Part shown: piece by piece, positions 1 through 64,000 of the stretch
Position numbering within the stretch: position 1 is the first letter of the stretch
Layout of the letters: each line of letters opens with the position of its first letter
Assembly: GCA_030583865.1 (NCBI GenBank)
Contig: CP129479.1
Coordinates: 632,744 to 696,743 of the forward strand
DNA length: 64,000 nt
Reading direction: 5' to 3'
DNA from: Thermodesulfobacteriota bacterium
GTDB taxonomy: Bacteria; Desulfobacterota; GWC2-55-46
Notes under the pieces: model-generated
The model's database searches: none
The model's input: only the letters and a program-made list of their open reading frames with translations
What the model was told of the DNA's origin: nothing
Position numbers and translations under genes: made by a program

Positions 1-2
1 CC

Positions 3-398
3 CCCGAGGGCGGGTTTGTCAAGGCCGGGAAGGTCGAGTCCGGGCGGGTCTTTGTCGACGGCAAGGGCGTGGGAGACGTGGGCGAGATGGTATTGAAGGA
101 CAGGAACCACCTGGCCCAGGACGGCATGGTGCTCGCCCTCGTTGCCATAAACGCCACGACCGGCGACATGGTATACGGCCCCGAGATAGTGACCCGCGGG
201 CTTGTCCTCGAAGAGGGCAGGCCCGCGCTCATCGAGGACGCCAGAAAAGTGGTAATAGAGGCGCTGAACACCTTGAATGCCGAGGTCAAGACCGAGCAGC
301 TTGAGATAAAGGAAGAGGTGCGGAGGGCGCTTCGGAGGTACTTCAATAAGACCCTGGAGCGGAAACCCGTCATACTCCCCATGATAATAGAGATTTAG
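3..398 (+). CDS. rnj: Ribonuclease J, C-terminal part (5' end outside window)
   Basis: The open frame is already running at base 3 and stops with TAG at 396-398, so only about the last 130 residues are present. The segment VDGKGVGDVGEMVLKDR, followed by a small alpha/beta domain with GPEIVTRG, matches the C-terminal part of bacterial RNase J. This is a metallo-beta-lactamase-fold endo/5'-exoribonuclease that matures and degrades RNA in the cytoplasm. The catalytic metal-binding motifs lie upstream of the window. A family A palindromic repeat begins at the stop codon. The in-frame ATG at 87 is internal, not a start. Identification rests on recognised family similarity. Confidence 0.85.
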   Translation, partial: PEGGFVKAGKVESGRVFVDGKGVGDVGEMVLKDRNHLAQDGMVLALVAINATTGDMVYGPEIVTRGLVLEEGRPALIEDARKVVIEALNTLNAEVKTEQLEIKEEVRRALRRYFNKTLERKPVILPMIIEI

Positions 399-545
399 GC
401 TGCTCAAAAAGTCCATCTGCGTCATTGTCTTCGCGGCGTACACGAAAAGTACGCCGCATTCCTCGCTCCCCTGTTCCAATGGGGGCCTCGCATCTGGAGC
501 TTTTTGAGCAGCCTGAGCGAATTTTGATTTTAACCGCAACCTGTT
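397..545. repeat. Family A palindromic repeat, copy A1
   Basis: The left arm AGGCTGCTCAAAAAGTCC (397-414) is the inverse of the right arm GGAGCTTTTTGAGCAGCCT (496-514). Between them is an inner inverted pair around GCGGCGTAC/GTACGCCGC and the common segment CCTCGCTCCCCTGTTCC. A short AT-rich tail ending GCAACCTG follows. Related copies are at 11660, 24018 and 49796, and a partial one near 19452. The element starts within the stop codon of the RNase J gene. Confidence 0.85.
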
Positions 546-564
546 GGCCCGAGGTTTTTTTGAG

Positions 565-1668
565 ATGAGCTCGAAAGTCTACTTCGCTGACCTCAGGACC
601 ACCCCCAAAAGAAATCTGCTCGATAAGCTCGATTCCCTTCTTGAGAATGCAGGCATAAGGGAGCGGTTCAGGAAAGGGCACCTTGTCGCCCTTAAGCTCC
701 ATTTCGGGGAGAAAGGGAACGCCTCCTATGTAAGGCCCGTTTTCGTGAGAAGGATAGTCGAGCGCGTAAGGGAAGCAGGCGCAAACCCCTTTCTTACCGA
801 CACAAATACGCTATATGTGGGCACAAGGGGCAATACCGTCGACCACCTGAGGACCGCCGTCGAGAACGGCTTCGATTTCGCCGTGGTCTCCGCTCCCCTC
901 GTCATAGCCGACGGCTTAAGGGGCGCCTCCGGGACGCCGATAAGGGTAGAGGGGAAGCACCTCAGGGAAGTAAGCATAGCGAGCGAAATAGTCGCTGCCG
1001 ACGGGCTCGTGGCAGTGACCCATTTCAAGTGCCACGAGCTTTCGGGCTTCGGGGGCGCGTTGAAGAACGTCGGCATGGGGTGCGCAAGCCGCGAGGGGAA
1101 GCTCGCGCAGCACTCGAACTGTTCCCCGATCGTAGACCCCGGAGGCTGCGTTGCCTGCGGCGACTGCGCCACCGCGTGCCCCTCGGGGGCCATAACGGTC
1201 GGGACCGCCGCTGTAATAGACGAGGAGGCCTGCATAGGGTGCGGCCACTGCATCGCCGTATGCCCGGAGGGGACGATAAAGGTAAGCTGGGACGAGACAT
1301 CGGCGAGGCTCCAGGAGAAGATGGTCGAGCACTTCGAGGGGGCCGTCAAGGGAAAAGCTGGCAGGTGCGTATACATCTCCTTCGTGACCCAGGTTAGCCC
1401 GGCATGCGACTGCTACGGCCATAACGACGCCCCCATAGTGCCGGACGCCGGGGTGCTGGCCTCGACCGACCCGGTGGCAATAGACCAGGCCGCGGCGGAC
1501 ATCGTAAACGGAATGGAAGGCTTCAGGGGGAGCGCCCTGCGGAGCGGGCACGAGCCGGGGGGCGACAAGTTCAGGGGGGTCCACCCCTCCGTAGACTGGG
1601 AAGCACAGCTGTCATACGCCGAGGAAAGGGGCCTCGGGTCGAGGGATTACACCCTTGTTAAAATCTGA
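565..1668 (+). CDS. DUF362 domain protein with two 4Fe-4S clusters
   Basis: A 367-residue protein with an N-terminal DUF362 domain (KLHFGEKGNASYVRP, then FKCHELSGFGGALKNVGMG) and a ferredoxin module near residues 195-240. The module carries two cluster motifs, CVACGDCATACP and CIGCGHCIAVCP. DUF362 proteins are a family of largely unknown biochemical role, often linked to anaerobic redox metabolism. The ATG at 565 is preferred over an in-frame TTG at 544 because GAGG lies about 9 bases upstream and the family fold begins at once. No signal peptide is visible, so it is probably cytoplasmic. A second DUF362-ferredoxin gene, with its cluster module at the C terminus, lies at 55209-56339. Confidence 0.85.
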   Translation: MSSKVYFADLRTTPKRNLLDKLDSLLENAGIRERFRKGHLVALKLHFGEKGNASYVRPVFVRRIVERVREAGANPFLTDTNTLYVGTRGNTVDHLRTAVENGFDFAVVSAPLVIADGLRGASGTPIRVEGKHLREVSIASEIVAADGLVAVTHFKCHELSGFGGALKNVGMGCASREGKLAQHSNCSPIVDPGGCVACGDCATACPSGAITVGTAAVIDEEACIGCGHCIAVCPEGTIKVSWDETSARLQEKMVEHFEGAVKGKAGRCVYISFVTQVSPACDCYGHNDAPIVPDAGVLASTDPVAIDQAAADIVNGMEGFRGSALRSGHEPGGDKFRGVHPSVDWEAQLSYAEERGLGSRDYTLVKI

Positions 1669-1704
1669 TAATCCGGGTCTGGCCGTAAGCAGGATGGAGC
1701 GGAG

Positions 1705-3582
1705 ATGGCGGTAAAGAAGATAGGAGAGCTCCTGGTCGAATCAGGGCTCATAACCGAGGAGCAGCTCGAGGAGGCTCTTGCCGCGGGCAAGGAAAACAAG
1801 GGCACCAGGACCGGCGCCCTGCTAGTGAAGCTGGGGTACGCAACGGAGATAGACATAGCCCAGACCCTGTCCTACCAGGTAGGGATCCCCTTTATGGACA
1901 TGGCTTCCACGACAGTGGACCCGGAGAGCCTCAAGCTCGTTAGCGAGAAGCTAGCCCGGAAGTACCTCCTTGTGCCGCTCTACCACGACAAGAAGATCCT
2001 GAGGATCGCCATGGCAGACCCGCTGAACCTGAACGCCATAGACGACCTGAGGTTCTCTACCGGCATGGAGATACAGCCCTTCATCGCCACGCTCTCGGAC
2101 GTCAATTCCGCGATATCGAGGTACTACCACCTGAACGAGCCCATGATGGACGAGATACTGGGCGATTTCAAGAAGGACAGGTACGTCGAGGTATTCCACG
2201 AGTCAGAATCGAACAGGGACCTCTCCGAGCAGGTGAAGAAGTCCGCCGCGCCGCCCATCATCAAGATGGTCGATTCAATACTGATACACGGCTTCGACAA
2301 CAGGGCAAGCGACATCCATATCGAGCCGCAGGAAAAGGGCGTGAAGCTCAGGATACGGGTAGACGGGCTCATGCGCGAAACAAAGCAGCTTCCAAAATGG
2401 GTGCAGGGGCCCGTGGTTTCCAGGATAAAGATAATGGCTCGGATGGACATAGCCGAGAGGAGGACGGCCCAGGACGGCAGGTTCAAGGTGCGGATCGGGG
2501 AAAAGAGCATGGACGTAAGGGTCTCGTCGCTGCCGACCCAGCACGGCGAGACGATAGTCATGCGGCTCCTGGACCCCAAGGCCGCCATGATAGACATAGA
2601 GGGCATAGGGATAGGCAAGGGAGATCTCGACCGGGTTTTCGACATGATAGAGCGCCCCCAGGGTGTAGTGCTCGTGACGGGCCCCACCGGCTCTGGCAAG
2701 ACCTCCACGCTTTACGCCATGCTCGCCCGCATAAAGAAGGAAGAGATAAACATAATCACGATAGAGGACCCCATAGAGTACGAGCTCAAGGACGTAAACC
2801 AGGTGGCCGTTAACGACAAGACCGGCCTTACCTTCTCATACACCCTTAGGTCGGTACTCCGGCAGGACCCGGACGTCATACTCGTCGGCGAGATGAGGGA
2901 CGCGGAGACTGCGACGATCGCCCACCAGGCCTCCCTTACGGGACACCTGGTCTTCTCGACTCTGCACACGAACGACGCGGTCTCCTCGATAACGAGGCTC
3001 CGTAACCTGGGCGTGCCTTCGTACATGATAGCGTCGGCCCTGAACGGCATAGTGGGCCAGAGGCTCGTGAGGGTGATATGCAAAGGGTGCAGGGAGGAGT
3101 ACACGCCGACCGGGCAGGAGATACGGAAGGCGGGGCTCAAGTGGTCCGGGAAGAGGCTCTACAGGGGCGCGGGCTGCAACCTCTGCGCAAATACCGGCTA
3201 CTCGGGGAGGACCGGGATATTCGAAATAGTGACGGTAAACGGCGCGATAAAGAACCTCATAGCCGCCGATGCCCCCGAGCGCGAGATAATGGCCGCCGCC
3301 CTGGAAGGCGGCATGACCCCCATGCACATGGACGGGCTAGATAAGGTCTCTTCCGGCATAACCACGCTTGAAGAGCTCGCGAGAGTCATTTACATGGCCA
3401 AGGAACCGGTGTGCCCGGCTTGCCTCAAGACAGTCCCTGCCGGGACGGAGAAATGCGGCGAGTGCGAGGCGGGCGTAAAGGACGCCGCCTGCCAATGGTG
3501 CGGGAAGGAACGGGAGGAGGGCTGGGTAGCGTGCCCCTGGTGCGCGCACGAGTTCGCCGCCGCCCCTATAACAGGAGGTTGA
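1705..3582 (+). CDS. GspE/PilB-type secretion/pilus assembly ATPase with C-terminal zinc ribbon
   Basis: A 625-residue cytoplasmic ATPase of the type II secretion/type IV pilus family. An MshEN-type N-terminal domain (about 1-150) precedes the T2SSE motor. Walker A GPTGSGKT is near residue 326, and the Asp/Walker B segment DPDVILVGEMRDAET near 388. A tetracysteine metal site (CKGC...CNLC) follows at about 455-500. After the motor, from about residue 570, is an added double zinc ribbon with four CxxC pairs (CPAC, CGEC, CQWC, CPWC), which usual PilB/GspE proteins of about 565-570 residues lack. A good ribosome site (GGAGCGGAG) precedes the ATG. No other pilus or secretion genes adjoin it, so the system it drives is unknown. 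Confidence 0.9.
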   Translation: MAVKKIGELLVESGLITEEQLEEALAAGKENKGTRTGALLVKLGYATEIDIAQTLSYQVGIPFMDMASTTVDPESLKLVSEKLARKYLLVPLYHDKKILRIAMADPLNLNAIDDLRFSTGMEIQPFIATLSDVNSAISRYYHLNEPMMDEILGDFKKDRYVEVFHESESNRDLSEQVKKSAAPPIIKMVDSILIHGFDNRASDIHIEPQEKGVKLRIRVDGLMRETKQLPKWVQGPVVSRIKIMARMDIAERRTAQDGRFKVRIGEKSMDVRVSSLPTQHGETIVMRLLDPKAAMIDIEGIGIGKGDLDRVFDMIERPQGVVLVTGPTGSGKTSTLYAMLARIKKEEINIITIEDPIEYELKDVNQVAVNDKTGLTFSYTLRSVLRQDPDVILVGEMRDAETATIAHQASLTGHLVFSTLHTNDAVSSITRLRNLGVPSYMIASALNGIVGQRLVRVICKGCREEYTPTGQEIRKAGLKWSGKRLYRGAGCNLCANTGYSGRTGIFEIVTVNGAIKNLIAADAPEREIMAAALEGGMTPMHMDGLDKVSSGITTLEELARVIYMAKEPVCPACLKTVPAGTEKCGECEAGVKDAACQWCGKEREEGWVACPWCAHEFAAAPITGG

Positions 3583-3833
3583 AGAAGTCCTTCCTGGACT
3601 TTTCAGCCGCGCCTTGGCCGGAATGAATCCGTCCAAGCCTGACTCATAGGGGCTTTCCCCTGGCATCTCATGCCTCGGCGATCCTGATTGCATGCCAGCC
3701 TTTTTGGTTTGCGGAAAAGTTCCACTTGTGATATATTCCTGCAATCCATTATGTGAGCGAGTTCAGGCGGGGGGCCTTCCCAGAAGGCGCCACCTCGCGT
3801 TAATGCTTCTTGTTCCGAATCCGCTGCCCTGAT
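3583..3833. other. Non-coding gap between gspE-like ATPase and cytochrome gene
   Basis: No convincing gene is seen. A short inverted repeat, AAGTCC/GGACTT, lies just after the ATPase stop codon. The rest shows no clear promoter or repeat beyond an AT-rich TGATATATTCC stretch near 3730. Confidence 0.4.
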
Positions 3834-3880
3834 ATGCTGAAATCCTCGCTGACCACGCGCTCTTCCTTGCACTGGCTTGC

Positions 3881-4432
3881 ATGCCGGGCTTCGCAATCGG
3901 GGAATTCTTTTCAATGGACCCGGCCCCGGCGGACAGGCCGTTCCTCGAACAGAAGAGAAAGCCGGGCGATATAAAGAAAGACAGGTACGGCCTCCCGGAC
4001 CCCACTCCCGACGTAATCTCCCTTACGCACCTTCCAAACGACCGATACGGCTTCGTAGACTGGGCCGAGGCCATCTCCTCCGGCATAATCTCGCCGAAGT
4101 CGTCGATAGACGGCTCTCCCGCGAGGCTCGCTCCCGCCGACAGGGAGAGGTTCGACGGCGACGTCCTCTTGAGGTCCAAAAAGGAATTCATGCCGGACGT
4201 GCTATTCCCGCATTCGGCCCACAACGAATGGCTCAAGTGCTCCACCTGCCACCCCCGCATATTCGCGAAGAAGGCCGGCGCGAGCCGCATTACGATGACG
4301 GGGATATGGAAAGGCAGGTTCTGCGGAGTATGCCATGACAAGGTGGCCTTCCCGACCAGGAACTGCTTCAAATGCCATTCGGTCCCAAGAGAGGCCGGGA
4401 AAGCGTTCAAAGGGACCGGGCAGGTGCGCTAA
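3881..4432 (+). CDS. c(7)-type triheme cytochrome domain protein
   Basis: About 183 residues with three haem-binding CxxCH motifs in the C-terminal half: CSTCH, CGVCH and CFKCH. The segment FPHSAHNEWLKCSTCHP followed by GKFCGVCH-like spacing fits the triheme c(7)-type cytochrome domain of deltaproteobacterial periplasmic electron carriers. The ATG at 3881 yields no proper signal peptide. The upstream frame from ATG 3834 reads MLKSSLTTRSSL, and a one-base shift near 3868 would join it to LACMPGFAIG to give a normal export signal. The signal may therefore be frameshifted, either in nature or in the assembly. The stop overlaps the next start (TAATG), so it is translationally linked to the LuxR-type genes. 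Confidence 0.75.
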   Translation: MPGFAIGEFFSMDPAPADRPFLEQKRKPGDIKKDRYGLPDPTPDVISLTHLPNDRYGFVDWAEAISSGIISPKSSIDGSPARLAPADRERFDGDVLLRSKKEFMPDVLFPHSAHNEWLKCSTCHPRIFAKKAGASRITMTGIWKGRFCGVCHDKVAFPTRNCFKCHSVPREAGKAFKGTGQVR

Positions 4433-5016
4433 TGCATCAATATGACTACCTCTCCAAAAGCGAGCTGGTAAAGATACTCGAACTGATCGAGCAGTCGCTG
4501 AAGTGCGGCAGCCCGGACGACGTAAGAGACCTCATCATGTCGGCCCGGCAGCTCTTCGAAGCCGAGTTCGCCGTATGCGGCCTGCTTGAAGCGGGTTTGC
4601 CCCACATCACGGGTTTTGTGAACGGCAATTATCCGGACGAATGGATAAGCAGATACATGGCCGAGGGCCTTCAGAGGCACGACCCGGTCGTAAGGTTCCA
4701 TTCGAGCTACGCGACTACCCAGATCTGGAAGGACGTCTTCAGAAAGTACGGCGACCCCGGGGCAAGGGAGCTTCTGAAGGACGCAAGCGACTACGGCCTG
4801 AAACACGGCATATCGAGCGCGATCTACGTGCCGGAGGCGGACAAGGTCGCGATAGTCACCTTCTCGGACAGGCAAGACAGGTTCAAGGGACGACACAAGA
4901 AGATAATCGACATCCTGAGCGCGCACCTTAACGGTGCGATAGCAAGGTCGGTCCTGAGCCCCGAGACCGGGGCTGGAGCCGGGACCACGGTTCCTCAACT
5001 GCTTCCTGGTATCTGA
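4432..5016 (+). CDS. LuxR-type autoinducer-binding domain protein lacking HTH
   Basis: A 194-residue paralogue of the N-terminal half of the adjacent LuxR protein (LSKSELVKILELIEQSLKC against FSKRELSEILGIIQETLKC). The residues that line the acyl-homoserine lactone pocket in TraR/LuxR proteins are retained: W71, Y75, D84-P85 and W99. The protein ends at the interdomain linker and has no LuxR helix-turn-helix; the next gene starts 15 bases later, so no HTH remnant remains. Natural HTH-less relatives such as TrlR act as dominant-negative partners of TraR, and a similar role here is inference. The start overlaps the cytochrome stop codon. Confidence 0.8.
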   Translation: MHQYDYLSKSELVKILELIEQSLKCGSPDDVRDLIMSARQLFEAEFAVCGLLEAGLPHITGFVNGNYPDEWISRYMAEGLQRHDPVVRFHSSYATTQIWKDVFRKYGDPGARELLKDASDYGLKHGISSAIYVPEADKVAIVTFSDRQDRFKGRHKKIIDILSAHLNGAIARSVLSPETGAGAGTTVPQLLPGI

Positions 5017-5031
5017 CACCTGAAAGGGGGG

Positions 5032-5772
5032 ATGCGGCAGATGTGCTACAAGAACTTTTCAAAAAGGGAATTGTCGGAGATACTCGGGATCATCCAGGAG
5101 ACCCTTAAATGCAAGTCCGAGTCCGACATAGTGTCGCTTACGGGGAAGATAAAGGAACTCGTGTACGCCGACATGAGCGTATGCGCGTTGGGCGAGACTG
5201 CCACGGGCAGCCTGCTCAAGGTGGTGAACCATAACTGGCCGGACGAATGGGCTGGGATTTACACATCCGAGCAGCTCTGCAAGCGCGACCCTGTTTTCCT
5301 TTTCAATATCAGCCACCAGCAGGCCTATACCTGGTCAGAGGCGATGCGCAATTTTCCTGGCAAACCAGGCGAGGACGTAATGAACAAGGCCTCGGAGTTC
5401 AGGCTCAAGTACGGCCTCTCAAGCGGCATAAGCTCGGACGGACCAAAGGGGAGCATATTCTCATTCGCGGGAGACCGCGACAGGTTCACCAGCCACCACC
5501 TGATGATACTCGACATCCTGACGCCGCACCTTCATCAGGCGCTTGTACGGATATGCGGGAGCCGGTTCAAAGCCGATGCGCCTCTTTCGCACAGGGAAAG
5601 GGAGGTGCTGAAATGGGTCAGGGAGGGGAAGACGAACTGGGAAATATCAGTGATACTCAGCATAAGCGAACGCACGGTCAAGTTCCATATCCAGAACATA
5701 GAAAGAAAGCTCAATGCGGTAAACAAGGCGCATGCGATAGCGATTGCGCTCGATAGCGGTTTGCTGGCATAG
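5032..5772 (+). CDS. luxR: LuxR-family quorum-sensing transcriptional regulator
   Basis: A 246-residue two-domain regulator. The N-terminal autoinducer-binding domain keeps the signature residues W73, Y77, D86-P87 and W101. The C-terminal GerE-type helix-turn-helix begins LSHREREVLKWVREGKTNWE and continues ISERTVKFHIQNIERKLN. A strong ribosome site (AAAGGGGGG) precedes the ATG at 5032. It should bind an acyl-homoserine lactone and control promoters bearing lux boxes. It lies directly after the HTH-less paralogue. It converges with luxI, their 3' ends overlapping by 62 bases. Candidate operators are in the luxI-radC gap at 6423-6442 and 6490-6511. Confidence 0.88.
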   Translation: MRQMCYKNFSKRELSEILGIIQETLKCKSESDIVSLTGKIKELVYADMSVCALGETATGSLLKVVNHNWPDEWAGIYTSEQLCKRDPVFLFNISHQQAYTWSEAMRNFPGKPGEDVMNKASEFRLKYGLSSGISSDGPKGSIFSFAGDRDRFTSHHLMILDILTPHLHQALVRICGSRFKADAPLSHREREVLKWVREGKTNWEISVILSISERTVKFHIQNIERKLNAVNKAHAIAIALDSGLLA

Positions 5773-6388
5773 AGATTACGGACATCCATTCATAATAGTC
5801 AGGCCTCCTGGCCGAGGCCTCCTTTTCGAACCTGCGCCAGTCCAGCATGCACACGGCGGCCTTCACGCCGTCGGGCATGGTTTTGAAATCCCCTACGGCT
5901 TCCACCGGCAGGCACCCGAGCCTCAGGATCCTATAGCACCTGTTGTCTACGACCATAGCCGAATACCTTACGCCGTTCATGATGTTCCAGTGATACAGGC
6001 CCTTGTAGAGAAGGAGGGTCATGTTATGGCCGCCCTTGTTCGAGCGGAACTCCTTCCTCACGCATAGTCTCGTTATCTCGGCGACATCAGGCGAGCGCTC
6101 TATCGTTTTGCCGTTTGGCAGAAGGGCGGCGAACTCCCTGTCTATCATGAACGGATTGGGCGGAAGTATCATCCGGAGGCTCCCGGCCAGGGTCATGTCT
6201 TCCCTGAAAACTCCGATCGAGTATGAGAACGCGTCATAGGGGTCCCTCTCCAGGCCGTCCGTGGCCTCAGGCACCCATTTGAGCTCCTCCGCGAAGACCT
6301 CGTGGCGGAGCTTAAGCGCCGCCTCGAACTCCTCCGGAGCTGAAATGGTCTTTATTATGAACTCGTCTTCCTCGAATATCAGTTCCAT
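5711..6388 (-). CDS. luxI: LuxI-type acyl-homoserine lactone synthase
   Basis: A 225-residue GNAT-fold autoinducer synthase. The residues invariant in LuxI proteins are present with near-canonical spacing: R28, F32, W38, D49, D52, R72, E104 and R107 (LRHEVFAEELKWVP, ERDPYD, GSLRM, AEITRL). The family makes acyl-homoserine lactones from S-adenosylmethionine and acyl-ACP. The last ~20 residues are encoded opposite the HTH-coding end of luxR, and they fit the family poorly. AAAAAGGGGG lies immediately before the ATG. An exosortase-associated acyltransferase of the same fold is possible, but the paired LuxR genes favour LuxI. Confidence 0.82.
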   Translation of the reverse strand: MELIFEEDEFIIKTISAPEEFEAALKLRHEVFAEELKWVPEATDGLERDPYDAFSYSIGVFREDMTLAGSLRMILPPNPFMIDREFAALLPNGKTIERSPDVAEITRLCVRKEFRSNKGGHNMTLLLYKGLYHWNIMNGVRYSAMVVDNRCYRILRLGCLPVEAVGDFKTMPDGVKAAVCMLDWRRFEKEASARRPDYYEWMSVISMPANRYRAQSLSHAPCLPH

Positions 6389-6422
6389 GCCCCCTTTTTA
6401 GCAGGAAGTGGCGGGGCCATGT

Positions 6423-6442
6423 AACTGTCAGGTATTGCAGTT
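6423..6442. promoter_or_regulatory. Candidate lux box 1
   Basis: The 20-base sequence AACTG-N10-CAGTT has the CTG-N10-CAG core of LuxR-type operators. Its centre is about 44 bases before the luxI start codon. Only the five-base arms are symmetric, so the match is modest. Confidence 0.4.
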
Positions 6443-6464
6443 CACTTTTATGCGGCGTAGTTGT

Positions 6465-6537
6465 AAAATAAAAAGTTTAATTTCGTGGACCCCTGTACCA
6501 AAGTGCAGGGGGACCTGGCGGGTAAATATAGTATAAT
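6465..6537. promoter_or_regulatory. Divergent luxI/radC promoter region with strong lux-box-like palindrome
   Basis: The palindrome CCCCTGTAC-CAAA-GTGCAGGGG occupies 6490-6511, with nine-base arms, one mismatch and a CTG-N10-CAG core. A -10 match, TATAAT, lies at 6532-6537 on the plus strand, putting the palindrome centre near -43 of a start site around 6544. That is the spacing of the classical lux box. On the minus strand TATTTT (6470-6465) gives a similar distance toward luxI. No good -35 hexamer is present on the plus strand, which suits an activator-dependent promoter. Function is inferred. Confidence 0.55.
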
Positions 6538-6612
6538 GCCGCCGTTCCGGTTCAGAGAGGGCAGGGCAAAACCCGGCATTTGAGGCGTGCAGGCATCCTG
6601 AAAGGAGTTTGT

Positions 6613-7326
6613 ATGGACGCTGATTACAGGAGGTGCCGTGAGACCGCTTTCAAAGCGCTCGTCGGTCCTTACGGGCTCGCGGAGTTCGGCAGGGAGCGCC
6701 TTCTGGAGCTCATGGTATCGTACGCCGCGCCCAGGAAAGACGCGCGGGCCGTCACCGACAGGCTCCTCAGCAGGTTCAGGGGCTTAAGGGGCGTGCTCGA
6801 CGCCTCCCCGGAAGAGCTTGAGGCCGAGGGCTCGCTGGGCAACGACGGCATAGTGCTCGTAAAGCTCTTCAAGGAGATGGCTGGCGCCTACCTAAAGGAG
6901 CGGACGATCGGGCAGGAAGCCGAGGCCGGCATGGCCGACCTCCTCGACTACCTTTGCCTTACTCTCTCCGGCGAAAGGGTCGAGAAGTTCCTCGCGGTAT
7001 ACATGGGGTTCAGGAAAGAGATAATCTCCATAGACGTTCTGCACGAGGGCACCATAAACCAGACCGTCGTGTATCCCAGGAAGGCCATTGAGATGGCCTT
7101 CAGGCACAACGCCCGGTCGGTCATCTTCGTCCATAACCACCCGAGCGGCGACCCTACGCCGTCGAGCCAGGACAGGCAGCTTACACGGGTCCTGGACAGG
7201 GCCGCGGCCGCGGTCGACATACTTGTTCTTGACCACCTGATAATCGGCAGGGACAGAAACTTCAGCGCCAGGGAGAACGGCTGGTCGATGGGGCTTCCCT
7301 TCAACTGCATCGCCGCAAGCCCCTGA
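6613..7326 (+). CDS. radC: RadC-family JAMM/MPN-domain protein
   Basis: A 237-residue protein of the RadC (DUF2466) family. A helix-hairpin-helix-like N-terminal region (LLSRFRGLRGVLDASPEELE) precedes the JAMM-type metal site HNHPSGDPTPSSQD near residues 177-190. The molecular role of RadC is unsettled; the name comes from a DNA-repair locus later assigned elsewhere. AAAGGAG six bases before the ATG at 6613 fixes the start over an upstream TTG. Its upstream region carries the lux-box-like palindrome, so it may be a quorum-sensing target. A family B repeat begins at the stop codon. Confidence 0.88.
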   Translation: MDADYRRCRETAFKALVGPYGLAEFGRERLLELMVSYAAPRKDARAVTDRLLSRFRGLRGVLDASPEELEAEGSLGNDGIVLVKLFKEMAGAYLKERTIGQEAEAGMADLLDYLCLTLSGERVEKFLAVYMGFRKEIISIDVLHEGTINQTVVYPRKAIEMAFRHNARSVIFVHNHPSGDPTPSSQDRQLTRVLDRAAAAVDILVLDHLIIGRDRNFSARENGWSMGLPFNCIAASP

Positions 7327-7462
7327 GGTCGCCTGTAAAAATTGATCTTTTCCCCGGACTCTGCGTCAGTCCGGGAATAAAAAAGCTCACATATTTTCAT
7401 ATATGCTCCGCTTTTTATTCCCGGCCTTCCTTGATTACGGGGAAAATCTCTAATTTTTTTTT
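7327..7462. repeat. Family B palindromic repeat, copy B1 (right end lost)
   Basis: It begins right after the radC stop with GTCGCCTGTAAAAATTGATC, then the common core CCCCGGACTCTGCGTCAG. The inner arms CCGGGAATAAAAA and TTTTTATTCCCGG follow, and it ends TCTCTAATTTTT. The terminal TAGAGGTTGCC is absent and the family D element follows nine bases later. This is the most eroded B copy. Confidence 0.8.
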
Positions 7463-7470
7463 GAGATTTC

Positions 7471-7699
7471 TTAAGGAAGGTCTGATTAATTCGCAAACGC
7501 TGTCATTCTGAGCGAAGCGAAGAATCTCGTATTGGGAAATTCGGCAAGTTATGATTCTTATCTCGCCCGTCCTGGGGGCTCGACCCTCGGGCTGCCTCGC
7601 CAAGAGGCTCGGCATTCAATTTTTGCTGTCCTGCAAAAATCGTCGGTCGCTTACGCTCCCTCAGAATGACAAAAAAAGGAATTATCAGATCTTCCTTAA
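7471..7699. repeat. Family D inverted-repeat element with nested palindrome
   Basis: The ends are inverted repeats of about 20 bases, TTAAGGAAGGTCTGATTAAT on the left and ATTATCAGATCTTCCTTAA on the right, with one mismatch and one indel. Inside is a second inverted pair, GTCATTCTGAG (about 7501) and CTCAGAATGAC (about 7660). The motif GTCATTCTGAGCGAAGCGAA resembles a repeat widespread in bacterial genomes. No gene is inside. It looks like a MITE-like non-autonomous element. One copy was seen in this window. Confidence 0.65.
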
Positions 7700-7727
7700 C
7701 TTGGTGCTCTTAAGAGCCGGCGCGTGT

Positions 7728-9938
7728 TCAACCCGACCTCTTAGAGCGTTCGAGCGCCTCTAAAACGGCCTTCAGAAGGCTTCCTACAGAATAGGGCTTG
7801 GGCAAAAAACTATAGCCTTTTTCCTTGAGGAGAGGCCTCGATGTCTCCTCGGCGTAGCCGCTGGTTATTACCACCGCCATGCCCGGCTTTTTCGTAAGGA
7901 CCTCCTCTGCGAGGTTGAAACCGCTCTTGTCCTTGAGGACCAGGTCCGAAAAAAGGACCTTGAGGTCCGGTTCCCTCTGGAAAGCCTCCATCGCCTCTTT
8001 CGCGTTCCCGGCCTCGACGACCCTGAAACCGTTATTCGCAAGCGCGGCCTTCGTGAACTCCCTTACCGGCAGGTCGTCCTCGACGAGCAGCACCTTTTCC
8101 CCTCCGCCTTTCAAGGGCTTCGCCTCGCGCGCCTCCTCCCCTTCGCGCCGCCTGAGGACAGCCGGGAAATAGATCTTGAATATGGTGCCCCTGCCCGGTT
8201 CGCTCTTGACCGATATCCACCCCCGGTGCTGTTTTATTATGCTGTAGACTATGGAGAGCCCGAACCCCGTCCCCTTGCCCGCCTCCTTGGTTGTAAAGAA
8301 AGGCTCGAATATCCTCGGGAGGAACTCCTTTTCTATGCCGATTCCCGTGTCGGCCACGGTAAGGCAGACCGCCTCTCCGGGGCGGGCGTCCGGTACGGAT
8401 TTGGCCCGGCGCTCGTCGATTACGATGTTTCCCGTTTTTATCGAGAGCGTGCCGCCCTGGGGCATGGCGTCCTTAGCGTTCAGGGCGAGGTTCATGATGA
8501 CCTGCTCGATATTGCTCTCGTCGGCCTCTATGGTCCAGAGGTCCGGGGCCAGGTCGGTCGAGATGGTGATGTCCTCCCCGATTATGTGGGTGATCATGAC
8601 CAGGAGCTCCTCGACGAGCTTGTTCACGTTGAGCGGCACGAGCTCGAAGGGCTGGCCGCGGCTGAAGAGGAGGAGCTGCCTCGTAAGCTTGGAGGCGAGC
8701 ATCACGGAGTTGATTATCCCGTCCACGCGCGGGTACGAAGGATCGGACTTCTCCATTTCCTCTAGGGCCAGCTCGGCATTTCCCCTTATAGCCGTGAGGA
8801 TGTTGTTGAAGTCGTGTGATATGCCTCCCGCGAACCTCCCTATGGCCTCCATTTTCTGCGACTGGCTCAGGCGGGCCTGTATGAGCTCCCTTTCACGCTC
8901 GGCGCGCTTCCTTTCGGTTATGTCGCGGACCATGGCCGTGAAATGGAGCACGCCGCCGAGGGTGAAGTTATTAAGGGCGAGCTCCAGTGGGAACAGCTCT
9001 CCGTTCTTTCTTACGCCCTCGTATTCGAGAATCCTGCCCTGTACCTTGCTCTCCCCGGTCTTCAAAAACGTTTCAAGCCCGACCTTGTGGGCCTTTTTGT
9101 ACTTGTCGGGAACGATTACCGAGACGCCCTGCCCGACGAGCTCTTCCCTGGGATATCCGAATATCCGGGCGGCGCTCTCGTTGCAGTCGATTATCCTGTC
9201 TTTTGCGTCGGCAATGATAATGCCGTCGAAGGCGGTATTGTGGACTAGCCGGTACCTTGTCTCGCTCTCCTTCAAGGCCATCTCGGTCTTTTTCCTCTCG
9301 GTTATGTCCTCGCCGGAGCTCAGTATGCCTGTTACGGTCCCGTTCTCCGCGAGCACGGCATTGTGCCAGAGGACGTCCCTTTCCTCGCCGTTTCTCGTTA
9401 ATACCGGGTTTTCGAAGTAGCCCTCGGCCTCCCTGCCGCCTGAGAGAAGCCTGTCGAACTCGAACCGGACCTCTTTCCTGACCCTCGCCGGCACGAAGTT
9501 CCCGACCCAGTCCCTGCCGAGGACCTCTTCCTCCGCGTACCCGAGCGTCTGGTAGGCGTTCCTGTTTATGAGGCTCACCTTCCCGTCCCGGTCAAGGACG
9601 ACCACCATCACCCCGGCCACTTCGAGGTACTTCTGGAACCGGTCCCGTTCCCTCGAAGCCGCCCTCTCGGCCTCCTCGCGCTTTTCCGCCAGCGCAATGA
9701 GAGGCCTGAATATTAAAAAATAAAGGATGGGGGAGATGATGAGCACAAGGAGCGGGGCGTCTATGAAAATGGCATGGAGGGGCTCCAGAAAGTCACTGTA
9801 AAAATAGAGGAGCAGCATTATGAGGATCTCGACGAAAAAGACCGACAGGACAAGGATCAATATTATCTTTATTGGCGAATAGGTCCTGGCTTCCGTTTTC
9901 TGCTCCGGCTTGCCCTGGCTTGAGGTCTTCTCTTCCAT
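7728..9938 (-). CDS. Membrane-bound PAS hybrid histidine kinase
   Basis: A 736-residue sensor kinase. Two hydrophobic segments (about residues 22-45 and 58-78) anchor it. Two PAS domains follow (about 100-225 and 230-350). Next come a HisKA domain with phospho-acceptor H375 in GGISHDFNNIL, a HATPase domain (NLALNAKDAMPQGG, DTGIGIEKEFLPRIFEPFFTTK) and a C-terminal receiver domain with the acceptor Asp near residue 663 (LFSDLVLKD). The ATG at 9938 is chosen because AGGAAAAGGAAA precedes it and the upstream extension is low-complexity and basic. No partner regulator adjoins it, so the output and signal are unknown. Confidence 0.88.
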   Translation of the reverse strand: MEEKTSSQGKPEQKTEARTYSPIKIILILVLSVFFVEILIMLLLYFYSDFLEPLHAIFIDAPLLVLIISPILYFLIFRPLIALAEKREEAERAASRERDRFQKYLEVAGVMVVVLDRDGKVSLINRNAYQTLGYAEEEVLGRDWVGNFVPARVRKEVRFEFDRLLSGGREAEGYFENPVLTRNGEERDVLWHNAVLAENGTVTGILSSGEDITERKKTEMALKESETRYRLVHNTAFDGIIIADAKDRIIDCNESAARIFGYPREELVGQGVSVIVPDKYKKAHKVGLETFLKTGESKVQGRILEYEGVRKNGELFPLELALNNFTLGGVLHFTAMVRDITERKRAERERELIQARLSQSQKMEAIGRFAGGISHDFNNILTAIRGNAELALEEMEKSDPSYPRVDGIINSVMLASKLTRQLLLFSRGQPFELVPLNVNKLVEELLVMITHIIGEDITISTDLAPDLWTIEADESNIEQVIMNLALNAKDAMPQGGTLSIKTGNIVIDERRAKSVPDARPGEAVCLTVADTGIGIEKEFLPRIFEPFFTTKEAGKGTGFGLSIVYSIIKQHRGWISVKSEPGRGTIFKIYFPAVLRRREGEEAREAKPLKGGGEKVLLVEDDLPVREFTKAALANNGFRVVEAGNAKEAMEAFQREPDLKVLFSDLVLKDKSGFNLAEEVLTKKPGMAVVITSGYAEETSRPLLKEKGYSFLPKPYSVGSLLKAVLEALERSKRSG

Positions 9939-10190
9939 TTTCCTTTTCCTGGAGAAATGTCCTGGCGCTTCTGAGGCGGGTTGAGCTCTTTCCAGGCTGT
10001 TATCCCGTCCGGGCCGCCTGGCGCCGGCGCGGGAAAGGGCTGGTTTGGTCTTGATTTTTGTTCCCAAACTGCGGCTTTTCGCGCGTAACGGGAATGATTA
10101 CCCGCCCGGCCCTGTATGCCAGACTGCCCCCAGGAGGGACGGGCAGAAGGCCTGAACTAAATATTCTGTATTTCTCGGCTTTCGTCAAGC
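9939..10190. other. Divergent intergenic region between kinase and cytochrome genes
   Basis: No gene is supported here. The part next to the cytochrome gene contains the promoter described separately. On the kinase side no clear promoter hexamers were recognised. Confidence 0.4.
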
Positions 10191-10218
10191 TTGACAGGCC
10201 TGAATCTCGGTGTAGATT
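10191..10218 (+). promoter_or_regulatory. Candidate sigma-70-type promoter for monoheme protein
   Basis: A perfect -35 TTGACA (10191-10196), a 16-base spacer and TAGATT (10213-10218, four of six matches to TATAAT) lie about 50 bases before the ATG at 10266. Confidence 0.5.
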
Positions 10219-10265
10219 CAACATAATGCTTTTTGCCAGCCCAATAAAGGAAGGAGAGCGGTATT

Positions 10266-11030
10266 ATGAGAAAGGCGGCTTATTTAATGTTTTTCGCCAT
10301 TGCCGCGCCGTCGGCTGCGTTCGCATACCCCAACGGGACACCCATGTACCTTACGGATACCGGCCCGTTTTGCGCGTCGTGCCATTCCGCCGTGAAGGCC
10401 GAGTACATGCCGGAAGCGCCGCCGGATTTCGCGAAGTCCGAGGTGCCTGAGGCCAAGCACTACGGCCAGGTGCGCGCCAAGCTCCCGCCTTCCCCTTATA
10501 TAGAGCTTACGGATGAAGAAAAAGAGGAAGTCATACGGGTAGCCAGGCTTATAGATTCCCGGTCGTCCGTTGTTATTACGGCCCCGGAAAGCGTAAAGGC
10601 CGGGGCAGAGACGATCGTCGAGGTCAAGGCGAGGGGCGGAAACGGCCCGGCAATCGGCATCATGCTCGTGGACCGGGCCATGAGGTTCCAGTCCAGGCCT
10701 GTCTCATCCTCGGGATGGCAGGTGCTTGGCGAACCGGAGGTCAGGGGGCAGGACGGCAAGTCCCAGCGGAGCTGGTTTGAGAAAAGGTCAGAAGGCCTCC
10801 CCGCGAACCTCAATTACGCGGCCATAGAGGGGCAGGAATTCGACCTGGGAAGGGACCTCCTGCCCGGTGGTACCGTCACCTACAGGCTAAGGGCTCCTCT
10901 TGCCCCCGGCGTCTACACAATGGCCGCAGCCTTCCTGTACGGAACGGAAAACGCCGATACGGCGGGATTTTTCCAGCGGCCCTCAGGCAGGATACTGTTT
11001 TCCGAAGAGGTGAGGGTCCGGGTCGAATGA
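10266..11030 (+). CDS. Exported monoheme c-type cytochrome-like protein
   Basis: A 254-residue protein with a typical signal peptide (MRKAAYLMFFAIAAPSAAFA). A single haem motif, CASCH, is near residue 37 and is followed by MPEAPPDF. The rest (about 95-254) has a beta-rich, Ig-like appearance and no further CxxCH. It is probably periplasmic. AGGAGAG lies upstream of the ATG. The role, in electron transfer or sensing, cannot be told from the sequence. A matching promoter lies at 10191-10218. Confidence 0.75.
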   Translation: MRKAAYLMFFAIAAPSAAFAYPNGTPMYLTDTGPFCASCHSAVKAEYMPEAPPDFAKSEVPEAKHYGQVRAKLPPSPYIELTDEEKEEVIRVARLIDSRSSVVITAPESVKAGAETIVEVKARGGNGPAIGIMLVDRAMRFQSRPVSSSGWQVLGEPEVRGQDGKSQRSWFEKRSEGLPANLNYAAIEGQEFDLGRDLLPGGTVTYRLRAPLAPGVYTMAAAFLYGTENADTAGFFQRPSGRILFSEEVRVRVE

Positions 11031-11355
11031 GCTGGAGCGCAAAAAAAATCATTTCTGGACGAAAAAACCGTTTTTTTTCTATTTACTCCGGACATGATTC
11101 AGGTTATCCTCGCGTCCATTATTCATATGGTTACGGCATATTGCCTGGTAATTCAAATCCTTTTTCGGCGCAGTCCGGCAAAGGATTTTTTATATAAGGG
11201 AGAATATATGCGCCTACGGGTTTCGCGTGGTGAAGTAGGCCCCTTGGGAAGGAGGCGGGTGAATCCTTTCAGGGGGGTTTGAAAAACCGTTGCATCAGGA
11301 TTTTGCCAGGGGTAGTCAAAAACCAGAAGCAAAAAACTTTTAAAGGGAGAAGAAA
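11031..11355. other. AT-rich leader/structured intergenic region
   Basis: No credible gene is seen. The 11040-11200 part is AT-rich. From about 11208 a possible RNA structure appears, with GCGCCTAC pairing to GTAGGCCC, followed by CCTTGGGAAGG. It lies upstream of the small lipoprotein gene and may be its 5' leader. No known riboswitch family was recognised. Confidence 0.35.
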
Positions 11356-11568
11356 ATGAAAAAGCTCGGATTCGCTCTCGTAGTAGCGCTCTTCGGTCTC
11401 TCGACGCTCGTGACCGCCTGCCAGAGGCAGGAACCGGCCCAGGAACAGCCGGCACCCCCGGCAGCTGAGCAGCCCGCTCCTCCGACCGACCAGCAGCCTC
11501 CTGCCGATCAGGCCGCTCCTCCGGCTGACCAGCAGACGGCACCTCCGGCCGGACAGCCCCAGAACTGA
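11356..11568 (+). CDS. Small Pro/Gln/Ala-rich lipoprotein
   Basis: A 70-residue precursor with a lipoprotein signal (MKKLGFALVVALFGLSTLVTAC). Cleavage before Cys22 would leave a mature chain of about 49 residues, almost entirely low-complexity repeats of PA, PPAD, QQ and E. It is probably an outer-membrane- or periplasm-tethered flexible lipoprotein; no function is recognised. AAAGGGAGAAG precedes the ATG, and a strong intrinsic terminator follows at 11606-11657, so it forms a single-gene transcription unit. Confidence 0.75.
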   Translation: MKKLGFALVVALFGLSTLVTACQRQEPAQEQPAPPAAEQPAPPTDQQPPADQAAPPADQQTAPPAGQPQN

Positions 11569-11605
11569 CCACGACCTGGCCTTAAGGCCGTAATGGTCTG
11601 AACCG

Positions 11606-11657
11606 AAAAACGGCGGATCGGAAGGGGGAAGACCCCCGGAACATCCGCCGCTTTTTT
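11606..11657 (+). terminator. Intrinsic terminator after small lipoprotein
   Basis: Stem arms CGGCGGAT (11611-11618) and ATCCGCCG (11643-11650), with an inner GGGGG/CCCCC pair, are followed by C and six T. Confidence 0.85.
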
Positions 11658-11659
11658 AC

Positions 11660-11806
11660 TGGCTGCTGAAAAAGCCCAATCTGCTGTGTAGTCTTCAAAG
11701 TTCGTCACTGCGGCGAAAAGTACGCCTCATTCCTAAATTTTCGATTCCTTGCATCTTGAGATTTTTGAGCAGCCTGAACGTGGGTTTTGAGTCTTTTAGC
11801 AAGCCT
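11660..11806. repeat. Family A palindromic repeat, copy A2
   Basis: Left arm GGCTGCTGAAAAAG and right arm TTTTTGAGCAGCCT are separated by about 90 divergent bases that keep GCGAAAAGTACGCCTCATTCC. The tail TTTTAGCAAGCCT follows. It is more diverged than A1, A3 and A4. Confidence 0.75.
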
Positions 11807-11864
11807 TTAAAAGCCCAAAGCCGGTTCTGATTTCTGTCCGTCCATCAAGGCCGGGAGGCCTTCC

Positions 11865-12599
11865 ATGGAAGAGAAGGGCGTCTACATAGCGACCTCCGGA
11901 TGGCAGTACGGCCACTGGATCGGGCCATTCTATCCGGAGCATATCGCGAAATCGAAGCTATTCGAATTCTACTCCACCCGCTTCAATACCGTCGAGGTCA
12001 ATAACTCCTTTTACAGGCTCCCCGAGAAGGCCACATTCGCCCACTGGAAGGAAAAAAGCCCTGAAAAGTTCATCTTCGCCCTCAAGTCGAGCCGCTTCAT
12101 AACCCATGTGAAAAGGCTCAAGGACCCGGCAGTGCCGGTCAGGAACTTTATGGAGAGGGCCGTTGCGCTTGAAGAAAAGCTCGGGCCCATCCTATTTCAG
12201 CTGCCGCCCAGGTGGAACCTTAATACCGAACGGCTCGCAATTTTCCTCGAGGCCCTTCCCCGGGGTTTCAGGTTCGCATTCGAGTGCAGGGACCCGAGCT
12301 GGTTCCATCCCGAGGTATACAGGCTTCTTAAGGAGCATAACTCGGCCTTTTGCATATTCGATTTCGACTTCCTGCTCTCGCCCAGGGAGGTCACTGCGGA
12401 CTTCATCTACATCAGGCTCCACGGCCCGGCGGGCAAATACAGGGGGCAGTATTCGGACGAGACGCTCCGTGACTGGGCCCGGTTCATAAGGAAATGGAAG
12501 GGGAAGGCCAGGGCCGTTTACTGCTATTTCGACAACGACGAGGCCGGGTACGCGGCAGCGGACGCACTGAGGCTCAAGCACATCCTTGGCCTTGAATAG
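11865..12599 (+). CDS. DUF72 family protein (YecE-like)
   Basis: A 244-residue single-domain protein of the DUF72 TIM-barrel family. It starts with the characteristic ATSGWQYGHWIGPFYPE and continues with FNTVEVNNSFYRLP, FALKSSRFITH and the late DFIYIRLHGP. The family's biochemical activity is not established. The length is normal. The ATG at 11865 follows GGGAGG. It is transcribed toward the convergent TIM-barrel gene, with only 16 bases between the stops. Confidence 0.88.
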   Translation: MEEKGVYIATSGWQYGHWIGPFYPEHIAKSKLFEFYSTRFNTVEVNNSFYRLPEKATFAHWKEKSPEKFIFALKSSRFITHVKRLKDPAVPVRNFMERAVALEEKLGPILFQLPPRWNLNTERLAIFLEALPRGFRFAFECRDPSWFHPEVYRLLKEHNSAFCIFDFDFLLSPREVTADFIYIRLHGPAGKYRGQYSDETLRDWARFIRKWKGKARAVYCYFDNDEAGYAAADALRLKHILGLE

Positions 12600-12615
12600 C
12601 GCGCATCCCTGCCTA

Positions 12616-13485
12616 TCAATGCGACGTTTTCCTCAGCACGCCGCCGGTACAGAGCTTCAAGGCCCTCAGTAGCTCTATCGTCCTCCTCGCGGCCTCCTCG
12701 GGCTTCCGGGGGTCGTAGAGGTCCACGGTTATGAAGCCGCGGTACGAGCGCCTTTCGAATAGCGAAAGAATTCCCTTGAAGTCCAGTTCGGCCGCGTCCG
12801 GCATGAAACGCAGGCGTTTTCTGCCCAACAGGTCCTCGAGATGGACGTGGAATATCCTGCCGTCAAGGAGGTTTATCGTGGACTCCGGCTCCTCTCCGAG
12901 GGCGTGGCTGTGCCCCAGGTCCAAATTGGCGCCCAGGAAGCGCGAGCCTATCTCGCTTATGAGGCACGATAGCTCGGAGCCGGATTCGATAAGCAGCCCC
13001 GGCTCGTACTCAAGGCCTATGAAGACCCTCTTCTCCTCTGCGTACCGCATGATGCTCTTAAGCGACCCCTTCAGGAACTCTATCCCCTCTTCCGGGGTCG
13101 TCTCGGGCTGTATCGGCCCGGAGGTCACGCTAACGTTCGATGAGCCGAGCGCCTTCGCGAGGTCTATGCATTTTTTGGTGTAGTCAACCCGCCATGCCCT
13201 TACGCCGGGGTCTGGGTCCGCTAGGCACGGCTCGAAGAGCGGCTCGTTGGCCCCCGATTCGTAATATCCACGGACCGTGTTCGCGTTTATGTTGGAGACC
13301 TGGATGCCGGTCCGCGCGAGCACCGTCTTGAGCCTCTTGAGCTCAGGTTCCTTCAGGCTGTGCATGTAGAGGTGGGGTATGTCTGCGAGTATCTCGACCC
13401 CCTCGTACCCTGCCGCGGCTATCTTTTCCACTGCCTCGAATACGGAGTAGCTTGTGAACGCGTTAGTGCTGAACGAGAACCTCAT
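12616..13485 (-). CDS. Sugar phosphate isomerase/epimerase-like TIM-barrel protein
   Basis: A 289-residue AP-endonuclease-2/xylose-isomerase-like TIM barrel. It opens FSTNAFTSYSVFEAVEKIAAAGYEGVEI and carries metal-ligand-type residues in IGLEYEPG, ANLDLGHSHAL, GRIFHVHLED and a late FITVDLY. Substrate is unknown. Its ATG overlaps the stop of the upstream inositol-3-phosphate synthase gene by four bases, so the two are co-translated and probably act on related polyol or sugar phosphates. A similar pairing occurs in prenyl-polyol type clusters, but the other genes of such clusters are absent here. Confidence 0.75.
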   Translation of the reverse strand: MRFSFSTNAFTSYSVFEAVEKIAAAGYEGVEILADIPHLYMHSLKEPELKRLKTVLARTGIQVSNINANTVRGYYESGANEPLFEPCLADPDPGVRAWRVDYTKKCIDLAKALGSSNVSVTSGPIQPETTPEEGIEFLKGSLKSIMRYAEEKRVFIGLEYEPGLLIESGSELSCLISEIGSRFLGANLDLGHSHALGEEPESTINLLDGRIFHVHLEDLLGRKRLRFMPDAAELDFKGILSLFERRSYRGFITVDLYDPRKPEEAARRTIELLRALKLCTGGVLRKTSH

Positions 13486-14690
13486 GTATGCACCCCGCTC
13501 TCTTTTGCTTTTTCAGCGTACCTGAAGAGCATCTCGGCCTGCTTGAAATAACGGTGCTCGTCCACGCCGACCGGCGCCTTGAAAAAAGAGGCGAGATGGG
13601 TCATGGGGCCGCCCTCGCCCCTTCTTTTCGAGAGCTCTGAAAGCCTTACGAGGTCGAGTATGAGAGGGGCCGCGAGCAGGGAATCGTATCCCTGCCATAT
13701 GAACTGCATGGTCATCCGCGAGCCGAGGAAACCCCTGAAGTGGATGAAATTCCACGCGGTCTTCATGTCGTCGAGCGAGGGGACGAAGTCGATGCGGACC
13801 CTTGAATGGGGGGCGTACCCAAGTACCTTCTGGAGGATGCCGTCCTTGCTGAGTATCTTCGATTCCCTGTTCTCAGGGTCGCTCAGGACCCTCCCGTCCA
13901 TGTTCCCCAGGAGGTTGACCCCTTCCCAGCTCAGCACCTCTAAATTCCTGTAGAGGAACATCGGCGCGAGTGCGGACTTGACGAGCGTTTCCCCGGTCTT
14001 GCCGTCGTTTCCCATGACCGGCACGCCGTTTTTGCCGGCGAGTTCCACGAGAGCCGGCAGGAGGGCGTTCGAGGGGGTGAAGTTTATGTACGGGCAGCCC
14101 TCGAGGATGGCGGCGTAGGCGTATATGGCCGAGGCCCGGACCTCTTCCGAACGGTCCTCCATGACGCATTCCTCGAAGCAGTCGGGAGTCTGGTGCGAGG
14201 GCCTCGCCTCAAGGGGCGGCTCGGTCGAGGCGAGGTTCACGACGACCACGCAGTCGAGAGAATTCCTTTCCCTGAACCCGGCTATGTCCTTCCTGAGCTT
14301 CAACGCCTGCGCTTCAAGGGTCATGGCCCGCTCTGTTGCGGCATCAGCCGAAAGGAGCTCTATCGTCCTCCCGCAGTTCGTGGTTATGCCGTGGCGGATG
14401 TTAGGCGAGACCTCGATGAGCCCGCCTTCGATGGCGGAGAGTAGCTCGGAGGGGAGCCCGGCCGACTTGAAAAGGGAGACGGCGCTCTCGAGGGGCGAGC
14501 CGGTCCTTATGTCCCATCCGCCGAATGCCATCTCCTCGGGCTCGGCGAGCGCGAGACCATTGAAGGGCGGAAGCTCCGTGACCATGCCGGTCCTGTCGGA
14601 AAGCCCCTTTTTAAGGGCCAGGGCGCCGGCGATGACGGCGGTAGCTATGTAGCCCGAGACGCCTATGAAGAACACCCCTGTCTTACCCAT
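13482..14690 (-). CDS. ino1: Inositol-3-phosphate synthase family protein
   Basis: A 402-residue NAD-dependent enzyme of the myo-inositol-1-phosphate synthase family. The N-terminal Rossmann motif is GVSGYIATAVIAG. The later segments NFTPSNA, MGNDGKTGETLVKSALAPMF, NLLGNMDG and SKILSKDGIL are typical of the catalytic and NAD-binding regions. It would convert glucose-6-phosphate to inositol-3-phosphate, feeding inositol lipids or compatible solutes. The ATG at 14690 has no ribosome site of its own; it sits inside the end of a 22-codon upstream ORF with a strong one. It is in an operon with the downstream TIM-barrel gene. Confidence 0.85.
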   Translation of the reverse strand: MGKTGVFFIGVSGYIATAVIAGALALKKGLSDRTGMVTELPPFNGLALAEPEEMAFGGWDIRTGSPLESAVSLFKSAGLPSELLSAIEGGLIEVSPNIRHGITTNCGRTIELLSADAATERAMTLEAQALKLRKDIAGFRERNSLDCVVVVNLASTEPPLEARPSHQTPDCFEECVMEDRSEEVRASAIYAYAAILEGCPYINFTPSNALLPALVELAGKNGVPVMGNDGKTGETLVKSALAPMFLYRNLEVLSWEGVNLLGNMDGRVLSDPENRESKILSKDGILQKVLGYAPHSRVRIDFVPSLDDMKTAWNFIHFRGFLGSRMTMQFIWQGYDSLLAAPLILDLVRLSELSKRRGEGGPMTHLASFFKAPVGVDEHRYFKQAEMLFRYAEKAKESGVHT

Positions 14691-14751
14691 CGACAGGGCG
14701 CGCCTTCAGGACAGGACCAGCGATGACGGCCAGCATAAGAAATCGTACCAT
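14683..14751 (-). CDS. Possible 22-codon leader ORF coupled to inositol-3-phosphate synthase
   Basis: On the minus strand ATG 14751 follows AAGAGGAGG by five bases, an ideal ribosome site. It encodes MVRFLMLAVIAGPVLKARPV plus two residues. Its stop TAA (14685-14683) overlaps the ATGGGTAAG start of the synthase gene, which has no ribosome site of its own. This arrangement fits translational coupling. The peptide itself resembles nothing known. Confidence 0.4.
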   Translation of the reverse strand: MVRFLMLAVIAGPVLKARPVDG

Positions 14752-15068
14752 CCCGGCCTCCTCTTTTTCCAGGCACCGGGCCCGTTTTTCCGTGGGCCCC
14801 TTCCGCCTTTGGGGACCAGGCAGGGCCGGTCATCTTTTCTGTGGGGGTTTAAGGATTGCGTCCGGTAAAGAGCCGATCCGGGCGCAGTGCTCCTGGGCTG
14901 GCTGCCGGTTAAGGCCCGGCGTCGGTTACCCTTATTGGATTCTATGGCAAGAACGGTGTTTGTCAAGAAGCCGGGAATGTATTCCGTGGCCATGGAAAGG
15001 ACGGCGAGCGCGGGGCCTCTACGGGCTGCATTGCGCTTGAGGGTTAAGGCGGTACACGGCCTGAAGGC
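14752..15068. other. Intergenic region with no recognised gene
   Basis: The stretch separates the leader ORF of the inositol synthase operon from the small zinc-ribbon gene. Both flanking genes are on the minus strand. No good coding frame, repeat or terminator with a T-run was found. A promoter for the operon is expected here but was not clearly recognised. Confidence 0.4.
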
Positions 15069-15248
15069 TCAGGCGTTCCCGCCTTTTTCGAGGTTCTTTA
15101 CCATATCCGTGAACATGGTGCCCCGTATCGTGGTCTGCTCTCCGCACTTGGGGCATTTTATGACCGCGCCGTCCTTCAATTCGCGCGCCTTCTTCTTGAA
15201 GACGTTCTCGCATACCGGGCAGGTTATGTCGATTATTACTTCGGACAT
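15069..15248 (-). CDS. Small zinc-ribbon protein
   Basis: A 59-residue protein beginning MSEVIIDITCPVCENVFKKK. The two CxxC pairs, CPVC (10-13) and CPKC (32-35), form a zinc-ribbon knuckle pair, and a short charged tail follows (VKNLEKGGNA). GGAG lies eight bases before the ATG. Such one-domain ribbons often act as RNA- or protein-binding accessory factors, but no specific role can be given. Confidence 0.7.
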   Translation of the reverse strand: MSEVIIDITCPVCENVFKKKARELKDGAVIKCPKCGEQTTIRGTMFTDMVKNLEKGGNA

Positions 15249-15464
15249 TTCAGCGGCTCCCTTCCAGATGATTTCATCATATTTTTTAACACAAAAGGGG
15301 GCGGGATGGCAACAACGGTCCGGCTCGCCGGAACGTGGGCTGGTTTAGCCTGCCAAAGTAGAGTTTAGATACGTCCGACGATTACATGTTTGACAACCCT
15401 GATGAGATGGTGTTAGCATTTCGAAATCCTGAATACAATTGGCGCCTTCCGGGGTTGATGAGAC

Positions 15465-17027
15465 GTGTTTTGCCTGACCCGACAGACGAATCCGAGGGGA
15501 CTGGCCGTAAAGGCGATCTTCGCATTGAGCCTCCTCCTCGTAGCGTTCGCGGGCGCAAAGGGCTTCTACGGGCCGGTAAGCGAGATGCACGGCTTCCGGC
15601 AGGCCCAGACCGCCATATCCGCAAGCTACATCCTTGATGGCGGGCCGTGGCTCGCCTATGAGACACCGGTCCTGGGGCCGCCCTGGCCCATACCCTTTGA
15701 GTTTCCGCTTTACCAATGGGCGGTCGCGCTTGCCGCCAAGACCGGCCTTTTCCCGCTCGTCCAGTCCGGTAGATTGGTAAGCATACTTTTTTTCCTTTCG
15801 TCCCTCGTCCCGCTCTACGGGATACTGAGGATTCTCAAGCTCGGTAAAAACCAGGCCCTGGCAGTCCTCTCCCTCTATTGCGTGAGCCCGCAGTACCTCT
15901 TCTGGTCGCGCACGCTCATGATAGAGTCCACTGCCCTGGCCCTCGCGCTTTTTTATATATGGTCCGTCATGCTCTACTCGGAAGGGCGGGCTACGGATGC
16001 GGGCAAATGGGCGCTCCTGGTTTTTGCGGCGTTCACAGGGGCGCTTGCCGGGATGGTCAAGGTGACCACCTTCGGGGCTTTCTGGGCCGCGGCGCTCATT
16101 GTGCTCGGAACCCGCATCCTGGGCGACTCAAGGGATGGCCAAGCTTTTCTCAGGAGCTGGCGTCTCATCTTATTTGGCGCCGTAGTCCCGGTCATGGCAG
16201 TATACCTCTGGACCTCATACGCCGATTACAATAAGGCGCTCAACCCGTTCGGGGCGCACCTGACCTCTTCAGCGCTCAAGGCCTGGAACTTCGGGACCTT
16301 GAAACAGAGGCTATCGGTCGGGACTTACGAGACGTTCTGCCTGAGGGACCTGACCAATATTATCGGTTCGTGCCTGCTGATCGTCCCGGCGATTATCGCG
16401 GGCCTTTTCTGCGGGAAAGAAAGGCTCAAGGCTGCGCTTGTCCTAACGGCCCTTTTCGCCCTGCCGTTCTTCGTATTCACGAACCTTTATTTCGTGCACG
16501 ATTATTACTCCTACGCAAACGGCGTTTTCCTCCTGGCCGCCATCGGAGTTGTTTGCATGGGCCTCATGGAGTCGGGCAGCCGCCTTAAATGGACCTCCGG
16601 CGTCCTCCTCTTCTCGCTTGTATACGCCTCTTCCGCATACCACTACGCCGCCAGGTACTGGCCGGTCCAGGGGACGGGCTACAGCTATTCGGACATGAAG
16701 GGGGATTTCGATGCCTACACCCATGCCGACGACGTTATAATCGCGTTCGGCGCCGATTGGTCGTCAGAGGCCCCGTTCTATCTCGAGAGGCGCGGCCTCA
16801 TGATGGCAGAGTGGATGAAAAGGCGGAACCCCGGCATGGGCCTGAGGGATATTTCCCGTAACCTTGCCGGATACAGGGCAGGTGCCGTCCTTTTCTGCGG
16901 AAAGGCCAGGAACGACCATTCTTTTCAGGAGGAGGCGCTCTCCGGGCTCGGCTTGGCAGGCCACAAAAAGGTTGTGGAATATGAACGCTGCAAGGTTTAT
17001 TATATGTCGGGACCGGACGGCGCGTGA
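15465..17027 (+). CDS. GT-C type membrane glycosyltransferase (PMT/ArnT-like)
   Basis: A 520-residue polytopic membrane protein with about ten to twelve hydrophobic segments. The first, AVKAIFALSLLLVAFAG, precedes a large loop with MHGFRQAQTAISASYIL, which resembles the acidic/basic periplasmic loop of PMT/ArnT-type GT-C enzymes. A soluble C-terminal part begins near residue 400. It would transfer a sugar from a polyprenyl-phosphate donor at the inner membrane. The start is a GTG at 15465 with a weak ribosome site, so the first residues are uncertain. It leads a run of plus-strand glycan genes. Confidence 0.75.
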   Translation: MFCLTRQTNPRGLAVKAIFALSLLLVAFAGAKGFYGPVSEMHGFRQAQTAISASYILDGGPWLAYETPVLGPPWPIPFEFPLYQWAVALAAKTGLFPLVQSGRLVSILFFLSSLVPLYGILRILKLGKNQALAVLSLYCVSPQYLFWSRTLMIESTALALALFYIWSVMLYSEGRATDAGKWALLVFAAFTGALAGMVKVTTFGAFWAAALIVLGTRILGDSRDGQAFLRSWRLILFGAVVPVMAVYLWTSYADYNKALNPFGAHLTSSALKAWNFGTLKQRLSVGTYETFCLRDLTNIIGSCLLIVPAIIAGLFCGKERLKAALVLTALFALPFFVFTNLYFVHDYYSYANGVFLLAAIGVVCMGLMESGSRLKWTSGVLLFSLVYASSAYHYAARYWPVQGTGYSYSDMKGDFDAYTHADDVIIAFGADWSSEAPFYLERRGLMMAEWMKRRNPGMGLRDISRNLAGYRAGAVLFCGKARNDHSFQEEALSGLGLAGHKKVVEYERCKVYYMSGPDGA

Positions 17028-17072
17028 AACCGCCCGCCCTCTGCTTTTGATTACGGCGTTCGAGGAGTCCTA

Positions 17073-18272
17073 ATGGGAAACAAAGGGAGCGGACACGATA
17101 TCTGCATAGTCGGCGGGCTCGGGCACGTGGGCCTGCCGCTCGGCATAGCCTTTGCCAGGGCCGGCCGGAAGGTGGTCCTCTATGACATAGACAAAAGGGC
17201 GAGCGAGCTGGTCTTAAGCGGCAAGCTCCCCTTCAAGGAGGCGGGCGGCGAAGAGGCGCTTAAACCCGTACTAGGCAAGACTTTATTCGTATCCAACGAC
17301 AAAGGCTCGATATCGGACAGCCATTTCGTCATTATCGTCATAGGCACCCCGGTAGACGAGCACCTGAACCCAAAGTTCACCATATTCAAGAAGTTCTTCG
17401 ACGAGATAGCCTCCCACGTAAGGGACGGCCAGCATGTAATCCTCCGGAGCACCGTTTACCCGGGCACGACGGAATTGGTTGAGAAGCTCCTCCGGGAGGC
17501 CGGGAAGAATGTCAGGGTCTCCTACTGCCCGGAGAGGATAGCGCAGGGGAACGCCCTGGAGGAGCTCAAGACCCTCCCGCAGATAGTCTCGTCATTCGAC
17601 GAAGAGGCCCGGGCCGAGGCAGGCGGGCTCTTCGGCGACATAGCCCTGGAGATAATACGCCTCTCCCCGCCCGAAGCGGAGCTTGCGAAACTATTCACGA
17701 ACGTATGGAGGTACATGCAGTTTGCCATCTCCAACCAGTTCTACCAGGTGGCGACCCAGTACGGCCTCGATTTCTACAGGATATACGACGCGATCACGCA
17801 CAAGTACCCGCGCGCCAAGAGCTTCCCGTCAGCCGGGTTCGCCGCTGGGCCGTGCCTCTTCAAGGACACCATGCAGCTCGCAGCGTTCAACAACAACAAC
17901 TTCTTCATGGGCCACGCGGCGATGCTCATAAACGAGGGCCTCCCGAATTTCATCGTGCAGAGGATAAAGGAGAGGCACGGCCTCAAGGACAAGACCGTCG
18001 GTGTGCTCGGCATGGCGTTCAAGGCCAATAACGACGACAAGCGCGAGTCCCTCTCGTACAAGCTCAAGAAGATTCTCGAGGTCGAGGCGAGGGAGGTCGT
18101 CTGCTCGGACGTGTACATAAGGGAGGACGGGTTCGTATCCGTTGACGAGCTCGTAAGGAGGTCAGACATAGTGATACTCGGCACGCCCCACCGCGAGTAC
18201 AAGGGGCTCGACATGTCAGGCAGGATGCTCGTGGACATCTGGAACTTTTTCGGAAAGGGAGGGCTTTTCTGA
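17073..18272 (+). CDS. UDP-glucose/GDP-mannose dehydrogenase family protein
   Basis: A 399-residue nucleotide-sugar dehydrogenase. The N-terminal NAD-binding motif is GGLGHVGLPLGIAFARAG. The catalytic Cys is C261 in GPCLFKDTMQLAAF, and the C-terminal UDP-binding domain starts at GVLGMAFKANNDDKRESLSY. It oxidises the C6 alcohol of an NDP-hexose to the uronate in two NAD-dependent steps. The exact sugar is not predictable. GAGGAG precedes the ATG. Its stop overlaps the next gene's start (TGATG), so it is co-translated with the epimerase. Confidence 0.88.
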   Translation: MGNKGSGHDICIVGGLGHVGLPLGIAFARAGRKVVLYDIDKRASELVLSGKLPFKEAGGEEALKPVLGKTLFVSNDKGSISDSHFVIIVIGTPVDEHLNPKFTIFKKFFDEIASHVRDGQHVILRSTVYPGTTELVEKLLREAGKNVRVSYCPERIAQGNALEELKTLPQIVSSFDEEARAEAGGLFGDIALEIIRLSPPEAELAKLFTNVWRYMQFAISNQFYQVATQYGLDFYRIYDAITHKYPRAKSFPSAGFAAGPCLFKDTMQLAAFNNNNFFMGHAAMLINEGLPNFIVQRIKERHGLKDKTVGVLGMAFKANNDDKRESLSYKLKKILEVEAREVVCSDVYIREDGFVSVDELVRRSDIVILGTPHREYKGLDMSGRMLVDIWNFFGKGGLF

Positions 18273-19291
18273 TGAGGATACTCGTTACCGGCGCTGCCGG
18301 TTTCATAGCGGGCTATGTGGTGGAGGAGCTCCTTAATAAAGGCCACGAGGTAGTGGGCATAGACAACTACTCGAAGTACGGCAAGGTCGAGAAGAGCTAC
18401 GACAGCCACCCGAAGTACGCCTTCCGGGAGGGCGACGCGAAGGACACGGCCCTCATGAAGGAGCTCATATCCGACTGCGATCAGGTGCTGGCTGGCGCCG
18501 CCATGATAGGCGGCATTTCCTATTTCCACGAGTTCGCCTACGACCTCCTGGCCGAGAACGAGAGGATAGCGGCCTCCACGTTCGACGCCGCCATATGGGC
18601 GCACAAGCACCGCAAGCTCAGGAAGATAAACGTCCTTTCTTCGTCGATGGTCTTCGAGAATTCGGATACCTTCCCCACGCCCGAGGGAGAGCAGTTGAGG
18701 TGCCCGCCGCCTCTTTCGACCTACGGCTTCCAGAAGCTCGCCTGCGAATACTTCGCAAGGGGAGCGAACGAGCAGTACGGCCTCCCGTATACCATAATCA
18801 GGCCGTTCAACTGCGTGGGCACAGGCGAGAAGAGGGCCCTTTCGGACAGGGAGATAATGTCCGGGAACGTGAGCATGGCAATGAGCCACGTAGTCCCCGA
18901 CCTCGCGCAGAAGATATTGAAGGGGCAGGACCCGCTCCACATACTCGGAGACGGCGCACAGGTCCGCCATTATACCTACGGAGGCGATTTGGCCGAGGGC
19001 ATAAGGCTCTGCATAGAGAGCGAGAAGGCGGTAAACGACGATTTCAACCTCTCGACCCCGGTATCTACGAGCGTCATCGAGCTTGCCGAGCTTATCTGGA
19101 AGAAGATAAAGGGGGACGTCCCGTTCAGGTACACCTCGGACCCGCCTTTCAGGTACGACATAAGGAAAAGGGTGCCCTCGGTGGAGAAGGCGAAAAGGGT
19201 CTTGGGCTTCGAGGCGAAGACCTCGCTCTCGGAGGCCCTCGACGAGATAATACCGTGGATAGAGAAGCAGATAGCCGTGGGCGGGATATAG
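18272..19291 (+). CDS. NAD-dependent epimerase/dehydratase
   Basis: A 339-residue extended short-chain dehydrogenase/reductase. The nucleotide-binding motif TGAAGFIAG is at the N terminus. The catalytic Ser lies in NVLSSSMVF and the Tyr/Lys pair in STYGFQKLACEYF; RPFNCVGTGE follows, then a sugar-binding C-terminal part. Together with the preceding dehydrogenase it probably makes a modified nucleotide sugar for the surface glycan. A family B repeat starts at its TAG stop codon. Confidence 0.88.
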   Translation: MRILVTGAAGFIAGYVVEELLNKGHEVVGIDNYSKYGKVEKSYDSHPKYAFREGDAKDTALMKELISDCDQVLAGAAMIGGISYFHEFAYDLLAENERIAASTFDAAIWAHKHRKLRKINVLSSSMVFENSDTFPTPEGEQLRCPPPLSTYGFQKLACEYFARGANEQYGLPYTIIRPFNCVGTGEKRALSDREIMSGNVSMAMSHVVPDLAQKILKGQDPLHILGDGAQVRHYTYGGDLAEGIRLCIESEKAVNDDFNLSTPVSTSVIELAELIWKKIKGDVPFRYTSDPPFRYDIRKRVPSVEKAKRVLGFEAKTSLSEALDEIIPWIEKQIAVGGI

Positions 19292-19431
19292 GCAACCCTA
19301 AAAATTGATCTTTTCCCCGGACTCTGCGTAGTTACGGGAATAGAAATGCTCACATATTATCCATATATGCTCCGCTTTTTATTCCCGGCCTTCCTTGATT
19401 GCGGGGAAAATCTCTAATTTTCAAGGTTGCC
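19291..19431. repeat. Family B palindromic repeat, copy B2
   Basis: The ends TAGGCAACCC and GGTTGCCTA are complementary. The core has ATCTTTTCCCCGGACTCTGC, CACATAT/ATATATG and CTTTTTATTCCCGGCC. It starts at the last base of the epimerase stop codon. Confidence 0.88.
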
Positions 19432-19451
19432 TACATGGTATCCAGAGCCCT

Positions 19452-19511
19452 GCATCCTGGGCTTTTTGAGCAGCCTGGATGTGATTTTGGGTTTTTCAGC
19501 AATCTGTTAGA
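19452..19511. repeat. Family A right-end fragment, copy A5
   Basis: Only the right half is present: GCATCCTGGGCTTTTTGAGCAGCCTG and the tail TTTTTCAGCAATCTG. It lies 20 bases after B2, giving a composite repeat block between the epimerase and GT2 genes. Confidence 0.7.
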
Positions 19512-19529
19512 AGGCAGGGTGTCATTTTG

Positions 19530-20273
19530 ATGAGCCGTAAGAGGCAGGCCGGCATATCCATCGTCATACCCGTGTATAACGAGGGCGGCAACATCAGGGC
19601 GGCCCTGGCCGAGATAAAGGCCAAGGTCAGTACCCCGCACAATGTCCTCATAGTCTACGATTTCGATGAGGACGATACCCTCCCGGTCGTAAGGGAGATG
19701 GCGGCCAGGGGCGAGGTCGCCGGGCTTGCTCTCGTAAGGAACAAGTACGGCAGGGGCGTCTTGAACGCCATAAAGACCGGCTTCGAGAGCGCCGGGAGGG
19801 AGGCGGTCCTGGTCGTAATGGCCGACCTCTCCGACGACCTCGCGGTGGTCGACGGGATGTACGCGAAGCTGAAGGCCGGCTACGGCGTCGTCTGCGGCTC
19901 GCGCTACATGAAAGGCGGAAGGCAGATAGGCGGCCCTTTTCTCAAGAAGGCCCTTTCAAGGACAGCGGGGCTTACCCTTCACCTCATCGCCCGTATCCCC
20001 ACCCACGACGCCACCAACAGCTTCAAGATGTATTCGAAGGTGCTCCTTGATAACATTGAGATAGAAAGCACCGGCGGCTTCGAGCTCGGGATGGAGATCG
20101 TCCTCAAGGCCCATTTCAAGGGCTACGGCGTAGCGGAAGTCCCCTCCACCTGGAAGGACAGGGTGGAGGGCGAGTCCAGGTTTATGCTCATGAAGTGGCT
20201 CCCGAGATACCTGCACTGGTACTTCTTCGCCTTCAGGAACGCGGCCTTCGGGAAGAGGCCGGGGAAGGCGTAA
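19530..20273 (+). CDS. Family 2 glycosyltransferase (DPM1/ArnC-like)
   Basis: A 247-residue GT-A fold transferase. The N terminus has ISIVIPVYNEGGNIRAAL, the nucleotide-sugar region is ALVRNKYGRGVLNAIKTGFE, and the metal-binding acidic region reads VVMADLSDDLAVV. The late GSRYMKGG and STWKDR complete the dolichol-phosphate-mannose-synthase-like pattern. No C-terminal membrane anchor is seen. It probably makes a polyprenyl-phosphate sugar donor for the neighbouring GT-C enzymes. ATG 19530 is used; an adjacent TTG is in frame. Confidence 0.87.
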   Translation: MSRKRQAGISIVIPVYNEGGNIRAALAEIKAKVSTPHNVLIVYDFDEDDTLPVVREMAARGEVAGLALVRNKYGRGVLNAIKTGFESAGREAVLVVMADLSDDLAVVDGMYAKLKAGYGVVCGSRYMKGGRQIGGPFLKKALSRTAGLTLHLIARIPTHDATNSFKMYSKVLLDNIEIESTGGFELGMEIVLKAHFKGYGVAEVPSTWKDRVEGESRFMLMKWLPRYLHWYFFAFRNAAFGKRPGKA

Positions 20274-20276
20274 CCG

Positions 20277-21542
20277 GTGCCGATGGCAATAGGCGTCCGG
20301 GATATCGCCTGGAAGGCACTCGTATTGGCGGCGCTCACCGCGCCTCCGGCTTTCTTCTATTTCACGGTCTTGAGGTTTGCGGTTAATGTGCCACACCATG
20401 ACGATTACGATTCCATCCTCACTTTCTTGCTCAGTTATCAGGATGCTGACGGCCCGGTCTCAAAAATCTCTTTGATTTTCGCGCAGAATTTCGAGCACAG
20501 GATTGCGCTCGTATATGTTGCGTCGCTCGCCATTTACAAGCTTACGGGTGTCATTGATTTCAGCGCGATGATCTATTTCGGGACCCTTGGCCTGTCGGGT
20601 CTTGCCCTGGCGCTCTATTTGATGTTGCCCAGGATGGAAAGAAAGCCCCTTTATTTCATTCCTGTTATCCTGTTCATTTTTCAGATGCAGTACACGGAGA
20701 CGGTCTTCTGGGCCATGGCCTCTATTTCCAATTTTTATGTGCTCTTTTTTTCTTTTTCCTCGCTCCTTCTTTTAAACAGGGAAGGACGGCATTTTTTCGC
20801 AGGGGCCTTTTTGCTGGCCGCGCTTTCGTCGGTTACGCAGGGGAGCGGCATTTTCACTTTCGCGGCCTGCGCCCTCCTCCTTGCCTTCAAAAGGGATTTC
20901 AGGGGGCTCGCGGTCTGGCTTGCGCTTTCGGCTGTTGTCCTGTCCCTGTATTTCGGTTTTTACGAGAAGCCGGGTAATCACCCAAGCGTAACGAAAGCCG
21001 TTTTCGAAGCGCCGGTCAGGTCCCTTGAGTATTTTATTACGTTCATCGGCGCATCCTTCCCATTTCCTTTCATCGCGGGCCTCATTTTAATCGCGCTTTT
21101 TTTGCTGTTAACGTGGATGGGATATCACCGAAAGAATAAGGCCGTGTACTGCGCGCTTATATTTATTTTCCTGACCGGGATTGCCGCTGCCATGACCCGT
21201 TCGGGTTTTGGCGTCGAGCAGGCGCTTTCATCGAGATATCGGATAGTCTCGGCGCTGTTCCCGATTTTCATTTACATGGCGTTACTGGAATGTTCCATCG
21301 GCAGCAGGCTCTGGAGCAGGTTCTCCTTTCCCGCAATCATGGCAGGGGCTCTTTTTTTCAATATTAACGCATATAACAGCAATGCCCAGAGCATTTCGGA
21401 CCTGAATTACTTGCACAAGAGGGAAATGGGCAAGTGGGTAAATGGGTATCCCGCTCTCGTCAGCCATCCTGACCAGGCATATGCCAAATCGGTCCTGCAG
21501 CAGGCAGTCGAACGGGGCCTGTACAAGCCTGATTTCAAGTAG
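20277..21542 (+). CDS. Polytopic membrane protein, GT-C-like, paralogue 1
   Basis: A 421-residue protein with about ten to eleven membrane spans. After the first span come VPHHDDYDSIL and FEHRIALVYVASLAIYKLTG, an acidic pair and an EHR motif in the first periplasmic loop that resemble GT-C transferases. It ends VERGLYKPDFK, matching the end of the next gene. It starts at GTG 20277 (ATG 20283 also possible), with GGGGAAGG about eight bases upstream. Its codons are visibly richer in A/T at third positions than those of its neighbours, suggesting a different origin or age. Substrate unknown. Confidence 0.7.
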   Translation: MPMAIGVRDIAWKALVLAALTAPPAFFYFTVLRFAVNVPHHDDYDSILTFLLSYQDADGPVSKISLIFAQNFEHRIALVYVASLAIYKLTGVIDFSAMIYFGTLGLSGLALALYLMLPRMERKPLYFIPVILFIFQMQYTETVFWAMASISNFYVLFFSFSSLLLLNREGRHFFAGAFLLAALSSVTQGSGIFTFAACALLLAFKRDFRGLAVWLALSAVVLSLYFGFYEKPGNHPSVTKAVFEAPVRSLEYFITFIGASFPFPFIAGLILIALFLLLTWMGYHRKNKAVYCALIFIFLTGIAAAMTRSGFGVEQALSSRYRIVSALFPIFIYMALLECSIGSRLWSRFSFPAIMAGALFFNINAYNSNAQSISDLNYLHKREMGKWVNGYPALVSHPDQAYAKSVLQQAVERGLYKPDFK

Positions 21543-21614
21543 CTTTAAAATGCGTGTGTGCGTTCCAGGGGGCTGTCGAAAGCGAAATCGCTGTAAGAAT
21601 TTCAAGGTGCGTCA

Positions 21615-22877
21615 ATGCCAAACCGTATGCAGGGAACAAGGTCTTTTTTAAAAGCATTCGTATTCATTGCTCTTGCGGCGACTCCGGTCTATTTCTTTTC
21701 GATAATCTACAAATACGCCGCAAACGTCCCCTACTGGGACGATTACTCCGCGATACTTGATTTCCTGATAAGGTACCAGGACGCCGAAGGCGCGTTCCAG
21801 AGGCTCGGCATGCTTTTCGCCCAGCATAACGAGCACAGGATAGCGCTCGGCAATCTCGCAACCCTCGTCATGTACGAGCTCACCGGCACGGTTGACTTCC
21901 GGGCCATGATATTCTTCGGCAACGCCGCTCTGCTGGGGATGGTCCTGGTATTCTACCGCATGTTCGATGCGGACGTGAGAAAGCCCCTGTACTTCATCCC
22001 GGTGGTCTTTTTCCTCTTCCAGTTCCAGTTCGGGCATACGATATTCTGGGCAATGGCATCGGTCTCGAACTTCTACGTGCTCCTCTTCACTTTCTCCTCG
22101 CTTCTCGTGTTGGAGAAGGGGGGTCGGCCTTTTTACATGGCTGCCTTCCTCCTGGCCGCGCTCGCGTCGGTTACGCAGGGGAGCGGCATATTCGCCCTCG
22201 TCTCGTGCGCGCTGCTCCTTCTGCTGAAGAAAGACCTCAGGGGGCTCGCTGCCTGGGGCGCTCTCTCAGCGGTTGTGCTGGCCCTGTATTTCGGTTTTTA
22301 CGAGAAACCGCCCGAGCACCCGAGCATGGTCAAGGCGGTTTTTGAGGAGCCGGTCAATACAGTCGAGTATTTCTTTACGCTCGCAGGCGCATCTTTCCCT
22401 TTCCCTTTCATTGCGGGCCTCGTATTCGCCGTACTTTTCGTCCTGCTTACCTTCAAAGGCTACTACCGGAAGAACCCGGCGCTCTACTGCGGCCTCGTCT
22501 ATGTTTTCCTTACGGTTGCCGCGACCTCGCTCGCCCGCTCCGGCCTTGGAATAGAGGGGGCGCTCTCGTCGAGGTACAAGATAGTCTCGGCCCTCTTCCC
22601 CATCCTCCTGTACATGGCTTTTTTCGAGCACTTTAAGGAGAAGACGCCCTGGAGACGGGTATTCTTTCCGGCGGTCCTCGCAGGGGCGCTGGTATTCAAC
22701 ATACATGCAAACGCCACCGAGACCTACAAGGCCCGGAACCTCTATAACCTGCTGACCGAAGGCATGAAGTGGTGGGTGACCGGCGCCCCGTCCCTCAAGT
22801 ACCCCGACCAGGAAACGGCCAACCGTATACTCGTCGAGTCCATCGAACGGGGCATATACAAGCCGGATTTCAGGTAA
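21615..22877 (+). CDS. Polytopic membrane protein, GT-C-like, paralogue 2
   Basis: A 420-residue tandem paralogue of the preceding gene, similar along its whole length: VPYWDDYSAILDFLIRYQDAEG, NEHRIALGNLATL, FWAMASVSNFYVLLF, ASVTQGSGIF, FGFYEKP and the C terminus ERGIYKPDFR. It has ten to eleven predicted spans and little soluble sequence. Unlike paralogue 1 it has the G/C-ending codon use of the rest of the window. It is probably a glycan-related GT-C transferase or a polymerase-like enzyme. AAGGTG precedes the ATG at 21615; M5 is an alternative start. Confidence 0.7.
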   Translation: MPNRMQGTRSFLKAFVFIALAATPVYFFSIIYKYAANVPYWDDYSAILDFLIRYQDAEGAFQRLGMLFAQHNEHRIALGNLATLVMYELTGTVDFRAMIFFGNAALLGMVLVFYRMFDADVRKPLYFIPVVFFLFQFQFGHTIFWAMASVSNFYVLLFTFSSLLVLEKGGRPFYMAAFLLAALASVTQGSGIFALVSCALLLLLKKDLRGLAAWGALSAVVLALYFGFYEKPPEHPSMVKAVFEEPVNTVEYFFTLAGASFPFPFIAGLVFAVLFVLLTFKGYYRKNPALYCGLVYVFLTVAATSLARSGLGIEGALSSRYKIVSALFPILLYMAFFEHFKEKTPWRRVFFPAVLAGALVFNIHANATETYKARNLYNLLTEGMKWWVTGAPSLKYPDQETANRILVESIERGIYKPDFR

Positions 22878-22960
22878 AAGGAGATTTTCGTATTCTCTTC
22901 CTTGCTTTTCTCCCGTCGAATCGCTAAAGCCCCCTCCTATTCTTTCCGATATGGTACCGT

Positions 22961-24016
22961 ATGATAATCGCGGGTTCCGACATACAGATGGGCGCCGCAC
23001 GTTCCAAGTCTGAGCACAGTGAGACAAGGAACGAGCTAAAAGTCTGGCTTGGCCCCAGGCCACCTGAAGGCGGAAGGGGAGCGGCCCGTCCGCTTCCGGC
23101 GCGCGACGTCCTCAATATTTCCGACGAGGCCAGGGCCAGGTTCGAGTCCATAAAGACTAAATCCAGGTCCCTGTACAAAGGCATGGAGAGAAAGCTGGAT
23201 ATCGAAGGGGGCGTGGACCACCAGACCTTCATAAGGAAGCTCCTCATAGAGGCGCTAACGGGCGCGAAGATAAATATAAAGGAACTGGTCACGAAAGCGC
23301 CTGAAAAGACCGAGGCGGAAGACCAGCAAACCCGCGAGGCCGGCAGGGGCGGCGAATGGGGCATGTCCTACGAATCAAGCACGGTCTCAGCGAGCTTCGA
23401 GGCCGTGGCCATCAGCGCCTCTGGCACCATAAAGACCGCTGACGGGGCCGAGATTGGCTTCTCGCTCGAGCTTGTCATGGCCAGGGCCTCGATAACCATG
23501 ACCGACACTACCATAAGGGCGGGTAACGCGGTCGACCCGCTTGTAATAAACTACGGTGGCAAGGCCGCGGACCTTACTTCCATGCGCTTCTCATTCGACC
23601 TCGACGCAGACGGCAACCAGGAGCTTATCCCCTTTGCCGGACACGGCTCGGGGTTCCTGGCTCTTGACAAGAACGGCGACGGGATAATAAACGACGGCCG
23701 GGAGCTCTTCGGCCCCGCTACGGGCCACGGCTTCAGGGAGCTTTTACAATACGACTCCGACGGTAACAACTGGATAGACGAGGCCGACCCTGTATTCAAG
23801 GACCTCCGCGTCTGGACCAGGGACGCGTCCGGTAACGACACCTTTTCAGGCCTTGCCGATCTCGGCATCGGGGCCATTTACCTGGGCTGGGCCGAAGGGG
23901 ACTTCGATGTCAGGGACCAGGGCGATAACGCCCTCGGACAGGTAAGGCGTACCGGCCTCTTCCTCGCAGAAGACCTGACACCCGGCACTGTCCAGCAGAT
24001 AGACCTCATAGTCTGA
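22961..24016 (+). CDS. EF-hand-like calcium-binding repeat protein
   Basis: A 351-residue protein without a signal peptide. The first ~130 residues are charged and probably helical. The C-terminal half has a run of Asp-rich loops: DLDADGNQEL, DKNGDGIINDGRELFG, QYDSDGNNWIDEADPVF and TRDASGNDTF. This DxDxDG pattern is typical of calcium-binding EF-hand/dockerin-like segments in secreted or surface proteins of deltaproteobacteria. It may be exported by a non-Sec route. The ribosome site is weak, so the start is uncertain. A family A repeat follows the stop by one base. Confidence 0.65.
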   Translation: MIIAGSDIQMGAARSKSEHSETRNELKVWLGPRPPEGGRGAARPLPARDVLNISDEARARFESIKTKSRSLYKGMERKLDIEGGVDHQTFIRKLLIEALTGAKINIKELVTKAPEKTEAEDQQTREAGRGGEWGMSYESSTVSASFEAVAISASGTIKTADGAEIGFSLELVMARASITMTDTTIRAGNAVDPLVINYGGKAADLTSMRFSFDLDADGNQELIPFAGHGSGFLALDKNGDGIINDGRELFGPATGHGFRELLQYDSDGNNWIDEADPVFKDLRVWTRDASGNDTFSGLADLGIGAIYLGWAEGDFDVRDQGDNALGQVRRTGLFLAEDLTPGTVQQIDLIV

Positions 24017-24017
24017 C

Positions 24018-24180
24018 AGGCTGCTGAAAAAGTCCATCTGCTTCGAAGGCTACGTCGCTCGTCACTAAGGCGTATACAAACATACGCCTCATACCTCGCT
24101 CCCCTGTTCCTAATGGGGCCTCGCATCTGGAGCTTTTTGAGCAGCCTGGTCGGATTTCGCGTTTTTCCGCAACCTGCCAA
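24018..24180. repeat. Family A palindromic repeat, copy A3
   Basis: Left arm AGGCTGCTGAAAAAGTCC and right arm GGAGCTTTTTGAGCAGCCT flank the inner pair AGGCGTAT/ATACGCCT. The tail TTTTTCCGCAACCTGCCAA follows. It starts one base after the EF-hand gene stop codon. Confidence 0.85.
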
Positions 24181-24304
24181 GAACTCTTCCGACAACCCTT
24201 TCCTCACGTTTACATGCCACTTCCAGTCCCCGTCAGCCATTCCAAAGATACCTTCTTTTTGTTATACTCTTAATCGTCGTTTCGATTGAAGGAGAGTCCG
24301 CATA

Positions 24305-25102
24305 ATGAGAAGGAAGAACAGGTCCAGGCCAAAGGCGGAGCCCCCGGCCGTCAGCCGGAACATATCGATAGTGCTGGTAGAGCCGCAGAGCTCGGGCAAC
24401 GTCGGAAGCACGGCCCGGGCCATGAGGAACACCGGTTTTTCCGACCTGGTGCTCATAAACCCGTGCGAATACAGGAATAACGAGTCCTATTCGATGGCCT
24501 GCAAGGCCGACGGCGTGCTTGAGACGGCCCGGGTCTTCCCGGACCTTGAAAGCTTCATCCCGGAGCCGCGCGTACTCGTCGGGACGACCCGGAGGATAGG
24601 CAGGCACAGGTACCCGGTACTGACCCTTTCCGAGGCTGTCCCGGAGATCCTCCGGCTTGCGGCCTCAAACAGGGTAGCCATACTCTTCGGCAGGGAAGAC
24701 AAGGGGCTCCTTAACGAGGAGATACCCCTTTGCGACATGCTCGTGGAGATACCCACGTCCGACGATTACCCTTCCATAAACCTCTCGCACGCGGTCTTTA
24801 CGGTCTGCCACCACCTTTACACCGGAGCCTCTCCCAAGGCGCCTACCATAAAGGTTGCGCCGAGAGGCGAGCTCGAGCAGATGTACGGGCACATGGAGAG
24901 GACGCTCCGTGGCATAGGCTACGGCGACAAGGGCGGGGAATATCTCCTCGAAGCAATGATGCGGAGCTTCAGGCGCCTCTTCGGGAGGACCGGCCTCATG
25001 GAAAAGGAGGTCAACATGCTCCGCGGGGTATTCACGCAGATAGAGGCCCGGACGACAAACACTGAAGACGGGGAAAAAGGGCATGCAGGAGCAGGAGCTT
25101 AA
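24305..25102 (+). CDS. trmJ: tRNA/rRNA methyltransferase of the TrmJ family
   Basis: A 265-residue SPOUT methyltransferase. The N-terminal half has SIVLVEPQSSGNVGSTARAM and GFSDLVLINP. Knot motifs ILFGREDKGLLNEE and SINLSHAV near residue 160 form the S-adenosylmethionine site. A C-terminal helical extension of about 80 residues fits TrmJ, which 2'-O-methylates position 32 of tRNA. GAAGGAGAG precedes the ATG, and TATACT at 24263-24268 may be its -10. It overlaps the next gene by 20 bases. Confidence 0.87.
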   Translation: MRRKNRSRPKAEPPAVSRNISIVLVEPQSSGNVGSTARAMRNTGFSDLVLINPCEYRNNESYSMACKADGVLETARVFPDLESFIPEPRVLVGTTRRIGRHRYPVLTLSEAVPEILRLAASNRVAILFGREDKGLLNEEIPLCDMLVEIPTSDDYPSINLSHAVFTVCHHLYTGASPKAPTIKVAPRGELEQMYGHMERTLRGIGYGDKGGEYLLEAMMRSFRRLFGRTGLMEKEVNMLRGVFTQIEARTTNTEDGEKGHAGAGA

Positions 25103-26000
25103 CAGGAAGATGCTCGAGAGCGCTTCCGCGGCCCTGAAGGACGCGAAGGCCGAGGCGCTCCTACTTTTCGTCGACGCGGCGGAGGACAAGACCTTCTGGC
25201 GGAGGTCCAGGGCCAGGAAGAAGTTCATCCTCATCACGCAGGACGCCGAGACCGCCTCGGCCCTTGAATGCTTCAGAAAAGAGGTCAAGGCGGTCCTCAA
25301 GCTCCCGGTAGTGAGGCTCACCAGGGTTGGACAGGTAAAGCTCTCCCTCATCATGGGCGTGACCGAGGGGCTCATAAAAAGCTCTGACAAGGTCGTATGC
25401 GTGGCGGGCCTCCCTGTCCACGGCGTGCTCGATACACTCATGATAATAGACCTCGAGCGCGAGGCCGAGGTCTTCAGCGCCATGGGCATCTCGATGGACC
25501 TCCTGAAGAAGGTCAAGCCCGAGGTGCTCGAAGCGGTCCTGAACATCGCGCTCGAGCTTTCCAGCGAGGGCCGCGAGGGGAGGACCGTCGGCACGACCTT
25601 CGTCATAGGCGACAACGACAAGGTCATGGAGCTCTCACGCCCGCTCATAATGAACCCATTCAAGGGCTATCCCGAGGAGGCCCGGAACATACTCGACGAG
25701 GCGGTCCACGAGACCATCAAGGAATACTCCCTCCTTGACGGCGCGTTCGTCATAAGGGAGGACGGGGTCGTCATGGCCGCCGGGATCCACCTGGACGCGG
25801 CCCTCAAGGAAGAGGGGCTCATGCCGGGGCTCGGCTGCAGGCACATGGCAGCCGCGGGCATAACCGACGTGACCGGCGCAGCGGCCATAACCATCTCCGG
25901 CTCAACGGGCATTGTGCGCATATTCAGGAAGGGGAAGGTGCTTCTCGAGCTTGAAAAGCCGCTCGCCAAGCCCGTAAACAAGCCAGTATCCGCGCCTTGA
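25083..26000 (+). CDS. DacZ-like diadenylate cyclase family protein (DisA_N domain)
   Basis: A 305-residue protein. The first ~130 residues form an alpha/beta domain (pyruvate-kinase-C-like in DacZ relatives). The C-terminal half is a diadenylate cyclase domain with the DGA motif at 219-221 (LLDGAFVIREDGVVMAAG). The second motif region, GLGCRHMAAAGITDVTGAAA, continues ISGSTGIVRIF. In active enzymes the second motif is RHR; here R253-H254-M255 replaces the last Arg with Met. It should make cyclic di-AMP if active, but the change leaves this open. It overlaps trmJ by 20 bases, indicating translational coupling. Confidence 0.75.
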   Translation: MQEQELNRKMLESASAALKDAKAEALLLFVDAAEDKTFWRRSRARKKFILITQDAETASALECFRKEVKAVLKLPVVRLTRVGQVKLSLIMGVTEGLIKSSDKVVCVAGLPVHGVLDTLMIIDLEREAEVFSAMGISMDLLKKVKPEVLEAVLNIALELSSEGREGRTVGTTFVIGDNDKVMELSRPLIMNPFKGYPEEARNILDEAVHETIKEYSLLDGAFVIREDGVVMAAGIHLDAALKEEGLMPGLGCRHMAAAGITDVTGAAAITISGSTGIVRIFRKGKVLLELEKPLAKPVNKPVSAP

Positions 26001-26132
26001 AGCCTCGCGCTTGACAAGCGGCGCCTAGAAATGCAATCATCAGCCTGGAACTTATAAAGGCAGCCTTAAAAGGCTTCCTAAAGACATATCCTGGTAAGCC
26101 CGCAAGGGCTTGGCAGGCCGGCTTGGACTTTT

Positions 26133-26287
26133 GAGAGAACCTTTTTGTAAAAAGGTTCTCTCAAACTCTCTCCAAAAACTTTCAGTTCTTCCTTAGAGTG
26201 CCCCCTTTAGGGGGCACTCTAAGGAACTAAAAGTCTTTGAAGGGGGTCTGGGGGAAACCTTTCTACAGAAAGTTTCCCCCAAAAAGG
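26133..26287. repeat. Family C triple-hairpin repeat, copy C1
   Basis: Three consecutive palindromes are present: GAGAACCTTTTTGTAAAAAGGTTCTC; CTTAGAGTGCCCCC/GGGGGCACTCTAAG; and GGGGGAAACTTTC-like arms around CTACAG. The linkers CAGTTCTT and AAAGTCTTTGAAGGGGGT are shared with copy C2 at 58138, which is in the opposite orientation. It lies between the diadenylate cyclase gene and the cobalamin riboswitch and could stop transcription in both directions. Confidence 0.75.
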
Positions 26288-26289
26288 TC

Positions 26290-26456
26290 TAACCGGCCTG
26301 TCAAGGGAATCCCGTGATCCGCCTGGGTGCGGAAAATCGGGAACGGACCCGCCACTGTGAGCGGATACGAAACCCGCATGAGCCACTGGCCTTAATGGCC
26401 GGGAAGGCGCGGGGAGTAGGTTGTTAATCCGCAAGTCAGGAGACCTGCCAGGATGT
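26290..26456 (+). promoter_or_regulatory. Cobalamin (adenosylcobalamin) riboswitch
   Basis: The segment contains the conserved core CGGACCCGCCACTGTGAGCG, then GCCACTGG, GGGAAGGC and the 3' element AAGTCAGGAGACCTGCC. An upstream AAGGGAATCCCGTGATCC strand is also present. These are the hallmarks of the B12 riboswitch. It lies ahead of the cobalt/cobalamin gene run beginning at 26630, with a terminator between. Confidence 0.93.
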
Positions 26457-26521
26457 GCCTCACGGATCTTCGATGGTAAAGAAGGTGAGGGCGGTTGCGC
26501 TGGTTTTTCGAGTCTCCGCAG

Positions 26522-26553
26522 ACCCTCCCTTCGTAAGAAGAGGGGGTTTTTTT
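26522..26553 (+). terminator. Riboswitch-controlled intrinsic terminator
   Basis: The arms ACCCTCCCTTC and GAAGAGGGGGT form an 11-base-pair stem (one mismatch, one G-U pair) around a GTAA loop, followed directly by seven T. Its place between the B12 riboswitch and the first cobalamin gene suggests termination when cobalamin is bound. Confidence 0.8.
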
Positions 26554-26629
26554 ATTTTCACGCGGTCATGGCGGTTTTGTCGAGAGCGCCTGGTTTCAGG
26601 GGCGTACATCTGAAGCGGAGCATATTGTG

Positions 26630-27658
26630 ATGTCTGATGCGAGAGGTTCAAAGGCCGTATTGCTTCTCGGCCACGGGAGCAAGGCCGGCGAGGCCAACGA
26701 GACTCTTAGAATGGTTGCGCGGGCCGTGAAGGAGGCGGGCGGGTACGGCATAGTCCAGCCCGCGTTCCTCCAGATGGAGAGCCCGGACTTTCAGGAGGCC
26801 GTGGATATAATGGTCGATAAGGGGTTTGCGGACATAACGGTCATGCCGTATTTCCTCTACATGGGCCTCCATGTGACAAAGGACCTGCCCGAGGAGATAG
26901 AGCGTGCAAAGGAGAAGCACAAGGGGCTCAGGATTTCAGTCAAGGACAGCCTCGGCTTCCATGAGAAGCTCGTTGACATAACCATAGAGCGGATAGAGAC
27001 GGGGGCCCCCAAGGCGGCCGGCGTCCCCTGCCAGCACCCGATAGAAAAAGAGAGCTTCAGGATATTATCCTCCGAAATGGACGATAGCGCTTTTTCGACC
27101 CTCGAGCTCCCGATAATAAGGAGGGTCATACACTCTACCGCCGATTTCGAGTACAAGGACCTGCTATGTTTCAGCCCCGGCGCTGTGGAGGCAGGGGTCG
27201 AGGCGCTGAGGGCCGGACGGGATATAATAACGGACGTAAGGATGATAGAGGCCGGGATATCGAAGGCAAGGCTTGCTCCCTTCGGCTCGGCCGTCCGCTG
27301 TTTCTCGTCTGACAGGGACGTGGCCATGACGGCTGAAAGAGAGGGGCTTACAAAGACGGCTGCCTCCATGAGAAAGGCCTCGAAGTGGATGGAAGGCTCG
27401 ATAGTGGCGATTGGGAACGCGCCGACCGCGCTCCTTGAGCTTTTAAGGATTGTGAAGGAGGGCGGGCCGAGGCCCGCCCTCGTCATAGGCGTGCCCGTCG
27501 GTTTCGTTGGCGCAATCGAATCCAAGGAAGAACTCGCAAAAAGCGGCCTGGCGCACATACTCACGAGAGGGCGTAAGGGCGGGAGCACCGTTGCCGTGGC
27601 CATAGTGAACGCCATTGCGATACTCGCCTCCGAGCTCGCCCAAAGCAGGGCCAGGTAG
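26630..27658 (+). CDS. CbiX-CbiC fusion: cobaltochelatase plus cobalt-precorrin-8 methylmutase
   Basis: A 342-residue two-domain enzyme. Residues 1 to about 125 are a short CbiX-type chelatase (VLLLGHGSKAGEANETL, VMPYFLYMGLHVTKDLP), which inserts cobalt into sirohydrochlorin. Residues from about 140 are CbiC/CobH (RRVIHSTADFEY, GRDIITDVRMIEAGI, VAIGNAPTALLEL, VGVPVGFVGAIESKEEL), which moves the C11 methyl to C12 to give cobyrinic acid. The fusion links the first and a late step of anaerobic corrin synthesis. GGAG lies nine bases before the ATG at 26630; a GTG at 26627 is also possible. It is controlled by the upstream riboswitch. Confidence 0.88.
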   Translation: MSDARGSKAVLLLGHGSKAGEANETLRMVARAVKEAGGYGIVQPAFLQMESPDFQEAVDIMVDKGFADITVMPYFLYMGLHVTKDLPEEIERAKEKHKGLRISVKDSLGFHEKLVDITIERIETGAPKAAGVPCQHPIEKESFRILSSEMDDSAFSTLELPIIRRVIHSTADFEYKDLLCFSPGAVEAGVEALRAGRDIITDVRMIEAGISKARLAPFGSAVRCFSSDRDVAMTAEREGLTKTAASMRKASKWMEGSIVAIGNAPTALLELLRIVKEGGPRPALVIGVPVGFVGAIESKEELAKSGLAHILTRGRKGGSTVAVAIVNAIAILASELAQSRAR

Positions 27659-27674
27659 TCCGGTGTAGAATTGA

Positions 27675-27807
27675 GGCAACCTCTAAAAATTGCTATATTC
27701 TGCGCAGGTTACGTGAATAAAAATGCTAAACATATTCGCATATATGCTCCGCTTTTTATTCCCGCCCTTCCGGGAAAAGCGGGATAAATTTCTAATTAGA
27801 GGTTGCC
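27675..27807. repeat. Family B palindromic repeat, copy B3
   Basis: The ends AGGCAACCTCTA and TAGAGGTTGCCCT are complementary. The core keeps GTGAATAAAAATGC, CATATATGCTCCGC and TTTTTATTC. It begins about 17 bases after the CbiX-CbiC stop codon. Confidence 0.85.
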
Positions 27808-27851
27808 CTGAATCAGGCTTTTGCCTTTTTTGATCTCAATGGCGAGCGATA

Positions 27852-28823
27852 ATGCACATACCTGACGGATACCTGAGCCCGGCGACCTGCGGCGTTTTTT
27901 ACGCGGCAATGGCCCCGGTCTGGTACTTCGCCTCGAAGAGGGCGGAAAAGACCCTGAAGCCCAGGGAGATGCCTTTACTTGCGCTCGGCGCGGCATTCGT
28001 CTTCGTCATCATGATGTTCAACATCCCGCTCCCTGGCGGCTCTTCCGGTCACATGGCGGGCGGCGCGGTCGTGGCCATAGCCCTCGGGCCCTGGGCAGGG
28101 ATAATCGCCATGAGCCTCGCGCTCGCGCTCCAGGCGTTCCTCTTCGGAGACGGCGGTCTCATGGCGCTTGCGGCCAACTGCTTCAATATGGCCGTTGTCA
28201 TGAGCCTTTCGGGATACGGTATTTACAGGGCGCTCGCCTTCGGCGAGCCTGGCCCCGGGAGAAGGTTTTTCGCAGCGGCGGTTGCGGCATACGTCGCCGT
28301 AAACCTGGCCGCCCTTGCCGTGGCAGTGGAGCTGGGCATGCAGCCTCTTCTGGCAGCCGGGGCCGACGGCAGGCCGCTCTACGCGCCGTACCCGCTCTCC
28401 ATATCGGTGCCGGCGATGATGCTGCCGCACCTCTTCTTTTTTGGGCCCATCGAGGCTGTCGGGACCGCCCTTGTGGTATCCTATGTGCACGGGATGAATA
28501 GGGGCCTGCTCCACGAGGGGAAAGGGTCGCTTAAGCCCTTGTGGATCGCGATGGCCGTTCTTGCGGTGCTTACGCCCGCAGGGCTTATCGCGTCCGGCAC
28601 GCCCTGGGGCGAATGGGGAAAGGAAGAGCTTGCAGAGCTCATAGGCTATGTGCCCTCGGGGATGGAGAGGTACGGAGAGGCATGGAAGGGGCTTGTCCCG
28701 GATTACAGCCTTCCGCGGATGAGCGGCTTGCCTGAGCCGGTCGTATATATGCTGTCGGCCCTCCTCGGGAGCGCGCTCCTGGTCGCGGCCGTATACGCTT
28801 GGGGCAGGATATGGCGGAGGTGA
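27852..28823 (+). CDS. cbiM: Cobalt ECF transporter S component CbiM (with C-terminal CbiN/PDGLE-like part)
   Basis: A 323-residue membrane protein. It starts with the family-defining MHIPDGYLSPATC, in which the N-terminal Met-His segment binds the metal. It continues with FNIPLPGGSSGHMAGG, GPWAGIIAMSLALALQAFLFGDGG and seven or so spans. The last ~90 residues (ASGTPWGEWGKEEL, GYVPSGMER, then a final span) resemble the PDGLE/CbiN-type domain. With the next two genes it forms a Co2+ uptake transporter of the energy-coupling-factor type in the inner membrane. cbiQ starts within its 3' end. Confidence 0.92.
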   Translation: MHIPDGYLSPATCGVFYAAMAPVWYFASKRAEKTLKPREMPLLALGAAFVFVIMMFNIPLPGGSSGHMAGGAVVAIALGPWAGIIAMSLALALQAFLFGDGGLMALAANCFNMAVVMSLSGYGIYRALAFGEPGPGRRFFAAAVAAYVAVNLAALAVAVELGMQPLLAAGADGRPLYAPYPLSISVPAMMLPHLFFFGPIEAVGTALVVSYVHGMNRGLLHEGKGSLKPLWIAMAVLAVLTPAGLIASGTPWGEWGKEELAELIGYVPSGMERYGEAWKGLVPDYSLPRMSGLPEPVVYMLSALLGSALLVAAVYAWGRIWRR

Positions 28824-29680
28824 CCCTGCCGGAGTGGCTTAAAGGCCGGGAAGAGGCGCCCGCCTTCCTGAAGGCCGGGAGCGCGGGCTTCATTGAAAGG
28901 AGCCTCTTCAACTTCGCCTCGGCAATGAAAAGGGTATATGTTGCCGGAGACTATTCTTCGAGAAAAGGGGCGCTCCAGGCAATCGAGCCCAGGGCAAAGC
29001 TTGCTGGTTTTTTCTTCATCATAATAGCCGCCTCGCTTGCCCATAGCGCAATCTTTTTAGGAGGGGTGCTCGTCCTGGCCGTTGCCCTTTCATCCGTGTC
29101 GCGGATAGGGCCGGGCACCCTCGTTAAGAGGACGCTTCCGGCGTTCGTATTTACGTTCGTCATAGCCGTACCCGTTATCTTCGGCGCGGTTACGCCCGGG
29201 AAGGAAGTCCTGGACGTTTTCGGGGCGTCGGTCACTCGCGAGGGGCTCAGTAGCGCGGGTTTTTTCCTCTTGAGGGTCGCTGCGATGGTCTCGATTGCGA
29301 TGCTCCTTTCGCTTACGACCAGGGAGGCTGATTTTTTCCGCGGGATCGGGAGGTTCGTCCCGGCGTTTTTCGCCAGCGCGCTCTTTTTGACCTTCAGGTA
29401 CGCGTTCGTGCTTATAAAGATAGCCGAGGACTCGGCCCTCGCGAGGAAAGCGAGGACGATAACCGGAGCCCGCGGGGTTGAATCCCGGGCCTGGTTCGCC
29501 GGAAGGGCTGCGCTCCTCCTTAAAAAGGCATACGGCGTTGCCGAAGAGGTTGGCATGGCAATGGTATCGAGGGGCTTTGACGGGAAGCTTAAGGTCGCTG
29601 CGTCCCGGGCGCTCCGGGGAAGGGACTACCTCTGGCTCGGGTTCGCGAGCTTCGTCCTTTTCCTCTCCTTCGGCGCGTGA
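28811..29680 (+). CDS. cbiQ: Cobalt ECF transporter transmembrane component CbiQ
   Basis: A 289-residue T component. After a soluble N-terminal stretch of about 60 residues, several spans follow (LAGFFFIIIAASLAHS, ALSSVSRI, FVFTFVIAVPVIFGA). The conserved cytoplasmic coupling helices include ARKARTITGARGVES and AMVSRGFDG, the latter the Ala-x-x-x-Arg-Gly-type motif that contacts the ATPase. ATG 28811 overlaps the cbiM end. The N-terminal extension is somewhat longer than usual. Confidence 0.9.
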   Translation: MAEVTLPEWLKGREEAPAFLKAGSAGFIERSLFNFASAMKRVYVAGDYSSRKGALQAIEPRAKLAGFFFIIIAASLAHSAIFLGGVLVLAVALSSVSRIGPGTLVKRTLPAFVFTFVIAVPVIFGAVTPGKEVLDVFGASVTREGLSSAGFFLLRVAAMVSIAMLLSLTTREADFFRGIGRFVPAFFASALFLTFRYAFVLIKIAEDSALARKARTITGARGVESRAWFAGRAALLLKKAYGVAEEVGMAMVSRGFDGKLKVAASRALRGRDYLWLGFASFVLFLSFGA

Positions 29681-30498
29681 GCCGCGTAGCGGAAGAGGTC
29701 CTGAGGGCTGAAGGGGTAAGCTTCTCATACGGCCCGGCCCCGGCCCTCTCAGGCGTTAGCTTCAGCGTCGCCAGGGGCGAATGCCTGGCCATACTCGGGG
29801 CGAACGGGAGTGGGAAGTCGACCCTCCTCAAGCTCCTGGACGGCCTCATCTTCCCGTCCTCCGGAGGCCTCTTCTTCGAGGGCAGGCCGATAACGGAAGA
29901 GGCCTTGAAAGGCGAGTTCCTCGCCCGGTTCAGGTCAGGCGTGGGCTTCGTCTTCCCCGAGCCGGACGTGCAGCTCTTCTGCCCGACGGTCTTCGACGAG
30001 CTCGCGTTCGGCCCTCTCCAGCTCGGGCTGGGGGCCGGGGAGGCGGCGAAAAGGGCTGGGGACCTCCTCAGTATGCTCGGCATCGAATCGCTCAGGGACA
30101 GGCCGCCGTATTCCTTGAGCGGCGGAGAGAAGAAGAAGGTGGCAATAGCGTCGGTCCTGGCGATAAACCCGGGGGTGCTCCTCCTGGATGAGCCCACGAA
30201 CGGGCTCGACCCGAGAAGCCAGGTCTGGCTCTACGAGCTCCTTCTCTCCTTGAGGGACTTGGGTAAAACGGTTATAATCGCAACCCATGACCTGAGCCTC
30301 GCGGGCGACCTCTCGGAAAGGGTTCTGGTGCTGGACGAATCGCATGCGATAGCGGCGGATGGGCCGGCAGGCGGGGTACTCAAGGACAAGGACCTGCTCC
30401 TTGCCGCTAACATCATACACGAGCACGAACACAGGCACGGCGATATAGTACACAGGCACAGCCACGGGCCGTTCTCCACGCATGACGAGCACGATTAG
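29677..30498 (+). CDS. cbiO: Cobalt ECF transporter ATP-binding protein CbiO with His-rich tail
   Basis: A 273-residue ABC ATPase. Walker A is GANGSGKST, the Q-loop region reads GFVFPEPDVQLFCPTV, the signature is YSLSGGEKKKVAI, and Walker B is LLLDEPTNGLD. The switch His is in IATHDL. The last ~25 residues contain about nine His (EHEHRHGDIVHRHSHG), a probable metal-binding tail. It starts with GTG overlapping the cbiQ stop by four bases. It energises CbiMQ-mediated cobalt import. Confidence 0.92.
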   Translation: MSRVAEEVLRAEGVSFSYGPAPALSGVSFSVARGECLAILGANGSGKSTLLKLLDGLIFPSSGGLFFEGRPITEEALKGEFLARFRSGVGFVFPEPDVQLFCPTVFDELAFGPLQLGLGAGEAAKRAGDLLSMLGIESLRDRPPYSLSGGEKKKVAIASVLAINPGVLLLDEPTNGLDPRSQVWLYELLLSLRDLGKTVIIATHDLSLAGDLSERVLVLDESHAIAADGPAGGVLKDKDLLLAANIIHEHEHRHGDIVHRHSHGPFSTHDEHD

Positions 30499-30527
30499 CT
30501 AAATCCGCATTGATAACAAACGCGGTT

Positions 30528-30674
30528 AAGGCTATCTCTGAAAATAGTTATTTTTCCTGATCTCTGTGTCAGGGCTGAAATAAAAATGCTCATATATTCC
30601 CTATATATGCTGCGCTTTTTATTTCCGCCCTTCCTTGACCTCAGAGAAAATTCCTGATTTTTAGAGGCACCCTT
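30528..30674. repeat. Family B palindromic repeat, copy B4
   Basis: A diverged copy: ends AAGGCTATCTCTGAAAA and TTTTTAGAGGCACCCTT, core GAAATAAAAATGCTCATATA, TATATATGCTGCGCTTTTTA and CCCTTCCTTGA. It lies about 30 bases after the cbiO stop and 25 before cbtB. Confidence 0.8.
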
Positions 30675-30698
30675 AAAACCAAAAAGGAGGCAGCAGAT

Positions 30699-30866
30699 AT
30701 GGAAAGGACACTTGAAAGGGGCATGGACGCGCTCATGCCTGGCATCATACTCGTGGCCCTGGCGTTCGCGATGGTGGTGATCGCCTTCGGGATGGAGTCG
30801 ATCGCGCCCGGGGTGCACGACACCCTCCACGACTTCAGGCATGTGCTCGGAATGCCGTGCCACTGA
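30699..30866 (+). CDS. cbtB: CbtB small cobalt transporter subunit
   Basis: A 55-residue protein with one membrane span (IILVALAFAMVVIAFG). The C-terminal metal motif HDTLHDFRHVLGMPCH fits the HDxxHDxRH...PCH pattern of CbtB. AGGAGG precedes the ATG. CbtB proteins are found with CbtA in B12-regulated loci as predicted cobalt carriers. Confidence 0.85.
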   Translation: MERTLERGMDALMPGIILVALAFAMVVIAFGMESIAPGVHDTLHDFRHVLGMPCH

Positions 30867-30877
30867 CCGGAGGGGCC

Positions 30878-31297
30878 ATGACTTCGCTAAAAAGCAGCAT
30901 CAAGGCCGGCGCCATAGCCGGGGTCCTCTGGGGGTGGCTCTGCTACCTTGCGAATTTCTTAAGCGGCGTCTTCCCCTTTGAAGGGAGCTTCGCGCAGAAC
31001 TTCATCACCTTCTCGTTCGGCGGGGCCGTCTTCGGGGTCGTAACGGGCGGCCTCCTGGCCGTGGTCGGGAGGTTCCTGCCGTTCAGGAAGACGGTATTCA
31101 GGGCCGTATTCATCTCGGCGGCGCTGTGGGTCGTGTTGCGCCTTGCCGGTGACTTCCTCTCCATGATGGAGCCCGAGAGGTATCATCTCGTGAAGCCGGA
31201 GACGGTGCAGGGGTTCTTCCTTGCGCTCGCGCTCGGCGCCATACTCGGCCTTCTCCTTAAGAAAAACGAGAGGGCAACAGGGAATGCCGGAGCGTAA
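30878..31297 (+). CDS. Small four-span membrane protein, possible CbtA-like partner
   Basis: A 139-residue membrane protein with about four spans (AGAIAGVLWGWLCYLAN, FGGAVFGVVTGGLLAVVG, AVFISAALWVVLRLAG, LALALGAILGLLL). It follows cbtB by 11 bases with GGAGGGG before the ATG. CbtA is the expected partner but is usually longer, about 200 residues or more, with His motifs that are not evident here. The assignment rests mainly on position. It overlaps cbiD by 14 bases. Confidence 0.55.
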   Translation: MTSLKSSIKAGAIAGVLWGWLCYLANFLSGVFPFEGSFAQNFITFSFGGAVFGVVTGGLLAVVGRFLPFRKTVFRAVFISAALWVVLRLAGDFLSMMEPERYHLVKPETVQGFFLALALGAILGLLLKKNERATGNAGA

Positions 31298-32369
31298 GCT
31301 CAGGAAAGGTTATACGACCGGGACTTGCGCCGCTGCCGGGGCAAAGGCAGCGGCGCTCTTGCTTCTGGGAGGCCTGAGGCCGGGACACGTGGATGTGCCG
31401 CTGCCAAGAGGCGGGACATTGCGGGTGCCGGTAAAGTCGGTTGCGGGCGGGAAGGGTTCCGCCAGGGCCGTCATAGTAAAGGACGCGGGCGACGACCCGG
31501 ATGTGACGGACAAGGCCGAGTTCGTGGCCGAAGTCGAGACGCTCGGCGAGAACGCGAAGCGCGCATCCGTCAGGATCAGGGGCGGTCCCGGAGTAGGGGT
31601 CGTTACGAAACCCGGGCTGAAGGTCAGGCCGGGAAAACCCGCCATAAACCCTGTGCCGCTTGCCATGATAAGGCGGGCGGTCATTGAGGCTGCCGCCCTT
31701 TATGGGAGAAAGCCGATTTTCCTCGTGACCGTGTCGGTGCCCCGGGGTGCCGAGCTTGCCGCGAAGACCATGAACCCCCGGCTCGGCATCGTCGGCGGCA
31801 TATCCATTTTAGGCACTACCGGCATCGTCGAGCCCATGTCCCTTGCCGCGTACACCCATTCCATCTCGTGCGGCGTGAGCGTGGCCGCGGCAAGCGGCCT
31901 TCATGAGGTGGTCTTCTCGACCGGGCGGTCGAGCGAAAAGGCCGTGGAGAAAAGGCTCAAAGCCCCGGAGGCGGCCTGCGTACTCACAGGCGACCACATG
32001 GGCTACGCCCTCAGGGACGCGGCCACGAGGCCGGAGATAAAAAGGGTGGTCGTCGCCGGCCAGTTCGGAAAGTTCACAAAGCTCGCGGCAGGGCATTTCG
32101 AGACGCACTGCGGCGACGCGCCCATAGAGCTCGATTTCCTGGCCGGGCTTTGCGAAAGGCTCGGCGCGGGGAAAACGCTGGCCAAACGGATAAGAGAGGC
32201 AAATACCGCGAGGCACGCGTTTTTCATCTTGAAGGAAAACGGCCTTGAGAAGGCGCTGGACGAGGTCTCTATTCTGGTAAAAAGGAATGCGGAAAGGATA
32301 CTCGGCAAGGGGAAATCCGTGACCGCAATCCTTGTAGGGTATGACGGGGAGATATCTTCCATAAGATGA
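31284..32369 (+). CDS. cbiD: Cobalt-precorrin-5B C1-methyltransferase CbiD
   Basis: A 361-residue enzyme with the family's KLRKGYTTGTCAAAGAKAA start, VTKPGLKVRPGKPAINPVP, GGISILGTTGIVEPMS, and later VVVAGQFGKFTKLAAGHFETHC. CbiD methylates C1 of cobalt-precorrin-5B in the anaerobic corrin pathway. ATG 31284 is chosen because the family begins here; it overlaps the upstream membrane-protein gene, as usual in this compact operon. Confidence 0.92.
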   Translation: MPERKLRKGYTTGTCAAAGAKAAALLLLGGLRPGHVDVPLPRGGTLRVPVKSVAGGKGSARAVIVKDAGDDPDVTDKAEFVAEVETLGENAKRASVRIRGGPGVGVVTKPGLKVRPGKPAINPVPLAMIRRAVIEAAALYGRKPIFLVTVSVPRGAELAAKTMNPRLGIVGGISILGTTGIVEPMSLAAYTHSISCGVSVAAASGLHEVVFSTGRSSEKAVEKRLKAPEAACVLTGDHMGYALRDAATRPEIKRVVVAGQFGKFTKLAAGHFETHCGDAPIELDFLAGLCERLGAGKTLAKRIREANTARHAFFILKENGLEKALDEVSILVKRNAERILGKGKSVTAILVGYDGEISSIR

Positions 32370-33580
32370 TATACGTAATAGGTATAGGAATACAGGGAAG
32401 GGATAGCCTCCTTCCCGAGGCGCTCGGCATAATAGGGAGGGCGGGCCTCCTTGTCGGAGGGAAAAGGCACCTTGATGAATTCCAGGGCCTTGCCGCCGCG
32501 AAGGTCAGGCTTGGAGGGCTCGAAGAGGCCGCGCGCGAGATGGAAAAGTATCTCGGAAGGAAGGACAGGCGGCCCGTCGCGGTCCTTGCGACCGGCGACC
32601 CGCTCATCTTCGGCATAGGCTCGTTCATCATAAGGAGGTTCGGGAAAAAGCGAGTCCGGGTGCTCCCGAACGTGAGCGCTATACAGGAGGCCTTCTCGCG
32701 CATAAAAGAGGACATGAACGGCGTAAAGCTCCTTAGCGTCCACGGGAGGGAAGCGGATTACGCGCTACTCTCGAAAGAAGCGGCCTCAAACGCGAAGCTC
32801 GCCCTCTTTACCGACGGGGCCAACACCCCGGCCCGGATCTGCAGGGAGCTAAAAGAGCGCGGCCTTGAAGGCTTCAGGGCCTTTGTCTGCGAGTCCCTCG
32901 GAGCAAATGAAAGGATGACCGAGGGCACGCTCGAATCGATATCCGGAAGAAGGTCCTTTGCCCCGCTCAACGTCCTGATACTCATTAAGGATTCAAGGCC
33001 CGCTGCCCGTAGAACCGGTTTCGGCATCCCTGACAGCCTCTTTTCGCATTCAGGCGGGATGATAACGAAAGAGGAGTTCAGGGTCGTCTCGATATCCAAG
33101 CTCGGGCTATCCGAAGGCAGCGTGGTCTGGGACATAGGCGCCTGCTCCGGGTCGATAGCCATAGAGGCCGCGCTCCTTACAGGCGGAAAGGTCTTCGCCA
33201 TAGAGCGCGACAGAAAACGTATCTCGGACATACGCGAGAACAAGGGCCGCTTCGGCTGCAGTAACCTCGACGTAATAGAGGGCGAGGCGCCGGGTGCACT
33301 AAAGGGCCTTCCAGACCCTGATGCGGTATTCGTGGGCGGCGGCGGCAAAGGAATAAAGGCGATACTGTCCTGCGCCGCAGGCAGGCTTAGGCCCGGGGGC
33401 AGGGCCGTCGTGAACGCGGTGACGCTCGAGACCGCCTCAGCAGCATTCGAATTTTTCGGGAAAAAGGGATGGGAAAAGGAGCTTATCCAGATGTCGATTA
33501 CAAAGGCAAGGCCCGCAGGCGAGTTGAATATGCTCGCCGCCTGCAACCCGGTATTCATAATATACGGGAAAAAACCTTGA
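32366..33580 (+). CDS. cbiET: CbiE-CbiT fusion, precorrin-6Y C5,15-methyltransferase (decarboxylating)
   Basis: A 404-residue fusion comparable to CobL. The N-terminal CbiE half (1 to about 200) is a tetrapyrrole methylase (MIYVIGIGIQGRDSLLPEAL, VAVLATGDPLIFGIG). The C-terminal CbiT half has a Rossmann methyltransferase motif (VWDIGACSGSIAIEAAL) and AVFVGGGGKGI. Together they methylate C5 and C15 and decarboxylate the C12 acetate. The ATG overlaps the cbiD stop by four bases, and the stop overlaps the TTG start of the next gene. Confidence 0.92.
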   Translation: MIYVIGIGIQGRDSLLPEALGIIGRAGLLVGGKRHLDEFQGLAAAKVRLGGLEEAAREMEKYLGRKDRRPVAVLATGDPLIFGIGSFIIRRFGKKRVRVLPNVSAIQEAFSRIKEDMNGVKLLSVHGREADYALLSKEAASNAKLALFTDGANTPARICRELKERGLEGFRAFVCESLGANERMTEGTLESISGRRSFAPLNVLILIKDSRPAARRTGFGIPDSLFSHSGGMITKEEFRVVSISKLGLSEGSVVWDIGACSGSIAIEAALLTGGKVFAIERDRKRISDIRENKGRFGCSNLDVIEGEAPGALKGLPDPDAVFVGGGGKGIKAILSCAAGRLRPGGRAVVNAVTLETASAAFEFFGKKGWEKELIQMSITKARPAGELNMLAACNPVFIIYGKKP

Positions 33581-34293
33581 CGAAGCCGGGCGTATTCTAC
33601 GGAGTAGGAGTCGGGCCGGGCGACCCGGAGCTACTTACCCTTAAGGCCGTGAGGGTCATAGGGGCTGCGGGGGTGCTCGCAGTGCCGAAATCAGAGGGAG
33701 GTGAGGAAAGCCTCGCCCTCTCGATAGTCAGGAAGGCCGTTGACCTTGCCGGGAAGGAGGTCCTGCTGCTTCCTTTCCCCATGACAAGGGACTCCGAGTC
33801 GCTTGGGGAATCGAGGAGGAGCGCGGCCCGGCTCATCTCCGCGAAACTCAATCAAGGCATTGACGCGGCCTTCGTGACCCTTGGCGACCCGCTCATATAT
33901 TCTACATTCAGCTATCTCATGCCCTTCGTAAAAGAGCTCTCGCCGGGCTCGGAGATAAGGGTCGTGCCCGGCGTTGCCTCCTTCTCGGCCTCCGCAGCCG
34001 CGCTCCCTGTCGCCCTTGCGGAAACCGCCGAGAGGGTTATAATTATACCTGCGGCCTACGAGCTCGACAAGGTGCGAGATGCGCTCGGCTCTGCCGAGAC
34101 GATAGTTTTGATGAAGGTGAACAGGGCCCTTGACGGGGTGATCGACCTCTTGACAGAAGCCGGGCTTCTGGAGAGGTCTTTTTTCGTCTCAAGGGCGGGC
34201 TGGCCGGATGAAGAGCTTGTTACAGACTTGAGGGCCGTCAAGGGAAGCAAGCCCGGTTATTTTTCCATGATAATAGTGAGAAGGAATGGCTGA
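33577..34293 (+). CDS. cbiL: Cobalt-precorrin-2 C20-methyltransferase CbiL
   Basis: A 238-residue tetrapyrrole methylase. The start TKPGVFYGVGVGPGDPELLTLKAV is the SAM-binding signature of CbiL/CobI. ATLGDPLIYSTFSYL-like sequence (VTLGDPLIYSTFSYLMPFV) and VVPGVASFSASAA follow. It methylates C20 of cobalt-factor/precorrin-2. TTG 33577 is chosen as the start because it overlaps the previous stop (TTGA) and the family begins there; an upstream in-frame ATG would extend deep into cbiET. Confidence 0.9.
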   Translation: MTKPGVFYGVGVGPGDPELLTLKAVRVIGAAGVLAVPKSEGGEESLALSIVRKAVDLAGKEVLLLPFPMTRDSESLGESRRSAARLISAKLNQGIDAAFVTLGDPLIYSTFSYLMPFVKELSPGSEIRVVPGVASFSASAAALPVALAETAERVIIIPAAYELDKVRDALGSAETIVLMKVNRALDGVIDLLTEAGLLERSFFVSRAGWPDEELVTDLRAVKGSKPGYFSMIIVRRNG

Positions 34294-35062
34294 GGATAAA
34301 AATAGAGAGCCTTCCAGGGTATGGTTCGTGGGCTCAGGCCCAGGCGACCCGGAGCTTATAACGGTAAAGGGGATGAGGCTCCTCAAGGACGCCGAGGTCG
34401 TCATTTACGCCGGGTCGCTCGTGAGGGAGAAGGTGCTGGAGTGGTGCGAAAAGGGCCCTGAGGTGCATAACAGCGCCTCCATGGACCTCGGAGCGATAGT
34501 CTCTCTCATGATAGACGCATCCAGAAAGGGAAAGCGGGTAGTCAGGCTCCATACCGGCGACCCTTCCCTGTACGGAGCGTTGAGGGAGCAGGCCGAGGCC
34601 CTGGAAAAGGCAGGCGTCCCCTACGGCATAGTGCCGGGCGTCTCGTCGGCCTTTGCCTCGGCAGCGGCCCTCAAAAGGGAGCTTACGCTCCCGGGCGTGA
34701 CTCAGACGGTCATTTTCACGAGGCTCGAAGGCAGGACCCCTGTCCCGGAGAAGGAGCGCCTCGGTTCGCTTGCCGCGCACGGCGCGACCATCTGCATATT
34801 CCTGAGCGTTTCCATGATGGACGAGGTCGTAAGGGAGCTTCAATGCGGCTACCCGCCGGACACGCCTGTTGCGGTCGTATACAGGGCCTCGTGGGAGGAC
34901 GAGCTTGTGGTAAAAGGCACTCTCGCGGACATAAAGGAGAAGGTCGGGGAGGCCGGCATCAAAAGGCAGGCAATGATAATAGTCGGGAAGGCCATTGGCG
35001 ACGACCCGGTAGAGCAATCGAGGCTATACGACCCGGGCTTCAGCCACGGGTTCAGGAAATGA
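34286..35062 (+). CDS. cbiF: Cobalt-precorrin-4 C11-methyltransferase CbiF
   Basis: A 258-residue tetrapyrrole methylase with VWFVGSGPGDPELITVKG, VVIYAGSLVREKVLEWC, RLHTGDPSLYGALREQ and GVSSAFASAAALKRELTLPG. The last segment is characteristic of CbiF/CobM. It methylates C11 of cobalt-precorrin-4. It overlaps cbiL by eight bases at the start and the VanZ-like gene by four at the end, so it sits in one tightly packed transcript. Confidence 0.92.
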   Translation: MAEDKNREPSRVWFVGSGPGDPELITVKGMRLLKDAEVVIYAGSLVREKVLEWCEKGPEVHNSASMDLGAIVSLMIDASRKGKRVVRLHTGDPSLYGALREQAEALEKAGVPYGIVPGVSSAFASAAALKRELTLPGVTQTVIFTRLEGRTPVPEKERLGSLAAHGATICIFLSVSMMDEVVRELQCGYPPDTPVAVVYRASWEDELVVKGTLADIKEKVGEAGIKRQAMIIVGKAIGDDPVEQSRLYDPGFSHGFRK

Positions 35063-35451
35063 GCGCGTTCCGGGGCTGGGGGCCGGTACTGCCGTATGCC
35101 TTCCTCATAACGGTGCTGTCGCTTTTGCCGTCAGCCGAGGCCGAGGACCACATCATCGGCATGGACAAGGCCTACCACGCGCTCGCCTATGGAGGACTGG
35201 CATGGCTCCTCATGAGGGCGTTCTCGGCTTCAATGCCGGGCTGGAAGGCACCCGCGGTCCTGGCGGCCTTTTTGGCGGCTTCCATCTTCGGGGCGTTCAT
35301 GGAATTCCTCCAGTCCGCCCTGACATCGACCCGTACGGGCGACGTCTATGACGCGCTCGCGAACGGGGTCGGCGCGGCCCTGGGCTCCATAGGGTACCTG
35401 GCTGCAAAGCCGTTCAGGAAAGCCTCCCCGAGCCCAGAGGCCCGAAGGTAA
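35059..35451 (+). CDS. VanZ-like membrane protein
   Basis: A 130-residue protein with about four hydrophobic segments. LPYAFLITVLSLLPS opens it, then HIIGMDKAYHALAYGGLAWLL and GAFMEFLQSALTSTRTGDVYDALANGVGAALG. The D-K-x-x-H-x-x-x-Y and R-x-G-D-x-x-D-x-x-x-N motifs are typical of VanZ-like proteins. The family function is unclear. The ATG overlaps the cbiF stop, so it is transcribed with the cobalamin genes, an unusual position for this family. Confidence 0.75.
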   Translation: MSAFRGWGPVLPYAFLITVLSLLPSAEAEDHIIGMDKAYHALAYGGLAWLLMRAFSASMPGWKAPAVLAAFLAASIFGAFMEFLQSALTSTRTGDVYDALANGVGAALGSIGYLAAKPFRKASPSPEARR

Positions 35452-35497
35452 TAAGGTTCAGCTATTAGCGGAAGCTGCATTCGAAGGAGGTGACGCC

Positions 35498-36214
35498 ATG
35501 CTCCTCGGCGAGTTGACGATGAAGGAATTCAAAAGGCTTGTGCCGAAAGCGGCCCTTATCGTGCCGTTCGGCACAGTCGAGGCCCACGGCACGCACCTCC
35601 CGTTGAATACCGATACTCTAATAATACGCGAGACGGTGCGGAAGGTCGCTTCCGAAAGAAAGGACGTAATAATGGCGCCGCCTCTCCAGTACGGCGTCTG
35701 CACCTCGACCGCAGAGCACCCGGGAACCATCGGGATAAGCGCGCCGACCCTGAGGGCGTTCGTAACGGACATGGTCCGTGCCGCCTATGAGCAGGGGGTC
35801 AGGAAGATAATCCTCGTCTCCGGGCACGGCGGCGGGATCCATGTGTCTGCCATGAAGGAGGCTTCCGAGGGGCTCGTGAAAGAGCTTCCCGGCTTGAGGC
35901 TTGCCGCCTTCTCGATATACGATGTCCTCGGAAAGGAAGCGGGCGAGATCGCGGAGACAAGGAACGACTCCCACGCCGGCGAGATGGAGACGTCCCTCAT
36001 GCTCCACCTCGCGCCGGGGCTCGTAAACGGCAGGGCCAAGGAGGAGTACCCGGCGTTCCCGAAGCCGCTTGTCGTAAGAGACAAGCTCAAGTACTGGAAA
36101 GGGGCGGTCTGGGGAAACCCGGCAAAGGCTACCAAGGAAAAAGGCGAGAGGCTTTTCAGGCTCATGACCGGAAGACTTGAAGAGGTGATACGGGCAGTTG
36201 ATCGGGCGAGCTGA
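35498..36214 (+). CDS. Creatininase family metal-dependent amidohydrolase-like protein
   Basis: A 238-residue protein. Metal-ligand motifs of the creatininase family are present: FGTVEAHGTHLPLNTDT (Glu, His, Asp), ILVSGHGGGIHVS and DSHAGEMETSLMLHLAPGLV. AAGGAGGTG precedes the ATG. Relatives include creatinine amidohydrolase and MftE-type peptidases, so hydrolysis of an amide is likely, but the substrate is unknown. It sits between corrin-ring genes, and a step in cobalamin or corrinoid metabolism is possible though unproven. Confidence 0.8.
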   Translation: MLLGELTMKEFKRLVPKAALIVPFGTVEAHGTHLPLNTDTLIIRETVRKVASERKDVIMAPPLQYGVCTSTAEHPGTIGISAPTLRAFVTDMVRAAYEQGVRKIILVSGHGGGIHVSAMKEASEGLVKELPGLRLAAFSIYDVLGKEAGEIAETRNDSHAGEMETSLMLHLAPGLVNGRAKEEYPAFPKPLVVRDKLKYWKGAVWGNPAKATKEKGERLFRLMTGRLEEVIRAVDRAS

Positions 36215-37265
36215 CGCAAGGGCCGGGATAGCGGTATTCGCGGTGACCCGTAGGGGGCTTAAGGTCTCAAAGAGGATTGAAGCCGCCTTGAAGGGCGTCA
36301 AGGTCTTCTCCCCGGAAGAGCTCAAGGACGGTGGCCTGAGGAAAAAGGCCGCTTTTGCCTTCAAGCGCTCAGGGGCGCTCGTCTTCGTCTCTGCAGTTGG
36401 AATAGCAATAAGGGCCATAGCGCCGCTCGTCAAGGCCAAGCACCTCGACCCCGCGGTCGTGGTCGTCGACGAGAGGGCGCGCTTCGCGATAAGCCTCCTT
36501 TCCGGCCACCTCGGGGGCGCCAACAGGCTCGCAGCGGAGTTAGCCGCTGCCCTCAATGCGGCCCCCGTCATAACGACGGCGACCGAGCTATGGGGCCTCC
36601 CCTCGGCAGAGGATATCGCGGAGGCCTTCTCGCTCTCGATCGAAAACCCGGGCGGCATCAAGGCCGTAAACTCCGCCATACTGGGCGGCATGACTGTCCA
36701 CGTGGCCGATACCGACAAGGCCCGTCTCAAGGCCATTAGGGAACGGTTCGGGAATGGCTGTTTCAAATTCGCGAATGGCGCGCCCCGGCGGCTGAAGGAG
36801 GGCGAGGCAATAATACACGTAACGAGCGGGGTCCGGAAAAACTCCGGTCCGGAAGCGAAACGGACTCTGATATTAAGGCCCAGGGATGTAGTCGCCGGCA
36901 TAGGCTGCGGAAAGGGCGTCCCGAAAGAGGAGATAAAAAAGGCGCTCCGGGCCGCGCTAAGGAAAGCCGCTGTATCGCCGCTTTCGATAAAGGGCTTCGC
37001 TACAGTAGAGCTAAAGAGGGGCGAAAAGGGGATAACGGCGCTCGCCAAAGAGATGCGGGTAAGCGTCGAGTATTTCGGGAGCGCGCGGCTTAAGAGGGTC
37101 GAAACCCGTTCGCCGCGCTCCGCTTTCGTTAAAGAGACCGCAGGCACATGGGGGGTGGCCGAGCCGGCCGCCCTCATCTCATCAGGGGCAAAGGAGCTAT
37201 GCTTAAGGAAGATAAAACGCGGCAGGGTGACGGTGGCTCTGGCAAGGGCGCCGTTTACATCATAG
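36198..37265 (+). CDS. cbiG: Cobalt-precorrin-5A hydrolase CbiG
   Basis: A 355-residue protein with the three-part CbiG layout. The N-terminal region has KRSGALVFVSAVGIAIRAIA and LLSGHLGGANRLAAELA. A middle region follows. The C-terminal domain starts DVVAGIGCGKGVPKEEI and contains KGFATVELKRGEKGITALA. CbiG opens the delta-lactone of cobalt-precorrin-5A, releasing acetaldehyde. It starts at TTG 36198, overlapping the creatininase-like gene by 17 bases. Confidence 0.9.
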   Translation: MIGRADARAGIAVFAVTRRGLKVSKRIEAALKGVKVFSPEELKDGGLRKKAAFAFKRSGALVFVSAVGIAIRAIAPLVKAKHLDPAVVVVDERARFAISLLSGHLGGANRLAAELAAALNAAPVITTATELWGLPSAEDIAEAFSLSIENPGGIKAVNSAILGGMTVHVADTDKARLKAIRERFGNGCFKFANGAPRRLKEGEAIIHVTSGVRKNSGPEAKRTLILRPRDVVAGIGCGKGVPKEEIKKALRAALRKAAVSPLSIKGFATVELKRGEKGITALAKEMRVSVEYFGSARLKRVETRSPRSAFVKETAGTWGVAEPAALISSGAKELCLRKIKRGRVTVALARAPFTS

Positions 37266-38002
37266 GCATTGGGCCGGGAGGGCCCGGGCACCTTACCGGA
37301 AGGGCCCTCGAGATGATCAGGGCCGCCGACTGCGTCGTGGGCTATACGAGATACGTCGGCCTCGTAAAACACCTCGCAGAGGGGAAGAAGGTCTTCTCAA
37401 CGGGCATGACCCATGAGGTCGAGCGCTGCGCCCAGGCGATCGAGTTTGCCAGGGAAGGTAAGAAGGTGGCCGTCGTCTCCTCGGGCGACGCTGGCATCTA
37501 CGGCATGGCGGGGCTCGTCTTCGAGCTTCTTGCCGCCTCTGGAAACGGGGATTTGGAGGTGGAGGTCGTGCCGGGCGTCCCGGCATTTGCAGCGGCTTCG
37601 GCCCTTCTCGGCGCCCCGCTCATGCACGACTTCGCGTCCATCTCGCTTTCCGACCTTTTAACGGACTGGAAGGTCATAGAAGAAAGGCTCGATGCGGCTG
37701 CCAGGGCCGACTTCGTCCTCGTGCTCTACAACCCGAAAAGCTCCAAAAGGGTCGAGGGCCTCGGCAAGGCCCTTTCCATCATAGGCCGCCACAGGAAGGG
37801 CTCGACCCCGGTCGGCATAGTACGTAACGCTTCGCGCGCCGACGAGGACGCCGTATTGACCACCCTCGACAACGTCAGCGCCCTTTACGACAGGATAGAC
37901 ATGCTTACTATCCTCATAATAGGGAACTCATCCACCTTCCTCGCGCTGGGGAGGATGGTTACCCCGCGGGGCTACAGGCTCCAGGGAGGGGCCGGGGGCT
38001 GA
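37199..38002 (+). CDS. cbiH: Cobalt-precorrin-3 C17-methyltransferase CbiH
   Basis: A 267-residue tetrapyrrole methylase: AVYIIGIGPGGPGHLTGRALE, VVGYTRYVGLV, VVSSGDAGIYGMAGLVFE, VVPGVPAFAAASALLGAPLMHDFASISLSDLLT and LVLYNPKSSKR. These are CbiH/CobJ signatures. The enzyme methylates C17 with ring contraction. ATG 37199 follows AAGGAG closely and overlaps cbiG. The stop overlaps the deoB start (TGATG). Confidence 0.92.
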   Translation: MLKEDKTRQGDGGSGKGAVYIIGIGPGGPGHLTGRALEMIRAADCVVGYTRYVGLVKHLAEGKKVFSTGMTHEVERCAQAIEFAREGKKVAVVSSGDAGIYGMAGLVFELLAASGNGDLEVEVVPGVPAFAAASALLGAPLMHDFASISLSDLLTDWKVIEERLDAAARADFVLVLYNPKSSKRVEGLGKALSIIGRHRKGSTPVGIVRNASRADEDAVLTTLDNVSALYDRIDMLTILIIGNSSTFLALGRMVTPRGYRLQGGAGG

Positions 38003-39177
38003 TGCCGCATTTCGACCGGGTAATCCTTATCGTGTTCGACGGCCTTGGAATAGGCGAGCTCCCTGACGCGGAGGCGTACGGCGACGAAGGCTCCCATACG
38101 CTCGACAATACCTCCCGCGCGGTCAACGGGCTCAAGGTGCCTGTTCTCGCATCCCTGGGCCTCGGGCACATCGATGGCGTGCGCGAGATACCGCGCGTTG
38201 AGAGGCCTTCCGGCTCTTTTGGCCGGATGAGGGAGGCCTCGCCGGGGAAGGACACCGCGACCGGCCATTGGGAGATGGCCGGGGTCGTGCTGGACAAGCC
38301 CTTCCCGGTATTTCCCCAGGGCTTCCCACCCGGGATAATGGAATCGTTCACGAACGAGACAGGCTGGGGCTGGCTCTGGGGCAAGACCGCCTCGGGCACC
38401 GACATCATCGAGCGCTTCGGCGAGGAGCACCTGAAGACAAGGAAGCTCATAGTCTACACCTCGGCTGACAGCGTCTTCCAGATTGCAGCGCACGAAAGCG
38501 TGCTGCCCGTGGAAGGATTATACAGGGTATGCGAAAAGACGAGGCTCATTGCCGACGCCTACAATATCGGGCGCGTCATAGCGCGCCCGTTCACCGGTGA
38601 GCCCGGTGCCTTCAGGAGGCTCCCGGCAAGGAAGGACTTTTCGGTCCCGCCGCCGTACAAGACCCTACTCGACAACATAGTAGAAGCCGGGCTCGAGGTG
38701 GCGGGCATCGGAAAGATCGGCGACATATTCGTCCACAAAGGCATTACCAGCGAGGTCCACACTTCGAGCAACGACGACGGCATTGACAGGACCATCGAGG
38801 TAATGGAGCGGAAGTCGCGCGGGCTCGTCTTCACCAACCTCGTGGACTTCGATACCTACTACGGCCACAGGAACGACCCCCGCGGGTTCGCGGAGGCATT
38901 GAGCCGCATGGATGCGCGCCTCCCTGAGATAATGGAAAGGCTCGGCCCGGATGATATCCTTTTCATTACCGGCGACCACGGCTGCGACCCCACGACCCCC
39001 TCGACCGACCATTCGAGGGAGCATGTCCCGCTACTCGTATACGGCGATGCCGTCCGGCCCGGAGAGGACCTCGGCACGCGCCAGACCTTTTCAGACCTGG
39101 GTGCGACGATCGCCTCCGCGCTCGGAGTAAGAGCCCCCCGGAACGGGATATCCTTCCTCGACCATATCCTCAAGTAG
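38002..39177 (+). CDS. deoB: Phosphopentomutase DeoB
   Basis: A 391-residue alkaline-phosphatase-superfamily mutase. The metal site and nucleophile region reads VILIVFDGLGIGELPDAEAYGDEGSHTLDNT, with GKDTATGHWEM, NLVDFDTYYGHRND and ITGDHGCDPTTPSTDHSREHVPLL completing the Mn2+ ligands. It interconverts ribose-1- and ribose-5-phosphate in nucleoside salvage. Its overlap with cbiH makes it part of the cobalamin transcript. A link to lower-ligand riboside supply is possible but inferred only from position. A family B repeat follows within eight bases of the stop. Confidence 0.93.
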   Translation: MPHFDRVILIVFDGLGIGELPDAEAYGDEGSHTLDNTSRAVNGLKVPVLASLGLGHIDGVREIPRVERPSGSFGRMREASPGKDTATGHWEMAGVVLDKPFPVFPQGFPPGIMESFTNETGWGWLWGKTASGTDIIERFGEEHLKTRKLIVYTSADSVFQIAAHESVLPVEGLYRVCEKTRLIADAYNIGRVIARPFTGEPGAFRRLPARKDFSVPPPYKTLLDNIVEAGLEVAGIGKIGDIFVHKGITSEVHTSSNDDGIDRTIEVMERKSRGLVFTNLVDFDTYYGHRNDPRGFAEALSRMDARLPEIMERLGPDDILFITGDHGCDPTTPSTDHSREHVPLLVYGDAVRPGEDLGTRQTFSDLGATIASALGVRAPRNGISFLDHILK

Positions 39178-39185
39178 CTGTTGTA

Positions 39186-39515
39186 GGCAACCTCTAAAAA
39201 TTGATCTTTTCCCCGGACTCTGTGTCAGGCCGGGAATAAAAATGCTCACATATTGTCATATATGCTCCGCTTTTTATTCCCGGCCTTCCTTGATTGCGGG
39301 AAAAAACTCTAATTTTTAGAGAAACGGTCAGAAACCCCGGCCTTTCAAGGCCGGGGATGAATGGCCGCCCGTAGCGAAGCCAGCGTAAGCTGGCGTAGCG
39401 GAGGCAATATCGCCTCACGGTTTCCCGATACCCCGGCCTTCAGGCCGGGGAGAGGTTCATAGAAACGGTCAGAAACCCCGGCCTTTCAAGGCCGGGGAGA
39501 TGTTCGTAGGTTGCC
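39186..39515. repeat. Family B repeat copy B5, split by a nested insertion
   Basis: The left part (39186-39321) is a standard B element from GGCAACCTCTAAAAATTG to AATTTTTAGA. The expected right end GGTTGCC appears only at 39509-39515. The 185 or so bases between them form the inserted block described separately. A pre-existing B element was therefore interrupted near its right terminus. Confidence 0.75.
39320..39506. mobile_element. Hairpin-rich insertion, possible IS200/IS605-type end remnant
   Basis: A 38-base perfect direct repeat (39320-39357 and 39461-39498) contains the hairpin CCCCGGCC-TTTCAA-GGCCGGGG. Between the copies lie a third, similar hairpin (39431-39450), the palindrome GCCAGCGTAAGCTGGC and the phrase CACGGTTTCCCGATACCCCG. 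GC-rich hairpins like these occur at the right ends of IS200/IS605-family elements and the overlapping TnpB-guide RNA. No tnpA or tnpB is present, so this would be a remnant or non-autonomous copy. Confidence 0.45.
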
Positions 39516-39651
39516 TGTGTTATGTTTTTTTTAACCCGCAGGCACAATCCGCTCTTTTTTCGTAAAACTCCCTTGATTTTTTTATTATATGGTACTAAGC
39601 TATGTAGCTCGCTATAGCATATGCTTGGGCCTAAGGGGGGATGTGCTGGAT

Positions 39652-40095
39652 ATGGGTCCTGATGATATCAAGCGGTTGAGGTATTTATTCGGGTGGTCGC
39701 AGGAGAGGCTGGCGCGGGAGCTGGGAGTAAGCTTCTCGACGGTTAACAGGTGGGAGAAGGGCAGGTCAAGGCCGAGCCCGCTGGCAATAAGCACATTGGC
39801 AACTTTGGGGGCGGGCTTCTCGGTGAACAAGAGGTCGTCTCCGAGGTTCGCCTCCGGGCTTCCGCTGGACTTCAGAATAGCAGGCCATGCAGTCTCTTTC
39901 AGCTCGGTAATCGAGAACATAAGCTCAGGGGGGCTCATGTTCAACACCGCCGAGGAGCTTGGCCCTGGAGACCTGCTGACCCTCGGGTTCAGCCCGGACA
40001 GCGGCCCGCAGCGGGTCCTCGACGCGGATGTGGTCTGGGTAATGGAAAAAGGCGGGAACAGGCGTGTCGGGGTGCGCTTCCACCCGGGGATTTGA
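39652..40095 (+). CDS. XRE-type HTH protein fused to PilZ domain
   Basis: A 147-residue protein. Residues 1 to about 50 form an XRE/Cro-type helix-turn-helix (LRYLFGWSQERLARELGVSF, STVNRWEKGRSRPSP). From residue 60 a PilZ domain follows. It carries both cyclic-di-GMP signature motifs, RxxxR (R61-R65, RSSPR) and NxSxxG (NISSGG). The pairing suggests a DNA-binding regulator that responds to cyclic di-GMP. ATG 39652 is used; GTG 39643, two bases after AAGGGGGG, is an alternative. It lies 50 bases before a PAS histidine kinase gene on the same strand. Confidence 0.8.
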   Translation: MGPDDIKRLRYLFGWSQERLARELGVSFSTVNRWEKGRSRPSPLAISTLATLGAGFSVNKRSSPRFASGLPLDFRIAGHAVSFSSVIENISSGGLMFNTAEELGPGDLLTLGFSPDSGPQRVLDADVVWVMEKGGNRRVGVRFHPGI

Positions 40096-40145
40096 TCCAT
40101 CGGCCTTTTATTTCGAAAGGTCCTTCCATACAAGGGTAAACGAAG

Positions 40146-41537
40146 ATGTTGAAGGAAGGCAGCCTCAGCCTCGACAGGCAGGGGCGCATAATAAGGTTCA
40201 GCCACAGCCTCGAGGAGATGCTCGGCTATTCATCGGAGGAGGTAATGGGAAGGGAGTTCTCCATCCTGGTCCCGCCCGGAGCGGAGTCCCCTGTAGAGGT
40301 TCTTCTCAACGGCCCCGAGGATGAGCCGCACCACGCTTCCAGAAAGACGGGCATACTCCGGAAGGACGGGACGGTCTCCGAGCCGTACATGTCAATACAC
40401 CACTTGAGGGACCGCACGGGCGCGCTCTATTCCGTCCTCCTTACGCTGTCGGTCAGGAAGAGCGGTCTTCCTGCCTTCCTTACCGAGGAGTTCAGGCGCA
40501 TATTCAAGTTCTCCAATGACGGGGTCGCCATAACCGACCGGGACGGCTCCATAATAGACGTAAACCCCGCTTTCCTCGATACCTACGGCTACCAGAGGCA
40601 CGAGGTCCTGGGCAAAAACCCGCGCATCCTAAAATCCCATCACTCGACTGTGGGCCTCTACGAGACGATGTGGAATGACATTCTCGACCCCTCGAAAGGC
40701 TTCTGGAGGGGGGAGATAATAAATATCGCCCGGGACGGCACGGAGGTGCCGGTGCTCCTTTCGATAAACGCGATAAAGGACGAGCAGGGCGAGATAAGGA
40801 ACTTCCTTGGCATCGCCTTCAACATGGCCAGGGAGAAGAAGCTCGAGAAGCTCCGGAAGATGTACATAGACCATATCGTCCATGACATCAGGGGGCCGCT
40901 TACCTCGATTTCCATAAACTCCGAGCTCCTGCTCATGGGCCAGGAGCTTTCTGAAAAGTCCAGGAAGAAGCTGAACGTGATACTCTCCTCGGCCCAGAAA
41001 ATAGAATCCATGACCTCCGACATACTCGAGTTCAGCAGGGCCGAGAACGGCAAGCTGGCGTTGAGGAAGGGGGCCGTAAAGCTCCCGGACATCGTCAGGG
41101 ACGCGGCCCTTCCCTTCGAGGGCTCGGGGAAAAAGCTTTTCGCCGGCGGCGCGCCCATGTCGGACGGATCCCTCGATTTCGAGGTCTACGCGGACGAGGA
41201 CAAGCTGAGGAGGGTCATTTACAACCTCTTGAGCAATGCCTTCAAGCACGCCTCGGAAATCGTGGACCTCTCGGCGGAAGCAGGTCCTGACGGCCTCAAG
41301 TTCACGGTCTGGAACGACGGGAAGGGCATTCCCCAGGAGGAGGCTGAAAGAATATTCGACGCCTTCTACCAGACCGCCGAAGGTGTAAAGACCGGCGGCG
41401 CCGGGCTGGGACTCAGCATCGTAAAGAGTTTTGTAGAGGCCCACGGCGGAAGGGTCTGGGTAGAGGCCGGGAAAGAGAGGGGCGTTACCTTCGGCTTTAC
41501 GATACCTTTCGAGGGGGCGAGCTCAAGCGCGCCTTGA
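40146..41537 (+). CDS. Cytoplasmic PAS-PAS sensor histidine kinase
   Basis: A 463-residue soluble kinase with no membrane span. Two PAS domains (about 1-105 and 115-230; ITDRDGSIIDVNPAFLDTYG) precede the HisKA domain with H246 in HIVHDIRGPLTSISINSELL. The HATPase has NLLSNAFKHA, WNDGKGIPQEEAERIFDAFYQ and GAGLGLSIVKSFVEAHGG. No cognate response regulator gene adjoins, although the XRE-PilZ gene is immediately upstream. The signal is unknown. Confidence 0.88.
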   Translation: MLKEGSLSLDRQGRIIRFSHSLEEMLGYSSEEVMGREFSILVPPGAESPVEVLLNGPEDEPHHASRKTGILRKDGTVSEPYMSIHHLRDRTGALYSVLLTLSVRKSGLPAFLTEEFRRIFKFSNDGVAITDRDGSIIDVNPAFLDTYGYQRHEVLGKNPRILKSHHSTVGLYETMWNDILDPSKGFWRGEIINIARDGTEVPVLLSINAIKDEQGEIRNFLGIAFNMAREKKLEKLRKMYIDHIVHDIRGPLTSISINSELLLMGQELSEKSRKKLNVILSSAQKIESMTSDILEFSRAENGKLALRKGAVKLPDIVRDAALPFEGSGKKLFAGGAPMSDGSLDFEVYADEDKLRRVIYNLLSNAFKHASEIVDLSAEAGPDGLKFTVWNDGKGIPQEEAERIFDAFYQTAEGVKTGGAGLGLSIVKSFVEAHGGRVWVEAGKERGVTFGFTIPFEGASSSAP

Positions 41538-41659
41538 CTCGCATGTTTTTCCCGTGGTAATATTTTTTCGTTGAGGGGCTTATTCATCGCCGGGCCCCGG
41601 CTCTAAAAGTTGAATATAAAACGATCTCCGAGCCATCCTGCCTAAAGCCGGTCCTTTTC

Positions 41660-41772
41660 AGGGCCGCGCCACGGGGGTTGGCCGATAGGGCCCTGCTGGA
41701 AACGGTTTGGCCTCCCCACTGGAAAGGAGATTGACGTGCCAACCCCTTTCCGTGGCGGTTGGTTTTTTTTTT
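41660..41772 (+). promoter_or_regulatory. Probable molybdenum-cofactor (Moco) riboswitch
   Basis: A long outer stem pairs CGCCACGGGGGTTGGC (41667-41682) with GCCAACCC...CCGTGGCG (41738-41757, bulge CTTT). Inside lie GCTGGAAACGGT and CCTCC-CCACTGGAAAGGAG, elements that resemble the Moco RNA motif. A run of ten T follows at 41763-41772, so the closing stem could act as a terminator. The location just before modA fits. Match made from memory of the motif, not from a covariance search. Confidence 0.6.
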
Positions 41773-41794
41773 GCTTACGGAGGGGCGCAACCAG

Positions 41795-42559
41795 ATGCTC
41801 AGGGCGGTATTCCTTTCATTCCTTTTTCTAGCGCAAGTAATATGTCCGTTCCCCACTGTAGCCGGAGAAAGGCAGCTAACGGTAGCTGGCGCCGCTGACC
41901 TTGCCTTCGCCTTCAGGGAGATGGCCGCTCTGTTCGAGAAGGAGACGGGTTGGAAGGTGGTGCTCTCGATGGGCTCGACCGGGATGCTCGCCAAGCAGAT
42001 AGAGCACGGCGCGCCCTTCGACGCGTTTTTCGCCGCCAACAAGAGCTATATAGACTCGCTTGCAGAGAAGGGCAAGGTGATTCCGGAGACAATAGAGCCA
42101 TATGCCAGTGGCCGGATCGTGCTGGCCGTCCGGAAGGGGCCGGGGATAAGGGTAGAGGGGCTTGAAGGCCTTGTCAATGGTACGTACAGGATAGCCATAG
42201 CAAACCCCGACCACGCGCCCTATGGAAAGGCCGCTATGGAGGCGATGAAATCCGCTGGTGTTTGGGACAAAGTGAAAACCAGGCTCGTCTACGGAGAGAA
42301 CATAAGGCAGACGCTCCAGTTCGTCCAGTCAGGAAACGCCCCGGTCGGTATAGTGGCCCTTTCGGTCGCGGACGTGCCGGAGATAGACTACACCATCATA
42401 CCCGAGGGGATGCATAGCCCCATCGACCAGGCTGCCGCAGTGGTAAGTACGTCGAAAGAGGCCAAAGCTGCAAGGGACTTCATAAGGTTCGTCAAGGGGC
42501 CGAAGGGCGCCTTGATAATGAAAAAATACGGCTTCATGCTTCCGGAAGGCTCTGAATAG
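41795..42559 (+). CDS. modA: Molybdate ABC transporter, periplasmic binding protein ModA
   Basis: A 254-residue precursor with a signal peptide (MLRAVFLSFLFLAQVICPFP, then TVAGE). The mature protein has LTVAGAADLAFAFREMAALF, VVLSMGSTGMLAKQIEHGAP, FDAFFAANKSYIDSL and IANPDHAPYGKAAMEAM, the anion-binding features of ModA. GGAGGGG lies nine bases before ATG 41795. It delivers molybdate or tungstate to ModBC. The upstream leader is a probable Moco riboswitch. Confidence 0.92.
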   Translation: MLRAVFLSFLFLAQVICPFPTVAGERQLTVAGAADLAFAFREMAALFEKETGWKVVLSMGSTGMLAKQIEHGAPFDAFFAANKSYIDSLAEKGKVIPETIEPYASGRIVLAVRKGPGIRVEGLEGLVNGTYRIAIANPDHAPYGKAAMEAMKSAGVWDKVKTRLVYGENIRQTLQFVQSGNAPVGIVALSVADVPEIDYTIIPEGMHSPIDQAAAVVSTSKEAKAARDFIRFVKGPKGALIMKKYGFMLPEGSE

Positions 42560-43216
42560 ATGGATCTCTTTCCGCTTTACATTACCGTAAAGGTATCGCT
42601 CACGGCGACTGTAATAACCGTCGCCGTAGGCCTTGTCCTCGCATGGGTCATGGCAAAGCGGGATTTTTGGGGGAAAAGTCTCGTCGACGTGGTCATAATG
42701 CAGCCGCTCGTCATCCCGCCGACGGTACTCGGATATTATCTGCTCACGGCATTCGGCAGGTCGGGCCGGCTCGGGGCCTTCCTCTCCGACACGCTCGGCA
42801 TCGAGCTCGTTTTCACCTGGAAGGGGGCGGTCATAGCCGCGTTCATCTCGTCGCTCCCGCTTTTTGTAAAGCCCGCGAGGGCCGCGCTCGAAGGCGTGGG
42901 CTCAGAGCTCGAGGACGCGGCAAGGCTCCTCGGAAAGACCGAGCTGCAGGTAATAACGACCATAACCCTGCCGCTTGCGTGGCGGGGGCTATTCGCGGGC
43001 GCGGTCATGGCCTTTGCGCGCGCAACCGGCGAGTTCGGCGCAACGCTCATGATAGCAGGGAACATCCCGGGCCTCACCCAGACCCTCCCCATAGCCATTT
43101 ACGACGCGGTCCAGGCCGGGGACTACGCGACCGCCAACCTGCTCGTCGGCATAATAACGCTTTTCTCGTTCACTGTGCTCTTCATAGCCAACAGGTTCAG
43201 CCGGGTGAGGTTCTGA
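42560..43216 (+). CDS. modB: Molybdate ABC transporter permease ModB
   Basis: A 218-residue inner-membrane permease with about five spans. The ATPase-contacting loop reads EDAARLLGKTELQVITTITLPLA, a typical EAA motif, followed by AFARATGEFGATLMIAGNIPG, which is diagnostic of ModB. The ATG directly follows the modA stop codon and modC begins one base after its own stop, so the three genes form one operon. Confidence 0.93.
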   Translation: MDLFPLYITVKVSLTATVITVAVGLVLAWVMAKRDFWGKSLVDVVIMQPLVIPPTVLGYYLLTAFGRSGRLGAFLSDTLGIELVFTWKGAVIAAFISSLPLFVKPARAALEGVGSELEDAARLLGKTELQVITTITLPLAWRGLFAGAVMAFARATGEFGATLMIAGNIPGLTQTLPIAIYDAVQAGDYATANLLVGIITLFSFTVLFIANRFSRVRF

Positions 43217-43217
43217 G

Positions 43218-44306
43218 ATGCTGGAGATATCCCTCCGTAAAAGGCTTTCCGGCTTCAGCCTCGACGTGGACCTGTCGCTAGACGAGGAGCTTCTGGTGCT
43301 CTTCGGCCCTTCCGGCGCAGGCAAGAGCCTGGTCCTGAAGATGATCTCCGGCATAGTCAGGCCTGACGAGGGCAGGGTGGCCGCCGGGGGCGAGACGCTT
43401 TTCGATTCGAATACCGGCGTGAACCTGCCCATGAGGGAGAGGAAGGTAGGGCACCTCTTCCAGGACTACGCGCTTTTCCCGCACATGACCGTATCGGAGA
43501 ATATAGCCTACGGCATAGTGGGCGGGAACAAGGACGGGGCCCGGAAGAAGGTAGGGGAGCTTATTACCGTAATGAGGCTCTCGGGGCTTGAAAAGAGATA
43601 CCCGCACGAGCTCTCGGGCGGGCAGAAGCAGAGGACGGCCCTCGCGAGGACCCTTGCGGCCGGGCCCAGGGTGCTCCTCCTTGACGAGCCCTTCTCGGCC
43701 CTTGACTACCAGGTAAGGGAAAAGCTCAGGGCCGACCTCCTCAATATCCACCGCATCTACCCCATTACGACGGTCCTCGTAACCCACGACCTCGAAGAGG
43801 CCTTCATGCTGGGCAAAAGGATAGCGGTCATAAATAACGGCGCTATCGAGCAGGCCGGCACCCAGGAGGACGTCTTTTACAGGCCGCTTACGAGGAACGT
43901 GGCCAGGTTCATGGGTGTGCGCAATATCTTTTCAGGAAGAGTTGCCGCCCTGGAGGGGCCGCACGTCATCATAGACAACCCGGACATAGGCATGGTAAAG
44001 GCCCCATTGCCGCCCGGCCCGGCACTGGGCCCCGGGACGGACGTCTCTTTCTGCATACGTCCCGAGGAGATACTAATCATCAGGCCGGACAGGGTGCTCG
44101 GGAAGGTCCAGGACAACATACTCGAATGCATGATAACGGGCACTGTCGGCAGGGGTTCGACCCACATACTCTACCTGGAGGCAGGGGAGGGCAGCACCCC
44201 GCTAAAGGCGGAGCTTCCCAATTTTGTGCTTAGAAAACTTGGACTTGCGGCGGGCCAGCGTATCAAGGTATCATTGAAGAAGGAGAATATTTGGGTAATC
44301 CGATAG
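43218..44306 (+). CDS. modC: Molybdate ABC transporter ATP-binding protein ModC
   Basis: A 362-residue ABC ATPase: Walker A GPSGAGKS, Q-loop GHLFQDYALFPHMT, signature HELSGGQKQRTALAR, Walker B LLLDEPFSALD and switch TTVLVTHDLEE. A C-terminal regulatory region from about 240 resembles TOBE/MOP folds that sense oxyanion. It powers ModAB-mediated molybdate uptake. The stop codon TAG overlaps the first bases of a family B repeat. Confidence 0.92.
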   Translation: MLEISLRKRLSGFSLDVDLSLDEELLVLFGPSGAGKSLVLKMISGIVRPDEGRVAAGGETLFDSNTGVNLPMRERKVGHLFQDYALFPHMTVSENIAYGIVGGNKDGARKKVGELITVMRLSGLEKRYPHELSGGQKQRTALARTLAAGPRVLLLDEPFSALDYQVREKLRADLLNIHRIYPITTVLVTHDLEEAFMLGKRIAVINNGAIEQAGTQEDVFYRPLTRNVARFMGVRNIFSGRVAALEGPHVIIDNPDIGMVKAPLPPGPALGPGTDVSFCIRPEEILIIRPDRVLGKVQDNILECMITGTVGRGSTHILYLEAGEGSTPLKAELPNFVLRKLGLAAGQRIKVSLKKENIWVIR

Positions 44307-44448
44307 GCAACCTCTAAAAATTGATCTTTTCCCCGGACTCTGCGTCAGGACGTGAATAAAAATGCTCACATATTCACATATATGCTCCGCTTTTTAATTC
44401 CCGCCCTTCCTTGATTGCGGGAAAAATCTCTAATTTTTAGAGATTGCC
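44306..44448. repeat. Family B palindromic repeat, copy B6
   Basis: Ends TAGGCAACCTCTAAAAATTG and TAATTTTTAGAGATTGCCTTA; core CACATATATGCTCCGCTTTT. It starts at the last base of the modC stop codon. Confidence 0.88.
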
Positions 44449-44466
44449 TTAATAAAAAGGGTCCTG

Positions 44467-45417
44467 ATGGACATACATAAACATGACACTCACGGGCATG
44501 AGGGGGTTGAAGCCGACTCCGGCCTAAAAAAGCGCCTCCTCGTATCCATAACGCTTACGAGCATCATCTTCATCGCCGAGCTGGTAGGCGGTTTCCTTAC
44601 GAACTCGCTCGCCCTCATGACCGACGCGGCGCACGTCTTCATGGACGTCTTCGCGCTTTCGCTCTCGCTTTTCGCAATATACATAGCCGAGCTTCCGCCG
44701 ACCGAGAAAAGGACCTACGGCTTTCACAGGGTCGAGGTCTTCGTGTCGTTCATCAACAGCTTCGTCCTCGTCCTCATAACCGGCTTCATCTTCTACAAGG
44801 GCCTCCTCCGCTTCTCCAACCCCGAGCCCGTCGAGAGCGCCGGGGTGCTCATCGTGGGCTCCATAGGCCTGGTCGTGAACCTGATGGTCGCGAAGTGGCT
44901 CCACGGCCACGCAAAGGAGGACCTGAACGTCAGGAGCGCCTTCATACACGTCGTGGGCGACGCGGCTGCCTCGGTGGGAGTCATAATCTCGGCCGTCGTG
45001 ATACATTTCACGGGATGGTATCCCATCGACCCGCTCATAAGCATGGCCATCTGCGCGCTTATCATAAACGGGGCGGTAAAGATAATAAGGGAGTCCTCTC
45101 ACATACTCCTTGAGGGGGTTCCGAGGGACATAGATTTCGGGAGGGTCAGGGACGATATACTCTCGCCCGAGGGCGTATCAGGAGTGCACAGCCTGCACAT
45201 CTGGTCCATATGCCACAACGTCTACGCCCTGAGCGCGCACGTGGACATAGTGCCGACCCAGAGGTGGAGGATGGGGGAGATATTCAATGAGATCAACGAG
45301 AAGCTCGCGCACGACCACCATATCTTCTACACCACCCTGCAGGCCGAGTGCTCCGGGTGCGAGCCAAACGACATATTCCGGAAGATAGCCCACAGGGGGC
45401 GCGGGCACCTGCATTGA
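44467..45417 (+). CDS. Cation diffusion facilitator (CDF) family metal efflux protein
   Basis: A 316-residue antiporter with a His-rich N terminus (HKHDTHGHEG) and six spans. Metal-site motifs HVFMD (span 2) and HVVGDAAAS (span 5) give the Zn2+/Co2+-type HxxxD/HxxxD pattern. The cytoplasmic C-terminal domain includes HSLHIWSICHNVYALSAHVD. It exports Zn2+, Co2+ or Cd2+ using the proton gradient, as in CzcD/ZitB. Zinc is likelier but not proven. It is flanked by two family B repeats. Confidence 0.9.
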   Translation: MDIHKHDTHGHEGVEADSGLKKRLLVSITLTSIIFIAELVGGFLTNSLALMTDAAHVFMDVFALSLSLFAIYIAELPPTEKRTYGFHRVEVFVSFINSFVLVLITGFIFYKGLLRFSNPEPVESAGVLIVGSIGLVVNLMVAKWLHGHAKEDLNVRSAFIHVVGDAAASVGVIISAVVIHFTGWYPIDPLISMAICALIINGAVKIIRESSHILLEGVPRDIDFGRVRDDILSPEGVSGVHSLHIWSICHNVYALSAHVDIVPTQRWRMGEIFNEINEKLAHDHHIFYTTLQAECSGCEPNDIFRKIAHRGRGHLH

Positions 45418-45419
45418 TG

Positions 45420-45569
45420 TGCGGCAACTCTAAAAATTGATCTTTTTCCCGGACTCTGCGTCAGGCCTGAAATAAAAATGCTCACATATTGGCATATATA
45501 TGCTCCGCTTTTTATTCCCGGCCTTCCTTGATTGCGTGAAAAATCTCTAATTTTTTAGAGGTTGCCGCA
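45420..45569. repeat. Family B palindromic repeat, copy B7
   Basis: Ends TGCGGCAACTCTAAAAATTG and TTTTTTAGAGGTTGCCGCA are complementary through the three outermost bases. It starts three bases after the CDF gene stop. Confidence 0.88.
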
Positions 45570-45575
45570 TTATGA

Positions 45576-45581
45576 TATAAT
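45576..45581 (+). promoter_or_regulatory. Candidate -10 element for LonB-like protease gene
   Basis: A perfect TATAAT lies 37 bases before the ATG at 45619, just after repeat B7. No good -35 hexamer is seen; the matching position falls inside the right arm of the repeat. Confidence 0.35.
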
Positions 45582-45618
45582 TGAATGCAGGCCCACAAAT
45601 CCAGCCCAGGGAGGTGCC

Positions 45619-48102
45619 ATGTCCAGAGAGAAGCGGTTGCCGGTCGAAGAGCTCGCCTGGAGGTGCAGCCCCGAGAGGTTCTCCTTCGCCACTACGAACG
45701 AGATCGCGTCCCTCCAGGAGATAATAGGCCAGGACAGGGCGCTCCGCTCCATCCAGTTCGGCCTCGGCATCACAAACCACAACTATAATATCTTCGTCCT
45801 GGGCGACACGGGGGTGGGGAAATCCACCTCGATAAAGGAGATTATCGAGGCCAAGGCCAAGGGCGAGCCAGTGCCGGACGATTGGTGCTATGTCTTCAAC
45901 TTCGAGGACGTGGACACGCCGACGGCCATAAGCCTGCCGCCCGGCAGGGGTGCCGACTTCGCCGCCGAGATGGACGATCTCGTGGAGACGCTCCTGCGCG
46001 ACATACCGAAGGTCTTCGAGTCCAAGGACTACGAGAAGCACAGGGACGAGATAATCGAGGGGCAGCAGGAACGGACAAGGGCGCTTTTTTTCAGGCTCGA
46101 GCAGAGGGCCATGGAAAGGGGGCTCGTCCTCAAGAAGACCGTCAGCGGCCTCGCGGTAGTGCCGGCCAAGAACGGCAAGCCCATGAGCCAGGAGGAGTTC
46201 GAGTCCCTGCCGCCGGAGCGGAGGGCGATAATCGAGCAGGACCTTGCAGTCATGCAGGACAAGCTCTCGGACGCCATAAGGGAGGCCCGGACGATTGAGA
46301 AGGAGACCAAGGAACGGATAAACGCCCTCGACAGGGAGGTCGTCCAGTACGTTGTGAACCCCGCGATAAACGAGCTCCTCGACAAGTTCAAGGAGTTCAA
46401 GGGGGTTGTGGACTACCTCTACAAGGTCAAGGAGAATATCCTGAACAACATCGACGACTTCAGGCCCAAGGAGGAGGTCCCGCTCGCAATCGGGGGCCTG
46501 AGGCTCCAGAAACCCGAGCCCTCCTTCGAGCGCTACAAGGTGAACCTCTTCGTCGGCAACAGGGAGTCCGAGGGCGCGCCTGTCGTGTACGAGTCCAACC
46601 CCACGTACACCAACCTTTTCGGGAGGATCGAGTACAAGGTGCAGCTCGGGGCCGCGACCACCGACTTCACGATGGTAAAGCCCGGGAGCGTGCACAAGGC
46701 AAACGGCGGATACCTCATCGTCAACGCCCTCGACATACTCCGGAACATATTCGTCTACGATTCCCTGAAGAGGATGATAAAGAACAGGGAGGCGCGCATA
46801 GAGGACCCGTGGGAGCAGTACAGGATCGTTTCGGCCACGACTTTAAAGCCGGCGCCCATCCCGGTGAACATAAAGCTCGTCATCATAGGCGAGCCGTTCA
46901 TCTACTACCTCCTCTACAACCTCGATACCGAATACAGGAAGCTCTTCAAGGTCAAGGCAGACTTCGATACCGTCATGCCGAGGACCGATGCGAATATCGA
47001 GAAGTACGCGCACTTCATAGCCACCAGGTGCAGGGAGGAGGGGCTCATCCCCTTTGACAGGACAGGTGTGGCGAAGGTCGTGGAGTCCGGCGCGCGGCTT
47101 GCCGGCGACAGGGAGAAGCTCTCGGCCAGGTTCAACGAGGTGACGAACATAATCGTGGAGGCGAGCTATTGGGCCGGGGTCGAGGGGGCCGGGACCGTTT
47201 CGGCCTCGCACGTGGAGAAGGCCGATTCAGAGCGGGTCTACAGGAACTCGAAAATATCGGATAAGCTCCGGGACTACATAAGGGAAGATACGCTAATGGT
47301 CGCGACCGCCGGGAAGGTGGTCGGCCAGGTGAACGGCCTCGCCATCCTCGACCCGGGCGACTACGCCTTCGGCAAGCCTTCGAGGGTGACGGCCAGGGTC
47401 TTCATGGGAGATGCCGGGGTCGTAAACATAGAGCGGGAAGTGAAGATGAGCGGCCGCATCCACAACAAGGCCCTCATGATATTCACGAGCTTTTTGGGCG
47501 AGAGGTTCGCCCAGAGGTTCCCCCTCACCCTCTCGGCGTCCATAACCTTCGAGCAGCTATATGAAGAAATAGAGGGCGACAGCGCGACGTGCACGGAGAT
47601 ATACGCCCTCTATTCGGGCCTCTCGGGCGTACCGCTGGACCAGGGCATAGCTGTAACCGGCTCCATGAACCAGAGGGGCGAGGTGCAGCCCATCGGCGGC
47701 GTGAACGAGAAGATAGAAGGGTTTTTCGAGATATGCAAGGCCAAGGGGCTCACGGGCGGACAGGGGGTAATAATACCGAGAAGGAACGTCAAGAACCTCA
47801 TGCTCAAGAGGGAGGTCGTTGAGGCCGTAAGGGACGGGAAGTTCGCGATATACCCGATAGAGCACGTTGACGAAGGCCTCGAGATATTGACCGGCATGCC
47901 GGTCGGAGAAAGGGACGAGAAGGGCGGCTTTCCTGAGGGGAGCGTGAACCGGCTTGTCGAGGCGAGGCTGGAGACGCTCGCGAGGAGCTTCAAGGAGTTC
48001 GGAAGGCCCCCGGCCAAAAAGGAGCTGCCCGGCGGCGGAATGGGAGAGGCCGCAAAGGGGACGGACGGGAAAGGCGGGAAAGAAAAAGATGCTGGTCTAT
48101 GA
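45619..48102 (+). CDS. LonB-like AAA ATP-dependent protease
   Basis: An 827-residue protein of the AAA_32/Lon-C class. Walker A GDTGVGKS is near residue 61, followed by a long insert (about 130-260) with coiled-coil-like charged helices. A second ATPase region includes PGSVHKANGGYLIVNALDIL, and the C-terminal Lon protease domain has the Ser-Lys dyad S655 (EGDSATCTEIYALYSGLSG) and K698 (GGVNEKIEGFF). It degrades or regulates proteins in the cytoplasm. GGGAGGTG precedes ATG 45619. It overlaps queE by 14 bases. Confidence 0.87.
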   Translation: MSREKRLPVEELAWRCSPERFSFATTNEIASLQEIIGQDRALRSIQFGLGITNHNYNIFVLGDTGVGKSTSIKEIIEAKAKGEPVPDDWCYVFNFEDVDTPTAISLPPGRGADFAAEMDDLVETLLRDIPKVFESKDYEKHRDEIIEGQQERTRALFFRLEQRAMERGLVLKKTVSGLAVVPAKNGKPMSQEEFESLPPERRAIIEQDLAVMQDKLSDAIREARTIEKETKERINALDREVVQYVVNPAINELLDKFKEFKGVVDYLYKVKENILNNIDDFRPKEEVPLAIGGLRLQKPEPSFERYKVNLFVGNRESEGAPVVYESNPTYTNLFGRIEYKVQLGAATTDFTMVKPGSVHKANGGYLIVNALDILRNIFVYDSLKRMIKNREARIEDPWEQYRIVSATTLKPAPIPVNIKLVIIGEPFIYYLLYNLDTEYRKLFKVKADFDTVMPRTDANIEKYAHFIATRCREEGLIPFDRTGVAKVVESGARLAGDREKLSARFNEVTNIIVEASYWAGVEGAGTVSASHVEKADSERVYRNSKISDKLRDYIREDTLMVATAGKVVGQVNGLAILDPGDYAFGKPSRVTARVFMGDAGVVNIEREVKMSGRIHNKALMIFTSFLGERFAQRFPLTLSASITFEQLYEEIEGDSATCTEIYALYSGLSGVPLDQGIAVTGSMNQRGEVQPIGGVNEKIEGFFEICKAKGLTGGQGVIIPRRNVKNLMLKREVVEAVRDGKFAIYPIEHVDEGLEILTGMPVGERDEKGGFPEGSVNRLVEARLETLARSFKEFGRPPAKKELPGGGMGEAAKGTDGKGGKEKDAGL

Positions 48103-48730
48103 GATATTCAAGAGTATCCAGGGGGAGTCGAGCTATGCCGGTCTACCCTGTGTTTTCATAAGGCTTGCGGGCTGCAACCTCGGGTGCAGGTGGTGCGACA
48201 CCCCTTACGCCAGGGTCCCTGACGAGGCGAGCGAGCTTTCGATAGGCGAGGTCATGAGGGAAGTTGCGCGCTACGGCGACTGCGGGCTCGTCGAGATAAC
48301 CGGGGGCGAGCCGCTCATGCAGGAGGAGACGAAGGAACTTGCCCGGATGCTCGCGGACAAGGGCCGAACCGTGCTCATCGAGACCAACGGCTCCGTGCCG
48401 GTCTCCGGCCTCGACGAGAGGGTCATAAAGATAGTCGATGTGAAGTGCCCTTCAAGCGGGCATGCCGGCTCCTTTCTACTTGATAACCTCTCCCACATAA
48501 CCCCGGAGGACGAGATAAAGCTCGTGGTCGCCGACAGGGGCGACTACGACTGGGCCAAGGAGTTCATGGAAGAGGTGCTCCGGGGCAGGACCGAAAAAGT
48601 GCTCTTCGCGCCCGTGAAGCCCGATCTCGAACCCAGGGACCTCGCCGACTGGATAATCAGGGACGGGTTGCGGGTCAGGCTGCAGCTCCAGATCCATACC
48701 TACATATGGCCGGAGGAGCGCGGCAGGTAG
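48089..48730 (+). CDS. queE: 7-carboxy-7-deazaguanine synthase QueE
   Basis: A 213-residue radical-SAM enzyme. It opens MLVYEIFKSIQGESSYAGLP and carries the CNLGCRWC (CxxxCxxC) cluster motif, then VEITGGEPLMQ and VLIETNGSVPV. It converts carboxytetrahydropterin to 7-carboxy-7-deazaguanine on the way to queuosine or related deazapurines. The ATG lies within the lonB-like 3' end. No other queuosine gene is adjacent. Confidence 0.92.
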   Translation: MLVYEIFKSIQGESSYAGLPCVFIRLAGCNLGCRWCDTPYARVPDEASELSIGEVMREVARYGDCGLVEITGGEPLMQEETKELARMLADKGRTVLIETNGSVPVSGLDERVIKIVDVKCPSSGHAGSFLLDNLSHITPEDEIKLVVADRGDYDWAKEFMEEVLRGRTEKVLFAPVKPDLEPRDLADWIIRDGLRVRLQLQIHTYIWPEERGR

Positions 48731-48771
48731 GGCTTTACTTTCCGGGCCTCAACCTGTAAAATCCCTTTGAT

Positions 48772-48915
48772 ATGCAACCTCTAAAAATTGACCTTTTCCC
48801 CGGACTCTTTGTCAGGCCGGGAATTAAAATGCTCACATATTGTCATATATGCTCCGCTTTTTATTCCCGGCCTTCCTCGATTGCGAGGAAAATTTCTGAT
48901 TTTTAGAGGTTGCAT
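48772..48915. repeat. Family B palindromic repeat, copy B8
   Basis: Ends ATGCAACCTCTAAAAATTG and TTTTTAGAGGTTGCAT are fully complementary, with AT in place of the GG/CC seen in most copies. The core is intact. It lies about 40 bases after the queE stop. Confidence 0.88.
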
Positions 48916-49011
48916 GAATGATGTGAACGGAGCCCGCCCGGGCTCTCGCAAAAGCGCCGGGCACATCCTGCCGGGGCCGGCCCGGACACTTAGGAGAATG
49001 TTGGCAGCACG

Positions 49012-49794
49012 ATGAAGCCGTTCCTTATAGCCGCAATTACGTTCTACATCCTGAGCGTAATCACCGTCATAGTCCACCACGCCTCCGGCTCGAAAAAGCT
49101 CGGGAGCGCGTCCAAATGGCTCCTGGTCCTTGGCCTCCTCGTCCATTCCGGGGGGCTCATCGAGCGCATAGTTACGACGGGCCATGCCCCGATGGCCTCC
49201 ATGTACGAAACTCTCGTCTTTTTCAGCTGGACGACCGTACTCGTGAGCGCGATCGTGATATTCAGGTACGACGAGCGGGAGACCGAGGTCATAACCCTGC
49301 CCGTGGCCGTACTCGCCCTCTTCTTCGCCCTCATGAACGAGAAGCCGGGCGGGCCGCTTACGCTCGTCCTCCGCACCATCTGGTTCGAGACGCACGTCAT
49401 ATCCTCGTTCGCGGCCTACGCGCTATTTACGCTCGCCTTTTCAGGGGCGGTCATATACCTCTGGAAGAAATGGAAGGGGGTCCAGGCGGAGGACATAAAG
49501 AAGTTCCAGGAGATAGCCGCAAAGAGCATACTGTGGGGCTTCTTTTTCTTTTCCGCCTCAATGTTCGCCGGGGCGGTGTGGGCGTATCTCGCCTGGGGCA
49601 CCTACTGGCTCTGGGAGCCGAAGGTCATATGGTCGTTCATAGTCTGGTTCTATTACGCGGGGGCCATGCACGCGTGGTACGTGAGGGAGTGGCGCGGCGT
49701 GGGGCTCTCCATCGCTACGGTCCTGGGCTTCTTCGTGGTCCTATTCACCTATCTCGGCGTTTCCCTCCTCATGAAGAGCAGCCACAGCTTCTAG
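49012..49794 (+). CDS. ccsB: CcsB/CcmC-type cytochrome c biogenesis protein
   Basis: A 260-residue inner-membrane protein with about eight spans. The Trp-rich haem-handling segment WAYLAWGTYWLWEPKVIWS, with conserved His in GHAPMASMYE, ETHVISSF and AGAMHAWYV, identifies the haem-handling protein superfamily of system II (CcsB/ResC) biogenesis. It exports and presents haem for attachment to apocytochromes such as those at 3881 and 10266. CcsA/CcmC-like naming is possible. A family A repeat follows by one base. Confidence 0.87.
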   Translation: MKPFLIAAITFYILSVITVIVHHASGSKKLGSASKWLLVLGLLVHSGGLIERIVTTGHAPMASMYETLVFFSWTTVLVSAIVIFRYDERETEVITLPVAVLALFFALMNEKPGGPLTLVLRTIWFETHVISSFAAYALFTLAFSGAVIYLWKKWKGVQAEDIKKFQEIAAKSILWGFFFFSASMFAGAVWAYLAWGTYWLWEPKVIWSFIVWFYYAGAMHAWYVREWRGVGLSIATVLGFFVVLFTYLGVSLLMKSSHSF

Positions 49795-49795
49795 C

Positions 49796-49963
49796 AGGCT
49801 GCTGAAAAAGTCCATCTGCGTCGAAGGCTACGTCGCTGGCTACGAAGGCGTACACGAAAAGTACGCCTCATTCCTCGCTCCCCTGTTCCTAATGGGGCCT
49901 CGCATCTGGAGCTTTTTGAGCAGCCTGAATAAAAACGGAGTTTTTCAGCAAGCTGATAGACGC
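49796..49963. repeat. Family A palindromic repeat, copy A4
   Basis: Left arm AGGCTGCTGAAAAAGTCC, right arm GGAGCTTTTTGAGCAGCCT, inner GGCGTAC/GTACGCC and tail TTTTTCAGCAAGCTG. It starts one base after the ccsB stop codon. Confidence 0.85.
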
Positions 49964-49979
49964 GTATTAATAGCCCTTT

Positions 49980-50729
49980 TCAGCCCTTTCCCTTTCTCCA
50001 CCACATGACAGCCGACCTTTTGTGGAACTTCGCAAGCAGCACGCCCTTTTTCTTGACGAGCTTGCCTCCGAGATAGTCCCTTAGTTTCCTGTCGTGCTCC
50101 TCGGTCACGATGCCGATGTACTCCTTCCAGAATTCCACGGCCTCGTCCAGGTTCTCGAAAGGCTGGTCGAAATCGTATTCGATTATCTCGACGTTCGCAA
50201 AGACGCCGAGCGAATGGAGAGCGGAGTAGGTCTTGAAGTAGTCGGCCCTCTCGCCGAAAGGCTTGTTGAAGAGGAGCGGATAGAGCTCCCTGTAGTAGAA
50301 CTTGTCGGCCATTGGGTCGGCGTTCTCGATGATGAATACCGCCTTCCTCGCAAGGCGGTCCATCTCCTTCAGGTTCTCCTCGGGGTCGGAAAGGAGCGTG
50401 GGGACGTTCGCGCAGATGACCGCGTCGTGCTGCTTTATCTCCACCTTCCCCCATTCCGCCTGAACAGGCTTTATGCCCCGTATCCTGTCCCTTGCCATGT
50501 CTTCCCTGAGTATCTCGATCATGGCAGCCGAAGAGTCGAGCGCAGTCACTCTTTTCCCGGCCTTCGCAAGCGGCATGGCAAGAGTGCCGCACCCAGCGCC
50601 TATGTCGAGGAAGGTCTTCGCGTCAGCGGCCCTCGTGAGTATCACGGAGAGGGCCTTCTCGGGGAAATCGGTGTGGTCGAGCCCCTTCCTGTACCAATTG
50701 GCCTTAAGCCTGTTCCAGAAACCCTGCAT
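49980..50729 (-). CDS. Class I SAM-dependent methyltransferase
   Basis: A 249-residue methyltransferase with motif I FLDIGAGCGTLAMPLAKAG, the acidic ribose-binding VTALDSSAAMIEIL and HDAVICANVPTLL in place of motif IV. The C-terminal ~100 residues are family-specific and basic at the end (KRSAVMWWRKGKG). The substrate is unknown. It follows the AsmA-like gene by 17 bases on the same strand and probably shares its transcript. Confidence 0.82.
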   Translation of the reverse strand: MQGFWNRLKANWYRKGLDHTDFPEKALSVILTRAADAKTFLDIGAGCGTLAMPLAKAGKRVTALDSSAAMIEILREDMARDRIRGIKPVQAEWGKVEIKQHDAVICANVPTLLSDPEENLKEMDRLARKAVFIIENADPMADKFYYRELYPLLFNKPFGERADYFKTYSALHSLGVFANVEIIEYDFDQPFENLDEAVEFWKEYIGIVTEEHDRKLRDYLGGKLVKKKGVLLAKFHKRSAVMWWRKGKG

Positions 50730-50746
50730 GGGGACTACCCTCCTCC

Positions 50747-53700
50747 TTATTCGAATAGTTTGAACGGGGCCCTCAAGAGCCTCTCGATGATGCCGAAGAT
50801 GTTCCTTCTTATGGATTTCACGGGCATGGGCGTGACCGACGGCTTCCTCAAGTCGCCTTCCATCTCGAAATAGAGGCTCACGGTGCTGTCATCGTCCCCT
50901 GTTATCACCCAGCCCGCAAGCGGTATGTTGGATATTAGCCTGTCCAGGGTGACGAACGGGTGCAGCGCGATCGTAGCGTCTATGGCCAGCGCCGGGGTGC
51001 TTATCTCGCCTACGGCGGACATGCGCATGACGTTGCTGTCGAGGAAGAGGTCGTCCGTCGAGATAACGCCGTCAGTCATCATGAAGCTACCATCTATGCC
51101 CCTGTGCGGCAGGCCCGAGCCGCGCAGCAACTCGTCTATCGTGAGTATGTTCACTATGGCGAAGATGTCGGATATGAAGCCGAAACGCCAGAGCCTGCCG
51201 CCTCCCGTGGCCAGGGCCGCATAGCCGTTAAGTCCCTGCCGGAAGGGCTCGGCCCCCCTCGTGCCCGAGAGGAGCAGGCTTCCGCCGAGGGCGCCGGAGA
51301 GGACCCGCCTTTGAACGCCAAAGGCCTCAAGCATGCTCCGCGTCTGTACATTGGCAAGGTTGAGGTCAGTCGTGAAGACGAGGGGCTCGTCCTTGTCGAT
51401 GAAGTATATCGCGCTCCCTGAAATTGTCCCCTCGTGCATGTTGATGGACGCCGGGTTGAAAATGGCGATATTCCTCCCTAGCTCGACGTTCGTAGAAAAG
51501 GACTCGAACCGGTGGCCCCAGAGGGTCCCTTCCGCAGCGCTTATCGAGCCCGCGCCATTAAGCTTTACCGCTTCCCTTCGGAGCCTTTCCCGGAACCCCT
51601 CCCCTCCGTCTTCCTTCTCCTCTCTCTTCCTCGGGAGGACGTCCGTTATATGGAAACTGGGGAAGTCTATTGAGAAGCCCACGATCCTTTCAGCGATATT
51701 GACGAGGTCTATCCTCCCGCTCATGCGCGTTGAGCCGGTTGCGATATTCCCTATCAGGAGAGAGGCGCTGTTGCCATCGAGCTCGGCTGTCGCCTCCACG
51801 TTCTCTACCGGGTTTTTAAGCAGCTCGGTCTCGAACCGCCCATCCCTTATGCCGACCGCTCCTTCATAAACCGGCCTTTCTCCAGGCGACTTTTGAGTCC
51901 TCACGGAAAAAGAAACGAGGCCCGATGACGGGAAGTCCCTCCTGAGTAGCGGGGAGACCTCGTCAAGGTCGGCTATGAGAAGCCCATCGGATTTGATGGA
52001 GAGGGCGTAATCGCCCGCGCCCCTGAACGAGCCGCTCCCGCTTACAGCCGACCCCCCCATGTTCACGCCGGCCTCTTCGATAACGGTCTCCCCGTCCCTC
52101 CGCCCCCCCGCGGCGTTTGCGCGGAGCGGGAAGCCTTCGGCCTTCTCGACCAGCCTCCCGAAGGATACCCGGGAGCCTGTAGCGTCGACCTCGGCCCTTG
52201 CGCTCCAGTCTTCCGGCCTGCCCTCAGCCGCCAGGGAGAACGGCATTGCCCCGGCGACCACGATGTCGTCCCTTTTTATAAACGCCTTGAGCGTTTCGGC
52301 ATTCAGGCCTCCGCTCGCAGTCAGGTTAAAGCGCGGGCCGGGCCTCCTGTAGCCTTCGACAACGCCGGAAAGGGCGACGGTCGAGCCCTCGACGATCGCC
52401 CTTGATTCATGTACGCGGAGAGTGCCTTCATCGAACGAGGCCTTTGCGTCAAGGGAGCTTATTCCTGCGGGTATGCCCTCGTATGAGAGCGCGCCTTCCC
52501 TTATTACGGCGTCCCCTGAATATTCAAGCGGAACCCTTTTCCGCAGCGCCCCTGAAATACTGGCGTTCAAAAGCATGCTCCCTGTAACGTCAGCCTTTTC
52601 GAGCCTTTTTCTGGCCTCCCCTTTGGCGAAGCTCTGTATGAGGCCTGCGGTCTCTTCCATGTCCATCGACGCCTCGAACGAGGCGTCGAACGGCGCATCC
52701 CCTGAAAGGTCCTTTGCCGTGCCGCCGAGGCGCCTTACTATTTCTTTTCCGTACCTCCCGGAGAAACCGGATACGGTCAGGGCCGAGTCCTTGAAGGAGA
52801 CCTTCCCGGATATGTCCTGGAAGGGCTTTTCGAGCCCCTTGTACCTGAACGCCGCGTTGTCGATGGACGCGGAAGCGGACGCGCTTACCTGTCCATCAAG
52901 GATGGGCTGCATTTTAAGCTCATCCAGGCGGCCCGCCATCCTCAGCTCGTCAAGCGTTACGGTGCCGCCGAGAGGCACGATCGTCTCTATCCTTTCAGCT
53001 GCCCTCGCCGGCATGGCCCTTATAGGCAGGAATTCAAGGAGTTTTTCGAGCGGGACCGGGCTCGTAAAGGCCTCGAGGGAAAAGGTCCTCTCGCCTCCCG
53101 GGCCGCTTACCTCGAACCGGCCCTTCACCCTGAACCCGGCCATCTCTATATCTATCTCCTCAAAGGCGAGGCCGGTCTCCTCGGCCTCCTCGCCGCGTGA
53201 CACCCTCATGGTCCCCGAGCCCGACGGCGATACTATAGGTTCCCTGAAAAGGGAAGGGAGCGAGGCTTCAAGCCCACTGTACGAGAGGTCGGCCCTCAGC
53301 ATGTCCTCTTTGTTAATGACATAGGAGAGGTCGAGGTCCACCCTGCCTTCGACGGACGCGCCCGGGACCTTCTCACGTATGTAGGGGTTGAAGGCGGAGA
53401 GCCGAAGCCCCTCGACAGACCCTCGCCCGTTTACGGAACCTTCCTCGTCTATCTTCCCCGAGAGGGCGAGCGGCGTTGTAGGCAGGAGCGTCCCGTCCGC
53501 GCCGAAGGTATATACGTCCCCGGTCCTTTCCGCCATCGCGTTGATCCCAGAGACCTCGAACCGCGCGGCCCTTTCAGGGAGCTCGTCAATAAAGACCGCC
53601 CGCCCGTTCCTCAAGTCGAGCGTCTTTACGAACACCTCCCGCTCGCGGTCCTCCTCGGGCGGCCTTTCGACCCCGAGGAACCTCGATATGTTCAGGGTCC

Positions 53701-54073
53701 CGTCGCCGTACCTCCTGAGCACAAGGTCGGGGTTTGCGAGCTCAAGCTTCTGGAAAACCGCATGCCCCCGGAGGAGCGGCAGGAGAGAGAGCCTGGCATG
53801 CGCGCGGTCCGCGGTAAAAAGCGTCTCGCCCCCGTGGAGGACCTCTGCCCTTGAGACTTCGAGGTCGGGGCTGGGAAGCACCTTGAGGACGACCCTCCCG
53901 AGCCGCACCTCGCCGTCAACGCGCGACTCGATAATCGATTCTATCCTGTGCGCATACCTCGTGAGGTCGAGCGGCATGAAAAGTAGATAAACGAGTATAG
54001 AGAGCGCCAGTACCGAGGAGCCGATTACCAGCCAGGGGAGTATCCGCCTTTTTTTTCGGGTCTGGTCTTCCAA
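50747..54073 (-). CDS. Large AsmA-like protein
   Basis: A 1108-residue protein with one N-terminal membrane anchor (LPWLVIGSSVLALSILVYLLFM) and then a very long beta-rich chain. The first domain has VLKVLPSPDLEVSRAEVLHGG and LSLLPLLRGHAVFQKLELANPDLVL, typical of AsmA/TamB-class envelope proteins. The C-terminal AsmA-like part has LLSGTRGAEPFRQGLNGYAALATGGGRL. Such proteins form hydrophobic grooves spanning the periplasm and move lipids to the outer membrane. The length and low sequence conservation fit. Its exact subgroup is not certain. Confidence 0.82.
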   Translation of the reverse strand: MEDQTRKKRRILPWLVIGSSVLALSILVYLLFMPLDLTRYAHRIESIIESRVDGEVRLGRVVLKVLPSPDLEVSRAEVLHGGETLFTADRAHARLSLLPLLRGHAVFQKLELANPDLVLRRYGDGTLNISRFLGVERPPEEDREREVFVKTLDLRNGRAVFIDELPERAARFEVSGINAMAERTGDVYTFGADGTLLPTTPLALSGKIDEEGSVNGRGSVEGLRLSAFNPYIREKVPGASVEGRVDLDLSYVINKEDMLRADLSYSGLEASLPSLFREPIVSPSGSGTMRVSRGEEAEETGLAFEEIDIEMAGFRVKGRFEVSGPGGERTFSLEAFTSPVPLEKLLEFLPIRAMPARAAERIETIVPLGGTVTLDELRMAGRLDELKMQPILDGQVSASASASIDNAAFRYKGLEKPFQDISGKVSFKDSALTVSGFSGRYGKEIVRRLGGTAKDLSGDAPFDASFEASMDMEETAGLIQSFAKGEARKRLEKADVTGSMLLNASISGALRKRVPLEYSGDAVIREGALSYEGIPAGISSLDAKASFDEGTLRVHESRAIVEGSTVALSGVVEGYRRPGPRFNLTASGGLNAETLKAFIKRDDIVVAGAMPFSLAAEGRPEDWSARAEVDATGSRVSFGRLVEKAEGFPLRANAAGGRRDGETVIEEAGVNMGGSAVSGSGSFRGAGDYALSIKSDGLLIADLDEVSPLLRRDFPSSGLVSFSVRTQKSPGERPVYEGAVGIRDGRFETELLKNPVENVEATAELDGNSASLLIGNIATGSTRMSGRIDLVNIAERIVGFSIDFPSFHITDVLPRKREEKEDGGEGFRERLRREAVKLNGAGSISAAEGTLWGHRFESFSTNVELGRNIAIFNPASINMHEGTISGSAIYFIDKDEPLVFTTDLNLANVQTRSMLEAFGVQRRVLSGALGGSLLLSGTRGAEPFRQGLNGYAALATGGGRLWRFGFISDIFAIVNILTIDELLRGSGLPHRGIDGSFMMTDGVISTDDLFLDSNVMRMSAVGEISTPALAIDATIALHPFVTLDRLISNIPLAGWVITGDDDSTVSLYFEMEGDLRKPSVTPMPVKSIRRNIFGIIERLLRAPFKLFE

Positions 54074-54116
54074 GAAAGCGCCTTTCGGATGAAGGTGCCC
54101 TAAAGGGTTTCAGGTT

Positions 54117-54265
54117 TAAGGCAAACACTAAAAATTGATCTTTTCCCCGGACTCTGTGTCAGGCCGGGAATAAAAATGCTCACATATTATCATATATGCT
54201 CCGCTTTTTTATTCCCGGCCTTCCTTGATTTCGGGAAAAATCTCTAATTTTTAGAGGTTGCCTTA
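54117..54265. repeat. Family B palindromic repeat, copy B9
   Basis: Ends TAAGGCAAACACTAAAAATTG and TTTTTAGAGGTTGCCTTA are complementary at the outer eight bases. The right end reaches the TAA stop of the minus-strand DUF3047 gene. Relative to that gene it is inverted compared with the other copies. Confidence 0.87.
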
Positions 54266-54955
54266 AGGTTTTTTTCCGTAAGGCGGGGCGTTAGAAAAGC
54301 GGATATCCCCGATAAAGGATTCCGCCGAGCTCCTTGTGTCATCGGAATCTATCATGACCGAAACCTTCCCGATCCGCGGGGGCTCTTCGTTGAAAAGCTT
54401 CTTGTAGTCCTCGTAGACGTTACGCGTTTCGCTATGCCAGGCTCCGAGCCCGTCAGGGCCGCTCTTCAATATTATATACCTCGTATTGCCTGTTTTCGTG
54501 CTTCTGACCGAGCTGCCCGCTGGGGCCGAGGTGTCCCAGATATAGCCCACCACCTTGCTGTTGACCGCGGCGGGCCACCTGGGGAAGATCACATAGACCT
54601 GCGCTGCCTGGTCGTCCTTCGATTTCTCCCGGACGTCAGCGCCCCGGGGAAGGCTCGCTACCTTCCATCTCCAGCTCAGATAGGGGTACTCCTTGAGCTC
54701 GAACTCAACGTCCTTGTAGAGCGCCGAAGAGGTACTTTCGCTCTTCAGGTGTATCGCAGGCCCGAAATCCTCCTGGACGACCTTGAAGTCGGCCTTGCCC
54801 TTCCACTCCTTCACCTGCCAGCCCTCGGGCGGCCCCTGCGGAGTTGGGTTTATGGGGACTTCGATGCCCCCTCCGGCAATGGCGTGGCCGAAAAGGAGGG
54901 AAGCGCCCAGCAGCGCCGCGACAAAGGCCTTAAGGCCTCGTGTTGACGGCGGCAT
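54263..54955 (-). CDS. Exported DUF3047 protein
   Basis: A 230-residue protein with a signal peptide (LKAFVAALLGASLLFGHAIA). The mature part has KDVEFELKEYPYLSWRWKV, DQAAQVYVIFPRWP, VVGYIWDTSAPAGS and VSVMIDSDDTRSSAESFIGDI, the DUF3047 pattern. Its function is unknown, and the fold is probably periplasmic and beta-rich. The start is uncertain: ATG 54955 gives a clean signal, while ATG 54991 and 55015 are also in frame; none has a strong ribosome site. Its stop lies in the end of repeat B9. Confidence 0.78.
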   Translation of the reverse strand: MPPSTRGLKAFVAALLGASLLFGHAIAGGGIEVPINPTPQGPPEGWQVKEWKGKADFKVVQEDFGPAIHLKSESTSSALYKDVEFELKEYPYLSWRWKVASLPRGADVREKSKDDQAAQVYVIFPRWPAAVNSKVVGYIWDTSAPAGSSVRSTKTGNTRYIILKSGPDGLGAWHSETRNVYEDYKKLFNEEPPRIGKVSVMIDSDDTRSSAESFIGDIRFSNAPPYGKKP

Positions 54956-55208
54956 TTTTGAATGGGTCCGTTCAGGCGAACATTTTTCCATCGCAGACGC
55001 CTTTATGCGCGGCAAAGGGGCCCGCGCGGTACTTTTGCCGTTTATTCGGGTAGTTACGGCTTCACAATCTTTGAGTATATATTAGAAATTCCCGGCCTGC
55101 AAGAGCCAATCCGGAGTCCTTGCCGGACGGTCAATTCGATTGGAGACGCTTTTTGCGGAAACCGACCCCGATCACGCCATGACACAAAAATGCCGTTACC
55201 TGAAGATT

Positions 55209-56339
55209 TCAGAACCCCGGTATAAGCCTTTTGAGCCAGCCGTCCCTCGGCGAGATGGCCCCCTCGGGGCATAGCTCCTGGCAGCAGTAGCACCTGATGC
55301 ACCTGTCGTACTCTATCTCGATCCGGGACGTCTTCTCCATTACTCCTGCCGGGCATACGCCCACGCATACGCCGCAGAGCGTGCAATTTTTATCGTCAAC
55401 ATGGGGCCTTGATGTCAGGGCCTTTCTCAGCGACCTGTCGAGAAACCCGGGGAAACCGGCGGCGAAGTTGACGTTCGACTGCGGGGGGAAGACGAAGTCC
55501 CGTATCCTCAGCCTTGCCGGGTCCTCGCCCGAAACCGCGACCCTCTCCGGCCTGCATTCAAGCCCCCGTTTCGAAGCGGCCCTGAGTATGGGAACGTCCC
55601 TCCATGATGCGCCGAGTACCGAGGCCGCGGTCGAATCCATCTTTACGCAGTCCCGGCCCGCGAATATGAGGCCGAGCTCCCTTGGCTCTCCGCTACCCGG
55701 GCCGTTTCCCTGCATTGCCACGACGCCGTCCATCACTGTGAGCCTGGGGGCGAGGTAAAGGGAGAGGTCGAGGAGCATGTCCGCGAAGTACCGGCTCTCG
55801 ACTCCGGCAGAGAGGTGCCACTGGGGCTTGAGCTTCCCGGGCACGCACCCGAAGAGGTTCTTTACCGCCATCGTAAGGTACATCTGTACGTGGGTCTTAA
55901 GCTTCGGGAGGTTTACTATTCCGTCGCACTCGATAGCCTCCTTCGCGACCTCGAGCCTCCTGAAAGTATGGCCGCCGGGGTTCTCGGCGATGACGAGGGT
56001 CGAAAGCTCTATTATCTCCACCCCCATCTCTTCCGCGATGTCGAGCACGCCGCACTTCTTGGCGACAGCCCTGGCGCTCCCGAAACCGGGGCTGTCGCCG
56101 ATTACAGGCGTCGCCCCGGCCTCTTTTACGAGCGCGAGCACTGCCCTCACGACCTCGGGGTGGGTCGTGACAGCTGCATCCCGGGGCTTTGCCGCCAGTA
56201 GATTGGGCTTTACCAGTATGCGCTCCCCGCGCCTTACGAAGCTTTCAATGCCGCCAAGCAGGCCTACCGCGTCCTCGACCGCCTTCATGACAGCGGCCCT
56301 TTCGTAGGAGGCGCATCTGGTTATGGATACGTCAGTCAT
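55209..56339 (-). CDS. DUF362 protein with C-terminal 2x[4Fe-4S] ferredoxin domain
   Basis: A 376-residue protein. The DUF362 domain holds RILVKPNLLAAKPRDAAVTTHPEVVRA, VIGDSPGFGSARA, VNLPKLKTHVQMYLTMAVKN and DGVVAMQGNGPGSG. The C-terminal ferredoxin module has CTLCGVCVGVCPAGVM and CIRCYCCQELCPEGAI. The cluster domain is at the C terminus, whereas in the 565-1668 gene it is internal. Biochemical role unknown. It lies 24 bases after the PD-(D/E)XK-like gene and is probably co-transcribed with it. Confidence 0.87.
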   Translation of the reverse strand: MTDVSITRCASYERAAVMKAVEDAVGLLGGIESFVRRGERILVKPNLLAAKPRDAAVTTHPEVVRAVLALVKEAGATPVIGDSPGFGSARAVAKKCGVLDIAEEMGVEIIELSTLVIAENPGGHTFRRLEVAKEAIECDGIVNLPKLKTHVQMYLTMAVKNLFGCVPGKLKPQWHLSAGVESRYFADMLLDLSLYLAPRLTVMDGVVAMQGNGPGSGEPRELGLIFAGRDCVKMDSTAASVLGASWRDVPILRAASKRGLECRPERVAVSGEDPARLRIRDFVFPPQSNVNFAAGFPGFLDRSLRKALTSRPHVDDKNCTLCGVCVGVCPAGVMEKTSRIEIEYDRCIRCYCCQELCPEGAISPRDGWLKRLIPGF

Positions 56340-56363
56340 GGAATGTGTTCCCCTTAATGCGAG

Positions 56364-57185
56364 CTAATCAGCCCAGAACGCGCGGGGCCGCAGGTGCTCA
56401 CGGACGCATAGCGCAAGGTTATTCACGAGCCCGGGGTGGCTGTTCGTGACGAATAGCCTCCCTTCGACCGTGAAGGTCTCTCCCTCTACCCTCTCGACGG
56501 CCCTGCCTTTGAGGAGGCCTTCGAAAAAGGGCATTATCTTGTCCTTCATCCTGAGGCGCGTATCCTCCAGGAATATCGCCAGCGAGGGGCGAAGCTCAAG
56601 GACCCTCCTTATGAACGCCGCTACCTCGGGCTCCTCTATGTTCTTCGGCGGAGAGGACTTTACCTCCACGTAGACGAGCCTCCCCTCGACCGACGCCACC
56701 ACGTCGTAGTCTCCCCCGGCCTCCCCGCCCTTGAGCCGCACGCCCCAGAGCGCGGGGGAGGAGAACTCCCTTTCAAAGACGTTCGCCACGAACCATTCGA
56801 GGGTGTCCCCGAAGCTGAAGACCGCCTCGGCCTTCAACCTGTACGCGCCGCCCCCGGTCTCTTCGATTACCTTCCTTTCAAGGAGGAACTTGAGATACCT
56901 TTCGACCCATTCGAGGCTCGAATACTTCAAGAGGTCGCCTGCCATGAAAGACCGCCTGTTCCTTATGACGTCCCTTACGAAAAGCCTGAATGAGTATTTC
57001 TTGAGCATCCCGTAGAGCTCGTCCTCGAAAGGCCTCTCAAGGTCCGGCGGGAAAAAGAGGTATTGGGTCGGGTCCGAGACGAGCACGTCGAACCCCCTCC
57101 TTGAGAGCATGGCGGCTACAGGGTGCGGAGCCTTGTCCCTCGCCTCCTTTTCCACCGGACCTCCGAGCGGGATTTTATCAAACAA
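56364..57185 (-). CDS. Uncharacterised protein with PD-(D/E)XK nuclease-like core
   Basis: A 273-residue protein not recognised by name. Residues about 75-115 look like a winged-helix segment (FMAGDLLKYSSLEWVERYLKFLLERKVIEE). Further on, GGDYDVVASVEGRLVYVEVKSSPPKN gives the D...E-x-K spacing of the restriction-endonuclease-like fold, with Asp near 157 and Glu-Val-Lys near 173-175. The N-terminal segment SRRGFDVLVSDPTQYLFFPP is unusual. A DNA-cleaving or DNA-binding role is possible. No restriction or mobile genes adjoin; the downstream neighbour is a DUF362 gene. Confidence 0.6.
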   Translation of the reverse strand: MFDKIPLGGPVEKEARDKAPHPVAAMLSRRGFDVLVSDPTQYLFFPPDLERPFEDELYGMLKKYSFRLFVRDVIRNRRSFMAGDLLKYSSLEWVERYLKFLLERKVIEETGGGAYRLKAEAVFSFGDTLEWFVANVFEREFSSPALWGVRLKGGEAGGDYDVVASVEGRLVYVEVKSSPPKNIEEPEVAAFIRRVLELRPSLAIFLEDTRLRMKDKIMPFFEGLLKGRAVERVEGETFTVEGRLFVTNSHPGLVNNLALCVREHLRPRAFWAD

Positions 57186-57295
57186 AACGGGTCAAGGGAG
57201 AAAAATCCGGTTTACCTCGGCCCACCTTTATTATATAACATCATGGCCCCGGCAAAAGGGGGAGTACGGGAAAGGACCGGTGCTATACTTAAAAG

Positions 57296-58120
57296 ATGGA
57301 AAGGCCGATACCTAAAAGGAAGTTCGGTAGGACTGGGGCCGAGGTGACCATACTCGGCCTCGGAGGCGAAGGGGTCCTGAGGACCTTCGGCAAGGAGAAG
57401 GAGGCGGACGCGCTCATAAACGCGGCCCTGGACCTGGGGATAAACTACATGGAATCCGCCAGGGCTTATTCAGGGAGCGAGTCCTACTTCGGCCTCTCGC
57501 TCAGGGAACGCCGGGACAAGGTATTCCTCGCGAGCAAGTCGCACGCCCGTGACAAAAAAGGCGCGCTTGAGCACCTCGGCGAGACGCTCCGGAACATGAA
57601 GACCGACTATCTCGACCTGTGGTATATCCACGACGTCAGGACCCCTGACGACGTAAGCCGTATATTCGCCCCCGGAGGCGCGCTCGAAGCATTCATCGAG
57701 GCCAGGGACAAGGGGCTTGTGAAACACATAGGCGTAACAGGCCATCAGGACCCGGCGGTAATAAAGGCCTGCCTCGAAGCCTTCGACTTCGACGCCGTAT
57801 TGGTCCCGGTAAATCCGGCAGAGCCCTTCTACAAGTGCTTTGTCGACGAGATTGTGCCGGTCGCCAGCGCAAAGGACACCGCCATAGCCGGCATGAAGGT
57901 CTACATGAAAGGCCTCTTCCAGGCCCCGAAAAGGCTTTTACTCAGCTACGCGCTCACCCAGCCCATCTCAACGGCCGTGGTCGGCTGCGACAATACCGAC
58001 CAGCTCACTGAAAACGCCGAAGCAGCAAGCGCCTTTCAGCCCCTTAAGCTCAAGGAGGCCCGCCGCTTCTCCCAGATGATCGAACCCTACGCACGCCAGC
58101 TCATGTACTATAAGCCCTGA
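57296..58120 (+). CDS. Aldo/keto reductase
   Basis: A 274-residue NAD(P)H-dependent reductase. FGRTGAEVTILGLGGEGVLR opens the barrel. The catalytic set appears as Tyr in ESARAYSGSE, Lys in LASKSHARD and His in LWYIHDVR, with HIGVTGHQD and AVVGCDNTDQLTEN later. It lacks the C-terminal ferredoxin extension seen in many anaerobe relatives. Substrate unknown. It ends facing the pirin gene, with a family C repeat between them. Confidence 0.87.
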   Translation: MERPIPKRKFGRTGAEVTILGLGGEGVLRTFGKEKEADALINAALDLGINYMESARAYSGSESYFGLSLRERRDKVFLASKSHARDKKGALEHLGETLRNMKTDYLDLWYIHDVRTPDDVSRIFAPGGALEAFIEARDKGLVKHIGVTGHQDPAVIKACLEAFDFDAVLVPVNPAEPFYKCFVDEIVPVASAKDTAIAGMKVYMKGLFQAPKRLLLSYALTQPISTAVVGCDNTDQLTENAEAASAFQPLKLKEARRFSQMIEPYARQLMYYKP

Positions 58121-58137
58121 CAGGCTGCCGGAAATTC

Positions 58138-58370
58138 TTGGGGGGAACTTTCTGCAGAAAGTTCCCCCCAAACCCCCTTCAAAGACTTTCAGTTCTTCTC
58201 CTGAGAGTCCCCCCTCAAAATGGAGGGGGGACTCTCAGGAGAACTAAAAATTTTTGGAGAGAGTGTTAGGTCCGATGGATGCGAATGTGATTCATGAGGC
58301 AATTAGCCTCCTGAGCCCTTTGTGCATACAACGGCTCTAAAACCTTTTTATAAAAAGGTCCCCCCAAGGC
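58138..58370. repeat. Family C triple-hairpin repeat, copy C2
   Basis: The palindromes GGGGGGAACTTTCTGCAGAAAGTTCCCCCC and CTCCTGAGAGTCCCCCC/GGGGGGACTCTCAGGAG lie in a row, joined by AAAGACTTTCAGTTCTT. The third hairpin, CCTTTTTATAAAAAGG, is about 70 bases farther on. The order is the reverse of C1. It lies between convergent genes and would suit a two-way terminator. Confidence 0.75.
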
Positions 58371-58383
58371 TCTCGGCGGCCTT

Positions 58384-59100
58384 TCAGGGTAATAGGGCGT
58401 CCACGAGGAGGAGTTCGGAGTCTTCGAGGGCTTTTATGACCAGCTCGTTTTCGTCTTCTGCCCTGGCCGCGCCGAGCGCTTCCACCTCATTGCCGTTGAC
58501 GACGACCGGACCGCCTTCGACCACATAAAGGTATCCGCCCCTTTTGGGCCAGAGGGCGTAGGAAAGGCCATTTCCTTTTTCGAGATAGGAGGCGAGGACC
58601 CTGGCATCTGAGTTTATGCCGAGTGCGCCGTCGCCATCGGGCGAGACGAGCCTTGCGAGCCTGTTGGTCCGTTCGCGCCTTTCCACAGGCTTCTGCTCGA
58701 CCGAGGGCTTGAGGCCCTTTCTGGAGGGGTGGAACCACATCTGGATGAAGCGCATGGGCTCGTCGGGGCTGTTGTTTATCTCTGAGTGGAGCATGCCGCT
58801 CCCGACGGTCGTATGCTGGACCCAGCCCTTTTTCAGCACCCCGCCTTTTCCGCGCTCGTCGGCGTGGCGGAACTCGCCCCTGGCGCAGTAGGTTACGACC
58901 TCTATCTCGCGGTGCGGGTGGAGGGGCCAGGTCGCGCCGGGCGAAAGGGTGTCGTCGTTAAAGACCCAGAGGGAGCCGAAGCCCGGGTTTTCAGGGTCGC
59001 GGTATCCGCCGAAAGGGAAGTGCCAGCGTCCGGTGAATGTGCCGTCCTGGATGGCCCCCCTGGCCTGGTAAATGTCTTCCTGGCGCCTGATTATGATCAT
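58384..59100 (-). CDS. Pirin family protein (bicupin)
   Basis: A 238-residue double-cupin protein. The first cupin has the metal-binding set in HPHREIEVVTYCARGEFRHAD plus a later HTTVGSGMLHSEIN with Glu; the second cupin is degenerate. This matches pirins of the YhhW type, some of which have quercetinase activity. It is last in a three-gene minus-strand group after tpx, with a 16-base gap. A role in redox or oxidative stress is possible from context. Confidence 0.87.
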   Translation of the reverse strand: MIIIRRQEDIYQARGAIQDGTFTGRWHFPFGGYRDPENPGFGSLWVFNDDTLSPGATWPLHPHREIEVVTYCARGEFRHADERGKGGVLKKGWVQHTTVGSGMLHSEINNSPDEPMRFIQMWFHPSRKGLKPSVEQKPVERRERTNRLARLVSPDGDGALGINSDARVLASYLEKGNGLSYALWPKRGGYLYVVEGGPVVVNGNEVEALGAARAEDENELVIKALEDSELLLVDALLP

Positions 59101-59116
59101 GGCCGCGGAACGGAGC

Positions 59117-59647
59117 TTAGGCCGCCCTGCCGCCGGCTGGGAGCCCGGAGAGGGCCTTCAGCGCCCCGTCGAAGTCCACGCTGCCGGTTGACTCGGGCAA
59201 TATCTCCACATAGGCGATATTGTCCCGCGAATCGACGATGAAGACAGAACGGGCAAGCAGCCGGAGTCCCTTCATGAGGACGCCGTAGTTCGTCCCGAAG
59301 GAGGCGTACCTGTAGTCCGAGAGCGCCATCGCGTTCTTTATGCCCGCGGTCCCGCAGAACTTCTTGAGCGTGAACGGCAGGTCCATCGTGACGTTCAGGA
59401 CGGCTATGTCCTTGCCGAGCGAGGCCGCCTTTTCGTTGAATGTCCTGAGCTGTGAATCGCAGACGCTCGTATCCACGGATATGGCCACGCTTATGAGCTT
59501 TGTCTTGCCCTGGAAGTCCTTGAGGGTGACCTCGTTCATCTCGTTATTCACGAGCATGAAATCCGGGGCCTTGTCCCCGGCCTTGAGCTCAGGCCCGATG
59601 AGCGTGACCGGATTCCCTGAAAGCTTTATCCTGGCGTCTCTTTCCAT
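59117..59647 (-). CDS. tpx: Thiol peroxidase Tpx
   Basis: A 176-residue atypical 2-Cys peroxiredoxin. The peroxidatic C63 is in SVDTSVCDSQ and the resolving C98 in LPFTLKKFCG, a spacing typical of Tpx. GDKAPDFMLVNNEMNEVTL opens the thioredoxin fold. It reduces lipid and alkyl hydroperoxides. ATG 59647 follows GAGGGAAG. It lies eight bases after the nitroreductase gene in one operon. Confidence 0.93.
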   Translation of the reverse strand: MERDARIKLSGNPVTLIGPELKAGDKAPDFMLVNNEMNEVTLKDFQGKTKLISVAISVDTSVCDSQLRTFNEKAASLGKDIAVLNVTMDLPFTLKKFCGTAGIKNAMALSDYRYASFGTNYGVLMKGLRLLARSVFIVDSRDNIAYVEILPESTGSVDFDGALKALSGLPAGGRAA

Positions 59648-59655
59648 GTCTTCCC

Positions 59656-60291
59656 TCACTTTCGGTATGTTTGGAATGACGCGAACTCGTCGAGCTCGCG
59701 CCTGAACGCCCTCGGCAGGAGGCTCCCTCCGGGCTTCAGCGTGCCGACGGCTATCAGCATCGGGATTATCTTGTCCTCGGGTATGTTGAACTCTTTCTTT
59801 ATGCAGGCCTCGTCTATGCCGTCCATCGGGTGGCTTTCAAGGCCCATGCCCTTTGCGGCTATCATGAGGGTCATGGCAAAGAGCGAGGCGTTCTTCGCCG
59901 CGAAGAGCTTCCTGGTCAAGCTGTCCCTGGCGCCGTAAAGGCTCTTTATCATGTCCGCGTACGAGCCCCGCATCTCGGGCCTCATGTACCCGAGCGCCTG
60001 CCAGCTTTCAAGCACCCTGTCCATGTTCTCCTCGACACCGGCCGGGTCGGCTATGACTATGAGGACGGCCGGGGCCTCCTCCACCTTCTGCTGGTTCATG
60101 GCGCAGGCCCGGAGGGTCTTTTTCCTTTCCGGGTCCGTAACCACGACCACCTTCCACGGCTGGAGGTCGAAGGAAGACGGAGCTAGGTTCGCGAGGCCGA
60201 GGAGCTCCCTGATGGCGCTCTCTGAAAGTTCCTTTGCCGGGTCGAAGAAGTTGATGGAGCGCCTTTCCTTGATGGCCTGTACCGTATCCAT
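59656..60291 (-). CDS. Nitroreductase family flavoprotein
   Basis: A 211-residue FMN-dependent oxidoreductase. AIKERRSINFFDPAKELSESAIRELLGLANLAPSSFDLQPWKVVVV is the FMN-binding start. AAKGMGLESHPMDGID and a late IAVGTLKPGG fit the nitroreductase family. The natural substrate is unknown. It heads the nitroreductase-tpx-pirin operon. A promoter candidate lies at 60327-60354 on the same strand. Confidence 0.88.
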   Translation of the reverse strand: MDTVQAIKERRSINFFDPAKELSESAIRELLGLANLAPSSFDLQPWKVVVVTDPERKKTLRACAMNQQKVEEAPAVLIVIADPAGVEENMDRVLESWQALGYMRPEMRGSYADMIKSLYGARDSLTRKLFAAKNASLFAMTLMIAAKGMGLESHPMDGIDEACIKKEFNIPEDKIIPMLIAVGTLKPGGSLLPRAFRRELDEFASFQTYRK

Positions 60292-60326
60292 CCTGCCCTC
60301 CTTTTTGGCCCTACCGGCCTACCTAA

Positions 60327-60354
60327 AGGTTATCAGATTACGAAATCCTGTCAA
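60327..60354 (-). promoter_or_regulatory. Candidate promoter for nitroreductase-tpx-pirin operon
   Basis: On the minus strand a perfect TTGACA (60354-60349) is followed, after 16 bases, by TAACCT (60332-60327), a weak -10. It lies about 36 bases before the ATG at 60291. Confidence 0.4.
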
Positions 60355-60453
60355 TCAGGGGGGGCGAGGGGCCGGGCCTGGCCCTTGATGCTGCCATCGC
60401 TGGTATAATTATGGATCAGGGCCATAACCCGGCCTGAACTGGAAGGGGGCGCG

Positions 60454-60945
60454 ATGAGGAGCGGCAAGGTTCCGGGCATATGCATGATAGCGGCGGCTTT
60501 TGCCGTGCTCATGAACGGGTGCGCGGCAGTGCCGGTCGCGCCGCTTCTCCCGGCGGCGCTCCCGGCGGTCCTGGCCGGCGCCGGCGGCGGCATCTCGTAC
60601 ACGCTGACGAACATCGCCTACAGGACCATAACGAGCCCCATTGAGGAGGTCGAGCGCGCGACCCTCGAAGCCTCGAGATGGATGGCCCTCAAGGTGGTCA
60701 GGCGCGAAAGGGAGCACAACAAGACGGAGATGACGGCCGTAACAAGGGCGCATACCATATATATAACCCTAGAGAGGCTCACCCCGACCTTGACAAGGAT
60801 GTCCGTGAATGCTAAGAGAGGGTTTGTGTTCAAGGACAAGAACACGGCCTTCGAGATAATCTATCAATCGGAAATTGCCCTGATGGGCTTTGCCAGGGGA
60901 AATGAATACCAGGCCCAGCCGGGCTCAGGGCGGCCCCCGTCATGA
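60454..60945 (+). CDS. DUF3568 family lipoprotein
   Basis: A 163-residue precursor with a lipoprotein signal ending LMNGC. A Gly/Ala-rich stretch (AVLAGAGGGISYTLTNIAYRTI) and the domain SPIEEVERATLEASRWMALKV, ending THTIYITLERLTPTLTRMSVNAK-like sequence, match DUF3568. It is probably anchored in the envelope; its function is unknown. GAAGGGGGCG precedes the ATG. Its stop overlaps the rhomboid start (ATGA), so the two are co-translated. Confidence 0.78.
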   Translation: MRSGKVPGICMIAAAFAVLMNGCAAVPVAPLLPAALPAVLAGAGGGISYTLTNIAYRTITSPIEEVERATLEASRWMALKVVRREREHNKTEMTAVTRAHTIYITLERLTPTLTRMSVNAKRGFVFKDKNTAFEIIYQSEIALMGFARGNEYQAQPGSGRPPS

Positions 60946-61616
60946 TACCTATCAGGGACGACATACCATCGAGGACATACCCGTACGTGACAGTGGCGCT
61001 CCTCGTCCTGAACGCGGCGGTCTTCCTCTATCAGCTCACCCTTGACGTAAACGGGCTCGAACGCTTCATATACGCGACTGCCGCAATACCCGCCGAGTTG
61101 ACGAGCATGGCAGAGGTGAGGCCGGTTGACGTCCTCCCTGTGGAGCTTACACTCCTGACCGCCATGTTCGTCCACGGCGGGCTGCTCCACCTCGGCGGTA
61201 ACATGCTCTTCCTCTGGATTTTCGGAGACAACGTCGAGGACAGGTTCGGGCACTTCAGGTTCCTCTTTTTCTATCTCGCGGCCGGCGTTGCCGCGAGCAT
61301 GGTCCATATACTCATCGAGCCGGGGTCAATCGTGCCCATGGTCGGCGCGAGCGGCGCTATCGCGGGGGTGCTGGGCGCTTACTTCATGCTGTTCCCGAGG
61401 GCGCAGGTGCAGACCCTGGTCATCCTTCCGCTCTTTATAAGCATGGCGCGGCTCCCGGCCGTCCTCTTCCTGGGCTTCTGGTTCCTCTTCCAGGTATTGA
61501 GCTCGGGCCTTTCCGCCGGGGCGGGCATAGCCTGGTTCGCCCACATAGGGGGCTTCGTTGCCGGGGTCGCCGTGGCGCTCATGTACAAGGCGTTCCGGCT
61601 GGTCCGGTACCGTTAG
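60942..61616 (+). CDS. Rhomboid family intramembrane serine protease
   Basis: A 224-residue protein with about six spans. FVHGGLLHLGGNMLFLWIFG is the conserved loop/helix 2. S137 lies in GASGAIAGVLGAY and H201 in WFAHIGGFVAG, forming the catalytic dyad. It cleaves membrane proteins within the bilayer. It overlaps the DUF3568 lipoprotein gene and is followed closely by the nicotinate phosphoribosyltransferase gene. Confidence 0.92.
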   Translation: MIPIRDDIPSRTYPYVTVALLVLNAAVFLYQLTLDVNGLERFIYATAAIPAELTSMAEVRPVDVLPVELTLLTAMFVHGGLLHLGGNMLFLWIFGDNVEDRFGHFRFLFFYLAAGVAASMVHILIEPGSIVPMVGASGAIAGVLGAYFMLFPRAQVQTLVILPLFISMARLPAVLFLGFWFLFQVLSSGLSAGAGIAWFAHIGGFVAGVAVALMYKAFRLVRYR

Positions 61617-61629
61617 CAAAGGAGGCCGC

Positions 61630-62784
61630 ATGTTCCATATCTCCGACCCGGAGGCCATAAGGAGCGGCAGGGTAACCGACATCTACTTCGCGAGGACGCT
61701 CGAGATACTGAAGGCAAAGGGCGTGGACAAGCGCGTGAGGGCCGAGTTCTTCGCGAAAAAGCTCCCGGGCCCTTACGGGTGGGGCGTGCTCGCCGGGGTT
61801 GAGGAAGTGGCGCACCTGATGAAGGGGAAAAAGGTGAACCTGAGGTGCATGCGTGAGGGAGAGGTATTCCTCCCCTGGGAGCCTGTCATGGAGATAGAGG
61901 GGAGGTACCAGGAGTTCTGCGTCTTCGAGACAGCGCTGCTGGGGCTTATCTGCCAGGCTACGGGAGTGGCCACGAAATCCGCCCGCTTAAGGATAGCGGC
62001 GGGCGAGAGGACTATCGTAAGCTTCGGCGCACGGAGGATGCACCCCGCGATAGCCCCCATGATCGAAAGGGCCGCTTATATCGGCGGATGCGACGGCGTG
62101 GCAGTGGTCGTCAGCGCCGAGTTGCTTGATATCGACCCGATGGGCACGATGCCGCACTCGCTCATACTCGTCCTCGGGGACACGGTCGAGGCGGTTAAGG
62201 CCTTTGACGAGGTGGTGGACCCGAAGGTAAAGAGGGTGGCTCTCGTGGATACCTTCAACGACGAGAAGTTCGAGTCCATAAGGTGCGCCGAGGGCATGGA
62301 AGGGCGCCTCCACGCCGTCCGCCTCGATACGCCCGCGTCGAGGCGCGGCGACTTCTTGAGGATATGCGAGGAGGTGAGGTGGGAGCTTGACCTCCGCGGC
62401 TACAAGGACGTCCGCATATTCGCCTCGGGCGGCCTGGACGAGGACGAGGTCTCGAAACTCAGACCGCTCGTCGATGCCTTCGGGGTCGGGACCGCCATAA
62501 GCAACGCCCCGGTCGTGGACTTCGCGATGGACATAATGGAGATAGAGGGGGAGCCTCTCGCCAAACGGGGCAAGTGGTCAGGGGCCAAGGAGGTCGGAAG
62601 GTGCGTTGCCTGCGGAAGTAGGGTGATATCCCCCCTGGGCGGGCAGGCAAAATGCGCGTGCGGGGGCGAGTTCGAGATGCTCCTTAAGCCGCTTTTGAGG
62701 GAAGGGGAGGCTACTGAGGAGCTTCCGAAGCCTGCGGCGATAAGAGAGCGGGTCCTTGGGCGGATAAAGGCCCTTGCCATCTGA
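61630..62784 (+). CDS. pncB: Nicotinate phosphoribosyltransferase
   Basis: A 384-residue NAPRTase-family enzyme. It begins FHISDPEAIRSGRVTDIYFART and has EVFLPWEPVMEIEGRYQEF, VSFGARRMHPAIAPMIERAA and a phosphate-binding FASGGLDEDEVSKL. A C-terminal zinc ribbon (CVACGSRVISPLGGQAKCACG) is present, as in the shorter bacterial/archaeal-type enzymes. It makes nicotinate mononucleotide for NAD salvage. ATG 61630 follows GGAGG. Confidence 0.87.
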   Translation: MFHISDPEAIRSGRVTDIYFARTLEILKAKGVDKRVRAEFFAKKLPGPYGWGVLAGVEEVAHLMKGKKVNLRCMREGEVFLPWEPVMEIEGRYQEFCVFETALLGLICQATGVATKSARLRIAAGERTIVSFGARRMHPAIAPMIERAAYIGGCDGVAVVVSAELLDIDPMGTMPHSLILVLGDTVEAVKAFDEVVDPKVKRVALVDTFNDEKFESIRCAEGMEGRLHAVRLDTPASRRGDFLRICEEVRWELDLRGYKDVRIFASGGLDEDEVSKLRPLVDAFGVGTAISNAPVVDFAMDIMEIEGEPLAKRGKWSGAKEVGRCVACGSRVISPLGGQAKCACGGEFEMLLKPLLREGEATEELPKPAAIRERVLGRIKALAI

Positions 62785-62802
62785 ACCACGGACCGAATGC
62801 TG

Positions 62803-62831
62803 TTGAAAACACGGCGTTCTTGATATAAGAT
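62803..62831 (+). promoter_or_regulatory. Candidate sigma-70 promoter for uspA
   Basis: TTGAAA (62803-62808), a 17-base spacer and TAAGAT (62826-62831) lie about 55 bases before the ATG at 62886. Confidence 0.5.
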
Positions 62832-62885
62832 ACTGAAAAAGAACGGAATTTCGGCTGACCAAACGTTCCTAAGGAAAGGAGCCCC

Positions 62886-63350
62886 ATGCCGCCCAGGACG
62901 AAAAAGCCCAGGATACAGAAGATACTTTTTCCCACCGACTTCTCCGGTGCCTCGATACACGCCGCAGGGTACGCCCTCTCGCTCGCCGAGAAGTATAAAG
63001 CCAGGCTCCGGGTGGTCCATGTGATGGAGACGAGCCGCGAGGCAAGGGGCTTCTACCTGCCGCACCTCTCGTTCGACAAGCTCGACGAGGAGATGAGGGC
63101 GAGCGCGAAAGACATGCTCAGGAAGTTCGTGGAGACGAGGTTCAAGGGCTTTCCTGATGTCGAGACCGACCTCCTCGAAGGCGAGCCATACAAGGAGATA
63201 CTAAAGCAGGTGAAGACCGTCGACCCGGACGTAGTGGTCATGGGCACCTTCGGCAAGGCGCGCGTGGACAGGGTCATATTCGGGAGCACCACCGAGCGGG
63301 TGATGAGGAAATCTCCTTGCCCGGTGCTCGTGGTGCCGCCGCCGAGGTAA
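62886..63350 (+). CDS. Universal stress protein UspA family
   Basis: A 154-residue single Usp domain. KILFPTDFSGASIHAAGYALSLA opens it, DVVVMGTFGKARVDRVIFGSTTERV carries the ATP-binding GxxGx9GS pattern, and PCPVLVVPP closes it. It probably binds ATP and helps survival under stress. AAGGAAAGGAG precedes the ATG. It is followed after four bases by tatB and may share a transcript. Confidence 0.9.
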   Translation: MPPRTKKPRIQKILFPTDFSGASIHAAGYALSLAEKYKARLRVVHVMETSREARGFYLPHLSFDKLDEEMRASAKDMLRKFVETRFKGFPDVETDLLEGEPYKEILKQVKTVDPDVVVMGTFGKARVDRVIFGSTTERVMRKSPCPVLVVPPPR

Positions 63351-63354
63351 AGGG

Positions 63355-63594
63355 ATGTTCGGGATAGGGATAGGCGAACTCATACTGGTCCTCATCGTGG
63401 CCTTGATAGCCCTCGGCCCGGAAAAGCTTCCGGCAATGGCAAAGGCGCTCGGCAAGGCGTATACCGAGTTCATGAAGGCCGGGGAAGAGGTCAAGAAGAG
63501 CTTCAGGGAGGCCGCCGCCCAGACCGGCGCAAGAGGGCCGGAAAAGGCGCAGGCACCTGAGCCCGTCCCGGGGAAGGACAAGGAAGAGGCATGA
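63355..63594 (+). CDS. tatB: Sec-independent translocase protein TatB (TatA/B family)
   Basis: A 79-residue protein with one N-terminal span (GIGELILVLIVALIALGPEK), a hinge LGPEKLPAMAKALGKAY and an amphipathic helix. A charged, Pro-rich tail follows. The LGPEKLP hinge resembles TatB more than TatA, and tatC begins inside its stop codon, which supports this. It is part of the twin-arginine export system in the inner membrane. TatA function cannot be excluded. Confidence 0.87.
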   Translation: MFGIGIGELILVLIVALIALGPEKLPAMAKALGKAYTEFMKAGEEVKKSFREAAAQTGARGPEKAQAPEPVPGKDKEEA

Positions 63595-64000
63595 CGCCGG
63601 AAGACGGGAGGATGCCGCTTACCGAGCACCTCCGGGAGCTCCGGCGGAGGCTCATCTATTCGGTTGCCGCGGTCGCGGCAGGCTTCATCGCCTGCTATTA
63701 CTTCTCGGAGAGGCTATACTGGCTCCTGGCCTCGCCGCTTGTCAGCGCCCTTCCCGAGGGGCAGGACTTCATGGTCTTTACGGGAGTCGTCGAGCCCTTC
63801 TTCATCTACCTGAAAGTGGCGCTCCTCGGCGGGATCATAGCCGCGAGCCCGGTGGTCCTCTATCAGGCCTGGGTTTTTGTCGCGCCGGGGCTGTACAATA
63901 ACGAAAGGCGCTGGTTCCTCTTCACGGTCTTCTTTTCGGTCGTCCTCTTTGCCGGGGGCGCGGCCTTCGCCTTCGGGGTCGTCTTCCCGTTCGGCTTCAA
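63591..64000 (+). CDS. tatC: Sec-independent translocase TatC, N-terminal part (runs off window)
   Basis: The first ~136 residues of TatC. MPLTEHLRELRRRLIYSVAA is the conserved N-terminal cytoplasmic helix that recognises the twin-arginine signal. The first periplasmic loop, GQDFMVFTGVVEPFFIYLKVALLGGIIAASPVVLYQ, and AWVFVAPGLYNNERR follow. About three spans are visible before the window ends. Its ATG overlaps the tatB stop by four bases. Confidence 0.93.
   Translation, partial: MTPEDGRMPLTEHLRELRRRLIYSVAAVAAGFIACYYFSERLYWLLASPLVSALPEGQDFMVFTGVVEPFFIYLKVALLGGIIAASPVVLYQAWVFVAPGLYNNERRWFLFTVFFSVVLFAGGAAFAFGVVFPFGF

Follow-up and report, generated by a model that had tools for sequence, protein, structure and literature searches.

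An HTH-less autoinducer-binding-domain protein encoded beside luxR and luxI in a hypervariable quorum-sensing locus of Thermodesulfobacteriota

Genes at the Locus

The DNA analyzed here is a window of 64,000 nucleotides from the single 2.75 Mb contig of a Thermodesulfobacteriota bacterium (GCA_030583865.1, CP129479.1; genome G000 in our set), and all locus positions are those of the window. A triheme c7-type cytochrome gene (3881..4432, + strand; TIGR04257, 3.3e-17) is followed by a gene, here called short, that encodes a 194 aa HTH-less protein with an autoinducer-binding domain (4432..5016, + strand; Pfam Autoind_bind). The ATG of short at 4432 overlaps the stop codon of the cytochrome gene (TAATG), its own stop codon ends at 5016, and 15 bp separate it from the start of luxR. 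The luxR gene (5032..5772, + strand) encodes a full-length LuxR-type regulator of 246 aa with a GerE (8.6e-23) and an Autoind_bind (5.6e-16) match, and its AF2 model covers both domains. Convergent with luxR, and overlapping its 3′ end by 62 bp, is luxI (5711..6388, − strand), which encodes a LuxI-type acyl-homoserine-lactone synthase that passes the cut-off of Pfam Autoind_synth (PF00765, 2.7e-18). The NCBIfam TraI models match this protein at about 1e-20, under their cut-offs. LuxI also matches LasI (6.7e-10), and the two proteins align at the conserved R, F, W, D, D, R, E, R positions. The right flank is radC (JAB domain, 6613..7326, + strand; PF04002, 1.6e-35), divergent from luxI. Linkage of luxI and luxR, together with a lux-box-like site before luxI, gives the layout of a putatively complete LuxI/LuxR circuit. 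The original prediction had recognized the pair of short and LuxR and had overlooked luxI, the two lux-box-like sites and the hypervariability described below.

The genome contains exactly two Autoind_bind proteins, the short protein and LuxR, and LuxI is its only strong PF00765 match. A third Autoind_bind candidate (G000:C1:622851-623003) was rejected, being a weak match inside a GGDEF/EAL-type sensor protein that is no LuxR. Beyond radC, at about 7480-7700, lies an intergenic CTGTCATTCTGAGCGAAGCGAAGAATCTC-like element that resembles a dispersed repeat, and its neighborhood aligns to two separate places in the corresponding locus of the relative G005.

A Conserved Autoinducer Pocket and No DNA-Binding Half

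Autoind_bind is the sole Pfam domain of the short protein (residues 28-167; 1.3e-19, 70.6 bits against a cut-off of 23), and GerE or any other HTH domain gave no Pfam match. This bears out the claim that an HTH-less LuxR paralogue stands before a full-length LuxR, since the protein downstream carries both domains. The lactone-pocket residues expected from the first reading, W71, Y75, D84-P85 and W99, were all found, as was G126, and each is invariant in 22/22 aligned short proteins. They correspond to W57, Y61, D70, P71, W85 and G113 of TraR, with G126 of the short protein at the place of TraR G113. Across the short proteins of 22 genomes and three families, 12 columns are invariant.

The AF2 model of the short protein (pLDDT 90.7, pTM 0.86) has the alpha-beta-alpha fold of a ligand-binding domain, as predicted by AF2 together with Foldseek. 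The top Foldseek match is the ligand-binding domain of CviR with C6-HSL (3qp1, E 5e-10), and the target-normalized TM score against this AHL-bound domain is 0.81. The tail (about residues 178-194) is of low confidence or disordered in the model and is unconserved. Neither the alignment of the 22 proteins nor the model reveals an HTH remnant at the C-terminus, in keeping with the earlier description of a protein that ends at the interdomain linker. With no GerE domain and a variable tail, the short protein is, by its sequence, outside the LuxR-type transcription factor family. Its C-terminal helix is without the P and the second H that are present in nearly all full copies, so its dimer surface may differ from that of full LuxR.

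Between close pairs of genomes the dN/dS of short is 0.17-0.35. The reading as a pseudogene was rejected on these values and on the invariant residues. The short protein is probably a maintained AHL-receptor domain with predicted AHL binding and no DNA-binding half.

Distribution in Relatives

Using the Pfam model together with the sequences of the short protein and LuxI, we searched 59 related genomes and then read the loci. The short gene is present in 22 genomes including the source, in its own family and two sister families of the same order, and one further family has a short-like fragment only. The proteins are 173-201 aa long, save one copy cut by a contig edge, and HTH is absent in every full-length short protein of the 22 genomes. 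The usual gene order is short, luxR and convergent luxI, placed between DUF362/pilB/cytochrome and radC. A survey of synteny in relatives had been proposed as a check, and in it short recurs beside luxR in 22 genomes, far above chance. When the sample was widened to 395 genomes from the phylum, few Autoind_bind proteins were found; those of other classes are frames of about 245-281 aa or weak matches below the cut-off.

Within the source family, short and luxI co-occur at the locus in 20 genomes (in one of them, G001, luxI is broken), and in four others (G003, G021, G026 and G029) luxR stands at the locus with neither short nor luxI. A naive count of short against luxI, 20/0 vs 0/4, has a chance of 1 in 10,626, although it may reflect perhaps two independent events. 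The two presumed events are that of G003 and that of the group of G021, G026 and G029, whose genus-mate G028 keeps both short and luxI. In family f11, luxI and luxR are at the locus of G054 with short missing, and G437 and G438 have luxI and only one Autoind_bind protein each. The dependence runs in one direction: short accompanies luxI, and luxI may occur without short. The circuit can run without short, because these three genomes have luxI with no short partner.

Two loci depart from the usual pattern in other ways. In G001 (L095, about 8731-9681) short is intact, while the luxR frame shifts in the part that encodes the HTH and luxI is disrupted by stop codons and changes of frame; the breakage of luxR and luxI is real decay or an assembly error. 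In G016 (L105) and G018 (L107) short and luxI have two full-length LuxR genes between them, so that three receptor genes stand side by side, an arrangement that recalls cerN-cerM-cerR.

The original prediction had treated co-translation with the cytochrome as an unusual trait. The cytochrome and short are separable across loci: the cytochrome is retained in the four family genomes that have neither short nor luxI, and it was undetected at the locus in G008, G011, G012 and G039, which have short. Between near relatives the cytochrome is 87-92% identical where short, luxR and luxI are 41-63% identical, so it is stable across allele changes. A functional link between cytochrome and short is thus unsupported. 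As read from these comparisons, the link is positional, and the meaningful partners of short are luxR and convergent luxI.

A Hypervariable Block

The genes short, luxR and luxI form a hypervariable quorum-sensing cassette (4432..6388), delimited by a DNA identity profile and by dS; the cytochrome lies outside it. Compared with G001, the DNA is for the most part 89-97% identical as far as the cytochrome and from about 6400 onward, and it is 54-61% identical over most of 4432-6200. The breaks fall at the junction of cytochrome and short and near the start of luxI. The profile was made with G004 excluded, as its alignment spans a contig edge. Amino acid identities to G001 are 92, 95 and 85% for the cytochrome, PilB and RadC and 47, 49 and 50% for the short protein, LuxR and LuxI. 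The corresponding values against G005 are 91, 94 and 91% and 63, 45 and 48%, a comparison that uses good assemblies (1 contig for G000 and about 30 for G005). Against G005, dS is 1.2-1.5 within the block and 0.34-0.56 in the flanking genes. Because dS in the block far exceeds that of the flanks, fast evolution alone does not account for the difference, and the block was replaced.

A second luxR/luxI class is found in G004, G005, G010, G025 and G027. Its members form one clade in the LuxI tree (100/99), though they span two genera, and the radC tree rejects this clade (AU p 2.6e-13). The first class is also present in both genera. The pattern of classes has two possible sources, an exchange among lineages and a polymorphism of old date.

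Pocket Covariation with the Synthase

The genomes G013 and G020 share a background that is about 97% identical, with three divergent islands. These islands cover aa 70-122 of the short protein (70-76% DNA identity), aa 55-160 of LuxR (58-68% over most of that length) and aa 20-200 of LuxI (52-78%), and the luxR HTH, the N-termini and the remainder of short are about 90-100% identical. In the short protein 18/26 differences fall in aa 70-122 (Fisher 1.8e-6, for a region picked after viewing the profile), and in LuxR 45/51 fall in aa 57-160. Both are metagenome-type assemblies, for which a chimera is possible in principle; it is unlikely here because three intact genes differ in corresponding functional segments.

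Over 14 genomes, LuxI distance strongly follows that of the LuxR ligand-binding domain (partial r 0.85 given radC). With radC distance allowed for, it also weakly follows the pocket region of the short protein (partial r 0.31, p 0.011), and it is uncorrelated with the N-terminus of the short protein in the same genomes (r 0.07, p 0.22). Because G013 and G020 differ in both pockets and in LuxI, the comparison suggests that one signal is sensed by both the short protein and LuxR.

Origin of the Short Lineage

The short protein is 38% identical to the neighboring full LuxR. In a tree of N-terminal domains the short orthologues are grouped apart from all full-length copies, with one label change, and the branch that separates them has modest support (61/64). 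The tree omits G051, whose short-like protein is no more than a fragment at the start of a contig. The grouping suggests that short is an old paralogue lineage and no recent truncation of its neighbor, at the 61/64 support of the separating branch. The earlier idea of a tandem duplicate of the neighbor that recently lost its HTH does not agree with the tree group of its own and the identity of only 38%. Recent truncation of the adjacent luxR was likewise rejected, as the short proteins group separately and none of them has the C-terminal half.

lux-Box-Like Sites and Candidate Targets

A proximal lux-box-like site, AACTG-N10-CAGTT (6423..6442), precedes the start of luxI by 52/53 or 68/69 bp, depending on the genome. 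It is found in most genomes with luxI, in a tally for which the AACTG...CAGTT ends were a selection criterion and the fixed position was not, and it is the only exact match within its own genome. A distal site, CCCTGTACCAAAGTGCAGGG (6491..6510), lies between luxI and the divergent radC, about 100 bp before radC. A CTGTAC-N4-GTACAG-like distal site occurs in most genomes, usually spaced 60 or 68 bp from the proximal one, and an AT-rich stretch between the two could be a putative luxI -10 element. In G003, G021, G026 and G029 (L121, L122, L123 and L125) the distal site is kept before radC and the proximal site is gone together with luxI and short. Because the distal box persists and the proximal one vanishes without short and luxI, the distal candidate box may serve radC or both directions, and the proximal candidate box would belong to luxI. 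On this basis radC may be a LuxR target via the distal candidate box.

Genome-wide, the general pattern CTG-N10-CAG is uninformative, with 560 sites vs 600 for the reversed control. Further CTGTAC-N4-GTACAG sites exist in G000. One of them, at G000:C1:2495171 (L187 4172), is an intergenic perfect CTGTACCCAAGTACAG palindrome that is identical in G005 (L192) and precedes a small SemiSWEET/PQ-loop-like ORF and an AcpS-like gene. This palindrome is a possible second target. A comparison of CTGTAC-N4-GTACAG sites between G000 and G005 established no shared regulon.

Discussion

HTH-less LuxR homologs have been described in a few systems. TrlR and TraR form inactive dimers (PMC11655674, PMC13043044). 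CerN of Cereibacter sphaeroides is an Autoind_bind protein without HTH, with a locus number consecutive with those of the full LuxR genes cerM and cerR and the LuxI gene cerI; CerM binds DNA without AHL, and AHL-bound CerN binds CerM and releases it from DNA (PMC11655674). The short protein has the layout of TrlR and CerN, an Autoind_bind domain without HTH encoded beside a full LuxR. Its likeness to CerN/CerM is one of architecture and neighborhood, an HTH-less protein near luxR and luxI that shares 31% identity (CerN) or 38% identity (short) with its partner. The Cereibacter locus differs in having two full LuxR genes, where the short locus usually has one, with a convergent luxI and three genes that co-vary among near relatives. 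With TrlR/TraR of Agrobacterium octopine-type Ti plasmids, the short protein shares the missing HTH and the retained AHL-binding and dimerization domain. TrlR is a recent truncation, 88% identical to TraR (PMC13043044, PMC11655674), whereas the short lineage appears old, is under purifying selection and is chromosomal, beside luxR and luxI. By analogy, a TrlR-like action of the short protein is plausible.

These comparisons and the data above lead to a mechanism to which we give an even chance of being right: the short protein would be a co-translated AHL-binding partner that forms DNA-binding-defective heterodimers with LuxR and damps the circuit, in a cassette that changes together. The AHL produced by LuxI would be bound by both receptors. 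Translated just ahead of full LuxR, the short protein would pair with it through the retained dimer surface of the ligand-binding domain, and the heterodimers, with a single HTH, would bind lux boxes poorly. This would raise the signal threshold or damp the luxI autoinduction loop; the inhibitory sign is taken from the analogy with TrlR and CerN. The genes short, luxR and luxI would move and vary as one unit, a polymorphic cassette for signal specificity. The evidence comes from sequence and consists of the domains, the pocket, purifying selection, synteny, co-absence with luxI, the hypervariable block and the pocket change in one pair. Counting against the mechanism, the C-terminal helix of the short protein departs from that of nearly all full copies, three f11 genomes have luxI with no short partner, the covariation of LuxI with short is weak beside that of LuxI with luxR, and G000 and G005 are a counter-case (short 63%, luxR 45%, LuxI 48%) in which the short and luxR alleles can uncouple.

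LuxR ligand-binding domains usually dimerize. This habit speaks against a ligand sponge, in which the short protein as homodimer or monomer would buffer free AHL with no LuxR contact. A sponge would explain the fully conserved pocket, and co-absence with luxI and parallel pocket change require ligand binding only; yet intracellular buffering of a freely diffusing signal demands high protein levels, and a gene that adjoins and precedes luxR favors 1:1 assembly, which leaves this explanation improbable. A partner of positive sign, one that stabilizes LuxR, helps it to fold, or joins it in an asymmetric but functional dimer that chooses its sites differently, we also consider unlikely: most systems manage with LuxR homodimers, luxR persists without short in four genomes of the family, and f11 has luxI-luxR without short. 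It does have a precedent in the cerN deletion, which lowers CerM protein (PMC11655674), and the distal box outlasts short and luxI where the proximal one does not, so the dissimilar boxes may suit different complexes.

The short protein might instead respond to some other ligand, such as an AHL of exogenous origin or a metabolite of the cell itself, and couple it to the LuxR circuit. Its mere 38% identity to full LuxR and the weakness with which its divergence follows LuxI over the whole set would fit such a role. Both its absence together with luxI and the parallel change of its pocket and LuxI in G013/G020 speak against it, and we regard it as quite unlikely. That short is a decaying duplicate without function is hardly credible. 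It is true that the HTH is gone, that the tail is unconserved and that in several pairs dN/dS of short is roughly double the value of full luxR, but this dN/dS is well below 1, and short is one old lineage that 22 genomes from three families carry intact, with its 12 invariant columns.

The heterodimer mechanism has parts that are already known and one that is new. ABD-only truncated LuxR proteins have been surveyed and often adjoin full LuxR genes; as far as the available part of that survey goes, ligand sequestering or LuxR binding was proposed, function and evolution were left open, and a polymorphic three-gene cassette is undescribed there (PMC4338825). Residues around the ligand sites of LuxI and LuxR covary and set signal selectivity (PMC8328516); in one pair of the present set the HTH-less receptor joins them as a third protein with a changed pocket region. 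Our literature search, which covered mostly sources other than subscription journals, found no report of a polymorphic luxR-luxI cassette whose third member is an HTH-less receptor. What is already known is the HTH-less LuxR beside LuxR and the covariation of synthase and receptor, and what is new is the polymorphic three-gene cassette. The fuller proposal, of a three-gene AHL pherotype cassette kept polymorphic by lineage exchange, in which both pockets switch with the synthase and the inhibitory or modulating receptor is obligate and specificity-matched, is tentative and in our judgment falls somewhat short of even.

The short protein looks like a built-in modulator of a signaling system with a swappable signal type. 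HTH-less LuxR proteins are commonly regarded as oddities of single plasmids or strains. The one described here is a standard component of an AHL system and is maintained in a whole family and in two sister families. Its loci offer a natural set of matched synthase, receptor and decoy alleles against nearly identical backgrounds. Such a set makes it possible to test what purpose HTH-less receptors serve and by what route AHL specificity diversifies without breakage of the circuit.

Follow-up and report, generated by a model that had tools for sequence, protein, structure and literature searches.

We studied the region between the luxI and radC genes within a window of 64,000 nucleotides (the whole stretch analysed here) from an uncultured bacterium whose genome, G000, is one contig of 2,751,635 bases. 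The region contains two conserved lux boxes that probably act as LuxR operators with separate jobs: the distal box for radC, and the proximal box for luxI and, probably, for both directions. As read from its DNA sequence, the luxI-radC system is LuxI/LuxR control in a new form, and the roles of its boxes differ from those in the initial annotation, in which the distal, symmetric box could activate both luxI and radC while a second site in the luxI leader damped luxI.

The genes luxR1 and luxR2 lie on the plus strand, luxI is convergent with them on the minus strand, and radC is divergent from luxI on the plus strand. The product of luxI (5711-6388) exceeded the curated cut-off of the autoinducer synthase profile PF00765 (E 2.7e-18) and is predicted to have AHL synthase activity. 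The 3' end of luxI overlaps that of luxR2 (5032-5772), which encodes a full LuxR protein with signal domain and HTH (PF03472, E 5.6e-16; PF00196, E 8.6e-23; both above the cut-offs), the presumed activator, whereas luxR1 (4432-5016, start codon uncertain) encodes a signal-binding domain without HTH (PF03472 only). Profile matches thus place a synthase gene and a LuxR protein with signal domain and GerE HTH in one LuxI/LuxR quorum-sensing locus, where LuxR2 would sense the acyl-homoserine lactone that the synthase is predicted to make. G000 encodes two Autoind_bind proteins, both at this locus, and has two RadC genes. The radC of the locus (6613-7326; PF04002, E 1.6e-35) follows an SD-like AAAGGAG (6601-6607). 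Downstream of radC, the stretch at about 7499-7672, which is flanked at its two ends by GTCATTCTGAGCGAAGCGAAGAATCTC and CTCAGAATGAC, has by eye the look of a dispersed repeat.

The core consensus of the lux box is CTG-N10-CAG. The distal box, CCCCTGTACCAAAGTGCAGGGG (6490-6511), carries this core as CTGTACCAAAGTGCAG at 6493-6508, and its arms (6490-6498 and 6503-6511) are paired at 8 of 9 positions; the proximal box, AACTG-N10-CAGTT (6423-6442), carries it as CTGTCAGGTATTGCAG at 6425-6440. Both had been located correctly in the initial annotation. For the main radC promoter, TATAAT (6532-6537, plus strand) as putative -10 implies a start at about 6544, and the centre of the distal box, 6500.5, falls at about -43 from it, in agreement with the distance calculated earlier for the plus strand. 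TAAAAT (6464-6469, plus strand), 23 bases from the proximal box, is the putative -10 of a second promoter towards radC, P2, also with a predicted start. On the minus strand, the putative extended -10 of luxI, TGCTAAAAA (6395-6403, hexamer at 6395-6400), stands 6 bases before the ATG and is without the final T of TATAAT.

The window has 10 cores of this type and its shuffles had 13.84 +/- 4.06, so there is no enrichment; the core being no rarer than chance, it proves nothing alone and conservation is the evidence. The distal 22-mer occurs only once in the 2.75-Mb genome, even allowing 3 mismatches. A relaxed genome-wide box scan with 1 mismatch gave fewer forward matches (49) than its reversed control (57), so it was useless by itself; ten of its sites were inspected, and those at 2495171 and 753393 were retained for their -10 at class II spacing and their conservation, seen later. 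The pattern CTGT-N9-CAG-N22..24-TATAAT had two matches in the genome and 0 in the control. The palindrome was also considered as a hairpin or terminator and rejected as such: no terminator was found there, and the stability of the luxI leader was ordinary (z -0.71).

LuxI relatives were found at E <= 1e-20 in 29 of the 63 genomes of the class (uncultured, Deltaproteobacteria-like). These, together with L029 (E 4e-16, luxI in two pieces), made a set of 30 luxI upstream regions, which are related and not independent. The set excluded L001 and L032, which duplicate L002 and L009, as well as L028 (from G001, with a broken luxI and mismatched first codons), L030 and L031 (weak and GNAT-like) and other weaker LuxI matches. 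The proximal box was present in all 30 upstream regions, with TTAC following it in 28, and the distal box in 26; the latter had one mismatch in L011 and was absent in L016, L026 and L027. Spacing between the boxes ranged from 58 to 80, being 60 in 13 of the 26. Both boxes are kept upstream of luxI in relatives with LuxI 40-70% identical, so that chance is no explanation. The boxes are real, conserved sequences, which supports the annotation of a pair of LuxR-type operators in the luxI-radC gap, with LuxR2 as the protein predicted to bind them. Among loci L002-L027, a divergent radC lay within 1.5 kb in 19 of 26 and another divergent neighbour in 7 of 26. The distal box persists beside a non-radC divergent gene in L012, L013, L019, L021, L022, L029 and L048-L050, and L016 and L026, likewise with a non-radC divergent gene, have a single box only. 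Some of the divergent genes that replace radC (L013, L016, L019 and L026) code for small proteins, or for the ends of proteins, in which by eye a stretch GF..L....K seems to be shared.

For each box, likeness to TATAAT was scored on either side over all distances and compared with 300 shuffles. Peaks were found at 23 bases from the proximal box towards luxI (3.5 of 6; shuffle maximum 2.47) and towards radC (5.0; maximum 2.93) and from the distal box towards radC (4.31; maximum 2.62), all three higher than in any shuffle; the distal box towards luxI had no peak at 22-24 bases, its peaks being instead at 12 and 19. Under a strict test (TA...T, at least 4 of 6 matching, 22-24 bases from the box), a -10 was present from the proximal box towards radC in 27 of 30 loci, with the hexamer at exactly 23 bases, and from the distal box towards radC in 23 of 26; failures were the P2 hexamer in L026, L027 and L029 and the distal hexamer in L019, L048 and L050. 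Towards luxI, the distal box passed in 6 of 26, which is background (other offsets: mean 4.6, maximum 20), and the proximal box in 0 of 30, because the luxI hexamer is without its final T; TGnTA nevertheless stood at class II spacing in 27 of 30. These spacings are consistent with control in both directions, as had been proposed. Class II geometry, with the dyad over -35 and about 42.5-45 bases before the start, was observed here as sequence only, with predicted starts.

The same counts make it unlikely that one symmetric box activates luxI, through TATTTT on the minus strand (6465-6470), as well as radC, through TATAAT, while the second box damps luxI from its leader. In the window the spacing of TATTTT to the distal box does fit, and the proximal box would fall inside such a luxI transcript, but among the relatives that distance is not conserved (14, 22 or 34 bases), the luxI side of the distal box is at background, in contrast to its radC side, and the single-box loci L016, L026 and L027 retain the proximal and not the distal position. 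TATTTT keeps a fixed distance to the proximal box while the inter-box spacing varies, and is therefore best read as TAAAAT on the opposite strand, in phase with the proximal box. Nor does a damper agree with a box that is never missing and that has class II spacing to TGnTA(AAAA) before the luxI ATG, the geometry of an activator site; damping of some upstream luxI promoter by the proximal box is a formal possibility. The AT-rich stretch between the boxes is in places also -10-like in the luxI direction.

It is doubtful, with somewhat more in its favour, that the proximal box serves luxI only and that TAAAAT is no promoter but an AT-rich contact of the RNA polymerase alpha subunit, or upstream element. 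In favour of this reading, TAAAAT is fixed to the proximal box, and a transcript from it would contain the distal box; that the P2 transcript would run into the distal box is a point against the two-operator map. On the other side, the hexamer keeps exactly the distance that the radC -10 has from the distal box, and the one box of L027 has TGCTAATTC towards luxI and TATAAA at 23 bases towards radC. This single box is the simplest form of the putative two-way switch, and we prefer a proximal box that acts in both directions.

RadC matches were found in 46 of 62 genomes, and 30 radC loci were examined. Linkage to luxI or luxR2 was seen for 21 of these. An intact box, its -10 at 22-24 bases, was present at 19 of the linked radC genes and at none of the nine unlinked ones (second G007 copy included), counts that ignore relatedness. 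The two degenerate linked boxes belong to L113 (from G001, whose luxI and luxR2 genes are broken too) and L118 (from G024, with the one mismatch seen in L011). Four genomes with no LuxI match at 1e-20 (G003, G021, G026 and G029) keep luxR2, radC and the distal box with its -10, at luxR2-radC distances of 410-456 bases; some of these genomes are incomplete, but the flanking genes luxR2 and radC share one contig. The distal box is likely a class II operator of radC. By comparison, it is very unlikely that the boxes are chance palindromes or serve a different dimeric regulator: CTG-N10-CAG does arise often by chance, and CTGTAC-N4-GTACAG occurs also at MerR-type regulator genes (L107 confirmed as MerR, L096 and L108 by likeness), but the conservation, the linkage to luxI and luxR2, the fixed -10 spacing and the nine unlinked radC genes without a box all argue against both.

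For luxI, 25 of 30 loci have a gap of 6-8 bases between hexamer and ATG and an SD match of at most 3 bases; in L016 an ATG in frame follows after 6 bases, which brings the leaderless geometry to 26 of 30. The remaining L004, L014, L017 and L020, all of genus g6, have a gap of 21-22 and an SD of 5-6 bases, probably through one evolutionary event. Entropy over codons 2-12 peaked at third positions (means 0.73, 0.45 and 1.41; L016 excluded), so translation from the luxI ATG is credible. The luxI mRNA is likely leaderless and LuxR-activated from the proximal box; we put this promoter and its leaderless mRNA forward less firmly than the radC promoter, the main doubt being the final T, missing from the luxI hexamer in 29 of 30 loci.

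Direct observation covers the sequences and how far they are conserved, the constancy of the spacings, the neighbouring genes and the pattern of gene loss; together these suggest a mechanism in which LuxR2 would activate and not repress. LuxR2 with lactone would bind the proximal box as a class II activator. Leftward, luxI would be expressed from its extended -10 with a predicted start on or beside the ATG, so that its mRNA would be leaderless, with leaderless translation, and luxI would be in positive feedback. Rightward, the mirror-image -10 at 6464-6469 would probably give a second transcript towards radC, if P2 is used as predicted. LuxR2 would also bind the distal box, as class II operator of the main radC promoter. 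In the genus of G000, a structured small RNA and a gene of the PEBP family are probably part of the regulon too (see below).

Across the 62 genomes, CTGTAC-N4-GTACAG had matches in 24 and its control in 1. Sites at MerR-type genes, and a site by an apparent ligA in genus g10 (L092, L094, L098 and L100), lacked this spacing to a -10, and we did not include them among the lux targets. The second of the two genomic box-plus-TATAAT matches precedes about 139 bases with a long hairpin, a G-rich loop and an intrinsic terminator, a candidate small RNA (G000:C1:2494997-2495135, minus strand; loci L052, L104-L106 and L174). It aligns among G000, G001, G004 and G005. Of the 36 pairs of the consensus fold, 2 had two-sided changes, and the covariation term was unfavourable (+0.81), so covariation support is slight. 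Strong matches to a covariance model were confined to these four genomes; the fifth and last match among the 62 genomes, in G002, was weak (E 4.5e-5) and has CTGTCCCTGGGTACAG-N23-TATAAT in front. A search of three of the loci against Rfam returned nothing besides tRNA. As a candidate, the small RNA is confined to the genus of G000. In each of the six genomes of genus g1, the PEBP-family gene (PF01161; L053 and L140-L146) is preceded by a box that has a -10-like hexamer 22-23 bases away, and in G028 by a box with a weaker hexamer; of the 30 loci inspected, the other 23 had no box at that place, and a chance core elsewhere was seen in 4.

In an excerpt of PMC7585371, the class II lux box is placed about 42.5 bases before the start. 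Our boxes resemble the V. fischeri-type lux box in being dyads of ~20 bp with CTG-N10-CAG, at about that distance and beside luxI and luxR; they differ in that there are two, luxI is apparently leaderless, the divergent gene is radC and not luxR, and luxR2 is convergent with luxI. According to the cited part of PMC3907764, tra box I of Agrobacterium Ti plasmids is one TraR box that drives the divergent traCDG and traAFB operons with class II geometry. The likeness lies in a LuxR-type box of that geometry between divergent genes, whereas here the divergent gene has a second box and one of the divergent genes is the synthase gene. The same excerpt describes TrlR, an HTH-less TraR-like antiactivator that blocks TraR (PMC3907764), and luxR1 is likewise a LuxR signal domain without HTH adjoining a full LuxR. 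Unlike TrlR, luxR1 is a conserved neighbour of luxR2 across several families of the class (of the 29 loci scanned, 18 have an HTH-less paralogue whose reading frame is closed), and by analogy it may be an antiactivator. As to radC, the portion of PMC6237807 cited here reports it as competence-induced in other bacteria and dispensable for transformation where assayed; in V. cholerae, QstR peaks lie near radC, and neither TfoX nor QstR induced it significantly. In contrast, the radC studied here has its own lux box beside luxI, and a competence link is only a lead. Among literature titles and abstract openings we found none on a luxI-radC pairing or a leaderless luxI, nor on leaderless in combination with lux box, LuxR or autoinducer synthase.

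RadC of G000 and G005 is 91% identical, whereas LuxI is 44% and LuxR2 45% identical; LuxI of G000 is closer to that of G002 (63%) and of G019, from another genus (65%). Compared by locus within the genus, L002 against L023 and L024 likewise has RadC about 90% identical and LuxI and LuxR2 only about 44%. From these pairwise identities it looks as if the signal-receptor alleles were exchanged between species while radC was not. A tentative wider picture, which we hold possible and short of probable, is a class-wide quorum-sensing circuit with RadC as its core output: LuxR2 would drive a leaderless luxI, and radC from one or two operators, with the small RNA and the PEBP gene added in the genus and HTH-less LuxR1 tuning the response, some species, with luxI lost and the receptor and radC operator retained, would answer only the signals of others, and luxI and luxR2 alleles, not radC, would be swapped. 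To our knowledge the function of radC is not settled; if the picture is true, RadC would be a density-controlled effector, which would give a handle on what this protein does. A guess about one operator is replaced by a testable map of two, and radC, which recurs in competence regulons, is connected with a signalling locus that is conserved among uncultured bacteria. It would be unusual for a luxI mRNA to be both leaderless and LuxR-driven, and for a small RNA to be driven by a lux box; the genomes that lack luxI and retain receptor and operator would be natural examples of bacteria that listen but do not speak.
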